Shown: positions 1-50,643 of the stretch, piece after piece | Position numbering within the stretch: the first letter of the stretch is position 1 | Layout of the letters: each line of letters opens with the position of its first letter | Assembly (NCBI GenBank): GCA_022450595.1 | Contig: JAKUPT010000016.1 | Span: 1-50,643 of the forward strand | Reading direction: 5' to 3' | DNA: 50,643 nt | From: Bdellovibrionales bacterium | Lineage (GTDB): Bacteria; Bdellovibrionota; Bdellovibrionia; Bdellovibrionales; UBA1609 | Position numbers and translations under genes: made by a program | The notes under the pieces: model-generated | Database searches by the model: none | The model's input: the letters and a program-made list of their open reading frames with translations, nothing else | Told to the model about the DNA's origin: nothing

Positions 1-534
1 CATAAAGTGATGAACTCCATCCGTCCTGAAAAAGACGCCGATGGGCTTACGGAACTTAGTCTTGGAAAGCTCTTTGCCGGAAAAGCCATAGCCACAGCTT
101 GTACTCCCACGGGGATTATTCAAATTTTAAAAGACAATAATATTAAAATAGAAGGTCAGCACGCAGTGGTTATTGGCAGAAGCCAAATAGTGGGACTTCC
201 TATGTTTTTACTCTTACAGCAAAACAACGCCACAGTGACTTTATGCCATTCCAGAACAAAGGATTTAAAACACCACACAAAACAAGCCGACATCTTAGTT
301 GTTGCTGCAGGGAAAGAAAGCTTTATTGACAATAGCTATGTAAAGCCCGGGGCTACAGTAATTGATGTAGGCATCCATCGCACAGATGATGGCTTAAGAG
401 GTGATGTGAAGTTTAAAGACTTTGAATCGGAAGATGTGAATATCACCCCAGTGCCTGGAGGCGTGGGGCCCATGACTATTGCGATGCTCTTACAAAATAC
501 ATTAAAGTTGTATGAGCATCACCAAAAAAGCTAA
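1..534 (+). CDS. folD: FolD, methylene-THF dehydrogenase/cyclohydrolase (5' truncated)
   Basis: C-terminal part of the bifunctional enzyme that interconverts 5,10-methylene-, 5,10-methenyl- and 10-formyl-tetrahydrofolate in the cytosol. The frame is open through base 1, so the true start lies outside the window; the GTG at 7 and ATG at 10 are internal. Visible family hallmarks are the RPEKDADGL segment, the TPTGI loop, the nucleotide-binding stretch VVIGRSQIVGLPM and the near-C-terminal PGGVGPMTIAMLLQNT. About 178 residues are present of a usual 280-300, so roughly the N-terminal 110 are missing. The gene faces the convergent transglycosylase gene with only 15 bases between stops. It lies 2 kb upstream of gcvTH, which feeds the same folate pool. 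Identification is secure. Confidence 0.95.
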   Translation, partial: HKVMNSIRPEKDADGLTELSLGKLFAGKAIATACTPTGIIQILKDNNIKIEGQHAVVIGRSQIVGLPMFLLLQQNNATVTLCHSRTKDLKHHTKQADILVVAAGKESFIDNSYVKPGATVIDVGIHRTDDGLRGDVKFKDFESEDVNITPVPGGVGPMTIAMLLQNTLKLYEHHQKS

Positions 535-549
535 TTTAAAATTTATTTA

Positions 550-2457
550 CTAAATGCTTTGTGGGTGTAGTTTCATAACTTGATTCATATGAGAGTAACT
601 TTGAAATTTTCTAGGCTTAAGTTCAAAGCCATACTCTTTGTAGTTATCCGCAATGATTTTAAGAGCTAAAAATTTAAAGCCATAATCTATAAAACCATAC
701 TCGCAAGACTTTGGCGGTTTAAAGCGCGCTAGCTTTTCTAAAGTGGTGTTATTATAGTCTAAGTACTCAGGCGAATCTTTATCGCGACGATCAACAATAT
801 GACCAGGGCCTCCATTGTAGGCCACCGCATAAAGCTCAGGTCGATTGTTTGATAAAAGTTTTGAGAAGTACTTCATATAAACTGCCGCCATTTTAGCAGA
901 TGGTAATAAATAGTTTCTGTAATCAGAAGAATTGTACTGAGGATTATTTGTAACATTTATTCCGACAGTAGATAGGCCAAAATTATTGGCATGATTCACA
1001 AGAGTTCTAGCCGTGCCATTGGTGATTTGAAACGGTCCATAGGCTGTACATGTTTTATATTTACAGTAAGCCTCTTCAATTTCATAGTTCACAGGATAAT
1101 TTGATTCCATTACAGTTAATAGTGAAAACTCAGGTGCCACGCCAACATCTTCAAACTGCTTATTTAAATAAGGTAATGCCTCGTGCATTTTATTAAAAAA
1201 ACTTTCTAACTTGGCTTTTTCGTTAGTCGCAACATTATTGTTATTGCACTGAGTTTGTTTAAAAGTTTTATTTTTACCATCATATCTTCCTGTATAGATA
1301 TCTATATAGGCTTGAATGTATTTATAAATGGGACTGTTATACTGCCCAGTATACCGACTTAATTGCTGAGACATCCGTTTTGACTGAGAGTTTTTTATTT
1401 TAAAATAAGAGTTCTCTAAATTTATATTACCAGTAGAAAGCTTTGGCTCGTTGCTTTGCTCACCAGTGGTAATCGCAAATTCTGCATTCTTATTTTGTCT
1501 CTTAGTTTTTGTAATTTCATAAAAGGTATTATTCAATTTAAATTGAACCCAAATATCACCATTTTCTTCATCGTTTCCGATCAGCTCACCAGTGGCAATG
1601 GACTCATTGTGGTACTCCAGTCTTTCACCAAATTTTTTAGGCTTTGATAAATAAACTTTTGAAATAGGAATGGCCGCGTTTCCTGTAAAGGCAATGTCTG
1701 TTTTAAAATATATAATTCGGTTATCTTGAACATTCATCCATACTTCAGAAAATGAGCCACCACCCACGATGCTATAGTCTCTTTTTAAGAGTTTATCACC
1801 ACTTGGAGTTAATAAGTGCTTCACAAAGCTTTTTTGGTCTTGATTGGCATCAATGGACATAGGCACATTCTTTTGAGAGTATTTGATGCCCACACCATTT
1901 TTTGTTTTTTTGTGAATAATCACAAAGTTAATGCTTATACAATGATCATCTAAACATTGGGCTTGCACTTCATACTGTTTTTTATTCTCTGAAGTTGCAC
2001 GGGCCAGTTGAGGCTTATTGCCTTCCACTAAGGGATCCATACCTTTATAAAAGCCAATAGATTCTTTTTCTAAAGGAATTGTAAAAACAATATTCTCATT
2101 AGTTTTTAAAATGTATTTTAAAACAAGTACATCGGGCTTAGCTTGGGTGTTTGTAAGTGAGGCGCCGTGATTGTATTTCATAGTATCAACTTGAATTGTT
2201 CTTAAGTTTTCGACGAGCTTACTATCTATGGGGAGATTTTTGACTTGAGCTTTTAATTCCTTAAAGGACTCAACATTTCCAGAAGCTGTGTAGGCCGCCT
2301 GAACCACGTCAACCACTTGACCTTTATCGTCTTTTTTAACAAAGACTTTATCCTCGCCTGTATGAGCCGGTTTTTCAGTCATCTGCGACTGATTGAAAGA
2401 GGGCTGACAGGCCATCAAAAACAAAGTGGGTAAAAATAAGAGATTTTTATTAAACAT
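550..2457 (-). CDS. Lipoprotein lytic transglycosylase (SLT domain)
   Basis: Probable membrane-bound murein lytic transglycosylase that cleaves the MurNAc-GlcNAc bond of peptidoglycan. A signal peptide ends in the lipobox LMAC with the lipidated cysteine at residue 17. The C-terminal third carries the SLT fold: the catalytic glutamate is E451 in MESNYP, followed by AYGPFQITNGTAR and AVAYNGGPGHI. Residues 30-400 form a long N-terminal region I do not recognise; it could be an envelope-binding module. At 635 residues it is longer than most SLT lipoproteins. The start ATG is preceded by a strong GGAGG. The gene is divergent from gcvT across 150 bases. In a predator it could remodel self or prey wall; that is inference. 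Confidence 0.85.
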   Translation of the reverse strand: MFNKNLLFLPTLFLMACQPSFNQSQMTEKPAHTGEDKVFVKKDDKGQVVDVVQAAYTASGNVESFKELKAQVKNLPIDSKLVENLRTIQVDTMKYNHGASLTNTQAKPDVLVLKYILKTNENIVFTIPLEKESIGFYKGMDPLVEGNKPQLARATSENKKQYEVQAQCLDDHCISINFVIIHKKTKNGVGIKYSQKNVPMSIDANQDQKSFVKHLLTPSGDKLLKRDYSIVGGGSFSEVWMNVQDNRIIYFKTDIAFTGNAAIPISKVYLSKPKKFGERLEYHNESIATGELIGNDEENGDIWVQFKLNNTFYEITKTKRQNKNAEFAITTGEQSNEPKLSTGNINLENSYFKIKNSQSKRMSQQLSRYTGQYNSPIYKYIQAYIDIYTGRYDGKNKTFKQTQCNNNNVATNEKAKLESFFNKMHEALPYLNKQFEDVGVAPEFSLLTVMESNYPVNYEIEEAYCKYKTCTAYGPFQITNGTARTLVNHANNFGLSTVGINVTNNPQYNSSDYRNYLLPSAKMAAVYMKYFSKLLSNNRPELYAVAYNGGPGHIVDRRDKDSPEYLDYNNTTLEKLARFKPPKSCEYGFIDYGFKFLALKIIADNYKEYGFELKPRKFQSYSHMNQVMKLHPQSI

Positions 2458-2608
2458 TCACGGTCCTCCAGCTCTAATATAGAGCAAGCTCTGTGCCTAG
2501 ATGGGTCTCAATTAATAAGCGCTCAACGTTAAATATTGAATCTCAGTGACAATTTTGGTCGCCTGTGGCTTATTTACGTAATAAATCACTGCTTTAAGGA
2601 GAAAGACT

Positions 2609-3694
2609 GTGGAAACTAAAACCACCCCAATATTTTCGTGGCATACCGATCACAAGGGCAAAATGGTGGAATTTGCGGGCTTTAAAATGCCCATTCAGTA
2701 CGAGGGCATTCGTCAAGAGCACCTGCATGTGAGGCAAAAAGCTGGTCTTTTTGATGTTTCTCATATGGGAGAGTTCAGAGCTAAGGGGTCTAAGGCACTA
2801 GAGAGTCTGCAGTGGATGACCTCTAATGATGTTTCTAAACTCGAAAAGGGCCAAGCTCAGTACACATTACTTATGAATGACCAGGGCGGGGTGGTCGATG
2901 ACCTCATTATTTATTGCATCACCCCCAATGAGGATTACCTGTTGTGCGTGAACGCCGCCAACATTGAAAAAGACTGGGACTGGGTCAACAAGCACAATAA
3001 AGGGGCCGAGCTTATCAATGAAAGCGACAGATGGGGGCAGGTGGCCCTACAAGGCCCTGATGCTTTTCAGGTGCTTGATCAGCTGTTTGATTTTAAAGTC
3101 TCTGAAATGAATTCCTTTGAATTTAAATTTGCAGATTTTGAAGGAGAGCAAGTCATTGTCGCCAGAACCGGCTACACCGGAGAGCTCGGAGCCGAAGTGT
3201 TTGTGCCCAACTCTAAAACCTTAGCTTTTTGGGAAAAAATAATGAGCTTAGGCGAGTCTATTCCCGTGAAGCCCATAGGTCTTGGAGCCAGAGACACCCT
3301 AAGAACTGAAAAGCGCTTTCCTCTTTATGGACATGAGTTGGCCGATGACATTAGCCCCTATGAAGCAGGCCTGGGCTGGACAGTAAAATTGGATGCCAAA
3401 GACTTTTTGGGCAAAGATCAGCTTCTCAAAGAAAAGCAAAATGGAGCAAAGCGAAAAACTGTCTGCTTTATTGTGGAGGGACGAGGAATTGCCCGTGCAG
3501 GCTACAAAATGTTCTCCCTTGACGAGCAAGAAATAGGCACGGTAACTAGTGGTACGGTTTCTCCTAGTCTTGAAAAAAATATTGGCATTGCGCTGATAAA
3601 AGCAGAACATGCCGCGCTAGGGAGTGAACTCTTAGTTGAAATTCGTAAACAAATGCATAAAGTGAAGGTGATCAAACCACCTTTTGTTCAATGA
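2609..3694 (+). CDS. gcvT: Glycine cleavage system T protein (aminomethyltransferase)
   Basis: T subunit of the glycine cleavage system. It transfers the aminomethyl carbon from lipoyl-GcvH to tetrahydrofolate, giving methylene-THF and ammonia. The 361-residue length matches the family (about 364). Visible signatures include FDVSHMGEF near residue 50, the VALQGPDAF segment, RTGYTGELGAEVF and GLGARDTLRTEKRFPLYGHEL. It starts with GTG 8 bases after AAGGAG; no better in-frame ATG exists upstream. gcvH follows after 10 bases, so the two form an operon. The 150-base upstream gap shows no glycine riboswitch. gcvP is not adjacent but lies at 11367-14222 on the minus strand. Confidence 0.97.
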   Translation: METKTTPIFSWHTDHKGKMVEFAGFKMPIQYEGIRQEHLHVRQKAGLFDVSHMGEFRAKGSKALESLQWMTSNDVSKLEKGQAQYTLLMNDQGGVVDDLIIYCITPNEDYLLCVNAANIEKDWDWVNKHNKGAELINESDRWGQVALQGPDAFQVLDQLFDFKVSEMNSFEFKFADFEGEQVIVARTGYTGELGAEVFVPNSKTLAFWEKIMSLGESIPVKPIGLGARDTLRTEKRFPLYGHELADDISPYEAGLGWTVKLDAKDFLGKDQLLKEKQNGAKRKTVCFIVEGRGIARAGYKMFSLDEQEIGTVTSGTVSPSLEKNIGIALIKAEHAALGSELLVEIRKQMHKVKVIKPPFVQ

Positions 3695-3704
3695 GGAGAA
3701 ATAG

Positions 3705-4091
3705 ATGAGCTTTAGAGTGCCAGAAGAAAATTATTATTCTAAAAACCACGAGTGGGCCTACGTCGACGAAAACACTGTGACTGTTGGTATTACCGATTAT
3801 GCTCAAGATTCATTGGTAGAAATAGTATTTGTTGAGCTTCCAGAAGAGGGCTCTAAAGTCTCTCAAAGTGAGCCCTTTGGTGTGGTTGAAAGTGTAAAAA
3901 CCAGCAGTGATTTATTTGCTCCCGTTTCAGGCACAGTGATTGAAGTGAATCAATCAATTGTTGATGATCCAGGCACTTTAAATGATGACCCAATGAACGA
4001 TGGCTGGATGATCCGTATAGAGATGGACACAGAAAAAGAATTAGCCAATTTGATTCGTGCTCCAGAATACAAAAAATTAATTCAAGACTAA
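3705..4091 (+). CDS. gcvH: Glycine cleavage system H protein
   Basis: Lipoyl carrier that shuttles the aminomethyl intermediate between GcvP, GcvT and the dihydrolipoamide dehydrogenase. It is 128 residues, the normal size. The lipoylation site is K65 in GVVESVKTSSDL, and the N-terminal KNHEWAYV and GITDYAQDSLVEIVFVELPE segments are typical. The ATG is preceded by GAGGAG overlapping the gcvT stop region, and the 10-base gap points to co-transcription with gcvT. No lipoate-attachment gene lies nearby. Identification is secure. Confidence 0.97.
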   Translation: MSFRVPEENYYSKNHEWAYVDENTVTVGITDYAQDSLVEIVFVELPEEGSKVSQSEPFGVVESVKTSSDLFAPVSGTVIEVNQSIVDDPGTLNDDPMNDGWMIRIEMDTEKELANLIRAPEYKKLIQD

Positions 4092-4156
4092 GCATTAGGG
4101 CTTGCCAAATAGCCCCTATTGCTTTAAACCCTGTATTTCAGTTTTAAATTTTAAGT

Positions 4157-4241
4157 GCGGGTGTGGTGAAATTGGCAGACACGCTAGACTTAGGATCTAG
4201 TGCCGAGAGGCATGGGGGTTCAAGTCCCTCCACCCGCACCA
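4157..4241 (+). tRNA. tRNA-Leu (anticodon UAG)
   Basis: A complete class II tRNA can be folded by eye. The acceptor strands are GCGGGTG (4157-4163) and CACCCGC (4231-4237), followed by discriminator A and an encoded CCA at 4239-4241. The anticodon stem CTAGA/TCTAG encloses loop CTTAGGA, giving anticodon UAG for CUA leucine codons. A short variable arm (TGCC...GGCA) and a GGGGG-TTCAAGT-CCCTC T arm follow. It lies 65 bases after gcvH and may be read through from it or have its own promoter. Confidence 0.97.
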
Positions 4242-4243
4242 TT

Positions 4244-4265
4244 CATTTTGCCCGAGGGCAAAATG
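4244..4265. repeat. Perfect palindrome directly after tRNA-Leu
   Basis: Ten-base perfect inverted repeat CATTTTGCCC / GGGCAAAATG with only GA between the arms, beginning three bases after the encoded CCA. It has no T run of its own and abuts a second, different hairpin (4267-4297). It may help 3' processing or stop transcription together with the second element. Confidence 0.7.
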
Positions 4266-4266
4266 A

Positions 4267-4297
4267 GTCCGCCGAAGCTTCGCGAAGGCGACTTTTT
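4267..4297 (+). terminator. Probable intrinsic terminator after tRNA-Leu
   Basis: Arms GTCCGCC (4267-4273) and GGCGAC (4287-4292) pair with one bulge around a GC-rich core made of two overlapping palindromes, CGAAGCTTCG and CTTCGCGAAG. A TTTTT run follows at 4293-4297. The hairpin plus T-run arrangement fits Rho-independent termination of the gcvTH/tRNA transcript. Confidence 0.6.
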
Positions 4298-4373
4298 CTT
4301 ATTCCCAATTCTTATGTTTTCATTACTTAATTTTAAATAGTCCAAATGAAACAGCTTTATAAGGTCACAGCCC

Positions 4374-4790
4374 ATGCTTCAACAAATAAACATTAACTTA
4401 TTTATCCTAACAATTCTTATAATTCAATCCGGCTGCAGTGTTTGGAATGCCAAAAATATAAAACAAAGCCCTATTGAGAATACAAAAATTCTTAAGCCAG
4501 TACCTGCTGCAAACTGTAGAGCGGGCGACGTTAGAAAGGGCTACCTGCAGCCCATTGTCAATGGCCTTGAGCGCTGTACAACAACATCTCAAACTTGTCA
4601 GAAAGGACATTGGATGGGTCCCGTCCTTTATACGACTTGTGAGAACCCTACAGAGTTTTGTGATTCTAATCACCCTCATGGCAGTGTGCAAACCGGCTTC
4701 ACGAGTCTTTCAGCTCCTTGTATTCAAACATCAAGAACATGTATTGATGGAAAATGGAGTGGCCCAAAGTTGCATAAATTTTGTAACTAA
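4374..4790 (+). CDS. Lipoprotein with two exact 48-residue cysteine repeats
   Basis: Unrecognised 138-residue lipoprotein. The N-terminus is a short signal peptide with lipobox QSGC, lipidated at C21. The mature part is a tandem duplication with a strict cysteine frame: C48, C68, C75, C89 and then C96, C116, C123, C137, each exactly 48 residues apart. Both copies end in the pattern TC-x2-G-x-W-x-GP-x-L-x4-C. Eight cysteines in a mature protein of about 118 residues suggest four disulfides per molecule, hence an oxidising, exported location. The ATG has only a weak AAGG upstream. A membrane-protease-like gene begins 33 bases downstream. The function is unknown; I offer no enzymatic assignment. 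Confidence 0.75.
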   Translation: MLQQININLFILTILIIQSGCSVWNAKNIKQSPIENTKILKPVPAANCRAGDVRKGYLQPIVNGLERCTTTSQTCQKGHWMGPVLYTTCENPTEFCDSNHPHGSVQTGFTSLSAPCIQTSRTCIDGKWSGPKLHKFCN

Positions 4791-4823
4791 AAACTTATTT
4801 GTCTTAACAGGGGATGAATTTTT

Positions 4824-5303
4824 TTGAAGAAATTAATTCATATATTTTTAATCGTTATAGTATTTTTTCTTTTAATAGCGCCATTATTAACTTTAATTCA
4901 TGAGCTAGGCCATGCTGTTATACCATTGTTAAAAAATGATAAAGTCAGTATTCATATAGGTTCAGAGGTATTATTTAAAAGTGAATTTGGAGATCTAACT
5001 TTATCATATGGTAACCCATACCAGCCATGGATTGGTTATACTCACTGGAATAACTATAACGGTATATGGGCAATAATTTTAGGTCCAATGTTTTCACTGT
5101 TTATAGCTATCATTTTATTTTATATAAGTTTAAAAATTAAATCTAAATTTATATTAAGTTTTTTAATATACATGGCTATTGGATGGTCGGGATTTCAGTT
5201 TCTTTTTACATCACTTCCATTAAGTTACCCAAAAGAAATGGGATATCCAGCTGAAACTTATAGTGATGGTATGAGAATCTATGAGTATTTCAACAAACGA
5301 TAA
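4824..5303 (+). CDS. Small membrane protein with HELGH motif (M50-like)
   Basis: A 159-residue integral membrane protein. Hydrophobic segments span roughly residues 5-25, 80-102 and 108-130. HELGH at 26-30 is the HExxH zinc motif of site-2-protease-like (M50) proteins, and a GP dipeptide at 87-88 and SDG at 147-149 loosely recall the family's second and third motifs. It is much shorter than true S2P/RseP proteins and lacks a PDZ domain, so substrate and activity are uncertain. The start is TTG, supported by AGGGGATG 8-15 bases upstream. The gene is very AT-rich compared with its neighbours and lies 33 bases after the cysteine-repeat lipoprotein, with which it probably forms an operon. Confidence 0.65.
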   Translation: MKKLIHIFLIVIVFFLLIAPLLTLIHELGHAVIPLLKNDKVSIHIGSEVLFKSEFGDLTLSYGNPYQPWIGYTHWNNYNGIWAIILGPMFSLFIAIILFYISLKIKSKFILSFLIYMAIGWSGFQFLFTSLPLSYPKEMGYPAETYSDGMRIYEYFNKR

Positions 5304-5307
5304 CAAT

Positions 5308-5832
5308 TTAATTTATCAATTCTTTCTGAATTAAATCTAACATGAGGGTTTCGCGCTCTATGGAAAGTCCCATAGAGCGTTCTTTTTTGGCAATCACACT
5401 TTGGTTGTGTTCAAGAGCGTCTTTAATGTTGATCCATAGAGCTTTCATTCCGTTTTTGACCTCATAGTGTTCCATCTTCGAAGGGCCTAATTCTCTTTGG
5501 GCCTGACACACATAAAAATAAGAGGTCATGTGCATGTGATCATACTCCGGAAGATAGTGAGGGCGAAGCTCTTCAATGATGCCAAACTCTTTCACGATCT
5601 CAATATTTTGGGCTCCTGTTTCTTCTTCAAGCTCTCGTTTTAAACCGGTTGTGATATCTTCTTGGTCATCAATTCCACCACCGGGTAAGCTATAGTCATT
5701 GTATCGGGCTGTATAAAGGAGCAGAATATCCTGTTGATCCAACACAATGGCTCGTGCGGCTTTTCGTTTAAAAACATTAGTACTCTGTACATCTGTAATA
5801 GAAGGATGCTTTAGGCTTGTGATCAATCGCAA
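5308..5832 (-). CDS. NUDIX hydrolase
   Basis: NUDIX-family hydrolase, 174 residues. The NUDIX box runs from GGGIDDQEDITTG through LKRELEEETGAQ, with the catalytic REL-EEETG core intact. Substrates of such enzymes are nucleoside diphosphates linked to another moiety; nothing in the sequence fixes which one. The start is TTG at 5832-5830: AGGAG lies 8 bases upstream on the minus strand, and no in-frame ATG is available. Nine bases separate it from the stop of the upstream radical-SAM gene, so the two form a minus-strand operon. Confidence 0.85.
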   Translation of the reverse strand: MRLITSLKHPSITDVQSTNVFKRKAARAIVLDQQDILLLYTARYNDYSLPGGGIDDQEDITTGLKRELEEETGAQNIEIVKEFGIIEELRPHYLPEYDHMHMTSYFYVCQAQRELGPSKMEHYEVKNGMKALWINIKDALEHNQSVIAKKERSMGLSIERETLMLDLIQKELIN

Positions 5833-5841
5833 AAATGGCTC

Positions 5842-6777
5842 CTAAAGGTTTTGGCCTTGATAGGCTTTATTCATATTTAAGTAATCAATCACATACTGAT
5901 AAGAGAACATTTTGTCACCAGTCCACTTAGGCGCAATCAGCTCGTCCGACCTGCTGGAGTTGGCTGTGAGTCTATGCACAGGGATTTCAGGTTTTAAGTG
6001 CTGTAAAAAACGCATCACAAGATAAGAGTAGGGCTCAAGCTCAATGGGCTCATACTCTCCGTCTTTATACTGACGCTCCAGTTCCGTGTTTTTTAACACA
6101 TGGGTGTTGTGTAGTTTGACGTTGTGTAAGGGGAGAGTGTTACAAAGTTTTGCCGACTCAATAATTTGCTCTTCAGTTTCACCGGGAAGGCCAAACATCA
6201 AATGAATGCCGATGTTTACCTTAGGGCATTTTTCGTGCATTTTTTTGATAGCCCAAATGGACTTCTCACCCGTATGCCCTCGCTCCATCCATTCAAGTTG
6301 TTCGTTGTTAAAGCTTTGCACTCCAAACTCGACAAAAATTTGTGTCTTTTGCGAGTACTCATTTAATAAATCATAAAGCGCTTCCGACACACAATCAGGC
6401 CTCGTTCCAATCACCATTCCCACAACATCTTCATGCTCTATTGCGGCTTCAAAGTAAGAGCGTAAGTTAGCCACTCTTTGATAGGTGTAGGTGTAGGCTT
6501 GAAAGTAGACTAAAAACTTTTTGGCTTTGGTGCGTTTAGTGATGTAGCCCCTATTCGTAACAATCTGTTCGTCCAAATGGAGTTTGCTATTTTCCGGGTA
6601 GGCTGCAGAACCCCACTCATCACAAAAAATACAGGTTTTCATGCCCTTTAACCCCTCACGGTTGGGACAGGTTCCAGGAACACTCACGGGGATTTTATAA
6701 ACCTTTTCTCCAAAGGTCTGCTTGTAAAATAAATTAATGGGGTAATAGGGAAGCCCCTGCCACTTTTGTAAATCCAT
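5842..6777 (-). CDS. Radical SAM protein, YhcC/TIGR01212 type
   Basis: Radical-SAM enzyme of the YhcC group, 311 residues. The iron-sulfur cysteines are C37, C49 and C52 in TCPNREGLKGMKTCIFCDE, the widely spaced C-x11-C-x2-C variant typical of this group rather than the common Cx3Cx2C. Further matches are NLFYKQTFGEKVYKIPV at the N-terminus, GTRPDCVSEALYDLL, VEFGVQSFNNEQLEWMERGH and HLMFGLPGETEEQI. E. coli YhcC has no settled substrate. The gene is transcribed with the NUDIX gene and is divergent from mnmD. Confidence 0.88.
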   Translation of the reverse strand: MDLQKWQGLPYYPINLFYKQTFGEKVYKIPVSVPGTCPNREGLKGMKTCIFCDEWGSAAYPENSKLHLDEQIVTNRGYITKRTKAKKFLVYFQAYTYTYQRVANLRSYFEAAIEHEDVVGMVIGTRPDCVSEALYDLLNEYSQKTQIFVEFGVQSFNNEQLEWMERGHTGEKSIWAIKKMHEKCPKVNIGIHLMFGLPGETEEQIIESAKLCNTLPLHNVKLHNTHVLKNTELERQYKDGEYEPIELEPYSYLVMRFLQHLKPEIPVHRLTANSSRSDELIAPKWTGDKMFSYQYVIDYLNMNKAYQGQNL

Positions 6778-6904
6778 AGCCTCATGCTTAACTTAAACCT
6801 CGGGGCCAGCGCAAGCCTGAGTGTGAAAAATGTAAATTCCCATAAGTTGAGGCCTTGCCCGGAGTCCTGCTTAGGCTTAATATCCGCTTTTTAAAGGATT
6901 TTTT

Positions 6905-7630
6905 GTGTATAAACTTGTGGAAACTAAAGATAAAAGCCCCAGTCTTATCCTGGGCTCAGATGGGCTCAGCGAGATGATGCATAATTCTCATGGTGCTTTT
7001 AAAGAGAGCCTATACATTTATGAAAGCGCACTCATTCAAGCCCATAAGCAAGAGCATTTAGCCCTTTCTGTGTACAGCTTAGGGCTTGGTTTGGGCTACA
7101 ATGAGTGGATCTCGCTGGGGTATTGTTTAAAGCACAAGTTGAGTTTAAAGCTTCAAACCTCTGAGTCGGAACAGTGGCTTTATACGGTCCTAAAGCAAAT
7201 TGTTGGCTTAGAGAGCGCAGATCAGTCTTTTCAGGATGTTTATAAGGCCATGATACAGGTGATCGAGCTGGTGTGTGAGCATTATGAACTCAAGCCTAAG
7301 GATATGATTCAAAGCGCTCATAAGCTTTTAGCCTCATCAGACTGGAAACTATACGGGGCTCTGACTAATGAGTCCTTAGCCCTTATTGAACCCGTCACCG
7401 TGGTTTTTTATGATGCTTTTAGTAAAAAAATGTCTCCAGAACTGTGGCAAGAAGAATTTTTAACAAACTTTTTACTCCATACAGCGGCCCCTGAGGGCTG
7501 TGTTTTTAGCACTTATGCCTGTACAGGAAGTTTAAAAAGATCCTTAAAGCAATCTGGCTTTCATTTGATTCCTCGGCAGGGATTTGAGGGTAAAAGAGAG
7601 TCCACTCTGGCTATCAAGCAAAGCCCTTAA
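6905..7630 (+). CDS. mnmD: MnmD-like tRNA wobble-uridine methyltransferase
   Basis: SAM-dependent methyltransferase matching the stand-alone MnmC(2)/MnmD domain, which converts 5-aminomethyl-2-thiouridine to 5-methylaminomethyl-2-thiouridine at tRNA position 34. A SAM-binding loop GLGLGYNE is near residue 60. Later diagnostic segments are FYDAFSKKMSPELWQEEFL, STYACTGSLKRSLKQSGF and GFEGKRESTLAI. The FAD-dependent MnmC(1) half is absent, so only the methyltransferase step is encoded here. The start is GTG, with AAAGGA 7-9 bases upstream. It is followed 95 bases later by the sulfatase-like gene with its own promoter. Confidence 0.88.
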   Translation: MYKLVETKDKSPSLILGSDGLSEMMHNSHGAFKESLYIYESALIQAHKQEHLALSVYSLGLGLGYNEWISLGYCLKHKLSLKLQTSESEQWLYTVLKQIVGLESADQSFQDVYKAMIQVIELVCEHYELKPKDMIQSAHKLLASSDWKLYGALTNESLALIEPVTVVFYDAFSKKMSPELWQEEFLTNFLLHTAAPEGCVFSTYACTGSLKRSLKQSGFHLIPRQGFEGKRESTLAIKQSP

Positions 7631-7688
7631 AATCATCAGAGGCTTTAATAAAGACTCTGATCTTTGGTATGTGTGAGAAGACTAAAGT

Positions 7689-7718
7689 TTGACCAAAAGC
7701 TTTAGAAGGTCGTATAAA
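7689..7718 (+). promoter_or_regulatory. Sigma-70-type promoter of a probably leaderless mRNA
   Basis: TTGACC at 7689-7694, an 18-base spacer and TATAAA at 7713-7718. The ATG of the downstream gene is at 7726, seven bases after the -10 box, so the predicted transcription start coincides with the start codon. No Shine-Dalgarno sequence lies in between. Confidence 0.65.
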
Positions 7719-7725
7719 TAACTCT

Positions 7726-9567
7726 ATGTCTTTTACTTCCTTTAAAAGCAAGCTTAATTGGTGGGGGATGTTTACTCTGTTAAACACCATGCTTGCCACA
7801 CTTATTGGTTTCAGATATTTGTCGTGGTTCCATGTTCCTGATGCTGTGACAGGTTTCTATGTGTCCTTGCTTTATCTTGGGCAGTTTTTCTTTTTAGCAC
7901 TTCTTATTAGTGTTCTGACTTCAGTATTAATTGTTTTACCTAAAAAAGCTTTTATTGTTTTAAACACATTAATTTCAACATTGGGCTTATCCGTATTGGT
8001 GATTGATACCTTTGTTTATGATCAATTTCGATTTCATATCTCAAGTTTTGTGATCGAACTTATTCTTGGTGCTGGCAGTGATGTGTTTCAATTCAGTTGG
8101 GTGACATGGCTTTTGGTTGTTGGGGGAGCACTACTTGCCTTTGCCATTCACTTGTATGTGGCTTTTTGGCTTTATAAAAACCCCATTAAGTTTCGCTATA
8201 TTTTTACAGGTTTTTTTATAGGTTTTGTAAGTTTGTTGTCAGCACACCTGTGGCATGCCTGGGCCGACGCCAATCACAAAACCGCTATCACGGCCACCTC
8301 ACCCCACTTGCCTTTGTACTATGGGCTCACAGCCAAGCGCTATTTTCTAAAACAGGGTTGGATCGATCCGCAAAACTTAAGAAAAAGTGATGAGAGACTA
8401 GAGCTTAGCTCTAGAAACAGTGGCGCTTTAAAGTATCCGCAAGAGCCATTAAATTGTTCAGATCCCAAAGAAAAGCTAAACATCTTATTGATCACCATTG
8501 AGTCATTACGCTTTGATATGCTCAGCCCAAAATGGATGCCTCATATTTATGATTTTTCTAAGAGTAAAATAAATTTTAAAAACCACTACAGCAATGGCAA
8601 TGCTACAAAGCCAGGGCTTTTCACTTTGTTTTATGGAATACCGGCAAGCTACTGGGATGCCTTTACATCTAGCCAAACACCACCTTTGTGGATTCAAAGA
8701 ATGCAGGAGCTGAACTATCAAACAAAGATTTTAGCCTCAGCCACACTTTTAAGCCCGGCCTTTGATCAAAATGTGTTTTCATCCATTAGAGACCTCAGAA
8801 TGGACACACCGGGAAACTTGCCGTGGAAGAAAGACATTCATATCACTGAAGACTGGTTGAACTTTACTAAAGAGCACACTGAGAAAAACTCTGATCAGCC
8901 ATTTTTTGGTTTTTTATTTTACGACACCCCTCATGCGATTTATTTGCCAAAAGACTACCCAAAGTTTCAGCCTTATTGGGAAAACGTGAATTACTTAGAG
9001 CTGAACAATGATTTCAATAGAGAGCCTTATTTTAATCTCTATAAAAGTACAGTTCATTACGCTGATCATTTAGTGAAAAAAGTTTTAGATGATTTAAAAC
9101 AAAAAAGCTTACTGAAAAACACCATTGTGATGATCACCTCTGACCACGGAAAAGAGTTTAATGACAATCAAAAAAATTTTTGGGGACATGGTAGTAACTT
9201 CAGTGACTACCAGTTGAAGGTACCCATGATTGTGCATTGGCCCGGTAAAAAGCCGCAGCAAGTGGATTATAAAACCACTCACTTTGACATTGCTCCAACA
9301 TTTATTTCAAAGGCTTTGGGCTGTGAGGCCACGGAGTCCAAGGCTTACGCCACAGGTGAGGGGCTTTTTGAACAGCAAAATCAAGACTGGAGTATTGCTC
9401 ATAGTTATGTTCATTATGCTTTGCTTTATAAAGACCTATTGGTGGTACGCTCACCAGTGGGGCCAGTACAAGTCACGAACAAATCTCTCAACCCAGTTGA
9501 TGAATATAAGATTCCATCAAAGGTCGTTAAAGAAGTCCTTTTGGAGTTGTCTCGATTTTTTAAATAA
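7726..9567 (+). CDS. YejM/PbgA-like inner-membrane sulfatase-fold protein
   Basis: 613-residue membrane protein with an N-terminal block of about five transmembrane helices (residues roughly 12-180) and a periplasmic alkaline-phosphatase/sulfatase fold. The segment DTFVYDQFRFHISSFVIELIL and the C-terminal SDHGKEFNDNQKNFWGHGSNF followed by DYQLKVPMIVHWPG closely follow E. coli YejM, as does the total length (586 there). ITIESLRFDML is the first metal-site strand. E. coli YejM senses lipopolysaccharide and tunes LpxC stability; whether that holds here is unknown. The ATG has no Shine-Dalgarno but a promoter at the right distance for a leaderless transcript. Confidence 0.85.
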   Translation: MSFTSFKSKLNWWGMFTLLNTMLATLIGFRYLSWFHVPDAVTGFYVSLLYLGQFFFLALLISVLTSVLIVLPKKAFIVLNTLISTLGLSVLVIDTFVYDQFRFHISSFVIELILGAGSDVFQFSWVTWLLVVGGALLAFAIHLYVAFWLYKNPIKFRYIFTGFFIGFVSLLSAHLWHAWADANHKTAITATSPHLPLYYGLTAKRYFLKQGWIDPQNLRKSDERLELSSRNSGALKYPQEPLNCSDPKEKLNILLITIESLRFDMLSPKWMPHIYDFSKSKINFKNHYSNGNATKPGLFTLFYGIPASYWDAFTSSQTPPLWIQRMQELNYQTKILASATLLSPAFDQNVFSSIRDLRMDTPGNLPWKKDIHITEDWLNFTKEHTEKNSDQPFFGFLFYDTPHAIYLPKDYPKFQPYWENVNYLELNNDFNREPYFNLYKSTVHYADHLVKKVLDDLKQKSLLKNTIVMITSDHGKEFNDNQKNFWGHGSNFSDYQLKVPMIVHWPGKKPQQVDYKTTHFDIAPTFISKALGCEATESKAYATGEGLFEQQNQDWSIAHSYVHYALLYKDLLVVRSPVGPVQVTNKSLNPVDEYKIPSKVVKEVLLELSRFFK

Positions 9568-9778
9568 TATATTTTTATTATCAAAATAAAGCCTAAAATT
9601 TCTGAACTGTAATAAGTTAAAATTAAAATACCATTAAATTAAAATCATAGTTGACGCAAAGTATTGATAGTCAGTTATATAAGTATGGCTTGGTTTATCA
9701 TTAAAATAACTAAGGTAAATGTATGTACGATCTTAATTTTCAAGCAAGGCTTCCATAATTTAATGAGTTTCTTTATTA

Positions 9779-9821
9779 ACTCTTTACATGAAAATTAAAA
9801 AAATGTAAGAGTTACATGTCT
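9779..9821 (+). promoter_or_regulatory. Three-segment alternative hairpin in the leader of the micro-protein gene
   Basis: ACTCTTTACAT (9779-9789) can pair with ATGTAAGAGT (9803-9812), with one bulged T. ATGTAA (9803-9808) can instead pair with TTACAT (9812-9817) around GAG. The second hairpin is followed by TCTTTTT. The two folds exclude each other, as in an attenuator, but the second stem is short and AT-rich. Alternatively, ATGTAA-N3-TTACAT is a DNA operator. Confidence 0.35.
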
Positions 9822-9842
9822 TTTTAAAAGGGGAACTTATTT

Positions 9843-10085
9843 ATGAAATTTTTAATTATAGCTTTTTTATTCAGTTCAACCCAATTATATGCCTTTGATC
9901 TGCCTGTTGCTGGTATTGGTAAATCAGGTAAACGTCACGAAGCTTATGATAATATGAGATCTTGGTGTGATAGAAATAATGGAGTTATTGAAAGTCATAT
10001 TTGCAGAAAAGTAGATAGTGAGATGCATTGTTCTTACAATACATATATTTGCTCTGGAATCTGTAAAGTCGGTGAAGATCTATAA
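9843..10085 (+). CDS. Secreted cysteine-rich micro-protein
   Basis: Unrecognised 80-residue protein. Residues 1-17 form a signal peptide ending in LYA, predicted cleavage before FDLPVAGIGKSG. The mature chain of about 63 residues holds six cysteines, WC-, HICRK, MHCSYNTYIC and SGICKVG, suggesting a compact disulfide-bonded fold. The ATG follows AAAGGGGAA at a good distance. The flanks are AT-rich and gene-poor (275 bases upstream, 202 downstream), and a weak promoter TTGACG-N19-TATATA lies at 9651-9681. Six cysteines and small size recall secreted effectors or inhibitors, but no family is recognised. Confidence 0.6.
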   Translation: MKFLIIAFLFSSTQLYAFDLPVAGIGKSGKRHEAYDNMRSWCDRNNGVIESHICRKVDSEMHCSYNTYICSGICKVGEDL

Positions 10086-10287
10086 TTGAGAAAATTGTTT
10101 TAAGTATTCGTTGTTAGATCAATAAAAAGAGCGATACTAAAAAGTACAAGCTTTTATAAAATATTTGATGACCAATTTCTTTTTAAAAATTAATTCAAGT
10201 ATAAGAATTAATAAAAGTTGTGACTAAGAGATTTTGTTGATCTCAATTTTAGTTACGGAATGTATCTATATTTTATTATAGTACTTT

Positions 10288-11370
10288 TTAAGTATTTATT
10301 CGACTTGAAGTTTTTATTGGGCTGCTTACGCGCAGTTCATTATTTTTTTGCTCAATATCTTCTGGAATCTCAACCAATAGTCCACGTTCAATCCATTGTT
10401 CGTTTTTATTTTTCTTAAGCCATGAGAAAAACTCGCGTTGTTCTCCTCGGCAGATCATTTGAATGGTTTTGCCTTTTTCTTTTTGAGTGTTTCCAATAGT
10501 TCTAGCCAAGCCCTTTAAAAACTCAGGAGGCTTTTGGTTTTGAGCCATTAAATAGGAGTAGGTGAGTGAGTTGTTTTTTATTTTAAGTTTAGACTCAATT
10601 TCATAATACCAATCCGGCATTTTAATAAATACACTGTCATGGCACCAATCTTTTTTAGAGTGAATAAGTAAGGGGCACTGGCCTTGATGTGTGCAAGGGG
10701 CCCACATATGCTTAGAAGAATCAATCATTTGCTGTCTTAGCTCCAACAGTTGTCTTGAATTATATTGCGTTGAGGGCTCAATAATTAAAACTGACGAAAA
10801 GTTTTGTAGTTCTAGATTCAGTTGTTCAAGGCTGAGGTCATGTTTTAACAATTCATTGACCGAGTAACTGGCTAAAAATAAATAGCTTTGATCAAGCTGA
10901 TATTTTTTATACCACTGACTTTGATGTTGATGGGTCCATTCACACTTTAGCTTTGGATAAAAGTTTTCCAATAAATTTTTATGTTGAGATTTGGCAGTGT
11001 CCGAGGTCTCTAAAAAGATTTGGTTTTTAAAATTTACCCCGCTGTCTAGCAGTGCCAAATGGGTGGAGCCCATGCCAGAGCCAAGTTCAAATAAGTTTGG
11101 AGTGGCTTTAAAAAAATTTAAGCTTTTATTTTTGTTGATGACTGAAAGGCTTCGTAAATAATTTAAAGGGAAAAAGTAACAAGCATAAGCCAGTTGTGTG
11201 GACTCATTCAGCCAAGGCGTTTGTTTTACATCGGTTTTATTGTAGTAGTCTGAAAGTATCTCAATATGCTGAGCCAACTTTTTAGATTGGCTCAGCTTAT
11301 AGCCCAGTGAATGCACTCGATCTTCAATCCACTTAGAGTACTTAGTGGGAAGCTCTAGCTCCAAACTCAC
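10288..11370 (-). CDS. Rsm22-like methyltransferase-fold protein with Fe-S cysteines
   Basis: 360-residue protein of the Rsm22/METTL17 family, which associates with the ribosomal small subunit. The SAM-domain glycine motif is [14 protein letters not shown] near residue 95. Diagnostic segments are [21 protein letters not shown] and LTYSYLMAQ. Four cysteines, C226, C232, C243 and C307, are positioned as the [4Fe-4S] ligands reported for mitochondrial homologues (first pair Cx5C). The start is GTG, which overlaps the gcvP stop as GTGA (11367-11370), indicating translational coupling. Whether it methylates rRNA is unknown. Confidence 0.8.
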
Positions 11371-14222
11371 CGAAGCTCCTGTTGATAGGCCTCAAGAGGC
11401 AGGCAAGAACAAACAAGGTTGCGATCACCAAAAGCATTATTCACACGAGCCACTGGTGGCCAGTACTTATTCTCTGACACCCAAGATAATGGGTACAATG
11501 CCTGTTGGCGGCTATAAGGTCTGTCCCACTGATCAGTCATGAGATCTGTGGAGGTGTGAGGAGCGTTAACCAGTGGATTGTTATCTTTGGGCCAATTTTG
11601 TTTTTCGACCATATCAATTTCTTTACGAATTTGAATCATGGCCTCAATAAAACGGTTCAATTCATCCAAGCTTTCACTTTCAGTAGGCTCCATCATTAAG
11701 GTGTTAACCACTGGCCATGACATGGTCGGGGCATGAAAGCCAAAGTCCATAAGTCGTTTAGCCACATCATCTATAGTGATGCCGGCGGACTTTTTAAAGT
11801 CTCTGAAGTCAACAATACATTCGTGGGCCACAAAGCCATTACGACCTTTGTAAAGGACGTTGTAATAAGGTGCTAATTTTTTAGCAATGTAGTTGGCATT
11901 AAGAATCGCCACTTGTGTGGCTCTTTTAAGTCCACTAGCTCCCATCATCAAACAGTAACTCCAAGAGATCGGTAAAATACTTGCACTTCCCCAGGGACTA
12001 CTTGCAATAGTGCCAATGCCATTTTCAGGTCCGGCCGATGGCACAAGTTCTGACTTTGGCAGAAAGGGCACAAGATGCTCTCTTACTCCTATAGGGCCCA
12101 CTCCTGGTCCGCCGCCACCATGAGGTATACAAAATGTTTTATGTAAATTTAAATGGGAAACATCAGAACCAAACACTCCTGGTTGAGCCAGTCCTACCAG
12201 TGCATTTAAATTGGCTCCATCCATGTAAACTTGTCCACCATGTTCATGAATGATGTTGCAGATCTCAACAATGTCTTCTTCAAACACACCATGTGTGGAA
12301 GGGTAGGTCACCATAAGTGCTGCAAGGCTTTCTTTGTACTCACTGGCTTTTTGCTTTAAGTCTTCAATATCAATATTGCCTTGCTCGTCACATTTAGTGA
12401 CCACCACCTTGAAGCCCGCCATCACAGCACTGGCAGGATTGGTGCCATGGGCTGAGCTCGGTATCAAACAAATATTTCTTTGCGACTGGTTGATCGAATC
12501 AAAATACTTTTTAATCACCAACAGTCCCGCATATTCACCTTGTGATCCGGCGTTGGGTTGCAGGCTAAAGCCCGCATAGCCGGTGATCTCACTCAGTACT
12601 TCTTCAAACTCATTCATGAGCAATTGATAGCCTTTTGTTTGATCGGTAGGTGCAAAAGGGTGAAGGTTTGAAAACTCAGGCCAGGTAATGGGCAGCATTT
12701 CACTGGTGGCATTGAGCTTCATTGTGCAAGACCCAAGAGGAATCATAGAGTCTGCAAGGCTTATGTCTTTTTTCTCAAGGGATTTGATATAACGAAGCAT
12801 TTTAGTTTCTGAGTGGCAGCTTCTGAAAACTTGAGCCTGTAAAAAGGCAGTTTGTCTCATATATTCTTCAGGAATCAATTGGTAATCAGTGGTCGCAGCT
12901 TCTTTGGCATCAATGCAGCTTTTAAAAACATGATATAAAGCCTCAAGGTCTTTATCTGTTGTTGTTTCGTCCAGACTTAATCGAACTTCGCCCTCATAAA
13001 AATAATTAAGATTAATATCTTGAGCTTCAAACGCTTCTTTCATTTTATCTTTTAAAGCTTGGTCTGCTTGAATACTGATTGTGTCAAAAGCGGTACTGTT
13101 AATAATAGTAAAGCCTAGGGATTTTAATCTTTGATACAAGGCCTTTGTTTTTTCATGTACTGATGTGGCGATAGCTTTTAATCCCTCAGGCCCATGGTAA
13201 ACAGCGTACATTGAAGCCATAACCGCCAATAGAACTTGGGCTGTGCAAATGTTGCTGGTCGCTTTCTCTCTTCGAATGTGTTGCTCTCGGGTTTGTAACG
13301 AAAGTCTAAGAGCTGGTTTTTCATACTTGTCTTTAGATACTCCAATAATACGGCCAGGCACTGAACGCTTAAACTTATCATGGGTGGCAAAAAAGGCGGC
13401 ATGAGGGCCTCCAAAGCCCATAGGCACACCAAACCTTTGACTGCTGCCAACGACAATATCAGCCCCCCACTCGCCGGGTGGTTTTAATGAGGTAAGGCTT
13501 AAAAGATCAGCGATCACGATCACCATAGCCCCATTAGACTTGGCCATATCAATGTTAGTTTGAGGAATATGGATTTCACCATTAGCCCCAGGGTACTGAA
13601 GCATAACGGCAAAGTAGTCTTTAGTTTCTTTAAGCTTTGAAAGCTCACCCAATTCAATTTCAATATCTAAAGGCCATGCTCTTGTTTGAAGCACTTCAAG
13701 ACTTTGTGGGAAAATATTTTTATCTACGAATATTTTCTTTTTAACTTCTTTTTTTTGTAAGTTATAGGCCATGCTCATGGCCTCTGCAGCAGCCGTTCCT
13801 TCATCTAAAAGTGAAGCGTTGGCTATTTCCATAGCTGTTAGATCCATAATTAGGCTTTGATAATTTAAAAGAGCCTGCATGCGACCTTGTGAAATTTCAG
13901 CCTGATAAGGCGTATAAGCTGTGTACCAGCTAGGATTTTCTAAAATATTTCTCTGAATAACGGCAGGGACTTCTGTATTGTAATAGCCCATACCAATGTA
14001 GGATTTAAAAACCTTATTTTGCTTTGCATAGGTTCTGGCTTTGTCGATTAACTCTGTTTCAGACAAAGGCTCGGGCAAATTAAGATCATTTTTTTGTTTA
14101 ATGCTTGCTGGTACTGTTTTATCCACAAGCTCTTCTAAACTGTTTAGCCCCAATTCTCCCAACATATAGTTGATTTCTGTTTGGCTAGGGCCAATGTGTC
14201 GATCTGCAAATATTTTACTCAT
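11367..14222 (-). CDS. gcvP: Glycine dehydrogenase (decarboxylating), P protein
   Basis: PLP-dependent P subunit of the glycine cleavage system: it decarboxylates glycine and loads the methylamine on lipoyl-GcvH. Single-chain form, 951 residues (E. coli 957), fusing both halves. The PLP lysine is K695 in [15 protein letters not shown], followed by GPGVGPIGV. The N-terminus [17 protein letters not shown] is canonical. I place the start at the ATG at 14222, preceded by GGAGTGGG; an upstream in-frame start would add 12 unconserved residues. The gene is on the minus strand, 7 kb from gcvTH, and coupled to the Rsm22-like gene instead. Confidence 0.97.
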
Positions 14223-14326
14223 AATCCCACTCCCATGATTTAAGGCTATAAGTAACAAATTCTTGCCTAAAAGGATAGTGAGAAATCAGAGCTGATGCGT
14301 GTTGTGGAAGGGGTGTAAAAGACTGT

Positions 14327-14347
14327 GGGCCTGTTATATCCAGGCCC
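14327..14347 (-). terminator. Hairpin after the H1-like gene
   Basis: GGGCCTG and CAGGCCC form a perfect 7-base stem around a 7-base loop, 10 bases beyond the stop of the minus-strand H1-like gene. On the minus strand it is followed by ACAGTCTTTTA, a modest T tract, so termination may be partial. Confidence 0.5.
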
Positions 14348-14356
14348 AGGCTTGAA

Positions 14357-14911
14357 CTAGTTGGACTTTTTTGTTGTCGATTTTTTGGCTGTGGCTTTTT
14401 TCTTAGTCGTCTTCTTGCTACCAGCGCTTGATTTCTTAGCACTTGCTTTTTTTGTCGAACTTTTCTTTTTTGAAGCCGATTTTTTAGTTGTTTTCTTGTT
14501 GCCACTGGCTTTTTTGCTTGATGACTTTTTTGTGGTCTTTTTAGCAGCTGCTTTTTTCTTCTTTTTTACCGCTTTTGACTTTTTAGTCAGTTTTTGGCCC
14601 TGAACTTTAGCCATATTCATAATTCCATCAATGCTTTTTTCAAAATCATTGCGAGCTTTTTTGACTTGCCCCATGGCTTTATCAATTTCAGAGTCAATTT
14701 GCTTTTGAATTTTATGAATTGTTTTAAGTAGCTCGTTATAACGTTTTTCAAGATGTTTAAGTCTTTGAACGGCACTAGGGCTTAAATAAGAGTTTACGTC
14801 AAAATTGCGTATCTCTTTGGAGAGCTTATTGAGCTCAGCTTTCAAGCTGTTTAAGTCTTTAATTTGTGAAAGTTCTTTTTTGATGGATTCCCAGTTTATT
14901 TTTTCGGCCAT
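14357..14911 (-). CDS. Histone H1-like lysine/alanine-rich DNA-binding protein
   Basis: 184-residue protein in two parts. Residues 1-108 are helical and probably coiled-coil (LSQIKDLNSLKAELNKLSKE, then HLEKRYNELLKTIHKIQKQI). From about residue 109 to the end there is a low-complexity tail built of KK-S/T/A repeats with almost no acidic residues, typical of bacterial histone-H1-like proteins that condense DNA. The ATG follows AAAGGGG. An AT-rich reading frame on the opposite strand is a shadow. The hairpin at 14327-14347 lies just downstream. In Bdellovibrio-like cells such a protein could help compact the attack-phase nucleoid; that is inference. Confidence 0.8.
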   Translation of the reverse strand: MAEKINWESIKKELSQIKDLNSLKAELNKLSKEIRNFDVNSYLSPSAVQRLKHLEKRYNELLKTIHKIQKQIDSEIDKAMGQVKKARNDFEKSIDGIMNMAKVQGQKLTKKSKAVKKKKKAAAKKTTKKSSSKKASGNKKTTKKSASKKKSSTKKASAKKSSAGSKKTTKKKATAKKSTTKKSN

Positions 14912-15011
14912 TATAAAACCCCTTTGGTTAGGTTAGTTATAAAATATATCTGTTTAACAAAATGTCAACTTGTTGTTTGCTGTGTGGTCGTTTTGTGTGT
15001 ATGAGAGTTTT

Positions 15012-16223
15012 ATGAGAAAAAAATTTTTGTCTCAATGGAGCCCTTATCCCAGTACTCACTCGTTGCCTTCCGATTGTGTTTTTGGTCAACTGATTTTGTT
15101 GGCAGAAGACAAACTAGAATTGCAATTGCAAATATCTTCAAAACTTAATGCATTTAAGCTTTCTAAAAAAATAAGACTTCAGGGCTACTCTCCATTTGAG
15201 GTGTTAAATCCCGGTGATAAAATTGCTTTGTGCTTAAATTCACAACAAGAAGTGGAGAAGTTATGGTTATTGGCTCCAAACTTGAAACAAAGTTATAACG
15301 CCATCTCCAACTCCATAGTAAATTGGTATAAGTTTCAGCAAAATGTTAGAGCGTTTTTTTTAAACAGTCAGTTTATAGAAACACCAACCCCATCATTAGT
15401 TCAAAACCCTGGAATGGAGCCTCATTTACATGCTTTTCAGACCCAATGGTCCTTTGGTGAGAAGACAAAAGCATTTTTTTTGCCAACCAGTCCTGAAATT
15501 CATCTAAAAAAACTCTTAAGTCAGGGCTTACAAAATATTTTTGAGATTAAGTCTTGTTTTCGTAATGAAGAAAGCAGCCCCATTCATATGCCAGAATTCA
15601 CAATGCTGGAGTGGTACCGCGCCTATTCAGGGCTAGAGGCCATTGAAACAGACATTCAGAATTTGCTTTCAAAGCTTGTGGGGAAGCCCATAGAGCTTAA
15701 AAAGTTTCATTTAAAAGAGTTTTATGAAGCCTATTTTAAGGCTGATTGGTCTGAAATTTATGACTATCAGGCTTTAAAAGATCGTGCTCACAAAGAAGGC
15801 TTCTCGTCTTCATCCATGACATGGAATGATCTGTTTAGTTGGTTTCAAGTCACGGTTGTTGAACCAGAGCTTAAAAACATTGATCAGCCAGTTCTTCTTT
15901 ACGGGTTTCCTGATCTACAACCAAGTCTAGCTCGAAGTTATAATGGCGAGTCGGAGCGGTTTGAGCTTTATTGGAAAGGCGTTGAACTGGCCAATGCTTA
16001 TCATGAGTTGAATGATCCCACTGTTCAAAGACAGCGCTGGTTAGATGATTTAAAAGTGCGTCAGGCACAAGGTTTACAAATTTATGAATTGGATGAAGAG
16101 TTTTTAGAGGCCTTAGAGCAAGGAATGCCTCCCAGCTCAGGTATCGCTCTTGGTCTTGAGAGACTCTATATGGTGATTAATGACATTGAGAACATTGATC
16201 GCTTAAGTCCCTTTAAAAACTAG
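15012..16223 (+). CDS. epmA: EF-P lysyltransferase EpmA with N-terminal extension
   Basis: Lysyl-tRNA-synthetase paralogue that ligates beta-lysine to elongation factor P. The class II core matches E. coli EpmA closely: FLPTSPEIHLKKLLSQG, SCFRNEESSPIHMPEFTMLEWY, then ERFELYWKGVELANAYHEL and GMPPSSGIALGLERLYM. E. coli EpmA has 325 residues and starts directly at the core; here about 90 extra N-terminal residues read like an OB-fold (GQLILLAEDKLELQLQIS, IRLQGYSPFEVLNPGDKIAL). I chose the ATG at 15012; an in-frame start at 14970 would add 14 residues without a better ribosome site. efp and epmB are not in the window. Confidence 0.88.
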   Translation: MRKKFLSQWSPYPSTHSLPSDCVFGQLILLAEDKLELQLQISSKLNAFKLSKKIRLQGYSPFEVLNPGDKIALCLNSQQEVEKLWLLAPNLKQSYNAISNSIVNWYKFQQNVRAFFLNSQFIETPTPSLVQNPGMEPHLHAFQTQWSFGEKTKAFFLPTSPEIHLKKLLSQGLQNIFEIKSCFRNEESSPIHMPEFTMLEWYRAYSGLEAIETDIQNLLSKLVGKPIELKKFHLKEFYEAYFKADWSEIYDYQALKDRAHKEGFSSSSMTWNDLFSWFQVTVVEPELKNIDQPVLLYGFPDLQPSLARSYNGESERFELYWKGVELANAYHELNDPTVQRQRWLDDLKVRQAQGLQIYELDEEFLEALEQGMPPSSGIALGLERLYMVINDIENIDRLSPFKN

Positions 16224-16238
16224 GGGCAACAGCCCCTA
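16216..16238 (-). terminator. Intrinsic terminator of the IHF/HU gene
   Basis: TAGGGGC (16221-16227) and GCCCCTA (16232-16238) form a 7-base stem with a 4-base loop. On the minus strand it is followed directly by GTTTTT, a good T run, 6 bases past the HU/IHF stop. It overlaps the TAG stop of epmA, so it may also slow plus-strand transcripts. Confidence 0.7.
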
Positions 16239-16243
16239 ATGAA

Positions 16244-16552
16244 TTAGTCTTTTTTATCTTCTTCTGAATTTTGAATGGAATTGTTAATGTCTTCTTTAAG
16301 CTCTTTGCCGGGCTTGAAAAAAGGCGCTTTTTTATACTTCACTTCAAGGGGCTCACCAGTTCTTGGGTTGCGACCACGATATGGGCTGTAGTCCCTAACT
16401 TCAAAAGAACCAAAGCCTCTGATTTCGATACGGTCATATCTTAGAAGCGCTTCAGTCATGGTGTCAAAAATAGTATTTACAACTGTTTCTGCTTTAACAC
16501 GCGTGATATTAGATTTTTCAGATATTAAATTGATCAAATCTGCTTTGGTCAT
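16244..16552 (-). CDS. IHF/HU-family nucleoid protein
   Basis: DNA-bending HU/IHF protein, 102 residues. The family core is complete: MTKADLINLISEKSNITRVKAE, then IEIRGFGSFEVRDY and the beta-arm segment YRGRNPRTGEPLEV. The tip RNPRTGE and the SNITRVKAE helix resemble the IHF beta subunit more than HU. A short acidic-basic tail (NSEEDKKD) extends past the usual end. The ATG is preceded by AAAAGGGG. It has its own terminator and a 142-base upstream gap, so it is probably monocistronic. A partner alpha subunit is not in the window. Confidence 0.93.
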   Translation of the reverse strand: MTKADLINLISEKSNITRVKAETVVNTIFDTMTEALLRYDRIEIRGFGSFEVRDYSPYRGRNPRTGEPLEVKYKKAPFFKPGKELKEDINNSIQNSEEDKKD

Positions 16553-16694
16553 TTATACCCCTTTTTCTATAAACCATCTTAGACGATAAACCCCTTTTAA
16601 GGCTAGGGTAAAATTCAAAAAAAACAATAAATTTTCCATATTTACAGCACTGTCTGGACGAAATAGGGGGAAATGCCGTGTTTTTTTTATGCTG

Positions 16695-17951
16695 CTACTT
16701 GTAAAGACCAGAGTGAGACAAAATTCTTTGATAAGCATCTAAGGTCTGTTTAAGCATTTTTTCTAAATCAAAAAGATTCACAACCTTTTTACGAGCATTT
16801 TCGCCGATGTCATCACTGTTTATATGTCCTGTAAACACTTGGATAATTAATTTGGACAAACTTTGCTTATCTGCAGGGCGAATTAAAAAGCCATCAATTC
16901 CATCTTCAACAATATTAGCGATGGGGCTGACCTCAGAGCCAATAATCACCTTTTTTTGAGCCATAGCTTCAAGCAGGGTGGGTTCAAAGCCAGAAGTTCT
17001 TGAACTTAAGTTTACAAAAACATCAGATAAGGAGATATAGTCTGCCATTTCAATATTGCTCACAGCACCTGTAAAAATCACTTTGCCACCAAGTGCTAGG
17101 TTGAGCATTTCAAATTCAATTTGCTTTCTCAAAGGCCCACTGCCAACAATAATAAGGCGGGAGGAGGGCTTTTTTATGGCAACTTTCTCAAAAGATAGTA
17201 GCAAATTTTTGATCACTTCAATCTCTGTCATGTCAGTGAATGTCATCACCACATTCGAGTTGCCAGGAATATTGAGCTTTTGTCTTAAAGCTTCTGACTT
17301 TTCTCTTTGAGAGAGGCTGCCAATTTCAATTCCATAAGGCACAACATAAGTGCGTCTTTCGGGGTACATGTAATAACGTTCAAGAACTAATTTTTGCTGT
17401 GGGCTTGTGACAAAGATTCCATCAGCGTATTTTATAACTTTTCGATCTTGGGTTAAAAATGTAATCAGGTAACGAACGCTAATACTTAAGGCAATACGAA
17501 CCATGCTACTGAGAGTTTCTTGTGACATAGCTCCAATGGCAAACAACTCTGACATATGTGTGGCGTCTGCATCAAAGGCTGTAGCCACTTGATGGCTCTT
17601 TTTGTTTTCAGCAATAGTGAGTCCACAAGAATCAATACTGTGAACAATGTGGAAGGCCTCTTGGCTATGAAGTTCTTGGAATTTTTTAAAGGCATAGTTT
17701 GGAAACTCTTCAGGCGCTTTATAATAGCCTTGTCCTAAAAAGTGAGCTTGAACACCGTCTTGATCAATAAACTCTTTAGCCAGTGCCGTTTTCCAGGAAA
17801 GCACAGTCACTTTGTGCCCTTTCTGGGCTAAACCTTTAGCAATAGGCCATAAAAAGCCATGCTCTGAGGCTCTACCCAAAATAGGAAAACTTTTTGCGAT
17901 AAAGCAAATGTTTAGCCTTTCAGGCATGGGTTTTTTATTTTTATTAAACAT
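16695..17951 (-). CDS. Glycosyltransferase family 4
   Basis: GT-B-fold glycosyltransferase, about 418 residues, probably acting at the inner membrane on cell-surface polysaccharide. The N-terminus LNICFIAKSFPILGRASEHG and the nucleotide-sugar domain segments VPYGIEIGSL, RLIIVGSGPLRKQIEFEM, VIFTGAVSN and the donor-site motif SGFEPTLLEAMAQKKVI (E-x7-E type) are visible. The sugar specificity cannot be read from the sequence. The start is ambiguous: GTG at 17963, ATG at 17951 or ATG at 17927; I chose 17951 for the GAGTGA upstream. It follows mutT by about 30 bases and probably shares its transcript. Confidence 0.85.
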   Translation of the reverse strand: MFNKNKKPMPERLNICFIAKSFPILGRASEHGFLWPIAKGLAQKGHKVTVLSWKTALAKEFIDQDGVQAHFLGQGYYKAPEEFPNYAFKKFQELHSQEAFHIVHSIDSCGLTIAENKKSHQVATAFDADATHMSELFAIGAMSQETLSSMVRIALSISVRYLITFLTQDRKVIKYADGIFVTSPQQKLVLERYYMYPERRTYVVPYGIEIGSLSQREKSEALRQKLNIPGNSNVVMTFTDMTEIEVIKNLLLSFEKVAIKKPSSRLIIVGSGPLRKQIEFEMLNLALGGKVIFTGAVSNIEMADYISLSDVFVNLSSRTSGFEPTLLEAMAQKKVIIGSEVSPIANIVEDGIDGFLIRPADKQSLSKLIIQVFTGHINSDDIGENARKKVVNLFDLEKMLKQTLDAYQRILSHSGLYK

Positions 17952-17984
17952 AAAATCACTCACTCGTAATTTGTAAGACCAAAG

Positions 17985-18401
17985 TTATCCCATTTCATTT
18001 AAAGCTTGTAAAATATCACTTAAAGCTTTGCGATTGGCTTCTGGGAGCTCTTGCTTTTCAAGGTCTGAGATTTTGGTCCATTTTAAGCTTTCATGATGCT
18101 TTGTTCGAGGTTCACCTTGCCAAAACGGAATAGCATAAAATAACAGCAAAATATTGGTTTCACCATAACTGTGTGTGGTAGAGAACTTTAATGAACCCAC
18201 AGTGGCATTAATGCCAAGCTCCTCGGCAAGCTCTCTTTTAAGAGCTGATTGAGGATGCTCTCCCGGTTCAATTTTTCCTCCAGGGAACTCCCAAACTCCA
18301 GCCAGAGAGAGCCCTTCAGGACGTTTTCCTAAAAGCACCTCATCATTTTTTTTAATCAATCCAGCGACCACCGGTATCCACTGGGCTCGTTTTTTTCGCA
18401 T
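17985..18401 (-). CDS. mutT: MutT-type 8-oxo-dGTP diphosphatase
   Basis: 138-residue NUDIX protein that most likely removes oxidised dGTP from the nucleotide pool. The NUDIX box GGKIEPGEHPQSALKRELAEELG is perfect and is preceded by LAGVWEFPGG, the MutT/YfcD-like signature; the C-terminal ESLKWTKISDLEKQELPEANR is also typical. It starts at ATG with AAAGGA rather far upstream. It is upstream of, and probably co-transcribed with, the glycosyltransferase gene. A dual thiamine-phosphate or CTP pyrophosphatase role is possible for such short MutTs. Confidence 0.85.
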   Translation of the reverse strand: MRKKRAQWIPVVAGLIKKNDEVLLGKRPEGLSLAGVWEFPGGKIEPGEHPQSALKRELAEELGINATVGSLKFSTTHSYGETNILLLFYAIPFWQGEPRTKHHESLKWTKISDLEKQELPEANRKALSDILQALNEMG

Positions 18402-18505
18402 GAAACTTAAGATCCTTTGTCTGCTGCTGTTGATTTTCTTAAAGTCCCATTTCAGAGAACAGTATTAGAATAGCCAATTTCATAGCAGAGACCAAGGAGT
18501 AATTT

Positions 18506-18550
18506 GTGTCTATTGAGTGGATGAAACGATCCTCTGGTGATAGGGCTTAG
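18506..18550 (+). CDS. Possible 14-residue micro-ORF
   Basis: GTG at 18506 opens a 14-codon frame (SIEWMKRSSGDRA after the start) ending in TAG at 18550. AAGGAG at 18494-18499 lies 6 bases before the start, an unusually good ribosome site for such a short frame. It is antisense to the last two codons of pyrD and is not followed by a plus-strand gene, so it is not an obvious leader peptide. It could be a relic of a lost gene or chance. Confidence 0.15.
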   Translation: MSIEWMKRSSGDRA

Positions 18551-19533
18551 TTCACCGCATCACTATTTAAAGTTTTTAGTGTTTTTTGAAAAAAAAGCGG
18601 TCCTTCAAAAATCAGTGCGGAGTAGACTTGCACCAGATTAGCCCCTGCGTTTAGCCGAGTTTTGACATCTGCAGCAGACAAAATTCCACCGGTGGAAATT
18701 AATAATGCAGATAGTTGATTTTCTTTCAAATAATTATGGGCATAATTTAAAAGCTCTAATGACTTCTTTGCAAGAGGAGCCCCCGAAACGCCTCCCTCTT
18801 CTGGAAAGTTTAAATTTTCACGCTCTCCTTGAGTGGTGTTTGTTAAAATAAAACCCTCAATACCAAGCTTACAGCTGATGGATAACACTTGTTCCAACTC
18901 TTTGTTGGAAATATCAGGACTTAATTTCAGCAATAATGGACGTGGATTGTTTTTATTTTCATTAATGATCGGCTGTAAAAAGGCCTCTAAGTTTTGAGGC
19001 ATTAAAAGCTCTCGTAAGCCTTTTGTGTTTGGTGAGCTAATGTTGATCACAAATGCTGAAGCCCAAGAAGAGAGCTCTTGCATGCACTTTATATAATCTT
19101 CGTGAGCTTTTGAGTTGTCCGTTGTTCGGTTCTTACCAATGTTAATAAATAAGGGGATGTCTCGTTTTTTCTGTTTTTGTAACTGACGTTTTACAAAATC
19201 CACTCCCTTAGAAGGAAACCCCATCTTATTCCATAAAGCTCGGTGTGGTATGTCGCGTTTTAGAATCACACCAGGGTTGGGGGATTGAGGCTTAGGTGTG
19301 ACAGTGCCAATCTCAATAAAACCGGCTCCAAGTTTGCAGAAACTTTCAATCATTTCAGCATTTTTATCAACCCCACCAGCAATGCCTATGGGGTTTTGAA
19401 ATTGAATTCCCTTCCATCGGAAAGGAGCGTAAGAAGGCTGTTTAGATTTACAAACAGCAGAAGCCAGCTTGAGCCCTATGGGTGCTAGGTCATGAGCCAA
19501 CTTTGCTGGGAGCAAAAACCAGGGCTTTATCAC
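18547..19533 (-). CDS. pyrD: Dihydroorotate dehydrogenase (quinone), class 2
   Basis: FMN enzyme oxidising dihydroorotate to orotate in pyrimidine synthesis, coupled to the quinone pool. Class 2 features are the N-terminal helical region PWFLLPAKLAHDLAPIGLKL, then GIAGGVDKNAEMIE, GFIEIGTVTPKPQ, the catalytic serine loop INISSPNTKGLREL and TNTTQGEREN. The length of 328 residues is normal. The start is the GTG at 19533, overlapping the gdhA stop as GTGA; an in-frame TTG three bases earlier is less likely. Translational coupling to gdhA is therefore expected. Confidence 0.95.
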   Translation of the reverse strand: MIKPWFLLPAKLAHDLAPIGLKLASAVCKSKQPSYAPFRWKGIQFQNPIGIAGGVDKNAEMIESFCKLGAGFIEIGTVTPKPQSPNPGVILKRDIPHRALWNKMGFPSKGVDFVKRQLQKQKKRDIPLFINIGKNRTTDNSKAHEDYIKCMQELSSWASAFVINISSPNTKGLRELLMPQNLEAFLQPIINENKNNPRPLLLKLSPDISNKELEQVLSISCKLGIEGFILTNTTQGERENLNFPEEGGVSGAPLAKKSLELLNYAHNYLKENQLSALLISTGGILSAADVKTRLNAGANLVQVYSALIFEGPLFFQKTLKTLNSDAVN

Positions 19534-20789
19534 CAAGCCAGTCCTCTTAGTAGCATCGCTTTTTCAAGTCTCATTAAAGATACAGCCATGGCAGAGGCTC
19601 GCATATTTTTTTGATTTTTTTGTGAAAACTCAAAAACTTTATCAAAAGAGCGGTACATAATAGATTGAAGTTTACTGCGCACTTCCTCTTCAGTCCAAAA
19701 CAGCCAAACAATATCTTGAACCCACTCAAAGTAACTCACAACAACACCACCACCGTTGGCTAAAATATCAGGCACCACTAAGATGCCTTTTTCGAACAGC
19801 ATCTGGTTGGCGGACATAGTGACCGGGCCATTGGCACCTTCAATAATAATTTTTGCTTTAACTATGTCTGCGTTGTCTTCGCGAATCACACCATCAAGAG
19901 CACAAGGTGCCAACACATCCACATCTAAACTTAAAAGCTCATCATTAGTGATTTGTTGAGCTTTAGGATAGTCTTTTAAAATTCTGTGCTCTTTGATGTA
20001 TTCAACCAACTCTTTAATGTTTAAACCATTAGGATCATAAATGGCACATGTCACATCACTGACGGCCACCACTTTTGCACCTAGGGCATCGGCTTCAATG
20101 GCCGCATGCATGCCCACTTTCCCAAAGCCTTGTATGGCCATTGTGGACTCACTCATTTTTTTATTCATCGTCTGTAAAGCTTTATCCATGATATAAACCA
20201 CACCCAAGCCCGTGGCTGAGTCGCGGCCCATAGATCCTCCAATTTCAATAGGCTTACCAGTAACAACACCTGTTTGCGCAAAGCCATTTTCAGCAGAGTA
20301 AGTGTCTAGCATCCAAGCCATAGTTTGAGAGTCTGTACCCACATCTGGAGCCGGAATATCTTTGTCAGGGCCAATAAAAGGGCCAAGCTCCGTGGTAAAA
20401 CTACGAGTGAGTCTTTGCAGTTCAGTTTTTGACAATGAGTTAGGGTTCACCTCAACTCCACCTTTGGCTCCTCCCAGGGGCAGACCAAGTAAAGAGTTTT
20501 TAAAAGTCATAAGAGAGGCAAGGCCTGCAACCTCACTTAAGTTCACACTCGGATGGTAGCGAAGACCACCTTTAAAAGGGCCAAGTGTTTGGTTGTGCTG
20601 AACACGGTAACCTCTAAAAACAGTGATATTGCCATCATCCATATACACAGGAATAGAGACTATGATAGACCTGCGCGGTCTTTTTAATCTTTCAAGGGCA
20701 TTTTGGTTAATGTTAATAAGTTCACCAGCTGAATGAAGTGATTCCATTACGTTTTGATAAAGAAGACTTTCCGCAATTATGTCGGACAT
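19530..20789 (-). CDS. gdhA: Glutamate dehydrogenase (Glu/Leu/Phe/Val family)
   Basis: Catabolic-type glutamate dehydrogenase, 419 residues, interconverting glutamate and 2-oxoglutarate with release or uptake of ammonia. The substrate-binding stretch GPFKGGLRYHPSVNLSEV, the catalytic lysine region GLPLGGAKGGVEV, DIPAPDVGTDSQTMAWM and the NAD-domain AIQGFGKVGMHAA match the GudB/GluD group rather than the longer NADP enzymes. The ATG is preceded by GGGAG. pyrD is coupled directly downstream. For a predator living on prey amino acids, a degradative role fits; that is inference. Confidence 0.95.
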   Translation of the reverse strand: MSDIIAESLLYQNVMESLHSAGELININQNALERLKRPRRSIIVSIPVYMDDGNITVFRGYRVQHNQTLGPFKGGLRYHPSVNLSEVAGLASLMTFKNSLLGLPLGGAKGGVEVNPNSLSKTELQRLTRSFTTELGPFIGPDKDIPAPDVGTDSQTMAWMLDTYSAENGFAQTGVVTGKPIEIGGSMGRDSATGLGVVYIMDKALQTMNKKMSESTMAIQGFGKVGMHAAIEADALGAKVVAVSDVTCAIYDPNGLNIKELVEYIKEHRILKDYPKAQQITNDELLSLDVDVLAPCALDGVIREDNADIVKAKIIIEGANGPVTMSANQMLFEKGILVVPDILANGGGVVVSYFEWVQDIVWLFWTEEEVRSKLQSIMYRSFDKVFEFSQKNQKNMRASAMAVSLMRLEKAMLLRGLAW

Positions 20790-21008
20790 ATGATAGCTCC
20801 CGGTTCTAGTCTAAAGTGGCTTCAAAAAATAAACAGCAATTTCCGCATGAGAGTTTATAACTTGAAGTCCGTTATTGTTTAACTACAAATATCCTAATTT
20901 TTGCAGAAATCCACTGTCCTTCATATGCCCGACGCTATATACCATAAAGATGAATTTATTCTTTATCTTTGATGGGTTTGATAAGTTAAGAAAAACTAAG
21001 GAGAGACC

Positions 21009-22043
21009 ATGTCCAATTGGGTGCAGCAAACGATCAACTTAAATGACTACTTGTCAGATACAAAATCAGCATTAGAAAAGTTTGAGGGAGCCTCTGTATT
21101 GATTGTTGGCGATGTGGGATTAGATGAATACATAGTTGGTGATGTAAAACGTATCAGCCCAGAAGCCCCAGTGCCAGTGGTAGAAGTTCAAAAACAAGAT
21201 CACCGTATAGGGCTGGCTGCCAATGTGGCCGCCAATGTGACATGCCTTGGAGGCAAAGCTCAACTGGTCGGAGTGGTTGGTGAGGATGCTGCCTACGAAA
21301 ATCTTTCCAATCTGTTAGAAAAATACAACATCAGTAGTGAGAATTTAGTGGTCGATCCTGATCGCCCCACAACTTTAAAAACACGCATTATGGCAGGACA
21401 CCAACAAATCGTTCGCGTGGATCATGAAAAAAGACGATATTTGTCTGATTCCACCAGAAAGCAGCTTTTAAACAAAGTAGAGAATCAGTTGCCCCATTCA
21501 GATGTGGTTGTGGTTCAAGATTACGCTAAAGGTATCTTTGATGAACAAACTTGCCAAGAGGTGATCAAATTAGCCCAAGCTCATAAAAAGTTGGTATTAG
21601 TAGATCCAAATAGAAACACCCCTGTTTCCTATTACAAAGGGGCTGATCTTTTTAAGCCCAATAAAGACGAAGCATTGAGTTTAGCAGGCCTTAGCTTTGA
21701 TGATCACAAAGAAGACTATGATGTTTTATTGGCCGCGGGAGAAAAGCTGAAGCAGACCCTGGGCTCAAAATATGTAATTGTCACTGCTGGTAAGCAAGGC
21801 ATGCGCATATTTCATGAGCAAAAAATGAAGGTATTACCCACTTATGCAAGAGATGTTTTTGATGTGACTGGAGCTGGTGACACAGTTGTTGGAACTATTG
21901 CTTTGGGGCTGGCAAGCCATCTTGAGATCGAAATGGCAGGGATTTTAGCCAATTTTGCCGCTGGTGTCGTTGTTGGCCAAGTCGGTTGTGTGCCTTGTTT
22001 GAAAAAGGACTTGGTGGAGTATATTGAATCTCACCAAGAATAA
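21009..22043 (+). CDS. rfaE1: D-glycero-beta-D-manno-heptose-7-phosphate kinase
   Basis: Kinase for the heptose precursor of the lipopolysaccharide inner core, PfkB fold, 344 residues. VGDVGLDEYIVGDVKRISPEAPVPVVEV is diagnostic for the HldE kinase domain, and DVFDVTGAGDTVVG near residue 290 holds the catalytic aspartate. It corresponds to the kinase half of E. coli HldE only; the adenylyltransferase half must be encoded elsewhere. A roughly 25-residue extension precedes the usual start. The ATG follows AAGGAGAG. It heads a plus-strand run with rlmN and another PfkB kinase. Its presence argues for heptose-containing LPS. Confidence 0.93.
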   Translation: MSNWVQQTINLNDYLSDTKSALEKFEGASVLIVGDVGLDEYIVGDVKRISPEAPVPVVEVQKQDHRIGLAANVAANVTCLGGKAQLVGVVGEDAAYENLSNLLEKYNISSENLVVDPDRPTTLKTRIMAGHQQIVRVDHEKRRYLSDSTRKQLLNKVENQLPHSDVVVVQDYAKGIFDEQTCQEVIKLAQAHKKLVLVDPNRNTPVSYYKGADLFKPNKDEALSLAGLSFDDHKEDYDVLLAAGEKLKQTLGSKYVIVTAGKQGMRIFHEQKMKVLPTYARDVFDVTGAGDTVVGTIALGLASHLEIEMAGILANFAAGVVVGQVGCVPCLKKDLVEYIESHQE

Positions 22044-22116
22044 ATTTTAACTTTTTAAAAAAAATAAGAAAATATAGGGATCTTTTTAAAATTTATGTTA
22101 TGAACAGACCCCTGTC

Positions 22117-23178
22117 ATGGAAAAAACTAAGCATAACTTTTACAATTTGACTCTATCAGAGCTGGAATCTGTTGTGGCGGAATACGGCCATAAAGCCTTC
22201 CGAGCTCGTCAGCTTTTTCAATGGATATATGCCCATAAGGTCACAGATTTAGATAAAATGACCAACCTTTCAAAGGACTTTAAGCAAGATATTCCAAATA
22301 TCTTTAATTTTGAAATGCCCGATCTATTAACAGAAAAAGTCAGTACTGATGGAACTCGAAAATATCTATTTAGTGTGGGGCCAGGATTAAGCTTTGAAAC
22401 TGTAATGATCCCTGCAGGAGATCGCAACACATTGTGTGTCTCATCTGAGGTTGGTTGTAATATGGCCTGTAAATTTTGTTTTACAGCAAAACAAAAATTA
22501 AAAAAGCGTCTTACAGCTTCAGAAATTGTTGGTCAGTTTATTAAAGTTCAAAATATGTTACCTAAAGACATTCAGCTGACCAATATAGTGTTTATGGGAA
22601 TGGGTGAGCCTTTAGATAACCCAGAAGGCGTGTTTTCTTCCATTAAAATCTTAACCAGTGAATTAGGGGTGAACCTGTCTCGCAAAAAGATCACAGTGTC
22701 CACTTCTGGTTTAGTGGATAAAATTCCTCTAGTTACTGAGTCAGGAGCACGATTGGCCGTAAGCTTAAATGGTGCGGACAATCAGACTCGTGATCGGGTG
22801 ATGCCAATTAACAAAAAGTGGAATATTGAAGCCTTACTTCAGGCCTGTTTAGACTACACAAACGCTACTAAAGACAAAGTGACTTTTGAATACGTACTTT
22901 TAAAAGATGTGACTGATCGCCCAGAAGATGCAAAAAAACTGATCCAATTAGCAAGAAAGATTCCATGTAAAATCAATATTATTCCATTCAATGAGCACCC
23001 AAACTCCGGTTTTGAAAGACCTAGTGAGAGCAGTATTGATAGATTTCAAAAAGTGCTTATGAATAACAATATTCATGTCTTACGAAGAAAAACCATGGGC
23101 CGTGATATTTATGCAGCCTGTGGCCAGTTAAATTCCGTTTATAAAAACAATGAATCCACACAAACCCGAGCAAATTAA
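22117..23178 (+). CDS. rlmN: Dual-specificity RNA methyltransferase RlmN
   Basis: Radical-SAM enzyme methylating C2 of adenine 2503 in 23S rRNA and adenine 37 in some tRNAs. The 353-residue protein carries the cluster motif CNMACKFCFTAKQ, LSEIVGQF-like ASEIVGQFIKVQ, TNIVFMGMGEPLDN, VSTSGLVDKIP and the C-terminal AACGQL with the methyl-carrying cysteine. The N-terminal helical domain (YGHKAFRARQLFQWIYAHK) is present. The ATG has no clear Shine-Dalgarno. The next kinase gene follows after 14 bases. Confidence 0.96.
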   Translation: MEKTKHNFYNLTLSELESVVAEYGHKAFRARQLFQWIYAHKVTDLDKMTNLSKDFKQDIPNIFNFEMPDLLTEKVSTDGTRKYLFSVGPGLSFETVMIPAGDRNTLCVSSEVGCNMACKFCFTAKQKLKKRLTASEIVGQFIKVQNMLPKDIQLTNIVFMGMGEPLDNPEGVFSSIKILTSELGVNLSRKKITVSTSGLVDKIPLVTESGARLAVSLNGADNQTRDRVMPINKKWNIEALLQACLDYTNATKDKVTFEYVLLKDVTDRPEDAKKLIQLARKIPCKINIIPFNEHPNSGFERPSESSIDRFQKVLMNNNIHVLRRKTMGRDIYAACGQLNSVYKNNESTQTRAN

Positions 23179-23192
23179 ATAAGGATAATATC

Positions 23193-24101
23193 ATGTCAAA
23201 AATACTAGTTGTTGGAAGCCTTGGTTATGATCGTATTTCTACTCCTCAAGGGCAAGTAGATCAGGTGTTAGGTGGCTCAGCCAATTACTTTTCTCTGGCT
23301 GCCTCTATGTATTCTGAAGTGAATGTTGTGGGCGTTGTGGGCAATGACTATAAAATGGAAGACAAGCAGATGTTAACCCAAAGAGGTGTGTGCACAGAAG
23401 GCTTACAACAAGTTGATGGGAAAACTTTTTTTTGGGAAGGTCGTTATGAAGGTGACATGAATGAAGCCATAACTGTTCAAACCGAACTTAACGTTTTTAA
23501 AGACTTTAATCCGGCTTTACCAGAAAACTACCGTGACTCAGAGTTTGTTTTTTTAGCGAACATTGACCCAATACTTCAGCAAGATGTTTTGAAGCAAGTC
23601 AAATCTCCAAAGCTTGTTGGAGTTGATACCATGAATTTTTGGATTCAATCCAAAAAACAAGATTTACTAAAAGTATTAACTCAAGTGGATGTTTTACTTA
23701 TCAACGAAGGGGAGGCTCGTGAGTTAACCGGTCAATGGAATGGCATTGAGTCGGCTGAAACTTTAAGTGCCTTAGGACCAAAGGCTGTGGTTATAAAACG
23801 TGGTGAATATGGTTTTATACTTTATATGCAGGGCGAATATTTTATTTTACCGGCCTTTCCAATTAAAAAAGTAGTAGATCCAACAGGTGCTGGTGACACA
23901 TTTGCTGGTGGATTTTTTGGATTTTTATCAAAATTAGACAATCCACTGAACCTTGAAAGCCTTAAATTGGCCTGTGTTCATGGCTGCTTGATGGCAAGCT
24001 TCACAGTTCAAGACTTTGGTGTGAACCCTTTAGTGGGGCTAACCTGGGCCGATATAGAGAGAAGACATGCTGACTTTCTAAAAGTGGTCTCTTACCACTA
24101 A
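23193..24101 (+). CDS. PfkB-family sugar/nucleoside kinase
   Basis: 302-residue ribokinase-fold kinase. Visible are VLGGSANYFSLAASM (substrate-binding glycines near residue 30), VGVDTMNFWI, LLINEGEARELTG, VVIKRGEYGFIL and the catalytic VVDPTGAGDTFAGGFFG with the anion-hole GAGD. Substrate cannot be fixed; ribose, nucleoside and sugar-phosphate kinases share these motifs. AAGGATAA lies before the ATG, and the gene follows rlmN by 14 bases, so they are co-transcribed. It is clearly different from the heptose kinase two genes upstream. Confidence 0.88.
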   Translation: MSKILVVGSLGYDRISTPQGQVDQVLGGSANYFSLAASMYSEVNVVGVVGNDYKMEDKQMLTQRGVCTEGLQQVDGKTFFWEGRYEGDMNEAITVQTELNVFKDFNPALPENYRDSEFVFLANIDPILQQDVLKQVKSPKLVGVDTMNFWIQSKKQDLLKVLTQVDVLLINEGEARELTGQWNGIESAETLSALGPKAVVIKRGEYGFILYMQGEYFILPAFPIKKVVDPTGAGDTFAGGFFGFLSKLDNPLNLESLKLACVHGCLMASFTVQDFGVNPLVGLTWADIERRHADFLKVVSYH

Positions 24102-24179
24102 AAGCTAAGGCCTAGACCAACGACTGAAAATATTCAAAAAACTCAACGTAAACTCTTGGATTTCCGATAGTTTATCTGA

Positions 24180-25133
24180 ATGAGTGCAAAAAAGAAAAAA
24201 GATTTAGCAGATGAATTAATTGATGATCTTCTAAATGATGATCAGCAATCCAATGAGTCCTTTGATGAAGAGTCAAAGGATGTCAGTATCTCTGTGGTCA
24301 GTAATGACCAAGCGGAGGAGGGGAGCTTTGATGGAAGAGACTTCGATTTTAATTCTGTGCAAGATCGAACCTATAACATAAATGTTGTGGACTCTGCTGA
24401 AGACAAAACTTTGAATATCAATGATAAAAAAACCAAAGTGGAATCTACTCAAGTTAAAGCTTCAGAACCTCAAAAAACACAGTCCACAGTTCCTTTAAGG
24501 CATGAGAACTCAAATGTCTTTAGAGCAACTAGTAATAACTTTGCAGAAACAGCTCTTGCACAGACAGAGAATTTAAAAATTGCTCAGCAAAGAATTCTTG
24601 AATTAGAAAAAGAACTTGAATCTTTAAGAAATGAAAATCAAGACTTGGCTTTTGCTGGTGATATGATCAAAAAAAATTATGAAAAAGCTGATGCAGATCT
24701 TAAAAATTTACAGAACAAGTACAATGAAGAAGTTGAGGGCTTTAAAGAAGAAAGAAAGCTTTTAAAGCAAACACTGTCCTTTAAAGATGGTGAGATCTAT
24801 GAGCTGGAAAGAAAAACTACCGCCTTAGAAGATCAGCTGCAACAGGACATTCATAGAGTGAGAATGCGTGAAAGAGAACTTGAGAACCGCCTTGAACTGT
24901 TAAAAGTTGAAAATTCAACTCTGCTTAAAACTAAAAATGAGACCATTTTAGATCTTAAAAGAAGTATAGATCAGCTAAATTTAGAGTTAGAAACATTTAG
25001 AAATAAAGGACAAGAGCTCAATAAAAAGCTTGAAAACAAGCAAGAGGCTCTTAGAAGAACAGTAAAAACATTACGGCTTGCTCTAGCTATGCTAGAGGGC
25101 AGTGATGACAGTATTGAACTTAAAAAGGCTTGA
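24180..25133 (+). CDS. Acidic N-terminus, long coiled-coil protein
   Basis: Unrecognised 317-residue protein. Residues 1-115 are acidic, serine-rich and probably disordered; residues about 125-300 are a nearly continuous heptad-repeat coiled coil (ILELEKELESLRNENQDL, then LENRLELLKVENSTLL and more). There is no signal peptide or membrane segment, so it is cytoplasmic, perhaps a scaffold. It precedes the GGDEF gene with only 2 bases between stop and start, so the two are translationally linked. The ATG lacks a Shine-Dalgarno and a weak GATAGT lies 8 bases before it, so a leaderless start is possible. Confidence 0.75.
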   Translation: MSAKKKKDLADELIDDLLNDDQQSNESFDEESKDVSISVVSNDQAEEGSFDGRDFDFNSVQDRTYNINVVDSAEDKTLNINDKKTKVESTQVKASEPQKTQSTVPLRHENSNVFRATSNNFAETALAQTENLKIAQQRILELEKELESLRNENQDLAFAGDMIKKNYEKADADLKNLQNKYNEEVEGFKEERKLLKQTLSFKDGEIYELERKTTALEDQLQQDIHRVRMRERELENRLELLKVENSTLLKTKNETILDLKRSIDQLNLELETFRNKGQELNKKLENKQEALRRTVKTLRLALAMLEGSDDSIELKKA

Positions 25134-25135
25134 TT

Positions 25136-26386
25136 GTGAAGGTTATTGCATTAAACACAGACAACAAAATTCTCAATGCTTTTAAAAAAAGTAAAAGTAT
25201 TAAGCCTATCGTTGTAGAAACAATAGACGAGCTCTTTTTACATAACAGTTTAGCCTTACATCAGGCGGTGTTAGTTTGCTCACAGGAGAGCATATACCAA
25301 AAAGTGAGATCTTATTCTGTTTTTACCCCAGTCTTAATGTATAAAATAAAAAAATTAGATCCTTTAGTTTCTACATTTAATAAGTATAGCGACTTGGAAA
25401 AAAATGCTTCAGAGCTACTGACTAAAGCTTTATATGCAAAAACTCATTTGACTAACGAAGTCAGTTTAAAAAGTGATAAGCTGACAAAACTCTTTTTAAA
25501 AGCCACCAGTTTTCAACAATATCTAGATCACTTATTTTTACACTTTTCGCAAATACTGGAAGTTGAAAACATCACCTGGGTGAGTGATACAGCCATAACT
25601 GAAATGAGTGCCTCTAAAAAATCGATAACAAATAGTTACTGTTATAAATTTAGCCCTGAAAATCATCTTAGAGATCTGCAAGCAAGTTCTCATAAAGAAA
25701 TTAAAAATAAAGTTCAAAAAGCTAACTTTTTTAACAACAAAGAGCATTTTGTATATGAAGTAAAGGATTGTGGACGTTTGGTTTTTAAAACCAGCTCCAG
25801 CTGGATTAAAACTACATATGAGTGTGTCAAAGAGTCCATGGATACCATTTTTGCGCCTTTGTTGTGCCAACATTACCAACTGAAAAAATTAGAAGCTAAA
25901 GCAAGAATAGATAATCTTACGGGGCTATATAATTATAGATATTTAAATGAAATTTTAAGTCAGTGGACAAACGACTCTCAAAAAGCACATTTTGCGACTT
26001 TATTTATTGATTTGGACTATTTTAAAAAAGTTAATGATTCTCATGGTCATACAGTGGGCTCTAGAACACTTATGAAGTTTTCTAATGAACTATTTAAGTT
26101 CCTTGGAGACTTAGGTCTTGGAATTCGTTATGGTGGTGATGAGTTTGTTGTGCTTCTTGAAAATTTTACTTTGGAGAAGGCCACAGATTTTGCTGAAAAG
26201 TTTAGGCAAAAGGTAGAGTCTATGACATTTAATGTGGATAATGAGCAATTAAAACTAACAGTGAGTATTGGTGTTGCGATATATCCAGACCATGCAAAAA
26301 CTCCTGATAAAATTCTGGAAATTGCGGACCAAGCCATGTATTTTGGTAAACAGAAAAGTCGTAATATAACCTACATAGCAAGTTGA
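25136..26386 (+). CDS. GGDEF diguanylate cyclase with unknown N-terminal domain
   Basis: 416-residue protein whose C-terminal domain (from about residue 255) is a GGDEF cyclase making c-di-GMP from two GTP. DNLTGLYNYRYLNE, LFIDLDYFKKVNDSHGH, YGGDEF (GGDEF at 333-337) and TVSIGVAIYPDHA are intact, so it should be active. There is no RxxD inhibitory site five residues before GGDEF. Residues 1-250 look like a degenerate receiver followed by a GAF-like region, without a clear phosphorylation aspartate motif. I start at GTG 25136, seven bases after AAGG; an in-frame TTG at 25130 is too close to that site. It overlaps the next gene as TGATG. Confidence 0.85.
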   Translation: MKVIALNTDNKILNAFKKSKSIKPIVVETIDELFLHNSLALHQAVLVCSQESIYQKVRSYSVFTPVLMYKIKKLDPLVSTFNKYSDLEKNASELLTKALYAKTHLTNEVSLKSDKLTKLFLKATSFQQYLDHLFLHFSQILEVENITWVSDTAITEMSASKKSITNSYCYKFSPENHLRDLQASSHKEIKNKVQKANFFNNKEHFVYEVKDCGRLVFKTSSSWIKTTYECVKESMDTIFAPLLCQHYQLKKLEAKARIDNLTGLYNYRYLNEILSQWTNDSQKAHFATLFIDLDYFKKVNDSHGHTVGSRTLMKFSNELFKFLGDLGLGIRYGGDEFVVLLENFTLEKATDFAEKFRQKVESMTFNVDNEQLKLTVSIGVAIYPDHAKTPDKILEIADQAMYFGKQKSRNITYIAS

Positions 26387-27465
26387 TGAAAAAGATTAAA
26401 CTGATTGTTAGCGATCTACATTTAGGCCTGGGAAAAGTGCTCGACGATGGGCGTATTAACCTTTTAGAAGAATTCTACTTTGACGAAAAGTTTGTGGAGT
26501 TCCTGCACTACTATACATCCTCAAAATATGAAGAGTATGAAATTGAGCTGATCTTAAATGGCGATATACTCAATATGATTCAAGTCGATTATAGAGGTCA
26601 TTATCTAACAGTGATTACTGAAAATGTGTCCTTAGAAAAGTGTCATAGAATTGTAAAGGGGCATCCAAAGTTTTTTCAAGCTCTTAAAAAATTTGCAGAA
26701 AGTCCAAAAAGGTCGATTACTTATATAGTCGGTAATCATGATCAAGGGGTTTTATGGCCTTCTGTAAGAGCTTTTTTAAACGAAACCGTGGGCACAGATA
26801 TTCGTTATAAAAATATTGTGTACTTTTTTGATGGCGTTCATATTGAGCACGGCCACATGCATGAAGCTGCCAACCGTATCAACCCGAAAAAGTTTTTTCT
26901 GAAAAAGAATGTGGCGGAACCTATTTTAAACTTACCTTTTGGTTCTTACTTTTTTTTAGAACTGGTGATGAAAATTAAGCAAGAGTATCCCCATATCGAT
27001 AAAATCAGACCTTTTGACCGAATGATAAGATGGGCCTTATTCAATGAAACAAGAAAGACCTTGCGTTGGATATTTGGTCTGTTTAAATATTTTTTAAAAT
27101 CATTGTTAAATAAGGATCCAAGACGTCAGTGGCCACTACAAAGAATAGCAAAGGTCTTTATTGAGAGTACGGTTTTTCCTGACTTAGGAGATGCTGCCAA
27201 AAAGATTTTAGCCGACCCAAAAGTCCACACGGTGGTCTTTGGACACTCTCACGTGTATCAATATAGGCAGTGGGGAGAAAACAGTGAATACTTTAATACG
27301 GGCACTTGGACTGATTTAACCTCTTTAGATATTTCTTCTCTTGGGAAAATCACAAAACTTACTTATGTACTGTTAGAGTATTCTGAGGAAAATGCCACAC
27401 CGGTTGGACGTTTAAAGGAGTGGCACGGTTATCATCGTATTGAAGAGGATGTGGCCATTTCATGA
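26386..27465 (+). CDS. Calcineurin-like metallophosphoesterase
   Basis: 359-residue metal-dependent phosphoesterase. The five family motifs appear in order: SDLHLG, NGDILN, GNHDQG, the internal HGHMH and GHSHVYQ. The first motif resembles LpxH, but the long insertion (residues about 165-245, basic and aromatic-rich, possibly membrane-touching) and total length are unlike LpxH (240). Substrate unknown. The ATG at 26386 overlaps the upstream stop (TGATG) and the stop overlaps the next start (ATGA), so it is tightly coupled to both the GGDEF gene and pgi. A c-di-GMP-related or phospholipid substrate is possible but unsupported. Confidence 0.82.
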   Translation: MKKIKLIVSDLHLGLGKVLDDGRINLLEEFYFDEKFVEFLHYYTSSKYEEYEIELILNGDILNMIQVDYRGHYLTVITENVSLEKCHRIVKGHPKFFQALKKFAESPKRSITYIVGNHDQGVLWPSVRAFLNETVGTDIRYKNIVYFFDGVHIEHGHMHEAANRINPKKFFLKKNVAEPILNLPFGSYFFLELVMKIKQEYPHIDKIRPFDRMIRWALFNETRKTLRWIFGLFKYFLKSLLNKDPRRQWPLQRIAKVFIESTVFPDLGDAAKKILADPKVHTVVFGHSHVYQYRQWGENSEYFNTGTWTDLTSLDISSLGKITKLTYVLLEYSEENATPVGRLKEWHGYHRIEEDVAIS

Positions 27466-28628
27466 TTCATATTTATCATAACTCTAACATCTCTCATTCA
27501 ACCAAAGAGAAGGTCAACAAAGCCTGTGAGGCTCAGTTTAAAGACTTACCAGATTTTGTTGATGATTATTTAAAAAATACAGATAGCACAAGTGAACTTA
27601 TACAAAAATTTTTTCAAAATAAACAATACACATCTATGGTTTGGTGTGGAACGGGTGGGAGTTTTTTATCTGCTCAAATCATTTCAGATATATTAGGACC
27701 ACAATCTTCAAAAAAAATCTTTTTTTTAGAAAATTTAGATGCCTATAAAGTAGAAACTACTTTAAGTCACATTGATAAAGATAAAACGCTTTTTGTCTTT
27801 GCTTCTAAGTCAGGCAGAACAGCTGATGTTTTGATATTAAAAAATCTCATTGAAAAAAGAATAACAAAGCTTTCAGAACAAAGCCTTGTATTGACTCAAA
27901 GCTCTTCCAGTCCATTAAGAACATGGGCTGAAGAACACAATAGCTACATTATAGAACTTCCTGAAAACATTTGTGGGAGATTTTCCTGTTTTACAGCCAT
28001 TGGGCTTTTAGCATTAAACTTTTATGAGCCTAATCAATTAAAGTCATGGAAACGAGGAGCTCAATGGGCTCTGGACCACAAAAACATTACTGCTGAGCTT
28101 TGTGAGTTTTATCTGCAATCACTTTATGATGAAAAATGGATATCTGTTTTTTGGATTTACAGTTCTATTTTTAAAAAATGGGGAGACTGGGCTCAACAGT
28201 TATGGGCCGAGAGTTTAGCTAAAAACACCGATGGAGCTAAGCGTGTCAGTACACCAATTGCAGCCCTTGGTTCACTGGACCAGCACTCTTTGCTGCAACA
28301 GTTCAGCGACGGTTATCCAGATAAATCCTACAGTTTTTTTACTTTTAATTATCCAAAAGAGATCAATAAAAACCTACAAGTTACAGGTCTTGGAGTTGAG
28401 TTTGCTGAAGTGCTAAAAGTACAAGGCCAGTCCACTTATGCGGCTTTAGAAGGGCAACCTAAAATTATGTTAGAAGTAGACTTTCAAGACATAGCGGCTT
28501 TAAGTGCCTTGTTTATGAGTTATCAAATGGTCGTCTGTGTGATGGCAGATTTATTGAATGTCTATCCTTTCGACCAGCCTGGTGTTGAAAAAAGTAAATC
28601 TATAGCTCGAACAAAACTTGGTTTTTAA
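27462..28628 (+). CDS. pgi: Glucose-6-phosphate isomerase (compact)
   Basis: SIS-domain aldose-ketose isomerase, 388 residues, interconverting glucose- and fructose-6-phosphate. Visible motifs are WCGTGGSFLSAQ, ASKSGRTADVL, CGRFSCFTAIG, QQLWAESLAKNTDG, ALGSLDQHSLLQQ and PFDQPGVEKSKSIA. It is shorter than typical Pgi (430-550). SGRTAD has an aspartate where many homologues have glutamate. Its ATG overlaps the preceding stop by 4 bases. Placement downstream of a diguanylate cyclase rather than with other glycolytic genes is unusual. Confidence 0.88.
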   Translation: MIHIYHNSNISHSTKEKVNKACEAQFKDLPDFVDDYLKNTDSTSELIQKFFQNKQYTSMVWCGTGGSFLSAQIISDILGPQSSKKIFFLENLDAYKVETTLSHIDKDKTLFVFASKSGRTADVLILKNLIEKRITKLSEQSLVLTQSSSSPLRTWAEEHNSYIIELPENICGRFSCFTAIGLLALNFYEPNQLKSWKRGAQWALDHKNITAELCEFYLQSLYDEKWISVFWIYSSIFKKWGDWAQQLWAESLAKNTDGAKRVSTPIAALGSLDQHSLLQQFSDGYPDKSYSFFTFNYPKEINKNLQVTGLGVEFAEVLKVQGQSTYAALEGQPKIMLEVDFQDIAALSALFMSYQMVVCVMADLLNVYPFDQPGVEKSKSIARTKLGF

Positions 28629-28691
28629 TATTGTATAGTTCATTTACAAAAACTCTGACTTTCTACTAGAAGATCGCTTCAATATGAGCCC

Positions 28692-28705
28692 ATCTGTTCA
28701 CAGAT
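28692..28705. promoter_or_regulatory. Palindromic operator candidate upstream of dgcB
   Basis: ATCTGT-TC-ACAGAT, a perfect 6-base inverted repeat with a 2-base centre, just upstream of the -35 box of dgcB. Size and position fit a dimeric regulator site; no regulator is known. Confidence 0.35.
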
Positions 28706-28706
28706 A

Positions 28707-28738
28707 TTGTCAATTTTGAGGTTTGAATATAATATAAT
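28707..28738 (+). promoter_or_regulatory. dgcB promoter, probably leaderless
   Basis: TTGTCA at 28707-28712 and overlapping TATAAT boxes at 28728-28733 and 28733-28738, giving spacers of 15 or 20 bases. The ATG is at 28742 with no Shine-Dalgarno, so transcription from the first box would start about at the start codon. Confidence 0.5.
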
Positions 28739-28741
28739 TCC

Positions 28742-29680
28742 ATGGCAATTGATGACGAAAATGATAATGAAAATCTAGAAAAGACATCTGTTCTTACTAG
28801 TGACACTTTTAAGGTGCGTCTAGCACAAGCCGGTCAAGCACCACCTTGTTTAGTGATGTTAGTGGGGCCTGCGAACAGCATTGGTCGTCAGTGGCCTATT
28901 GAAGATAGCAACTTTATTTTAGGCCGTGCTCCATCTGCCAATATATTTCTTGATGATCCCAGTGTGAGTAAGTCTCACGCAAAGTTATTATTAAATGGTG
29001 GTGATGTGTCTGTAATGGATCTTGAGTCGACCAATAAAACCGTCATTAATGGTAAACTAGTCCCTCCACTTGAGCCTGTAGTGTTAAGAAACAATGACCA
29101 AATTAAAGTTGGAAACGTAATTTTAAAATTTTTAGAAAGAGGCAATATCGAAACTGTTTCTGTGGCTGAAGCCTTTGACCGAGGTATTTTAGACTCACTT
29201 ACTGGGATTCATAATAAGGGTGCCTTTACATCAAAAGCTCCTGAGAGTTTTAAAAAAGCCAACTTGCTTGATATCAACATGTGTATAATCACCTTTGATA
29301 TCGACCATTTTAAGCATGTTAACGACACTTACGGACACAGTGCTGGGGATTACGTGCTTCAGGAGTTAGCCAGAATCATAAAGTCAGGGCTTATACGAGA
29401 AAGTGATTTCTTTGCACGCACCGGTGGTGAGGAGTTTTGTTTAATTTTATTAGGCAGCGGAAGTAAGCAGTGTAAAGAGATTGCAGAGCGAATTCGTTCC
29501 ACTGTTGAAAACCATAAGTTTGAATATGGTGGAACCAAACTGCCAATTACAATATCTATGGGTGTGGCCCTCAAGCGAAATACGGACAATCAGTGGGAAG
29601 AAATTTTCGAACGTGCTGATAAGGCTCTGTACAAATCTAAAAATAACGGTCGAAATCTTGTGACCTTTACAGATAAATAA
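28742..29680 (+). CDS. dgcB: FHA-GGDEF diguanylate cyclase, DgcB type
   Basis: 312-residue cytoplasmic c-di-GMP synthase. An N-terminal tail (residues 1-25) holds threonines T15, T19 and T22 in an acidic context. An FHA phosphothreonine-binding domain follows (about 35-135) with G61-R62, S76-x2-H79 and STNKT around N98. The GGDEF domain has GGEEF at 228-232 and an RxxD inhibitory site at 219-222, exactly five residues before it, so product inhibition is expected. In B. bacteriovorus this architecture is DgcB, needed for prey invasion and activated when its own phosphorylated tail binds the FHA domain. The ECF sigma gene downstream matches the neighbour of dgcB in that species. Confidence 0.92.
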   Translation: MAIDDENDNENLEKTSVLTSDTFKVRLAQAGQAPPCLVMLVGPANSIGRQWPIEDSNFILGRAPSANIFLDDPSVSKSHAKLLLNGGDVSVMDLESTNKTVINGKLVPPLEPVVLRNNDQIKVGNVILKFLERGNIETVSVAEAFDRGILDSLTGIHNKGAFTSKAPESFKKANLLDINMCIITFDIDHFKHVNDTYGHSAGDYVLQELARIIKSGLIRESDFFARTGGEEFCLILLGSGSKQCKEIAERIRSTVENHKFEYGGTKLPITISMGVALKRNTDNQWEEIFERADKALYKSKNNGRNLVTFTDK

Positions 29681-29890
29681 TTGCATATTTGTGCAAATCA
29701 TAAATGCTGGTCTTTTGGGCAGTTTCACAATGTCCCTGGAATTTGATGTAGCAGAACCCTCACTTAAGTAACTTTTTTGATAACTTTGTCTAAAGCTATT
29801 TACCTAAACGAGCTCTAAAAACATTAAAAATCTCCCAAAAACTTGGCCCAACTGTTGCTTAATTAAAGAGCAATTGCATGGGGGGTGAAT

Positions 29891-30517
29891 ATGCAAGACA
29901 ATAAGAAGCCAAATACAAAAACAGATAAACAAGTGATTTCCTTATTTCGTGCTGGCGACAGTTCTCAGTACGGCCTTATTGCTTCCAAGTACCAAGAGTC
30001 ATTGTTTCGAACAGTTATCAGAATTGTTAAAGACGAAGCCATTGCTGAAGATGTGGTTCAAGAGGCTTTGATGAAAGCTTATATTAAAATTGATATGTTC
30101 GAAGGCAGATCTTCTTTTAAAAGTTGGTTGTTTCGAATTGCCATTAATACAGCAAAAAATAAACTTCGCGGTTATGCGAAAAAAAAACAAAATTTAGATC
30201 AAACACTTATAGTGGTTAAGAGTCAGTCTGAAAATAAAATGTACTATTCACATGTGCAAGATAAGATTCAAGAGCTGGTTGAGGCATTGCCAGACCGTCA
30301 AAAACAGGCGGTAGAACTGAGAGTGTTTTCTGAACTCAGTTTTAAAGAGATCGCTGAAATCATGAAATGCCCGTATGACACAGCTAAAGCTAACTTTAGA
30401 CACGGATTATTAAAGTTGAAATCTCAAATCACTGAAATGAGTGAGTTTGATGATTGGAAAGACTTGGGGAAAGACCTCGTTTCTATTAAACAGGTTCCTC
30501 GATTTGGTAATGCTTAA
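29891..30517 (+). CDS. ECF-type RNA polymerase sigma factor
   Basis: 208-residue group 4 sigma factor. Region 2 is visible as SLFRTVIRIVKDEAIAEDVV and QEALMKAYIKIDMFEGRSSF then KSWLFRIAINTAKN; region 4 as LVEALPDRQKQAVELRVFSE with the helix-turn-helix FKEIAEIMKCPYDTAKANF. There is no adjacent anti-sigma gene. I start at ATG 29891, 3 bases after GGGGGTG; an in-frame GTG at 29885 lies inside that ribosome site. Its last 32 bases overlap tail-to-tail with the minus-strand peptidase gene. In Bdellovibrio the corresponding sigma gene, next to dgcB, is linked to stress/chaperonin control. Confidence 0.92.
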   Translation: MQDNKKPNTKTDKQVISLFRAGDSSQYGLIASKYQESLFRTVIRIVKDEAIAEDVVQEALMKAYIKIDMFEGRSSFKSWLFRIAINTAKNKLRGYAKKKQNLDQTLIVVKSQSENKMYYSHVQDKIQELVEALPDRQKQAVELRVFSELSFKEIAEIMKCPYDTAKANFRHGLLKLKSQITEMSEFDDWKDLGKDLVSIKQVPRFGNA

Positions 30518-31577
30518 TAAGATCTTGTTGTGGACTTTTGGAGTCTTCAAGAGATTTACAAAACTCAATAAAGGCCCTTAGTGACCCCTCTTTGCTAAGG
30601 GCCTTTTCAAATACACTAAAGTTTAAATTATATGTTGTAAGTCCCACCAAAAAAGCATTGTTGATTTCTTGCTCTAAAAACCATAAATATTTTTTGGTTT
30701 TAAGCTGTGGTAAAATATTTTTTTTAAACTCAAATTTTAATTGATTTAATCTCTTTATTCTCGTCTCTTCATTGATTTCATTATTAGCTTTATACCATTG
30801 ACTGAGCTGTTGAGTTTGTATCTGTAAAAACTCTGAAAACAAAATGTCATCGTGATTTTCGTCTTTAAGCCACTTTACATTTTCAGAATCAGCTCCTTCC
30901 ATTTTACTGTAAAACTCTTGAGCGCCCTTGAAGCCAATAAAAGAGGCCAAGCGTTCATTGAACTCCGCCTCAGACTTTATAAACAATGTGGCATGAACAC
31001 TTTCATGAATGATTAAGTCAACTAAGTCTTTTTTATTGTAACTGAGCATGCTTGATAAAACGGGGTCACTAAACCATCCTAGAGTGCTGTAAGCTGAAGC
31101 TCCTCTGATAAAAGTGTCATACTCTTTGTCTGAAAACTTTAAAGCCTCTTTTGCTGCTTCTTCGGGAGTTGGAAAACCTTTGTAGGGCACATGTCCTACA
31201 ATAGGGAAGTACCATTCAAAAGCTTTGAGTTCAGTTTTTTTAGAAACTGTCAGCAAATAACTCACATAGGGTTTTTTGAGTTGAACAAAGTGTTGATAGT
31301 TTTTTGTTTTCTTAAGTCCTAAGTGCTGTTCACTAAAAGACTTTACTTGATTTATCAGTTTTAACTTCGACTTTTGTTCATCACTGATTGTTTGGGATTG
31401 AATGACTTCATCCACAGGCTTTCGGTCATTCATAATGCTTAAATGATGTAATGCCGACTTGGTGATGTATCCAATTTGGCAACCCGAAAGTGTAAAACTA
31501 AATATTATAAGAACAAAGAAACGCCAATGCGAGCAGCATTGTCCCAGTCTCTGATATTTTGATCTTCGTCGCCCCAC
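30486..31577 (-). CDS. Lipoprotein, predicted aminopeptidase-type (HExxH)
   Basis: 363-residue probable lipoprotein of the predicted-aminopeptidase family (COG4324-like). A signal segment WRFFVLIIFSFTLSGC gives lipidation at C33. DLIIHESVHATLFIKSEAEFNERLASFIG holds an HESVH zinc motif and a downstream glutamate, as in zincin peptidases. The reading frame begins with GTG at 31577 (AGGA about 10 bases upstream), 73 bases inside the preceding barrel gene; no ATG, GTG or TTG is available later before the signal peptide. Its end overlaps the sigma gene by 32 bases. Substrate is unknown. Confidence 0.78.
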   Translation of the reverse strand: MGRRRSKYQRLGQCCSHWRFFVLIIFSFTLSGCQIGYITKSALHHLSIMNDRKPVDEVIQSQTISDEQKSKLKLINQVKSFSEQHLGLKKTKNYQHFVQLKKPYVSYLLTVSKKTELKAFEWYFPIVGHVPYKGFPTPEEAAKEALKFSDKEYDTFIRGASAYSTLGWFSDPVLSSMLSYNKKDLVDLIIHESVHATLFIKSEAEFNERLASFIGFKGAQEFYSKMEGADSENVKWLKDENHDDILFSEFLQIQTQQLSQWYKANNEINEETRIKRLNQLKFEFKKNILPQLKTKKYLWFLEQEINNAFLVGLTTYNLNFSVFEKALSKEGSLRAFIEFCKSLEDSKSPQQDLIKHYQIEEPV

Positions 31578-32065
31578 GCATCTATTCCTGCTTTGAATGC
31601 TAAGTTTTTAGTGAGTTTAAATTTAAAGCCAATACCTACACTGGGAAGCCACTCAGGCTCCGTTCTAGCTTCCAGCTTTCTGGGGAAGTTTTCTTTTTTA
31701 ACAAATAAACTTCTTTCCACATAGGCAGCCCCTGCTTTTACATAGGGTTGAAAGCTAGATTGCCTTGAAGCAAGACTAAAAACAAAGTCTAAGCCATAGT
31801 GTCTAAATTGGAAGATGTACTTTTCAGGGTCTTGATTGAGTTGCTTTACGGTTTGTTCTGTTGTGCCCTCAGTATAACTTAGCTCCAGAGCTGACATTTC
31901 CATAAAGTAGTAAGAAACAGAGCCCGTTAAGGAATTAGTTTTTGTAAAGTTGTTTTCGTCAATTCGAGATGACCTAAAATTATTGGTCACACTAAACTCA
32001 AAATATCCAGCATAACTGCTTGCGGAGAAGAAAATTACAAAGAGAGCTACAATAAATCTATTCAT
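31505..32065 (-). CDS. Small outer-membrane beta-barrel protein
   Basis: 186-residue protein with a cleavable signal peptide (MNRFIVALFVIFFSASSYAG). The mature chain consists of alternating hydrophobic/polar strands with aromatic girdles (YFEFSVTNNF, SVSYYFMEMSALELSY, FQFRHYGLDFVFSL, SVGIGFKFKL, IGVSLFL), consistent with an eight-stranded OmpA/OmpW-like barrel. The last residue is leucine rather than phenylalanine. It lies 63 bases after the TonB-like gene and overlaps the peptidase gene by 73 bases, so the three are co-transcribed. Confidence 0.75.
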   Translation of the reverse strand: MNRFIVALFVIFFSASSYAGYFEFSVTNNFRSSRIDENNFTKTNSLTGSVSYYFMEMSALELSYTEGTTEQTVKQLNQDPEKYIFQFRHYGLDFVFSLASRQSSFQPYVKAGAAYVERSLFVKKENFPRKLEARTEPEWLPSVGIGFKFKLTKNLAFKAGIDAWGDEDQNIRDWDNAARIGVSLFL

Positions 32066-32128
32066 AACCTATATTTTACGCGACGAGAGGAAGGCGACTC
32101 AAAGGGTTTTGTTAAAACCCTACGTTAG

Positions 32129-32989
32129 TTACCTAGACCACTGAACCATAAAGCCGTATTTTAAGCTGATCAGCCCATCAGAATTTATAAGGTCTTTAGG
32201 AGGATTTAAAAACGGGCTTGCCATTTCAAAGGCAAGAATGGGGGCCTCATCCATTTGCGGCAGTCCTGAAGACTTTAAAACACGCGCCTCTTTAATGTAG
32301 CCTTTTTTGTCCAAAATAATTTCAAGAGTGGTTGAATAATCTCGATCCATAATATTGATGAGCTGTTGGCGAGTGAGCTTATTGCGAAAGCGGCCTAGTT
32401 GGTTTTCCCAGCGGGGGCGTACTTGTTCATTGATACGTGAAAAAAAACTGTAATAAGTAAACTTGTCGGTATTTAAAGAGGTAAAATAGCCTTTTTTAAC
32501 ATTTGGGATATGCTCATTAATGGTTGAAACCCCTTGAGGCAAATAGGAAGGGGGAGTGTTTATAGAAAAGTTATTGGAAGCGTATTGGTTGCCCAGAGTT
32601 AAGCGCTCAGGTTTGGAATCACCAGCATCTTTAGATTCCTGCTGCTGTTGTTGTTCTGACGGCACCGTCTTTTTCAAAGGGTAGCGATTGCTCGTCAGTC
32701 CTGTTTGATTAGCCACACTTTGTTCTTGTACGCGTTTAAAGTTTTTTGATAAAAAATCGGCTTTATTTTTTAAGTCTTTCACTTTGTTTTCAAGCTCGTC
32801 TTCCGGTGAGGAAACAAAGCTTTGTTGCTTTTGGTTTTGCTCTAAAACTTGTATCTCTATGGTCTCTGAAGAATCATCTAGCTCCACTTTTGAACTAAAT
32901 ACTTTTAAGCCAAGCACACCTAGCAAGTGCAAGTTAAAGCTTAAAAGCGTAAACAAAATTAATAAAAGTTTGCTGGTATTTTCTTTCAA
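32129..32989 (-). CDS. TonB-like energy-transducer-type protein
   Basis: 286-residue inner-membrane protein: short cytoplasmic start, one transmembrane helix (about 8-30), a charged and glutamine-rich periplasmic linker with coiled-coil stretch (DELENKVKDLKNKADFLSKN) and a C-terminal TonB-like fold (about 185-286: RPRWENQLGR, TLEIILDKKGYIKEARVLKS, ASPFLNPPKDLI, LKYGFMVQW). ExbB/ExbD genes are not adjacent. Instead an outer-membrane barrel and a lipoprotein peptidase follow in the same operon. It could be a TonB/AgmX/GltJ-type envelope-spanning component; the exact family needs a profile search. Confidence 0.7.
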   Translation of the reverse strand: MKENTSKLLLILFTLLSFNLHLLGVLGLKVFSSKVELDDSSETIEIQVLEQNQKQQSFVSSPEDELENKVKDLKNKADFLSKNFKRVQEQSVANQTGLTSNRYPLKKTVPSEQQQQQESKDAGDSKPERLTLGNQYASNNFSINTPPSYLPQGVSTINEHIPNVKKGYFTSLNTDKFTYYSFFSRINEQVRPRWENQLGRFRNKLTRQQLINIMDRDYSTTLEIILDKKGYIKEARVLKSSGLPQMDEAPILAFEMASPFLNPPKDLINSDGLISLKYGFMVQWSR

Positions 32990-33152
32990 AAGTTTCCTCT
33001 CTCATTCTTTAATAGTTTTGCTAGATTTACAGACCAAAGTAAAGCATCAAAAAAACGCGTATAAGTGTTTGTTTTTACTATGGTCTAGAAAAAATGCCTA
33101 AAGTTGAGACGCTTTTTACCGATAAGAGTAATATCAAGGGGGGGACTTGTAT

Positions 33153-33677
33153 ATGTCTCAATTAAATAACGTTATAGACTTTACTGAAAGACTAAAAGCT
33201 CGTAAAGAAAATTCAAAAACATCTAATAACTCAGCTATGACTGAAGTTGTTGATATCTCTGAAAAACGTCAAGAAATGCTTAGCCAAGAGCGAAGAGATG
33301 TTAAGCGTACTATACTTACGGAATTTATTGGTGCCTTTGTGATCGTGCCTCAAGTGGGATTGGTTAAGGTGGCCATATATGATATTTCAGAAACCGGTAT
33401 TGCTGTTGATTTAGACACAAAATATGGTCGTTTTTTAAATGGTGAAGAAATAGCTTTAAGAGTGTATTTGAATCATAAAACTTACTTTCCATTTTACGTG
33501 AAAATCACCAATGTTAGAGACATTGATGATGAAGGTGTTGTTCGACATGGGGCAAATTTTGTTCCAGACTCACTCAATGAACAGGCTTTATCTCACTTTG
33601 TTAAATTTATTGAAACAGTAAGCGCAAGCCTTGAAACCGACATGGGAGATGTGATGGTTTCTAATTTAAATAAGTAA
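33153..33677 (+). CDS. PilZ-domain c-di-GMP receptor
   Basis: 174-residue single-domain PilZ protein, preceded by about 45 polar residues. The RxxxR motif is R48-D-V-K-R52 and the DxSxxG motif is D77-I-S79-E-T-G82, both intact, so c-di-GMP binding is expected. The start is ATG 33153, eight bases after AAGGGGGGG; an in-frame TTG at 33147 is too close to that site. It is monocistronic, followed by a hairpin. With two cyclases upstream it makes this region rich in c-di-GMP functions. Its effector partner is not evident. Confidence 0.88.
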   Translation: MSQLNNVIDFTERLKARKENSKTSNNSAMTEVVDISEKRQEMLSQERRDVKRTILTEFIGAFVIVPQVGLVKVAIYDISETGIAVDLDTKYGRFLNGEEIALRVYLNHKTYFPFYVKITNVRDIDDEGVVRHGANFVPDSLNEQALSHFVKFIETVSASLETDMGDVMVSNLNK

Positions 33678-33686
33678 AAACTGACT

Positions 33687-33716
33687 CAGTTTGAAAGGAT
33701 ATATGATTTCAAACTG
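33687..33716 (+). terminator. Hairpin downstream of the PilZ gene
   Basis: Perfect 10-base inverted repeat CAGTTTGAAA / TTTCAAACTG around a 10-base loop, 10 bases past the PilZ stop. No strong T run follows (AAGTTTATCC), so it may be a Rho-independent terminator with weak tail or an RNA 3' stabiliser. Confidence 0.5.
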
Positions 33717-33861
33717 AAGTTTATCCACTATAAGAGCTTTACTCAAGAACAATCGATTAAAAAGACTCACATAAAGCTTTAAAAAAAATACTACACATTA
33801 ATCAAAATATGCGTTCTCATTAAGTATGGGCTTAGGTCTTAAGCTCGCTTAAGGAGGATGC

Positions 33862-35187
33862 ATGAAGTTACCCGGTCGGTTTGATAAAAAAGTGATCATT
33901 GATACCAACGTGATTTTATTTGATGCCATGGCTATCACTAAATTCTTGGAATCAGACATTTATATTCCTTTTTCTGTCATTGAAGAAATTGATCGCTTTA
34001 AAAGAGACCTAGGAGAGAATGGGCGAAATGCGAGGCATTTTAGTCGTTTTATAGATGTTATCCGCTCTAAAGGCCCTCTTGCTGAAGGCGTTGAGTTGGA
34101 GAAGTCCAAGTCCTATGTTTATGTGAACACCGATCATCATACAGCTGGTCTTCCTGAAGAGCTTGATGCTAACAAAGCGGACAACAGAATTCTTGCCACT
34201 GCCATCACATTGCAAAGACAGTTCCCAGAAGCTCAAGTACGACTTGTTTCAAAAGATATTAACTTAAGAATTAAGGCTGATGTTTTTAACGTAAATGCCA
34301 CTGACTACGAGCCAGAGAGCACTCAAGTGGATGAGGCATATAAGGGCATTAAAGAGATCAATGTAGAGCCACAAAAAATTGACGAGTTTTATAAAAATAA
34401 AGAGCTTCATTATGAAGAAGCCAACTTTCTTTCAAACCAATATGTGATTTTAAAAGATCAAACCAATGAAAACCACAGTGCCATTTGTCGATATATTGGC
34501 AGTGAGAAAAAACTAATTCCTTTGATTTCGCCTTCTGAAGGAATTTGGGGCATTCACCCTAGAAACGTGGAGCAAAGTTTTGCGCTGGACTGTCTATTAA
34601 ACGACGACATCAAGTTTGTTTCTCTAGTGGGTAAGGCCGGAACCGGGAAGACTTTGTTGGCTCTAGCTGCAGGTCTGTCTAAAACTTTAGATGAAGGTAA
34701 GTTTCAGCGTTTGCTTGTCAGTCGCCCAATATTTCCCATGGGGCGCGATATTGGGTATTTGCCAGGAGATATCGAGCAAAAGCTAAACCCTTGGATGCAA
34801 CCCATCTTTGATAACGTGGAGTACTTAATGGGGGCTGATAAAAAAGCCGCAGGAAGAACTCAAGAGCTTATCAATCAGGGAATGCTCAATATTGAGCCCC
34901 TTACATATATTAGAGGGCGAAGCATTCCTAACCAGTATTTAATTGTGGATGAAGCTCAAAACTTAACTCCTCATGAGATTAAAACCATTGTGACTCGAGC
35001 TGGAAGAGGAACAAAAATCATCTTAACCGGTGACCCCTACCAAATTGATAACCCCTATGTGGATGCTGCTAACAGTGGTCTTACATACTCAGTAGAACGA
35101 TTTAAAGGGGAGAGCATTGCCGCTCACGTGTCCTTATTTAAAGGTGAGAGATCCGAGCTTGCTGAGCTTGCCGCCAATATTCTTTAA
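33862..35187 (+). CDS. PIN-PhoH family ATPase/RNase (PhoH2 type)
   Basis: 441-residue fusion of an N-terminal PIN nuclease domain (about 8-150) and a C-terminal PhoH ATPase. PIN acidic residues are seen in IIDTNVILFDA, EEIDRFKRDLGENGR and KADNRILATA. The ATPase has Walker A VGKAGTGKTLL (K263) and Walker B LIVDEAQNLTPHEIK, followed by the TGDPYQIDNPYVD stretch. Such PhoH2 proteins act as ATP-dependent RNA unwinding/cleaving enzymes. The ATG follows a perfect AAGGAGG. A hairpin follows the stop. No antitoxin-like gene precedes it, unlike some actinobacterial PhoH2 loci. Confidence 0.93.
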   Translation: MKLPGRFDKKVIIDTNVILFDAMAITKFLESDIYIPFSVIEEIDRFKRDLGENGRNARHFSRFIDVIRSKGPLAEGVELEKSKSYVYVNTDHHTAGLPEELDANKADNRILATAITLQRQFPEAQVRLVSKDINLRIKADVFNVNATDYEPESTQVDEAYKGIKEINVEPQKIDEFYKNKELHYEEANFLSNQYVILKDQTNENHSAICRYIGSEKKLIPLISPSEGIWGIHPRNVEQSFALDCLLNDDIKFVSLVGKAGTGKTLLALAAGLSKTLDEGKFQRLLVSRPIFPMGRDIGYLPGDIEQKLNPWMQPIFDNVEYLMGADKKAAGRTQELINQGMLNIEPLTYIRGRSIPNQYLIVDEAQNLTPHEIKTIVTRAGRGTKIILTGDPYQIDNPYVDAANSGLTYSVERFKGESIAAHVSLFKGERSELAELAANIL

Positions 35188-35195
35188 ACTCATAA

Positions 35196-35218
35196 GCGCC
35201 ACACATCACTTGTGGCGC
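35196..35218 (+). terminator. Hairpin after the PIN-PhoH gene
   Basis: GCGCCACA / TGTGGCGC, perfect 8-base stem with a 7-base loop, 8 bases after the stop. The following CCATTTAAGG lacks a solid T run, so it may work as a weak terminator or as an RNA structure. Confidence 0.5.
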
Positions 35219-35238
35219 CCATTTAAGGGACGGACTCT

Positions 35239-35394
35239 ATGCTCGAACTCAGAGCTAGTGGCAACGTTTTAAGACAACAAAGCCCTCTCTTGGTGACGGA
35301 CTCTTATTCAAAAGCCACATTTTTGAGCTCAACAAGCCAATACAAAATGTGTATTTATGGATTCCTCAAAAAATTTAGTGAGTTTTATGGGTAA
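35239..35394 (+). CDS. Possible 51-residue small protein
   Basis: ATG at 35239 opens 51 codons ending in TAA at 35392-35394, beginning MLELRASGNVLRQQS and ending KKFSEFYG. AAGGGA lies 8 bases before the start. It is the only frame of note in the 400-base gap. It has no signal peptide or known motif and is less AT-rich than the DNA that follows. Against it: a 10-base direct repeat (GACGGACTCT) lies both before and inside the frame, which may mean that the stretch is a structured RNA rather than coding. Confidence 0.3.
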   Translation: MLELRASGNVLRQQSPLLVTDSYSKATFLSSTSQYKMCIYGFLKKFSEFYG

Positions 35395-35611
35395 AATTAG
35401 CTGTATATATATGTAGCAATATGCCTGTAAAATATTCACGATTTTACGCCTGTAATGCTTCCAATAAGCATCTCTTATTTAAATTGACCATTTTTCACGA
35501 TTTCTGAGACAAAATAGCTCAAAAAATGATGTTTTTTACCCTATAAATTCTATCTATAGACAAGTGTTGGAAGCTTCGCTAACGTAACACTCGTTGATGG
35601 GAGAGATTTAT
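35395..35611. other. AT-rich non-coding stretch before the lipoprotein gene
   Basis: No plausible reading frame. It contains a hairpin GTAAAAT / ATTTTAC (35427-35433 with 35441-35447), two copies of GCCTGTAA around it, and an imperfect pair AGTGTT (35563) / AACACT (35586) just upstream of the ribosome site at 35599. TATAAA and TATCTATAGA between 35540 and 35560 could be -10 elements. I do not see a c-di-GMP riboswitch core here. Confidence 0.4.
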
Positions 35612-36109
35612 TTGAAAAGATTACTGCTTATTGTATTTTTTAGTTTAATACTGTCGGCTTGTGGTTCTAGTAAACAGACAACAGACGCATACGACAGTTC
35701 ACCTGATACAGAAATCACATCACAGCCTATGCAAGTGGACGGTTCTGTATTGCAGCCGGAGTTAAGTGAACAACTTAACAACCTTAAAGGCTTTTGGATC
35801 GCTGATAATAACTTAGGTTATGTTATTAGATTCGAAGACAGCTTTTTAACGCTAGTAGATTTGGAAACCAACACTAAATTGTCTTTTGTTTCTAATAATA
35901 CTAAAGACTTTGGTCGAATGTTGAGTTTTGTATCTTATGAATCAACTCAAGAAACGGAAGTTGTTAACTTAGTAGTGAATAGATCTAAAAATGGTGACAT
36001 TGAAAGCTTTGTACTGGCTTTTGGTGAAGATAACATAGCTCCTACTTATTTTAGTCGTGCCAACACAAGCATCGATTATCAAGATGAATTTCTTAAGGCC
36101 TCAAACTAA
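35612..36109 (+). CDS. Small lipoprotein of unknown function
   Basis: 165-residue lipoprotein: signal peptide KRLLLIVFFSLILSAC with lipidated C17. The mature protein begins with a polar linker (residues 18-50) and continues as a strand-rich domain with the pattern KGFWIADNNLGYVIRFEDSF, suggesting a lipocalin-like or small beta-barrel fold. I start at TTG 35612, six bases after GGGAGAG; upstream in-frame codons (TTG 35594, ATG 35597) lie before that site. No family recognised. A 96-base gap separates it from the next gene. Confidence 0.75.
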   Translation: MKRLLLIVFFSLILSACGSSKQTTDAYDSSPDTEITSQPMQVDGSVLQPELSEQLNNLKGFWIADNNLGYVIRFEDSFLTLVDLETNTKLSFVSNNTKDFGRMLSFVSYESTQETEVVNLVVNRSKNGDIESFVLAFGEDNIAPTYFSRANTSIDYQDEFLKASN

Positions 36110-36205
36110 TCCAGATTTTGGTCCTGATCTTTAAAATTAATTAGTATTAAAATTAAACATTTCTGCGAGTTCCTCCGATTTATCTATTGTAACGGAGGTA
36201 GCTCA

Positions 36206-36484
36206 ATGTTTCTTCAAGGCAATTTACAAATCGTTTTTGATGCCCTTTATAATATGGGTGTGATCGATCCTGTTTTAGACTTGGATTGGAAGTCAGCTCT
36301 CGATGAGTTACCACAACATTTTGATAGTTTTCATAGTGCCATTGGGATTGTGAATTCACATCAAAAAGATGTGGAAGATCTCATTGATCACTTAAAAACT
36401 TTTGATCAAAAAACACTTGGCTACGTGGCAATGGAGGTGGCACGTGAATTTGCAGATTTTCATTCAAGACAAGAACTTCATTAG
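36206..36484 (+). CDS. Conserved-looking 92-residue cytoplasmic protein
   Basis: Small acidic helical protein without signal peptide or membrane segment; segments LQIVFDALYNMGVIDPVLDLD and VEDLIDHLKTFDQKTLGYVAM look amphipathic. The ATG follows GGAGGT, and the coding frame overlaps the next gene by 41 bases, whose ribosome site lies inside it. This coupling to the secreted cupredoxin-like protein and cpaF supports expression. No function is recognised. Confidence 0.7.
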   Translation: MFLQGNLQIVFDALYNMGVIDPVLDLDWKSALDELPQHFDSFHSAIGIVNSHQKDVEDLIDHLKTFDQKTLGYVAMEVAREFADFHSRQELH

Positions 36485-36989
36485 AAGACTTTTAGCATGC
36501 TCTATCTTGCTATTTGCGCAAGTAGGCCTAGCTGATTGGTCCATTGATTTCTCCAGGCGCGCTCAAAACGTTAAGCCCGAAGATATTAAAATGGACTACA
36601 ACAAGTCAAAATCTGATGCAGAGAAAAGCGTTTTTGAAACCGTGTTTGAAGCTAGCACGCCCGTGCAAGAGCTTGTGATACTTAATACAGAAACTGGTTT
36701 TGTTCCTGCCTCGATCCATTTAAAAGTGGGAAAGAGATATAAATTTAATGTGGTTAATGTGAACAAAAACAACAAAAACCTTAGTTTTGTTATGGACGCT
36801 TTTAGCGAGCACCACTCCACATATTATGGCGCCCTTAAAAGCTTTACCATTCAGCCTAAAAAAGAAGGGGTCTATTCCTTTCAATGTCCGGAAAGTTCAG
36901 CTCAAGGTCGTTTAGTGGTTTATCCAGAAACCAAAACACAGCCCAGCTTAAGTCAAAGGTTGCCCGCCAGTGACGGAGGCTCTTTGTAA
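36444..36989 (+). CDS. Secreted cupredoxin-like protein
   Basis: 181-residue exported protein. The start is GTG 36444, five bases after GGAGGT, inside the preceding gene; an upstream in-frame start at 36402 has no ribosome site. A signal peptide covers about residues 13-31 (RRLLACSILLFAQVGLADWS). Residues about 80-165 have the cupredoxin layout (FVPASIHLKVGKRYKFNVVN, then GVYSFQCPES and GRLVVYP). Only one conserved cysteine is present and the C-x-x-x-x-H-x-x-M copper loop is incomplete, so copper binding is doubtful. Its stop overlaps the cpaF start by one base (TAATG). Confidence 0.7.
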   Translation: MNLQIFIQDKNFIRRLLACSILLFAQVGLADWSIDFSRRAQNVKPEDIKMDYNKSKSDAEKSVFETVFEASTPVQELVILNTETGFVPASIHLKVGKRYKFNVVNVNKNNKNLSFVMDAFSEHHSTYYGALKSFTIQPKKEGVYSFQCPESSAQGRLVVYPETKTQPSLSQRLPASDGGSL

Positions 36990-38098
36990 TGTCAGCTCCG
37001 GCCTCTAATGTATATTTAGAGTCAATTAAGGGCTTTCTGAGCCCAATTTCTCATTTATTAGAGGATGAGTCAGTTTCAGAGGTTATGATAAATGGCTATG
37101 ATGAAATCTTTGTGGAAATTTCCGGTAAACTTCAAAAAACGGATGCTCAATTTCCTGATGAGGACGCACTGAGAGCGGCGGTGAATAATATCGCCCAAAG
37201 TGTTGGTCGTCGTATTGATTGGGACAATCCACGTTTGGATGCAAGACTGCCTTCGGGCTATCGTATTCATGCCGTCATTCCACCTTTATGTAGTGGCACC
37301 ACTGTAGCTATTCGTAAGTTTTCAAAGGTACAACTCACTTTTAAAGATTTAATACGCTTTGGTTCTTTATCTCCTGATGCGGCCATGTTTTTAGATATTT
37401 GTATGAAGCTTGGGAAAAACATTATTGTATCGGGTGGTACAGGCTCAGGTAAGACCTCTTTATTGAGCTTATTATGTAATCGTATTCCCAAGGGGCAAAG
37501 AATCATTGTGATCGAAGACTCAAAAGAGTTACAAGTGGATTACGAGCACGTAGTGTTTTTTGAGACCAGAATGCCTGATGAAAAAGGCATTGGCGAAGTC
37601 AGTATTCAAGATTTATTAAAAAGCAGCTTAAGACTGCGACCAGATAGAATCATTGTCGGAGAGGTCAGAGGCTCTGAAGCGATGGAGCTCGTACAGGCTA
37701 TGAACACAGGTCACAAGGGGTGCTTAGGCACGGTTCACGCCAATTCTTCAGACGATGCCATGGTTCGTTTAGAAGCCTTAGCGCTTGGTTCAGAAGCCAA
37801 ACTGAGTGAAAAGGCTTTGAGATATCAAATTTCAAGCGCCGTAGACATAGTGGTTCAGGCCTCTAGATACTCTGATGGCAGTCGTAAAATTGCAGAGATC
37901 ACTGAGGTCTTAGGGCAAAATGATGACGGAACCTATAACACTCGACCGATTTTTCATATGGGCCGCTTATTAAAACAACCCGATGGAAAACTTAAAGGTG
38001 GCATTGAGCCCACTGGTGAGTTGCCCTCATTTATTGATGAAATTGAAGACAATGGTATTCAGTTTCCTCGATCAAGATTTGAAAAAAAAGCCTCTTAA
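36989..38098 (+). CDS. cpaF: CpaF/TadA-type secretion ATPase
   Basis: 369-residue hexameric ATPase of the type II/IV secretion superfamily, CpaF branch. Visible are VSEVMINGYDEIFVEISGKL, DARLPSGYRIHAVIPP, Walker A SGGTGSGKTSLL (K155), VIEDSKELQV, the LRLRPDRIIVGEVRG Walker B region and LGTVHANSSDDAM. It would power a Tad pilus or related apparatus at the inner membrane, but no tad/cpa genes are adjacent. The preceding exported protein is coupled to it. Its stop shares a TTAA with the stop of the convergent hydrolase gene. Confidence 0.92.
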   Translation: MSAPASNVYLESIKGFLSPISHLLEDESVSEVMINGYDEIFVEISGKLQKTDAQFPDEDALRAAVNNIAQSVGRRIDWDNPRLDARLPSGYRIHAVIPPLCSGTTVAIRKFSKVQLTFKDLIRFGSLSPDAAMFLDICMKLGKNIIVSGGTGSGKTSLLSLLCNRIPKGQRIIVIEDSKELQVDYEHVVFFETRMPDEKGIGEVSIQDLLKSSLRLRPDRIIVGEVRGSEAMELVQAMNTGHKGCLGTVHANSSDDAMVRLEALALGSEAKLSEKALRYQISSAVDIVVQASRYSDGSRKIAEITEVLGQNDDGTYNTRPIFHMGRLLKQPDGKLKGGIEPTGELPSFIDEIEDNGIQFPRSRFEKKAS

Positions 38099-39606
38099 AA
38101 TAAGTTTAAACATTGTGCCGCAATAACTTGTTTGCGTGTTTGCAGCAGTCGACTGGTCATAACCTCAGCACTTCTAGGGTTGGCAGCACCACAATGCCCA
38201 CAATCATTTATTAAGTATGGAGTGGAAAGGGTTTTAGCTTCTTTAATTATTTTTTTACCAGGTGCTAAGGGGTCATTTAAGTCTGCATAATAAACCACTT
38301 TTCTTAACAACTCTGGTTTTTCAGTCATACGCTTTAAATACAGTTGTGTGATATCAAAAGCTAACGACTCTTGAGTGTAGATTGATGTTAGTTGTCCTGA
38401 TTTAGCAATTTTTAATATATGATCCCGTATACCAATGTGTACCTCTTCACTCATCGTCGCCCTTAAGAACTCAATGATTTGCTTCGAATTCATAGTGTCT
38501 ATATTCATAAACCCCTGACCAAAGTTGCCTATAAGTTTAAAAAGTGGAACGCGGTTAAGTTTTTTTAGTGTAGGAACAAGCAGTTTTTCTTCCGCCTCTA
38601 AAAATGATCTTTCTAAATCATAATTTTGTAAAAAGTATGAAATGTCATTTTGAAAGCGGGCTAAGTCTTTAGATGTTGAAACCTGATTGTAAAAAGTAGA
38701 GTCAATTAAGCCAAACACCACTTGTCGCAGAAAAAGAGCCCCTGTTTTATGAATAGAGTTAGTGATAAAGCCACCGTGTCTGTAGGTTTGAGTCAGGGTT
38801 TGGATATCATTCCACATTTCTGAAGTGACTTTTTCAAATTTGTCATAGCTTTGCGACTGCTGCATTTGGGATAAAGCTAAAAGGTGCTGACGGACTTCGT
38901 AATACTTGGGAACCGCATCCACTAAAAGAAACAGGTCGGCCTCTATTTTCATCATATTCATAATGTTCGCTTTAAGATCTTTTAGAGACTCGAAACTAGG
39001 TGTGAAATATAGAGTTAGGGACTCTAAGTGTCTTTGAATCAGCTCTTGCTTATCGGGATGCTCTACAAAGTTTGAGTGCTTATCAAAACTAAGACCTAAA
39101 AGCGCCATTCGCATCACAATGCCTTGAAGGGAGTGAGCAACCACATTGATGGGCTTATTTTGGTTAGCTGCTGAAATCTTTGGTAGAATTTCATAAATAT
39201 GCTCAGTCATTTTAAAAAGATTATAGTGCAATTGATTTTCTTTACGATCTTTGTGAGGTTCTGACTTTATAATTCCAGCCCCTTGATAGATAGGGTTTAT
39301 GGCATAGACTCGGGCCCCCTTAGAAGCTAAAGCCTTAGCCGTTTCATGAAAGGTGCCAGCATTGGTGGTAATGCCTCCCAGCAATAAGTATACGGGGCCA
39401 GTTTTAGGCCCAACAACAAAACCACGTAATATATCGGGCGGAAGCGTTTCATTTGGCTTTGACGCTACATTTTGATGTACATGAAGCTCAACAATCTGAG
39501 CATCTTTTAAATGTGGGTAAGCAGTTTTAGAAACAAGAACTTTTGCATTGGATGTTACAACAAACGCAACATGCACCAAAAGGTGCATAAGGATATATTT
39601 TGACAT
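38095..39606 (-). CDS. Secreted alpha/beta hydrolase (lipase-like)
   Basis: 503-residue exported protein: signal peptide MSKYILMHLLVHVAFVVTSN (cleavage probably after NA). The alpha/beta-hydrolase signs are the oxyanion stretch PVYLLLGGITTNAGTFHE, the nucleophile elbow VVAHSLQG with S159, a possible acid in YYADLNDPLAPG and the terminal NDCGHCGAANPRSAEV with the histidine. A 200-residue helical insertion (about 185-400) separates the elbow from the acid and could be a lid. A lipase or phospholipase is plausible; substrate unknown. The gene is convergent with cpaF, sharing four bases at the stops. Confidence 0.78.
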   Translation of the reverse strand: MSKYILMHLLVHVAFVVTSNAKVLVSKTAYPHLKDAQIVELHVHQNVASKPNETLPPDILRGFVVGPKTGPVYLLLGGITTNAGTFHETAKALASKGARVYAINPIYQGAGIIKSEPHKDRKENQLHYNLFKMTEHIYEILPKISAANQNKPINVVAHSLQGIVMRMALLGLSFDKHSNFVEHPDKQELIQRHLESLTLYFTPSFESLKDLKANIMNMMKIEADLFLLVDAVPKYYEVRQHLLALSQMQQSQSYDKFEKVTSEMWNDIQTLTQTYRHGGFITNSIHKTGALFLRQVVFGLIDSTFYNQVSTSKDLARFQNDISYFLQNYDLERSFLEAEEKLLVPTLKKLNRVPLFKLIGNFGQGFMNIDTMNSKQIIEFLRATMSEEVHIGIRDHILKIAKSGQLTSIYTQESLAFDITQLYLKRMTEKPELLRKVVYYADLNDPLAPGKKIIKEAKTLSTPYLINDCGHCGAANPRSAEVMTSRLLQTRKQVIAAQCLNLF

Positions 39607-39777
39607 AGTATGACCCCATCAACTTCAATATCCCCCCAAAATTTGAACAAATCCTAACAAAATTTTATCTGCATTGGTACTAAAATGGGCCTGTATCTTT
39701 TACCAAGGGTGTCAAAAACATCGATTATGCAGTTTATAACGCATCTGTTCGCATTCTAGTGGCATTTTAAAAGTTAA

Positions 39778-40869
39778 TTGTCATATTTATCGGGGAAAGC
39801 TAAAACCTGTGCTGTGTATTTTAGTGGTAAAATTTCCAATTCAATAATTAGCTTCTTAGATAAGTCAGGGGTAGATTTAGATTCTATCTACGAATTGACT
39901 GATCTTTCCTTGGAGTTTGTTCGTGACCCTTCAAGTTGGCTTGAGGCCAAAAAACTTGAAGAGTTTATGCATCAACTAGATTTAAAGTTTAGCTCCCTTG
40001 TGGATGATGAGTCTTTTTATACTAAAATTGGCTCAAATAGCTATGAATTAAAGTCTTGGGGAGTTTTAGACAGTGTACTGAGAATGGTACAAAGACCCGA
40101 AGACATTTACTCCCAGCCACAAAGGTTTATTTCGTACTTTGTTAGCCCAGCACCCCCGATTGGAAATGTTCAAAAGATTGAAGATGGTATTGGCTTTGAG
40201 TTGCCCATATCCTCTCAAGAGTTTCCCCATGTTTCAGAATATTTAACGGCGGCTCTTGCCTCACTTCCTCAATTTGTAGGAAAGCCTTCAGCACAAGTGA
40301 GCTGGCAACAAACACAAATTCAAATCACTTGGAACAAAAAACAAACCGACCTTTTGGCTGATGTGGACCTAAGGCCTCATCACTCACCTGAGTTGGTTCA
40401 GTCATTGATTCAAAACTTTGAAGCATTACAAAAGCAAAATGATAAACTTAAAAAAGATCTCACCAAAGTCACTGAAGAAAATTACCAGTTAAAAGCAGAG
40501 TTAGATTTATTATTACAATCCCCACGCAATGTAGATACCTTGGCAGAAAAAAAAGGTGTTTATGTTAAATCACAACAGCTTCAACCTATTGAGCAGCTCA
40601 AAAATAAATTTTTGAAAATGAATGATTATTTTTTAAGAGCCAGTCAGTTAGTTGTACTACTGGTAGGCCAAGGCCGAAAAGACCAGCAAGTCACAAAGGC
40701 CATGAAAAAGGTTAACTGGGACTCAGTTAATGAGCATCAAAAGCAGTTAGCTGAAGAGTTTTTAGCTGAAGTTGATCAGTTAAACGCGTCCCTATCCGGT
40801 TTATTGCCAAAAACTAAAAAAATCACACAGTCACAACCAGAACCAGAAACCATTTCAATGGATATTTAG
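39778..40869 (+). CDS. Unknown cytoplasmic protein with C-terminal coiled coil
   Basis: 363-residue protein not recognised. Residues 1-200 form a globular domain (YFSGKISNSIISFLDKSGVD, FYTKIGSNSYELKSWGVLDS, then RFISYFVSPAP), residues 210-245 a coiled coil (FEALQKQNDKLKKDLTKVTE), and the end is polar. The N-domain layout weakly recalls sensory domains found ahead of kinases, but no kinase or output domain follows. The start is TTG, immediately after an in-frame TAA, with no clear Shine-Dalgarno. Twelve bases precede eno, so they probably share a transcript. Confidence 0.7.
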   Translation: MSYLSGKAKTCAVYFSGKISNSIISFLDKSGVDLDSIYELTDLSLEFVRDPSSWLEAKKLEEFMHQLDLKFSSLVDDESFYTKIGSNSYELKSWGVLDSVLRMVQRPEDIYSQPQRFISYFVSPAPPIGNVQKIEDGIGFELPISSQEFPHVSEYLTAALASLPQFVGKPSAQVSWQQTQIQITWNKKQTDLLADVDLRPHHSPELVQSLIQNFEALQKQNDKLKKDLTKVTEENYQLKAELDLLLQSPRNVDTLAEKKGVYVKSQQLQPIEQLKNKFLKMNDYFLRASQLVVLLVGQGRKDQQVTKAMKKVNWDSVNEHQKQLAEEFLAEVDQLNASLSGLLPKTKKITQSQPEPETISMDI

Positions 40870-42147
<1,278 letters not shown>

Positions 42148-42169
42148 AAACCTTTAAGGGGGAATATCT

Positions 42170-44755
42170 ATGAAAAATCTTATCCAGTATTTTTTGTTAC
42201 TGGGACTGATGACTTGCATGGGCTTTGGATGCCAAAGTTTGTATAAAAGTCAGTTTCAAGAAGACTCTGCAAATCTTTTTTATCAAGATTCCAAAACACG
42301 CGCAGAGCTTATAGAGAACGTGCATTACACCCTAAAGTTTGAAATTGGTAAGCAAAAACAATTTCAAGCTGAGACTGAAATTGAGTTTAATCTTAATGAG
42401 AATAAAAAAACTTTATTTTTAGACTTTCAACAAGCACAGCTACACAAAATCAGCGTCAATGGGAATAAGCTCTCGCCTAAAAAAGTATATAATGGCTACA
42501 AGGTGTTTATTGAAAAAGACTATCTTCAAAAAGGCTCGAATAAAGTGAATCTCTCTTATAGCAGAGATTATGTTGTAGATGGCAATGGTTTGCATCAAAG
42601 CAAAGATCCTGCTGATGGACGTGTGTATTTATACACTAACTTACAGCCCTATCATGCTTCAAGAGTGTTTCCGGGCTTTGATCAGCCAGATTTGAAAGCC
42701 AGCTTTACTATGCAGATATCAGCTCCTAAAAATTGGCAAGTGGTCACAAGTGTACTTGAGGAAAAAGTTGAATCACAAAAAGATAAAAAAATATGGCACT
42801 TTCCTAAGTCGGCAATTATGAGCACTTACTTGTGGTCTTTGCATGCGGGACCTTACGCTGTCATACAAGGCCCTAAAAAGCCTTATCCTATGAGGTTATT
42901 TGTTCGTCAGTCTTTAAAACAATATGTAAAATCAAGTGAGTGGTTTCCCATTACAACCTATGGGTTTAAGTATTTTGAAGATCTTTTTGGCGTAAAGTAC
43001 CCCTTTAAAAAATATGACCAAATTATTGTTCCTGAGTTTAATCCAGGTGCCATGGAAAACATTGCGGCTGTAACATTTAATGAGGCCTATCTTAGTCGTG
43101 GTAAAAAAACCATTTTGCAAAAATACAATTTAGCAGAAGTTATTTTACATGAGCTAGCACATATGTGGTTTGGAAATTTAGTGACCATGAAGTGGTGGGA
43201 TGATTTATGGCTGAATGAAAGTTTTGCCACCTTTGTTTCTAACTTGGCATTGTCAGAGCATAATACTTATAAGAGTTATTCATGGCCACAGTTTTATGAC
43301 ATGAAATTATGGGCGTATAGTGAAGACCTGATGCCAACCACTCATGCCATTTACACCGAGGTTGAAAGCACTGATGTGGCTTTTAATCAATTCGATGGAA
43401 TTACTTATGGCAAAGGCGCTGCTTGGTTAAAACAATTGTACTTTCGTGTTGGAAAACAGCAGTTCTCAAAAGCCTTGGAGCTTTATTTTAAGCGTCATCA
43501 ATACGGGAACACAATTCTAGAAGATTTTATACAAGCATTTGTAGAAGTAAATGGTGAGAAAAACAAACAATGGTCCGAGGTGTGGCTTAAAACCTCAGGG
43601 GTTAACCAATTACAATTTTTATGTAAAGACGGAAATTACAAGCTTGAGCAAAAAGCAGTTAGTGGTGATCAAATAAAAAGAGATCATATTGGTGTTTTAA
43701 AAACCGACAGTGGAGAATACCCATGGCGGTCTATGAAAGAAAAAATTGTTTGGGAAAACAAAGCCCCTAAAGAATGCAGCCAATGGAATTACCCTAACTA
43801 CAATGACCTTGGTTATTTTTTAGTAAACTATAATGAACAAGAAGTTCAAAAGCTGAAGAGTCATTGGAATGATTTTGATAACTCTTTTTTGAGAAAGATG
43901 CTTATCAATGACCTATGGCATAGCACTTTATATGGAAGCTTAAATCTGCGTATTTATTTTGACTTTATTTTAGAAGTTTTAAAATCAGAGCAAGATATAA
44001 ATGTAGTTAGTACGGTTCTTTCAAATTATAAAATGTCATCTATTGAAGCCATGTTAAAGCAAATTTCTATTGAGAAGTTTGAAATGCATTTTAGTCAGTT
44101 AGAAAAAATTCTGCTTAATCGTTTGAATAAATCAAAAGCTGGGACAGATTTACAAAAGCTGTTTTTTAAAAGTTATGTGAGCTACTCACTAACTGAATCT
44201 TCTAATAAGCAAATAAAACGCTGGCTTTCAGGTAAGGCCTTACCCCAAGGACTTAACTTTGATTTAGATTTAAAATGGAGCTCTTTAATTGAATTGGCTT
44301 CACAAGGGGTTGAACATGCAAACTTATTAGAATCTTTAAAAAAGCAGGACAGTTCTTTAAAAGCAAAAAACTATCAAGATATGTTAGGAGCTTTGAATTT
44401 AGATCCTAAAGGAAAAAGGGCTCTTTATAAAAAGTTATTCGAAGAACAAAATCCAAACCTCTACAGTTTAAGGTATAAAGTTGTGGGACTTAAAGATTTT
44501 ATTGATTATAAGGACTATGACACCAAAGTGGCATTTGACTTTTTAGAGCAGATTAAAAAAGCGGATAAAACTCAAAAACAAGAAGTTTTAGGACGATTAG
44601 TCCGACTGGCTCCCATAGGTTGTGACTTAAGTAGAGCAAAAAAGGTCAAAAACTTTGTGGACGACCATAGCCTTAACAAAACCTTAATTAAAAACTTAAA
44701 AAAGCATGCAAAGTATACTGAACTTTGTGCCAAGGTGATTAAAAATTACCAATAA
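42170..44755 (+). CDS. M1-family aminopeptidase lipoprotein
   Basis: 861-residue zinc aminopeptidase of the M1 (PepN-like) family anchored as a lipoprotein. Signal peptide with lipobox GFGC (C21). The exopeptidase motif GAMEN is at 293-297, and the zinc site is H327-E-L-A-H331 with E350 eighteen residues later (NESFA). The C-terminal half is helical. The export signal is unusual for a PepN homologue and would place it in the periplasm or on the cell surface, apt for degrading prey peptides (inference). GGGGG precedes the ATG. It is followed by a hairpin at 44766-44802. Confidence 0.92.
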   Translation: MKNLIQYFLLLGLMTCMGFGCQSLYKSQFQEDSANLFYQDSKTRAELIENVHYTLKFEIGKQKQFQAETEIEFNLNENKKTLFLDFQQAQLHKISVNGNKLSPKKVYNGYKVFIEKDYLQKGSNKVNLSYSRDYVVDGNGLHQSKDPADGRVYLYTNLQPYHASRVFPGFDQPDLKASFTMQISAPKNWQVVTSVLEEKVESQKDKKIWHFPKSAIMSTYLWSLHAGPYAVIQGPKKPYPMRLFVRQSLKQYVKSSEWFPITTYGFKYFEDLFGVKYPFKKYDQIIVPEFNPGAMENIAAVTFNEAYLSRGKKTILQKYNLAEVILHELAHMWFGNLVTMKWWDDLWLNESFATFVSNLALSEHNTYKSYSWPQFYDMKLWAYSEDLMPTTHAIYTEVESTDVAFNQFDGITYGKGAAWLKQLYFRVGKQQFSKALELYFKRHQYGNTILEDFIQAFVEVNGEKNKQWSEVWLKTSGVNQLQFLCKDGNYKLEQKAVSGDQIKRDHIGVLKTDSGEYPWRSMKEKIVWENKAPKECSQWNYPNYNDLGYFLVNYNEQEVQKLKSHWNDFDNSFLRKMLINDLWHSTLYGSLNLRIYFDFILEVLKSEQDINVVSTVLSNYKMSSIEAMLKQISIEKFEMHFSQLEKILLNRLNKSKAGTDLQKLFFKSYVSYSLTESSNKQIKRWLSGKALPQGLNFDLDLKWSSLIELASQGVEHANLLESLKKQDSSLKAKNYQDMLGALNLDPKGKRALYKKLFEEQNPNLYSLRYKVVGLKDFIDYKDYDTKVAFDFLEQIKKADKTQKQEVLGRLVRLAPIGCDLSRAKKVKNFVDDHSLNKTLIKNLKKHAKYTELCAKVIKNYQ

Positions 44756-44765
44756 GTCTGTAAGA

Positions 44766-44802
44766 CCATAGTCGTTAAAACTCAGGATGATAGCGACTAT
44801 GG
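44766..44802 (+). terminator. Hairpin after the M1 aminopeptidase gene
   Basis: CCATAGTCG / CGACTATGG, a perfect 9-base stem with a 19-base loop, 11 bases past the stop. Followed by CGCTTTAG rather than a T run; it may be a terminator or separate ftsB from the upstream genes. Confidence 0.45.
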
Positions 44803-44828
44803 CGCTTTAGCAATGTTATGATTAAAAA

Positions 44829-45140
44829 ATGCTTCAAAGATACTTGTATCGATTTTTTTATTTTTTAAACGACTTTATACACGACACCAAAAAGGTGCTT
44901 GTGAGTTGTCTTATTTTTTTAAGTTTTAGTTTGCTTTTAGATGGTAGTATGTACCGCTTATGGAAGTTAAATCAGCAATTTAGCTTTTTCCAACAAGAGT
45001 TAAAAAGTTTAGAACTCAAAGAACAGCAACTGGCTAAAGACCTTCAAAATGTTAAAAATCCAGCCTTTATGAAACGACTGGCACAAGAGCGCCTTGATCT
45101 AACCGACAAAGGTGATTTGATCTTTGTTTTTACTGAGTAA
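44829..45140 (+). CDS. ftsB: Septum-formation initiator FtsB/DivIC-like
   Basis: 103-residue bitopic membrane protein of the FtsB/DivIC family, which links FtsL and FtsQ in the divisome. One transmembrane helix (about 22-42) is followed by a coiled coil (NQQFSFFQQELKSLELKEQQ) and the FtsB-like end AFMKRLAQERLDLTDKGDLIF, matching the ExxRxxLxxxxPGE-type C-terminus. Position near eno supports it, as eno-ftsB is a common order, though here the aminopeptidase intervenes. Confidence 0.85.
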   Translation: MLQRYLYRFFYFLNDFIHDTKKVLVSCLIFLSFSLLLDGSMYRLWKLNQQFSFFQQELKSLELKEQQLAKDLQNVKNPAFMKRLAQERLDLTDKGDLIFVFTE

Positions 45141-45230
45141 TCTCTATCTGTTTGATTTTCTTAGAAAAAAAGACCTTTATTATTAAACATAGTTCATGCT
45201 ATTGTTTGTCAAATTCAAAGGAGAAGACTT

Positions 45231-45515
45231 GTGATATGGTCTCCAGACGTAATATTTAAGTTAAGAAAGCGCCTTGAATGGGGCAAACAAGAATTTGCTA
45301 ATCGGTTTGGCCACAAAGTGGACATTATCACTCAGCTTGAGTCTGGAGATATAAAGCCAGATAAGAGTATGATTTCCCAGTATGAACACTTAAGTGAATG
45401 CATAACTAAACATGTTGAGAACTTAAGTTTGTCTCCACAAATTGATGATCATTTTCAAAACAATGAGTCAGAACAAATTCATAGAAATGAACTAAATATT
45501 TATAAAAACAATTAA
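45231..45515 (+). CDS. Small XRE-type helix-turn-helix protein
   Basis: 94-residue protein. Residues 5-55 form a helix-turn-helix of XRE type (VIFKLRKRLEWGKQEFANRF, then VDIITQLESGDIKP). The polar tail from residue 65 is not recognised. It starts at GTG, with AAAGGAGA 6 bases upstream. It lies 18 bases before polA, so it may be co-transcribed with it and could regulate it or bind DNA near the divisome genes; no target site is visible. Confidence 0.75.
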   Translation: MIWSPDVIFKLRKRLEWGKQEFANRFGHKVDIITQLESGDIKPDKSMISQYEHLSECITKHVENLSLSPQIDDHFQNNESEQIHRNELNIYKNN

Positions 45516-45533
45516 AATTAGGCCAATGATTAT

Positions 45534-48056
45534 ATGAAAAAACTCTTCCTTGTCGATGCCAGCAATATGTTTTTTAGAGCCTATTTTGCCATTCCACATA
45601 TGAATGCAAAAGATGGTTTACCTACCAACGCACTCTACGGTTTTTTATCCATGAGTGTGAAGTTGTTAAGAGATTTGAAACCGGATTACTTAGTTTATTG
45701 TTTTGATCGTAAAGAGCCCAGTTTTAGAAATGAGCTCTACCCAGAGTACAAAGCCAACCGTACTGAAATGCCTGAGGACCTCGTTCCTCAAATGGAATAC
45801 ATTAAAAAAATTCCAGAACTACTAGGGATTAAGTGTCTTGAGAAGTCAGGGCTTGAAGCTGATGACTTAATAGGTATTTTATCTAAACAAGCTGAAAATG
45901 AAGAGGCGATTGAAGTTGTAATTGTAAGCGGTGATAAGGACTTTGCTCAACTTGTAAATTCAAAAGTGTCTTTATATGACTCCATGAAAGACAAGTCTTT
46001 TAAAGAAGAAGATGTAAAAGCTAAGTGGGGAGTAAAGCCATCACAGTTTATTGACTACCTTGCTCTTGTGGGTGACAGCAGTGATAACATACCCGGTGTG
46101 CGTGGAGTTGGGCCTAAAACTGCTGAAAAGCTTTTAAAGCAATACAATGACTTAGATGAGATTTATAAAAGTTTAGAAGTGATTAAACCAGACGGTCTAA
46201 AAAAGAAGTTAACAGAGCATAAAGAGATGGCTTATTTATCTCAAAAGCTTGTAACAATCATGACCGAAGACAATCTAAATTTAAAAATTGAAGAGCTCAA
46301 TTTACAGCCAATTAGAAAACAAGAGTTGCTTGAATTATTTGAACGCTTGAGCTTTAAGAGTTTTGAAAAAAAACTTTTCAATGAAGACAGTAATGCTCCA
46401 AGTACCTCTCAAAAGGTTAAAAAAGCTAAAAGTATAGAATTTGAAACAAAGCAAATATCAGTCAAAGATTTGGACTCAGAGCTTGAGCCTTATTCTGATA
46501 TTTGGATTTATTCTGACTCTAGAGGTGTAAGCCTTTTATATAACAACAATCAAATTGCCGAACTTGGAGCTGCCAGTGCAGAGCTTGGTCAAGTTCTAAA
46601 AAGTAAACATTTAAACTGGCAAGGCTATGATGTAAAAAAGATTGCTCGTGAATTGTCGGTGCAAGATATTAGCTGTGTTTGGGATCACATGTTAGCAGCT
46701 TATATCGTTCGTTCAGGAAAAACAATGGAGCTCAAAGAGCTTTGTGGAGAGTATCTTGAAGAAACACTGCCAGAACTGCCAAGTAGTGAAAACCTGTTTC
46801 AAGCTTTAGTGACTTTAAAACCAATCTTAGAAAAGAAACTCAAATCTCAAGCTGGCTTAGATGTATATAATAAAATTGAACTTCCGTTAATTCCAGTGCT
46901 TTTAGATATGGAAGCCAACGGCATTAAGGTCAACCTTGATGAGTTAAAAAGACAAAGTCAAATTTTAGAAAATGAAATTGAGGGTCTTGAAAAAAATATT
47001 TTTGAAAGTACAGGGCAAGAGTTTAATATTGCCAGTCCAAAACAATTGGGTAAGGTCTTATTTGAAGATATGGAGCTTCCAGTTATAAAAAAAACCAAAA
47101 CTGGTTATAGCACGAATAGTGATGTATTACACAAATTAGACCACCCGGTGGCCGAACTTATTATTCAGTATCGAGAAGCGACTAAATTAAAGTCGACCTA
47201 TTTAGACGCTCTTCCAAATCTTGTAAATAAACAAACAGGTAGAATTCATACCTTTTTCAATCAAGCCGTGACTACAACCGGGCGTTTATCAAGTCAAAAT
47301 CCAAACCTACAAAACATACCCATTCGTACTGAAAAGGGAAGAATGATCCGTAGAGCTTTTGTAGCCCCTGAAGGCTTTAAGCTGTTAAGCTTAGATTATT
47401 CACAGATTGAATTAAGAATATTGGCGCACATCACCGAAGACCCGGCATTATGTAAAGCTTTTGAAAATGACCTGGATATCCATGCCGCAACGGCAAGTGA
47501 AATTTTTAGTGTTGAGTTAGAGGATGTCACCTCAGAGTTACGAAGAAAAGCCAAAGCTGTTAATTTTGGAATTGCTTATGGACAAGGAGCCTATGGACTG
47601 GCAGACAGCTTAGGAATTAGTCGTAGTGAGGGTAAAGAAATAATTGACCGCTACTTTGAAAAGTTTAAAAACGTGAAAAAGTATATGGATACCACCATTC
47701 AACAGGCTCGTGAGCAGGGTTATGTTGAAACTTTGTTTGGCCGTCGTCGATACCTAGATGAGTTTAAGAGCAAGAACCAGATGGTTGTAAAATTTGGTGA
47801 AAGAGCAGCTATTAATGCGCCCATTCAAGGAGCTGCTAGTGATCTGGTAAAGCTTGCTATGATAGAAGTTCATGAATCCATTAAATCTAAAGTGCTTTTG
47901 CAAGTTCACGATGAACTTCTGTTAGAATGTCAGACTGATAAAGTTGATTCTGAGGCGCTAAAAATAAAAAAAATAATGGAAAACATTGCTGCCTTAAGAG
48001 TTCCGTTAAAGGTTAATTATGCCTCTGGGGACAATTGGGAACAGGCTCATGGCTAA
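45534..48056 (+). CDS. polA: DNA polymerase I
   Basis: 840-residue DNA polymerase I for Okazaki processing and repair. 5' nuclease domain 1-290 (FLVDASNMFFRAYFAI, LEADDLIG, VSGDKDFAQLV, VGDSSDNIPGVRGVGPKTAE). Middle domain about 300-470 lacks the DxE and YxxxD catalytic motifs of a 3'-5' exonuclease, so proofreading is probably lost. Polymerase domain 480-840 carries TTGRLSSQNPNLQNIP, SLDYSQIELRILAHI, KAVNFGIAYGQGAYGL and LLQVHDELLLE. The ATG lacks a strong Shine-Dalgarno. It ends four bases before the stop of a convergent lipoprotein gene. Confidence 0.97.
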   Translation: MKKLFLVDASNMFFRAYFAIPHMNAKDGLPTNALYGFLSMSVKLLRDLKPDYLVYCFDRKEPSFRNELYPEYKANRTEMPEDLVPQMEYIKKIPELLGIKCLEKSGLEADDLIGILSKQAENEEAIEVVIVSGDKDFAQLVNSKVSLYDSMKDKSFKEEDVKAKWGVKPSQFIDYLALVGDSSDNIPGVRGVGPKTAEKLLKQYNDLDEIYKSLEVIKPDGLKKKLTEHKEMAYLSQKLVTIMTEDNLNLKIEELNLQPIRKQELLELFERLSFKSFEKKLFNEDSNAPSTSQKVKKAKSIEFETKQISVKDLDSELEPYSDIWIYSDSRGVSLLYNNNQIAELGAASAELGQVLKSKHLNWQGYDVKKIARELSVQDISCVWDHMLAAYIVRSGKTMELKELCGEYLEETLPELPSSENLFQALVTLKPILEKKLKSQAGLDVYNKIELPLIPVLLDMEANGIKVNLDELKRQSQILENEIEGLEKNIFESTGQEFNIASPKQLGKVLFEDMELPVIKKTKTGYSTNSDVLHKLDHPVAELIIQYREATKLKSTYLDALPNLVNKQTGRIHTFFNQAVTTTGRLSSQNPNLQNIPIRTEKGRMIRRAFVAPEGFKLLSLDYSQIELRILAHITEDPALCKAFENDLDIHAATASEIFSVELEDVTSELRRKAKAVNFGIAYGQGAYGLADSLGISRSEGKEIIDRYFEKFKNVKKYMDTTIQQAREQGYVETLFGRRRYLDEFKSKNQMVVKFGERAAINAPIQGAASDLVKLAMIEVHESIKSKVLLQVHDELLLECQTDKVDSEALKIKKIMENIAALRVPLKVNYASGDNWEQAHG

Positions 48057-48060
48057 AATT

Positions 48061-48702
48061 TTATTTTTCTTTTGTCCAGCCAGCCACACGACCGGATTCA
48101 AAAATAATGACCCGATTTTCATGAACATAGCCATTTAAAGAAGGGGAGGTTGTTTTATAACTCCACTTTTCATTTTGATAAATGGGGTTTCCAGCATATT
48201 CAATTAAATCCGGTTCACCCCAACTTTGTTTAACCATGTCTTTTGTCATACCAAGAGCCAATTCATTGCCCTCAATTAATTCCGTAATTTCTGCAGAGTA
48301 GTTTTCCATTTTTGGGGCTTGAATTTGTTGGCTTAATAAATAACTTTTTCTTTGAGCTTCTGTTTCAAGAGATAAGAACTCAACCATTTGATTTCTATTC
48401 ATGTAAGGTTTGTTGTCATAATAGAGTCTTTTTTGTCTTTTGGTTGTAAGTTGTGATTCAAGTTTTTGGAGGCGAATTTGATCTAAGACTCTTTGATGCT
48501 CAGCTTGAGTGAGTTGTTTTTTGTTGCCTAGGCCCACTTGATGTTTTGCAAGGCTGTATTGATGATTTTGTTTGGCTTGAAAATGATCTTTAGCAATGTA
48601 TCCACCATCAGCATAATCATAATATCCCGATTTTGTATGGCGTTGCATATGTCCACAGGCAAGAACTAAAAAAGTAAGACTAAAAATAATAAGCAATTTC
48701 AT
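48061..48702 (-). CDS. BamE/SmpA-like lipoprotein
   Basis: 213-residue lipoprotein. I start at the ATG at 48702, giving MKLLIIFSLTFLVLACGHMQ with lipobox VLAC (C16); an in-frame start at 48741 would add 13 residues before the signal. The middle is basic and glutamine-rich (QAEHQRVLDQIRLQKLESQL). The C-terminal 70 residues (LALGMTKDMVKQSWGEPDLI, then EKWSYKTT and VIIFESGRVAGW) follow the BamE/SmpA fold pattern: G-x3-V-x3-WG-P, W-Y strand, IF-x-GRV. It could support outer-membrane assembly, but BamE is normally about 110 residues. Confidence 0.7.
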   Translation of the reverse strand: MKLLIIFSLTFLVLACGHMQRHTKSGYYDYADGGYIAKDHFQAKQNHQYSLAKHQVGLGNKKQLTQAEHQRVLDQIRLQKLESQLTTKRQKRLYYDNKPYMNRNQMVEFLSLETEAQRKSYLLSQQIQAPKMENYSAEITELIEGNELALGMTKDMVKQSWGEPDLIEYAGNPIYQNEKWSYKTTSPSLNGYVHENRVIIFESGRVAGWTKEK

Positions 48703-48957
48703 ACAATATGTATCGGAATCGAACATATTATATAAAGACACACATAAAATAACTGTACCTTAGACAAGCCAACGTTCTGACCGCTGTACAGTCTTTATTG
48801 AACAAATTGACTATTTGCTTTTTTGAAACTCTGTTTACAATAATCAACCAAGCCATTATCTGACCTTAGTCAAGATACAAACCCTCTGGTTTTAAAGACT
48901 CTATTGCCAATTGATAATCTTTACGTTTTTTTAATTTTTATATTTATTGAAATCACA

Positions 48958-48963
48958 TATAAT
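48958..48963 (+). promoter_or_regulatory. -10 box for a probably leaderless mRNA
   Basis: TATAAT eight bases before the ATG at 48972, with no Shine-Dalgarno. The -35 element 17-18 bases further upstream (TTTTTA) is weak. Confidence 0.45.
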
Positions 48964-48971
48964 CATTTGTA

Positions 48972-49979
48972 ATGAGTGAAGAAACAGAAAAAACAGATCA
49001 GCAGGATGCAGAAGAAGGTCATAAAGATGACATGAGCTCAGAAGAGCTTGAGCTTGTCGATCAGCTAATTGATAAGGCTGATCCAGAGTTTAAAAAGCAA
49101 GCCGAGCAAATTTCTGAAGTTGCAGAAGAAATCAATCCTGATGATATTGAGATCGAAGAATATTCTGATGACATACCTGAAGAAGATGTTGATGAGCAGG
49201 ATCGCTTTCAAAAGTTATTAGCAAAGCTTCAAGAAAAATACCCCAAAATGGTGCCTATTTTTCAAAAATTTGAATCTTTGAAGAAAAATTTAGAAATTAG
49301 AAAAATCAGAATTCGAAATCAAGTATATAGCTACGCTGTATCCAGTTATCATTACCTTAAAAATGATTTTCCAAGCCAAGCTAAAACATTTTTAAAAAAT
49401 ACAAAAAACATTTTAGTCTCTAGTGTTAAAAATGTTATTCATTTATTTTTTGGATCTAAAAAAAGACTGGCATTGTCTTTAATTTTAATAACACTTTTTT
49501 CTGTGTCAGCCTTTATGCTTTATAAGTTGGCTTTTAAAAAAGGATGGCTGCCGAGCTATTATCCAGAAGAAATCACCTCTTTTTCTAATGTACAAGACCA
49601 GGTTAAAACCTATAATCCGGCAAACTTGTTAGCCTTGCATGAGGCTTTTCCAGAGGCAGAGTATTCATTTAAATTAAAAAATATAGTTGTTAATTTAAAG
49701 TCTTCACAAGCAGTCAATTCACCAGCCTTTGCAAGTATCGTTTTTTACTTGTCTTTAGATTCAACAGATACAGCTGTTGAAATTAAAGATAGGGAGATAG
49801 AAATTTTAGACGCCACTCAACGAACTCTAGAGCAGTTTAGTTATCAGAATTTAAGCTCAATAGAAGGTCAAAAAAATATGCTTAAAGCTGTTAAACAAAC
49901 TATTAATGAAGTTATTAATCAAGGCTTCGTTAAAGATGTCTATATAAAACATAAAATTTTAAAGCCTGAAACTTATTAA
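48972..49979 (+). CDS. FliL-like membrane protein with acidic cytoplasmic N-terminus
   Basis: 335-residue single-pass protein. Residues 1-75 are strongly acidic, residues 80-155 helical and basic, a transmembrane helix lies at about 165-185 (RLALSLILITLFSVSAFMLY), and the periplasmic part (about 215-330) resembles the FliL stomatin-like domain (FKLKNIVVNLKSSQAVNSPA, then KDREIEILDATQRTLEQF and VIKDVYIKHKILK-like end). FliL links stator complexes to the flagellar motor. It is outside any flagellar operon and its long N-terminus is not typical, so it may serve another motor, for example gliding; that is inference. Confidence 0.7.
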   Translation: MSEETEKTDQQDAEEGHKDDMSSEELELVDQLIDKADPEFKKQAEQISEVAEEINPDDIEIEEYSDDIPEEDVDEQDRFQKLLAKLQEKYPKMVPIFQKFESLKKNLEIRKIRIRNQVYSYAVSSYHYLKNDFPSQAKTFLKNTKNILVSSVKNVIHLFFGSKKRLALSLILITLFSVSAFMLYKLAFKKGWLPSYYPEEITSFSNVQDQVKTYNPANLLALHEAFPEAEYSFKLKNIVVNLKSSQAVNSPAFASIVFYLSLDSTDTAVEIKDREIEILDATQRTLEQFSYQNLSSIEGQKNMLKAVKQTINEVINQGFVKDVYIKHKILKPETY

Positions 49980-50643
49980 AGCCTAAATTGTTTAACATTA
50001 ATTTGATAGTTTTTAATACGATCATTAAGTGTGCTTGCCGGTATTTTTAACTCCTCTGCTGTTCTTTTTTGATTACCATTGTATTTTTTTAGTTTTTCGA
50101 TAATTAATTGTCGCTCAATCTGCTTTAGGGGAGGCATATCTGAGCTAAAGTAGCCAGTTTCCAAATGATCATCATAATTTGAGGAATTGTTAAGGATAGA
50201 ACCAATATGCTCTTCATTGACTTCTTGATATCTATATAATGCTGAAGCTCTTGCTACAGTATTTTTTAATTCACGTACATTGCCGGGCCACATTTGTTGT
50301 TCTAAAAGTTTAATAGCATTGTAACTAAAGCGGACTTTATACTGTTTGCAAAAATAATAAAGTAAAGATTCAATGTCTTCTTTTCTATGTCTAAGACTAG
50401 GAACATTGACTTGTAATGTGTTTATTCTAAAAAAGAGATCTTCACGAAACTTTTTCTCACGGACGTAATTTTGCAAATCTTGATTCGTCGCAGCCACGAC
50501 CCGAACATCTACACTCACTTCCTCGGTTGCACCCACCGGTAAGAAAGGGTGTCCTTCCAGGATCCGAAGAAGCTTTGCCTGCCCTTCAAGGGTTAATTCA
50601 CCCACTTCGTCCAGAAACAGGGTGCCCTGATCCGCCTGCTGGA
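49976..50643 (-). CDS. Sigma-54-dependent activator (5' truncated by window end)
   Basis: C-terminal part of an NtrC-type enhancer-binding protein. The AAA+ domain is seen from QQADQGTLFLDEVGELTLEG (50641 downwards) through VRVVAATNQDLQ, FREDLFFRINTLQVNVPSLR and WPGNVRELKNTVARA. A Fis-type helix-turn-helix ends the protein (NQKRTAEELKIPASTLNDRI). The frame is open to the window edge; an in-frame GTG at 50605 is not the start. The N-terminal sensory or receiver domain and the GAFTGA loop lie outside. Its last four bases overlap the FliL-like stop. Codon use turns distinctly GC-rich beyond about 50480. Confidence 0.92.
   Translation of the reverse strand, partial: QQADQGTLFLDEVGELTLEGQAKLLRILEGHPFLPVGATEEVSVDVRVVAATNQDLQNYVREKKFREDLFFRINTLQVNVPSLRHRKEDIESLLYYFCKQYKVRFSYNAIKLLEQQMWPGNVRELKNTVARASALYRYQEVNEEHIGSILNNSSNYDDHLETGYFSSDMPPLKQIERQLIIEKLKKYNGNQKRTAEELKIPASTLNDRIKNYQINVKQFRL

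Follow-up and report, generated by a model that had tools for sequence, protein, structure and literature searches.

A two-module, probably lipid-anchored cysteine protein of a Bdellovibrionales bacterium and the uncatalogued module family to which it belongs

Behind a tRNA gene of a Bdellovibrionales bacterium (GenBank assembly GCA_022450595.1, contig JAKUPT010000016.1; the whole stretch of 50,643 nucleotides that was analysed is called the window here) lies a short gene whose product raises the question of what it is built from and what it may do at the cell envelope. A preliminary description, made from the DNA alone, had read it as a lipoprotein carrying two copies of an unrecognised cysteine module held in an exact 48-residue frame, and had proposed a surface binding or inhibitor system together with the neighbouring HELGH membrane protein. 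Translation of 4374-4790 places cysteines at residues 21, 48, 68, 75, 89, 96, 116, 123 and 137, and the last eight form two sets of four with an offset of exactly 48, in agreement with that reading. The features are collected in Table 1.

Table 1. Features of the module gene and its surroundings, in window coordinates.
Feature	Position	Strand	Basis
tRNA-Leu (TAG)	4157..4241	+	often found behind gcvH across the order; what comes after it varies
CDS, 138 aa, two-module cysteine (probable lipo)protein	4374..4790	+	ORF translation, orthologues
Signal peptide MLQQININLFILTILIIQSG, aa 1-20, of an atypical lipid type (K/R absent, -3 occupied by Q)	4374..4433	+	sequence
Cys21, predicted site of lipid modification (next residue Ser)	4434..4436	+	sequence, inference
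Tether, aa 22-47, mostly predicted disordered	4437..4514	+	pLDDT <50 in mature residues 1-18
Module 1, aa 48-89, C1-C2-C3-C4 spacing 20/7/14	4515..4640	+	profile match E 4e-17
Module 2, aa 96-137, spacing 20/7/14 (orthologues 19 or 23/7/14)	4659..4784	+	profile match E 1e-14
HELGH membrane protein, 159 aa, M50-like by weak match	4824..5303	+	PF02163 E 0.048, below cut-off

When aligned, the two copies (42 residues each) are identical at 12 positions, almost all of which lie within TC-x2-G-x-W-x-GP-x-L-x4-C. The best ungapped self-match of the protein scores 65; shuffling the mature sequence 3000 times gave at most 47, and 3000 shuffles with every cysteine kept in place gave at most 54. Eight randomly placed cysteines fell on a single offset in only 5 of 200,000 trials. 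The internal duplication is real. Orthologous two-module proteins, some with clear lipoboxes, were found in the genomes G079, G073, G126, G290, G223, G218 and G347, and the loci compared in detail comprise L055, L056 and L057, from Bdellovibrionota assemblies, and L151, L152 and L154, from another family of the phylum. Between species, copy-1 modules are 39-50% identical to each other and copy-2 modules 35-59%, whereas copy 1 and copy 2 within one protein share 33-41% (all pairwise). Copy-1 modules are thus mostly closer to their counterparts in other species than to their own copy 2, which bears out the proposed old age of the duplication. Copy-1 and copy-2 rows also fall largely apart in a 17-module tree, which rests on few columns; L158 and copy 2 of L055 are the exceptions. 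The two copies most likely arose before the lineages that carry the orthologues diverged.

The proposal that the 48-residue frame itself is under constraint did not survive this comparison. All six orthologous loci keep C2-x6-C3-x13-C4 as well as C4-x6-C1', and the distance from C1 to C2 varies: in copy 1 it is 20 except in L057, with 23, and in copy 2 it is 23 in L055, L056, L057 and L151 and 19 in L152 and L154, the window alone having 20. Variable spacing among homologues is what the preliminary description itself had named as evidence against its frame. Because C1-C2 differs among orthologues while C2-x6-C3-x13-C4 is fixed, the equal offset is largely accidental. Over 291 module matches of the family, 206 of them distinct, C1-C2 ranges from 16 to 30 and is most often 27, and C2-C3 is 7 in 251 of the 264 modules with C3-x13-C4. 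As judged from these alignments, the constrained feature is the C2-C3-C4 half of the module and not the exact frame.

A profile of eight lipoprotein modules also matches multi-copy proteins in the phylum, and its alignment with a second profile, built on nine repeats of long repeat proteins, gave an hhalign probability of 95.2 (E 2.8e-8, 43 columns). The repeat of these long proteins, here called canonical or L-type, reads approximately SC-x-[FP]-x-G-x-x-[IV]-x-HG-x2-V-x-A-[FY]-x-x-S-x-V-x-[YF]-G-x2-C-x3-x-R-x-C-x-[ND]G-x-LSG-x6-C. Both window modules have the features that define the family, C2-x6-C3-x13-C4 and, in the stretch from C3 to C4, G-x-[L/W]-x-G. The mark of the canonical subgroup, a C1-C2 distance of 27, is present in 217 of 249 modules and absent from both window modules, where the HG-x2-V-x-A-[FY] segment of that subgroup is partly matched. 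In a tree of 61 modules, rough given such short sequences, the eight modules of the four two-module proteins included (window, L055, L056 and L057) form one group (97/90), which adjoins one-module lipoproteins from other genomes of the order and is separate from the L-type repeats found in long proteins. By these comparisons the window modules belong to a divergent branch, here called W-type, of a larger module family. The W-type branch conserves GxWxGP beyond the cysteines, and almost all complete modules of the family keep all four cysteines, the apparent losses being mostly truncated matches.

A scan with the canonical profile at E <= 1e-4 detected modules in 68 of 291 Bdellovibrionota genomes, the richest of which has 23, and the lipoprotein-type profile matched in 45 of 369 genomes (E <= 1e-3), some of these matches being canonical repeats. 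No further copies were found in the window's own genome by profile search, and no relative of the module turned up among viruses and phages at the sensitivity used. The recurrence that had been expected in many lipoproteins of the predatory phylum was therefore observed. The module is not confined to predators, because it occurs on two gammaproteobacterial plasmids, one from Allochromatium tepidum and the other from Methylomagnum ishizawai.

The window protein had no match in Pfam, NCBIfam or PDB sequences, no Pfam or NCBIfam model covers the module in the proteins that carry it, an approximate consensus of the canonical repeat gave no Pfam match, and a literature search returned no description of the module, which had likewise gone unrecognised in the preliminary description. 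That the family is real and uncatalogued is well supported by these profile comparisons. AlphaFold modelling of the mature protein, run together with three orthologues, gave a mean pLDDT of 79.9; residues 1-18 came out as disordered and each module as a small beta domain. A single module (copy 2 of L056, eight sequences) was modelled with three strands at pLDDT 94.7 and pTM 0.66. Foldseek searches of PDB and viral models, with the pair and with the single module, returned nothing significant.

Two known folds deserve comparison, since tandem small disulfide modules are of a kind familiar in animals. Sushi/CCP (SCR) domains resemble the module in being small beta domains with four cysteines that end in C-x2-G-x-W-...-C, and in occurring both as tandem arrays and as accessory domains of extracellular proteins. 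Several of the weak Foldseek matches of the two-module model (E >= 0.19, probability <= 0.15) were CCP pairs of factor H, and Sushi_2 fell just below the cut-off on one multi-copy module protein. The C2-C3 distance of CCP domains is, however, far longer than the 7 of the module, and membership was rejected given these weak scores and the lack of a Pfam Sushi match on the window protein; the single-module Foldseek search found no CCP. Cyanovirin-N (CVNH) shares tandem repeats of about 50 residues, a TC-x-N-x4-G-x2-L-x4-C hairpin and the same C-x13-C spacing, but has two cysteines per repeat instead of four. It was the top PDB sequence match of the module profile, at E 0.26 over 19 aligned residues of one hairpin, and kinship was rejected on that score and the lack of a Pfam or Foldseek match. 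A deltaproteobacterial locus (L058), which we take to be a MopE-like cysteine repeat protein of the deltaproteobacterial secreted type, also carries a TC-x2-G-x-W-like motif in an extracellular protein. It was excluded from the family because its E of 2e-4 comes through the motif and its DNDCDG-type repeats have a different cysteine frame.

Is the protein anchored in the envelope? A bacterial lipobox is recognised by K or R in the first seven residues and one of [LIVMFWSTAG] at -3, with a hydrophobic core followed by [AGS]-Cys at positions 15-35. The protein starts with MLQQINI, with no K or R in these seven residues or anywhere before the hydrophobic core, and its lipobox IIQSGC has Q18 at -3, outside the permitted set. 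In LFILTILIIQSGC, the hydrophobic core is followed by an [AGS]-Cys pair at Cys21, within the expected range. Textbook lipoboxes occur in two orthologues (LAGC in L055, LLGC in L056), and none was seen by eye in L057 and L154. The window protein is probably a lipoprotein, as judged from this signal and its orthologues. Of the lipid-anchored pair of small cysteine-rich domains that had been proposed, the pair of domains holds and the anchor is only probable, the signal being atypical.

A signal start, a disordered tether, two cysteine-rich beads and the lack of any catalytic family suggest a non-catalytic role in the envelope. The reading that we prefer, tentatively and at a little under an even chance, is that of an envelope-anchored, non-catalytic binding lipoprotein. 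Such a protein would be small and exported, probably anchored by lipid in the outer membrane and presumably exposed at the surface, where a disordered tether of about 25 residues would hold two tandem beta modules of some 45-50 residues each. Each module would probably be stapled by two disulfides (DsbA-family proteins are encoded in the window's genome), and the modules may thereby act as rigid, protease-resistant beads for a putative ligand, be it a surface, a glycan or a protein, with the conserved G-x-W-x-GP hairpin as a candidate contact face.

The architectures in which the module is found bear on this choice. One-module lipoproteins of about 95-150 residues and two-module lipoproteins occur next to arrays of up to 15 modules, often in proteins that start with an FQNC-type lipobox; two lipoprotein-like frames (L054 2535-5564 and L110 1616-4714, of 1009 and 1032 aa) carry 15 consecutive modules each. 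Long arrays of similar modules in FQNC-type lipoproteins suit a stalk as well as they suit binding, and together with the compact domain and the constant C2-C3-C4 spacing they are the case for a spacer, in which disulfide-stapled beads would hold the protein or a distal domain off the membrane with no specific binding. We consider such a spacer unlikely for the window protein, with a modest share of the probability. Binding is preferred because the window protein and its orthologues, with only two modules, have no distal domain to display and because the W-type branch conserves G-x-W-x-GP besides the cysteines.

In longer proteins, and there as canonical L-type modules and not those of the W-type branch that holds the window protein, the module stands beside an alpha-galactosidase (glycosidase) and DUF4214 (L109), astacin and DUF4214 (L071), Big_13 Ig-like domains (L096, L107), PA14 (L097), TIG (L093), fn3 and GBS Bsp-like parts (L059), cytochrome/PSD (PSCyt/PSD) domains (L094, L103) and, by a match below cut-off, choice-of-anchor C (L100). 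Such a spread over arrays, pairs, single modules and accessory positions is typical of a mobile accessory domain of extracellular proteins, and the module appears to be a general extracellular building block of Bdellovibrionota, single, paired, arrayed or accessory on surface enzymes and pilin-like proteins. On the plasmid of Allochromatium tepidum (L059, 3554-7018) the GBS Bsp-like protein is annotated as starting at 4649, but the modules precede that position in the same open frame, so the start has probably been placed too far downstream. In two genomes, module lipoproteins also adjoin cyanophycinase-like genes (S51-type, by eye), at L053 2550-3898 and L161 2572-4818; at L053 the module gene directly follows on the same strand.

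Three further proteins (L016 1120-2877, L039 373-2169 and L045 1135-2805) have a type IV pilin-like N-terminus with four modules at the C-terminal side, and they are candidate pilus-tip or minor-pilin adhesins by their architecture. The MIDAS adhesin Bd0875, with predicted disulfides, and the MAT fibre proteins of Bdellovibrio are surface-exposed and used at the prey interface (PMC11003981, PMC10769870). These are likewise surface proteins of a predator, but their architecture is unlike that of the module proteins, and no mention of the module was found in the papers that describe them.

The inhibitor option of the preliminary description would make the modules small disulfide-rich protease or lysozyme inhibitors that shield the envelope. 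Predatory bacteria need protection against their own hydrolases, and the modules are small, cysteine-rich, tandem and probably lipid-anchored, as such inhibitors might be. Yet library searches of the window protein and of the module proteins returned no known inhibitor family, and fusion to astacin and to a glycosidase in the same chain fits an accessory binding domain better, which leaves this option improbable.

The genomic site offers a last line of evidence. The module gene is preceded by gcvT and gcvH, with the tRNA-Leu (TAG) between. Genomes of the order commonly have a tRNA-Leu no more than 1.5 kb behind gcvH; among the genomes examined, only that of the window has the module gene and the HELGH gene after it. 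By eye, other genomes have a serine recombinase (L130/L131), a ParE-like toxin (L126) or a nucleotidyltransferase-like gene (L120/L123) there. Since the genes after the tRNA-Leu differ between genomes, the region (window 3705-5303) is suggested to be an insertion-prone site. No attachment site, in the form of a direct repeat of the 3' end of the tRNA-Leu, was found in the window. Another two-module orthologue, in G290 (L161 4275-4818), starts just after a tRNA-Leu (CAA). The window gene was probably acquired horizontally: this fits best because its nearest relatives lie outside its order, in family f18 (G218, 58% identity over 97 residues; G223, 44%), and no two-module orthologue was found in the other searched genomes of its own family. 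Repeated loss is a possible alternative.

The HELGH protein, which has an SDG motif near its C-terminus, lies on the same strand after a gap of 33 nt, and both genes follow a tRNA-Leu that other genes follow in relatives. This arrangement would suit a two-gene unit in which the lipoprotein is paired with an M50-like membrane protease, as its substrate or as a sensor. The HELGH protein has, however, one homologue in 368 other Bdellovibrionota genomes (G225, 32% identity), with no module beside it; no HELGH gene was found near the orthologues in G290, G223, G218 and G347, and G079 and G073 have no homologue. Given that single homologue with no adjoining module, a conserved partnership is unsupported, the proposed system with the HELGH neighbour finds no backing, and we regard a two-gene unit as quite unlikely.

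Beyond the window protein itself, a wider and more speculative possibility, to which we give rather low credence, is that the module is an extracellular recognition domain, a bacterial analogue of sushi, from which Bdellovibrionota would build lipoproteins that bind prey or surfaces, tips of a pilin-like kind and accessory domains of enzymes. The short W-type lipoproteins might then be its simplest binding unit, moving between lineages at tRNA sites. In any case, a compact, confidently predicted module that is present in about a quarter of the sampled Bdellovibrionota genomes lies outside Pfam, NCBIfam and PDB. With a domain model of its own, several hundred repeats would be annotated in the surface proteins of predatory bacteria and their relatives, some of them pilin-like or linked to enzymes, and this would offer testable candidates for functions in the envelope and in contact with prey.
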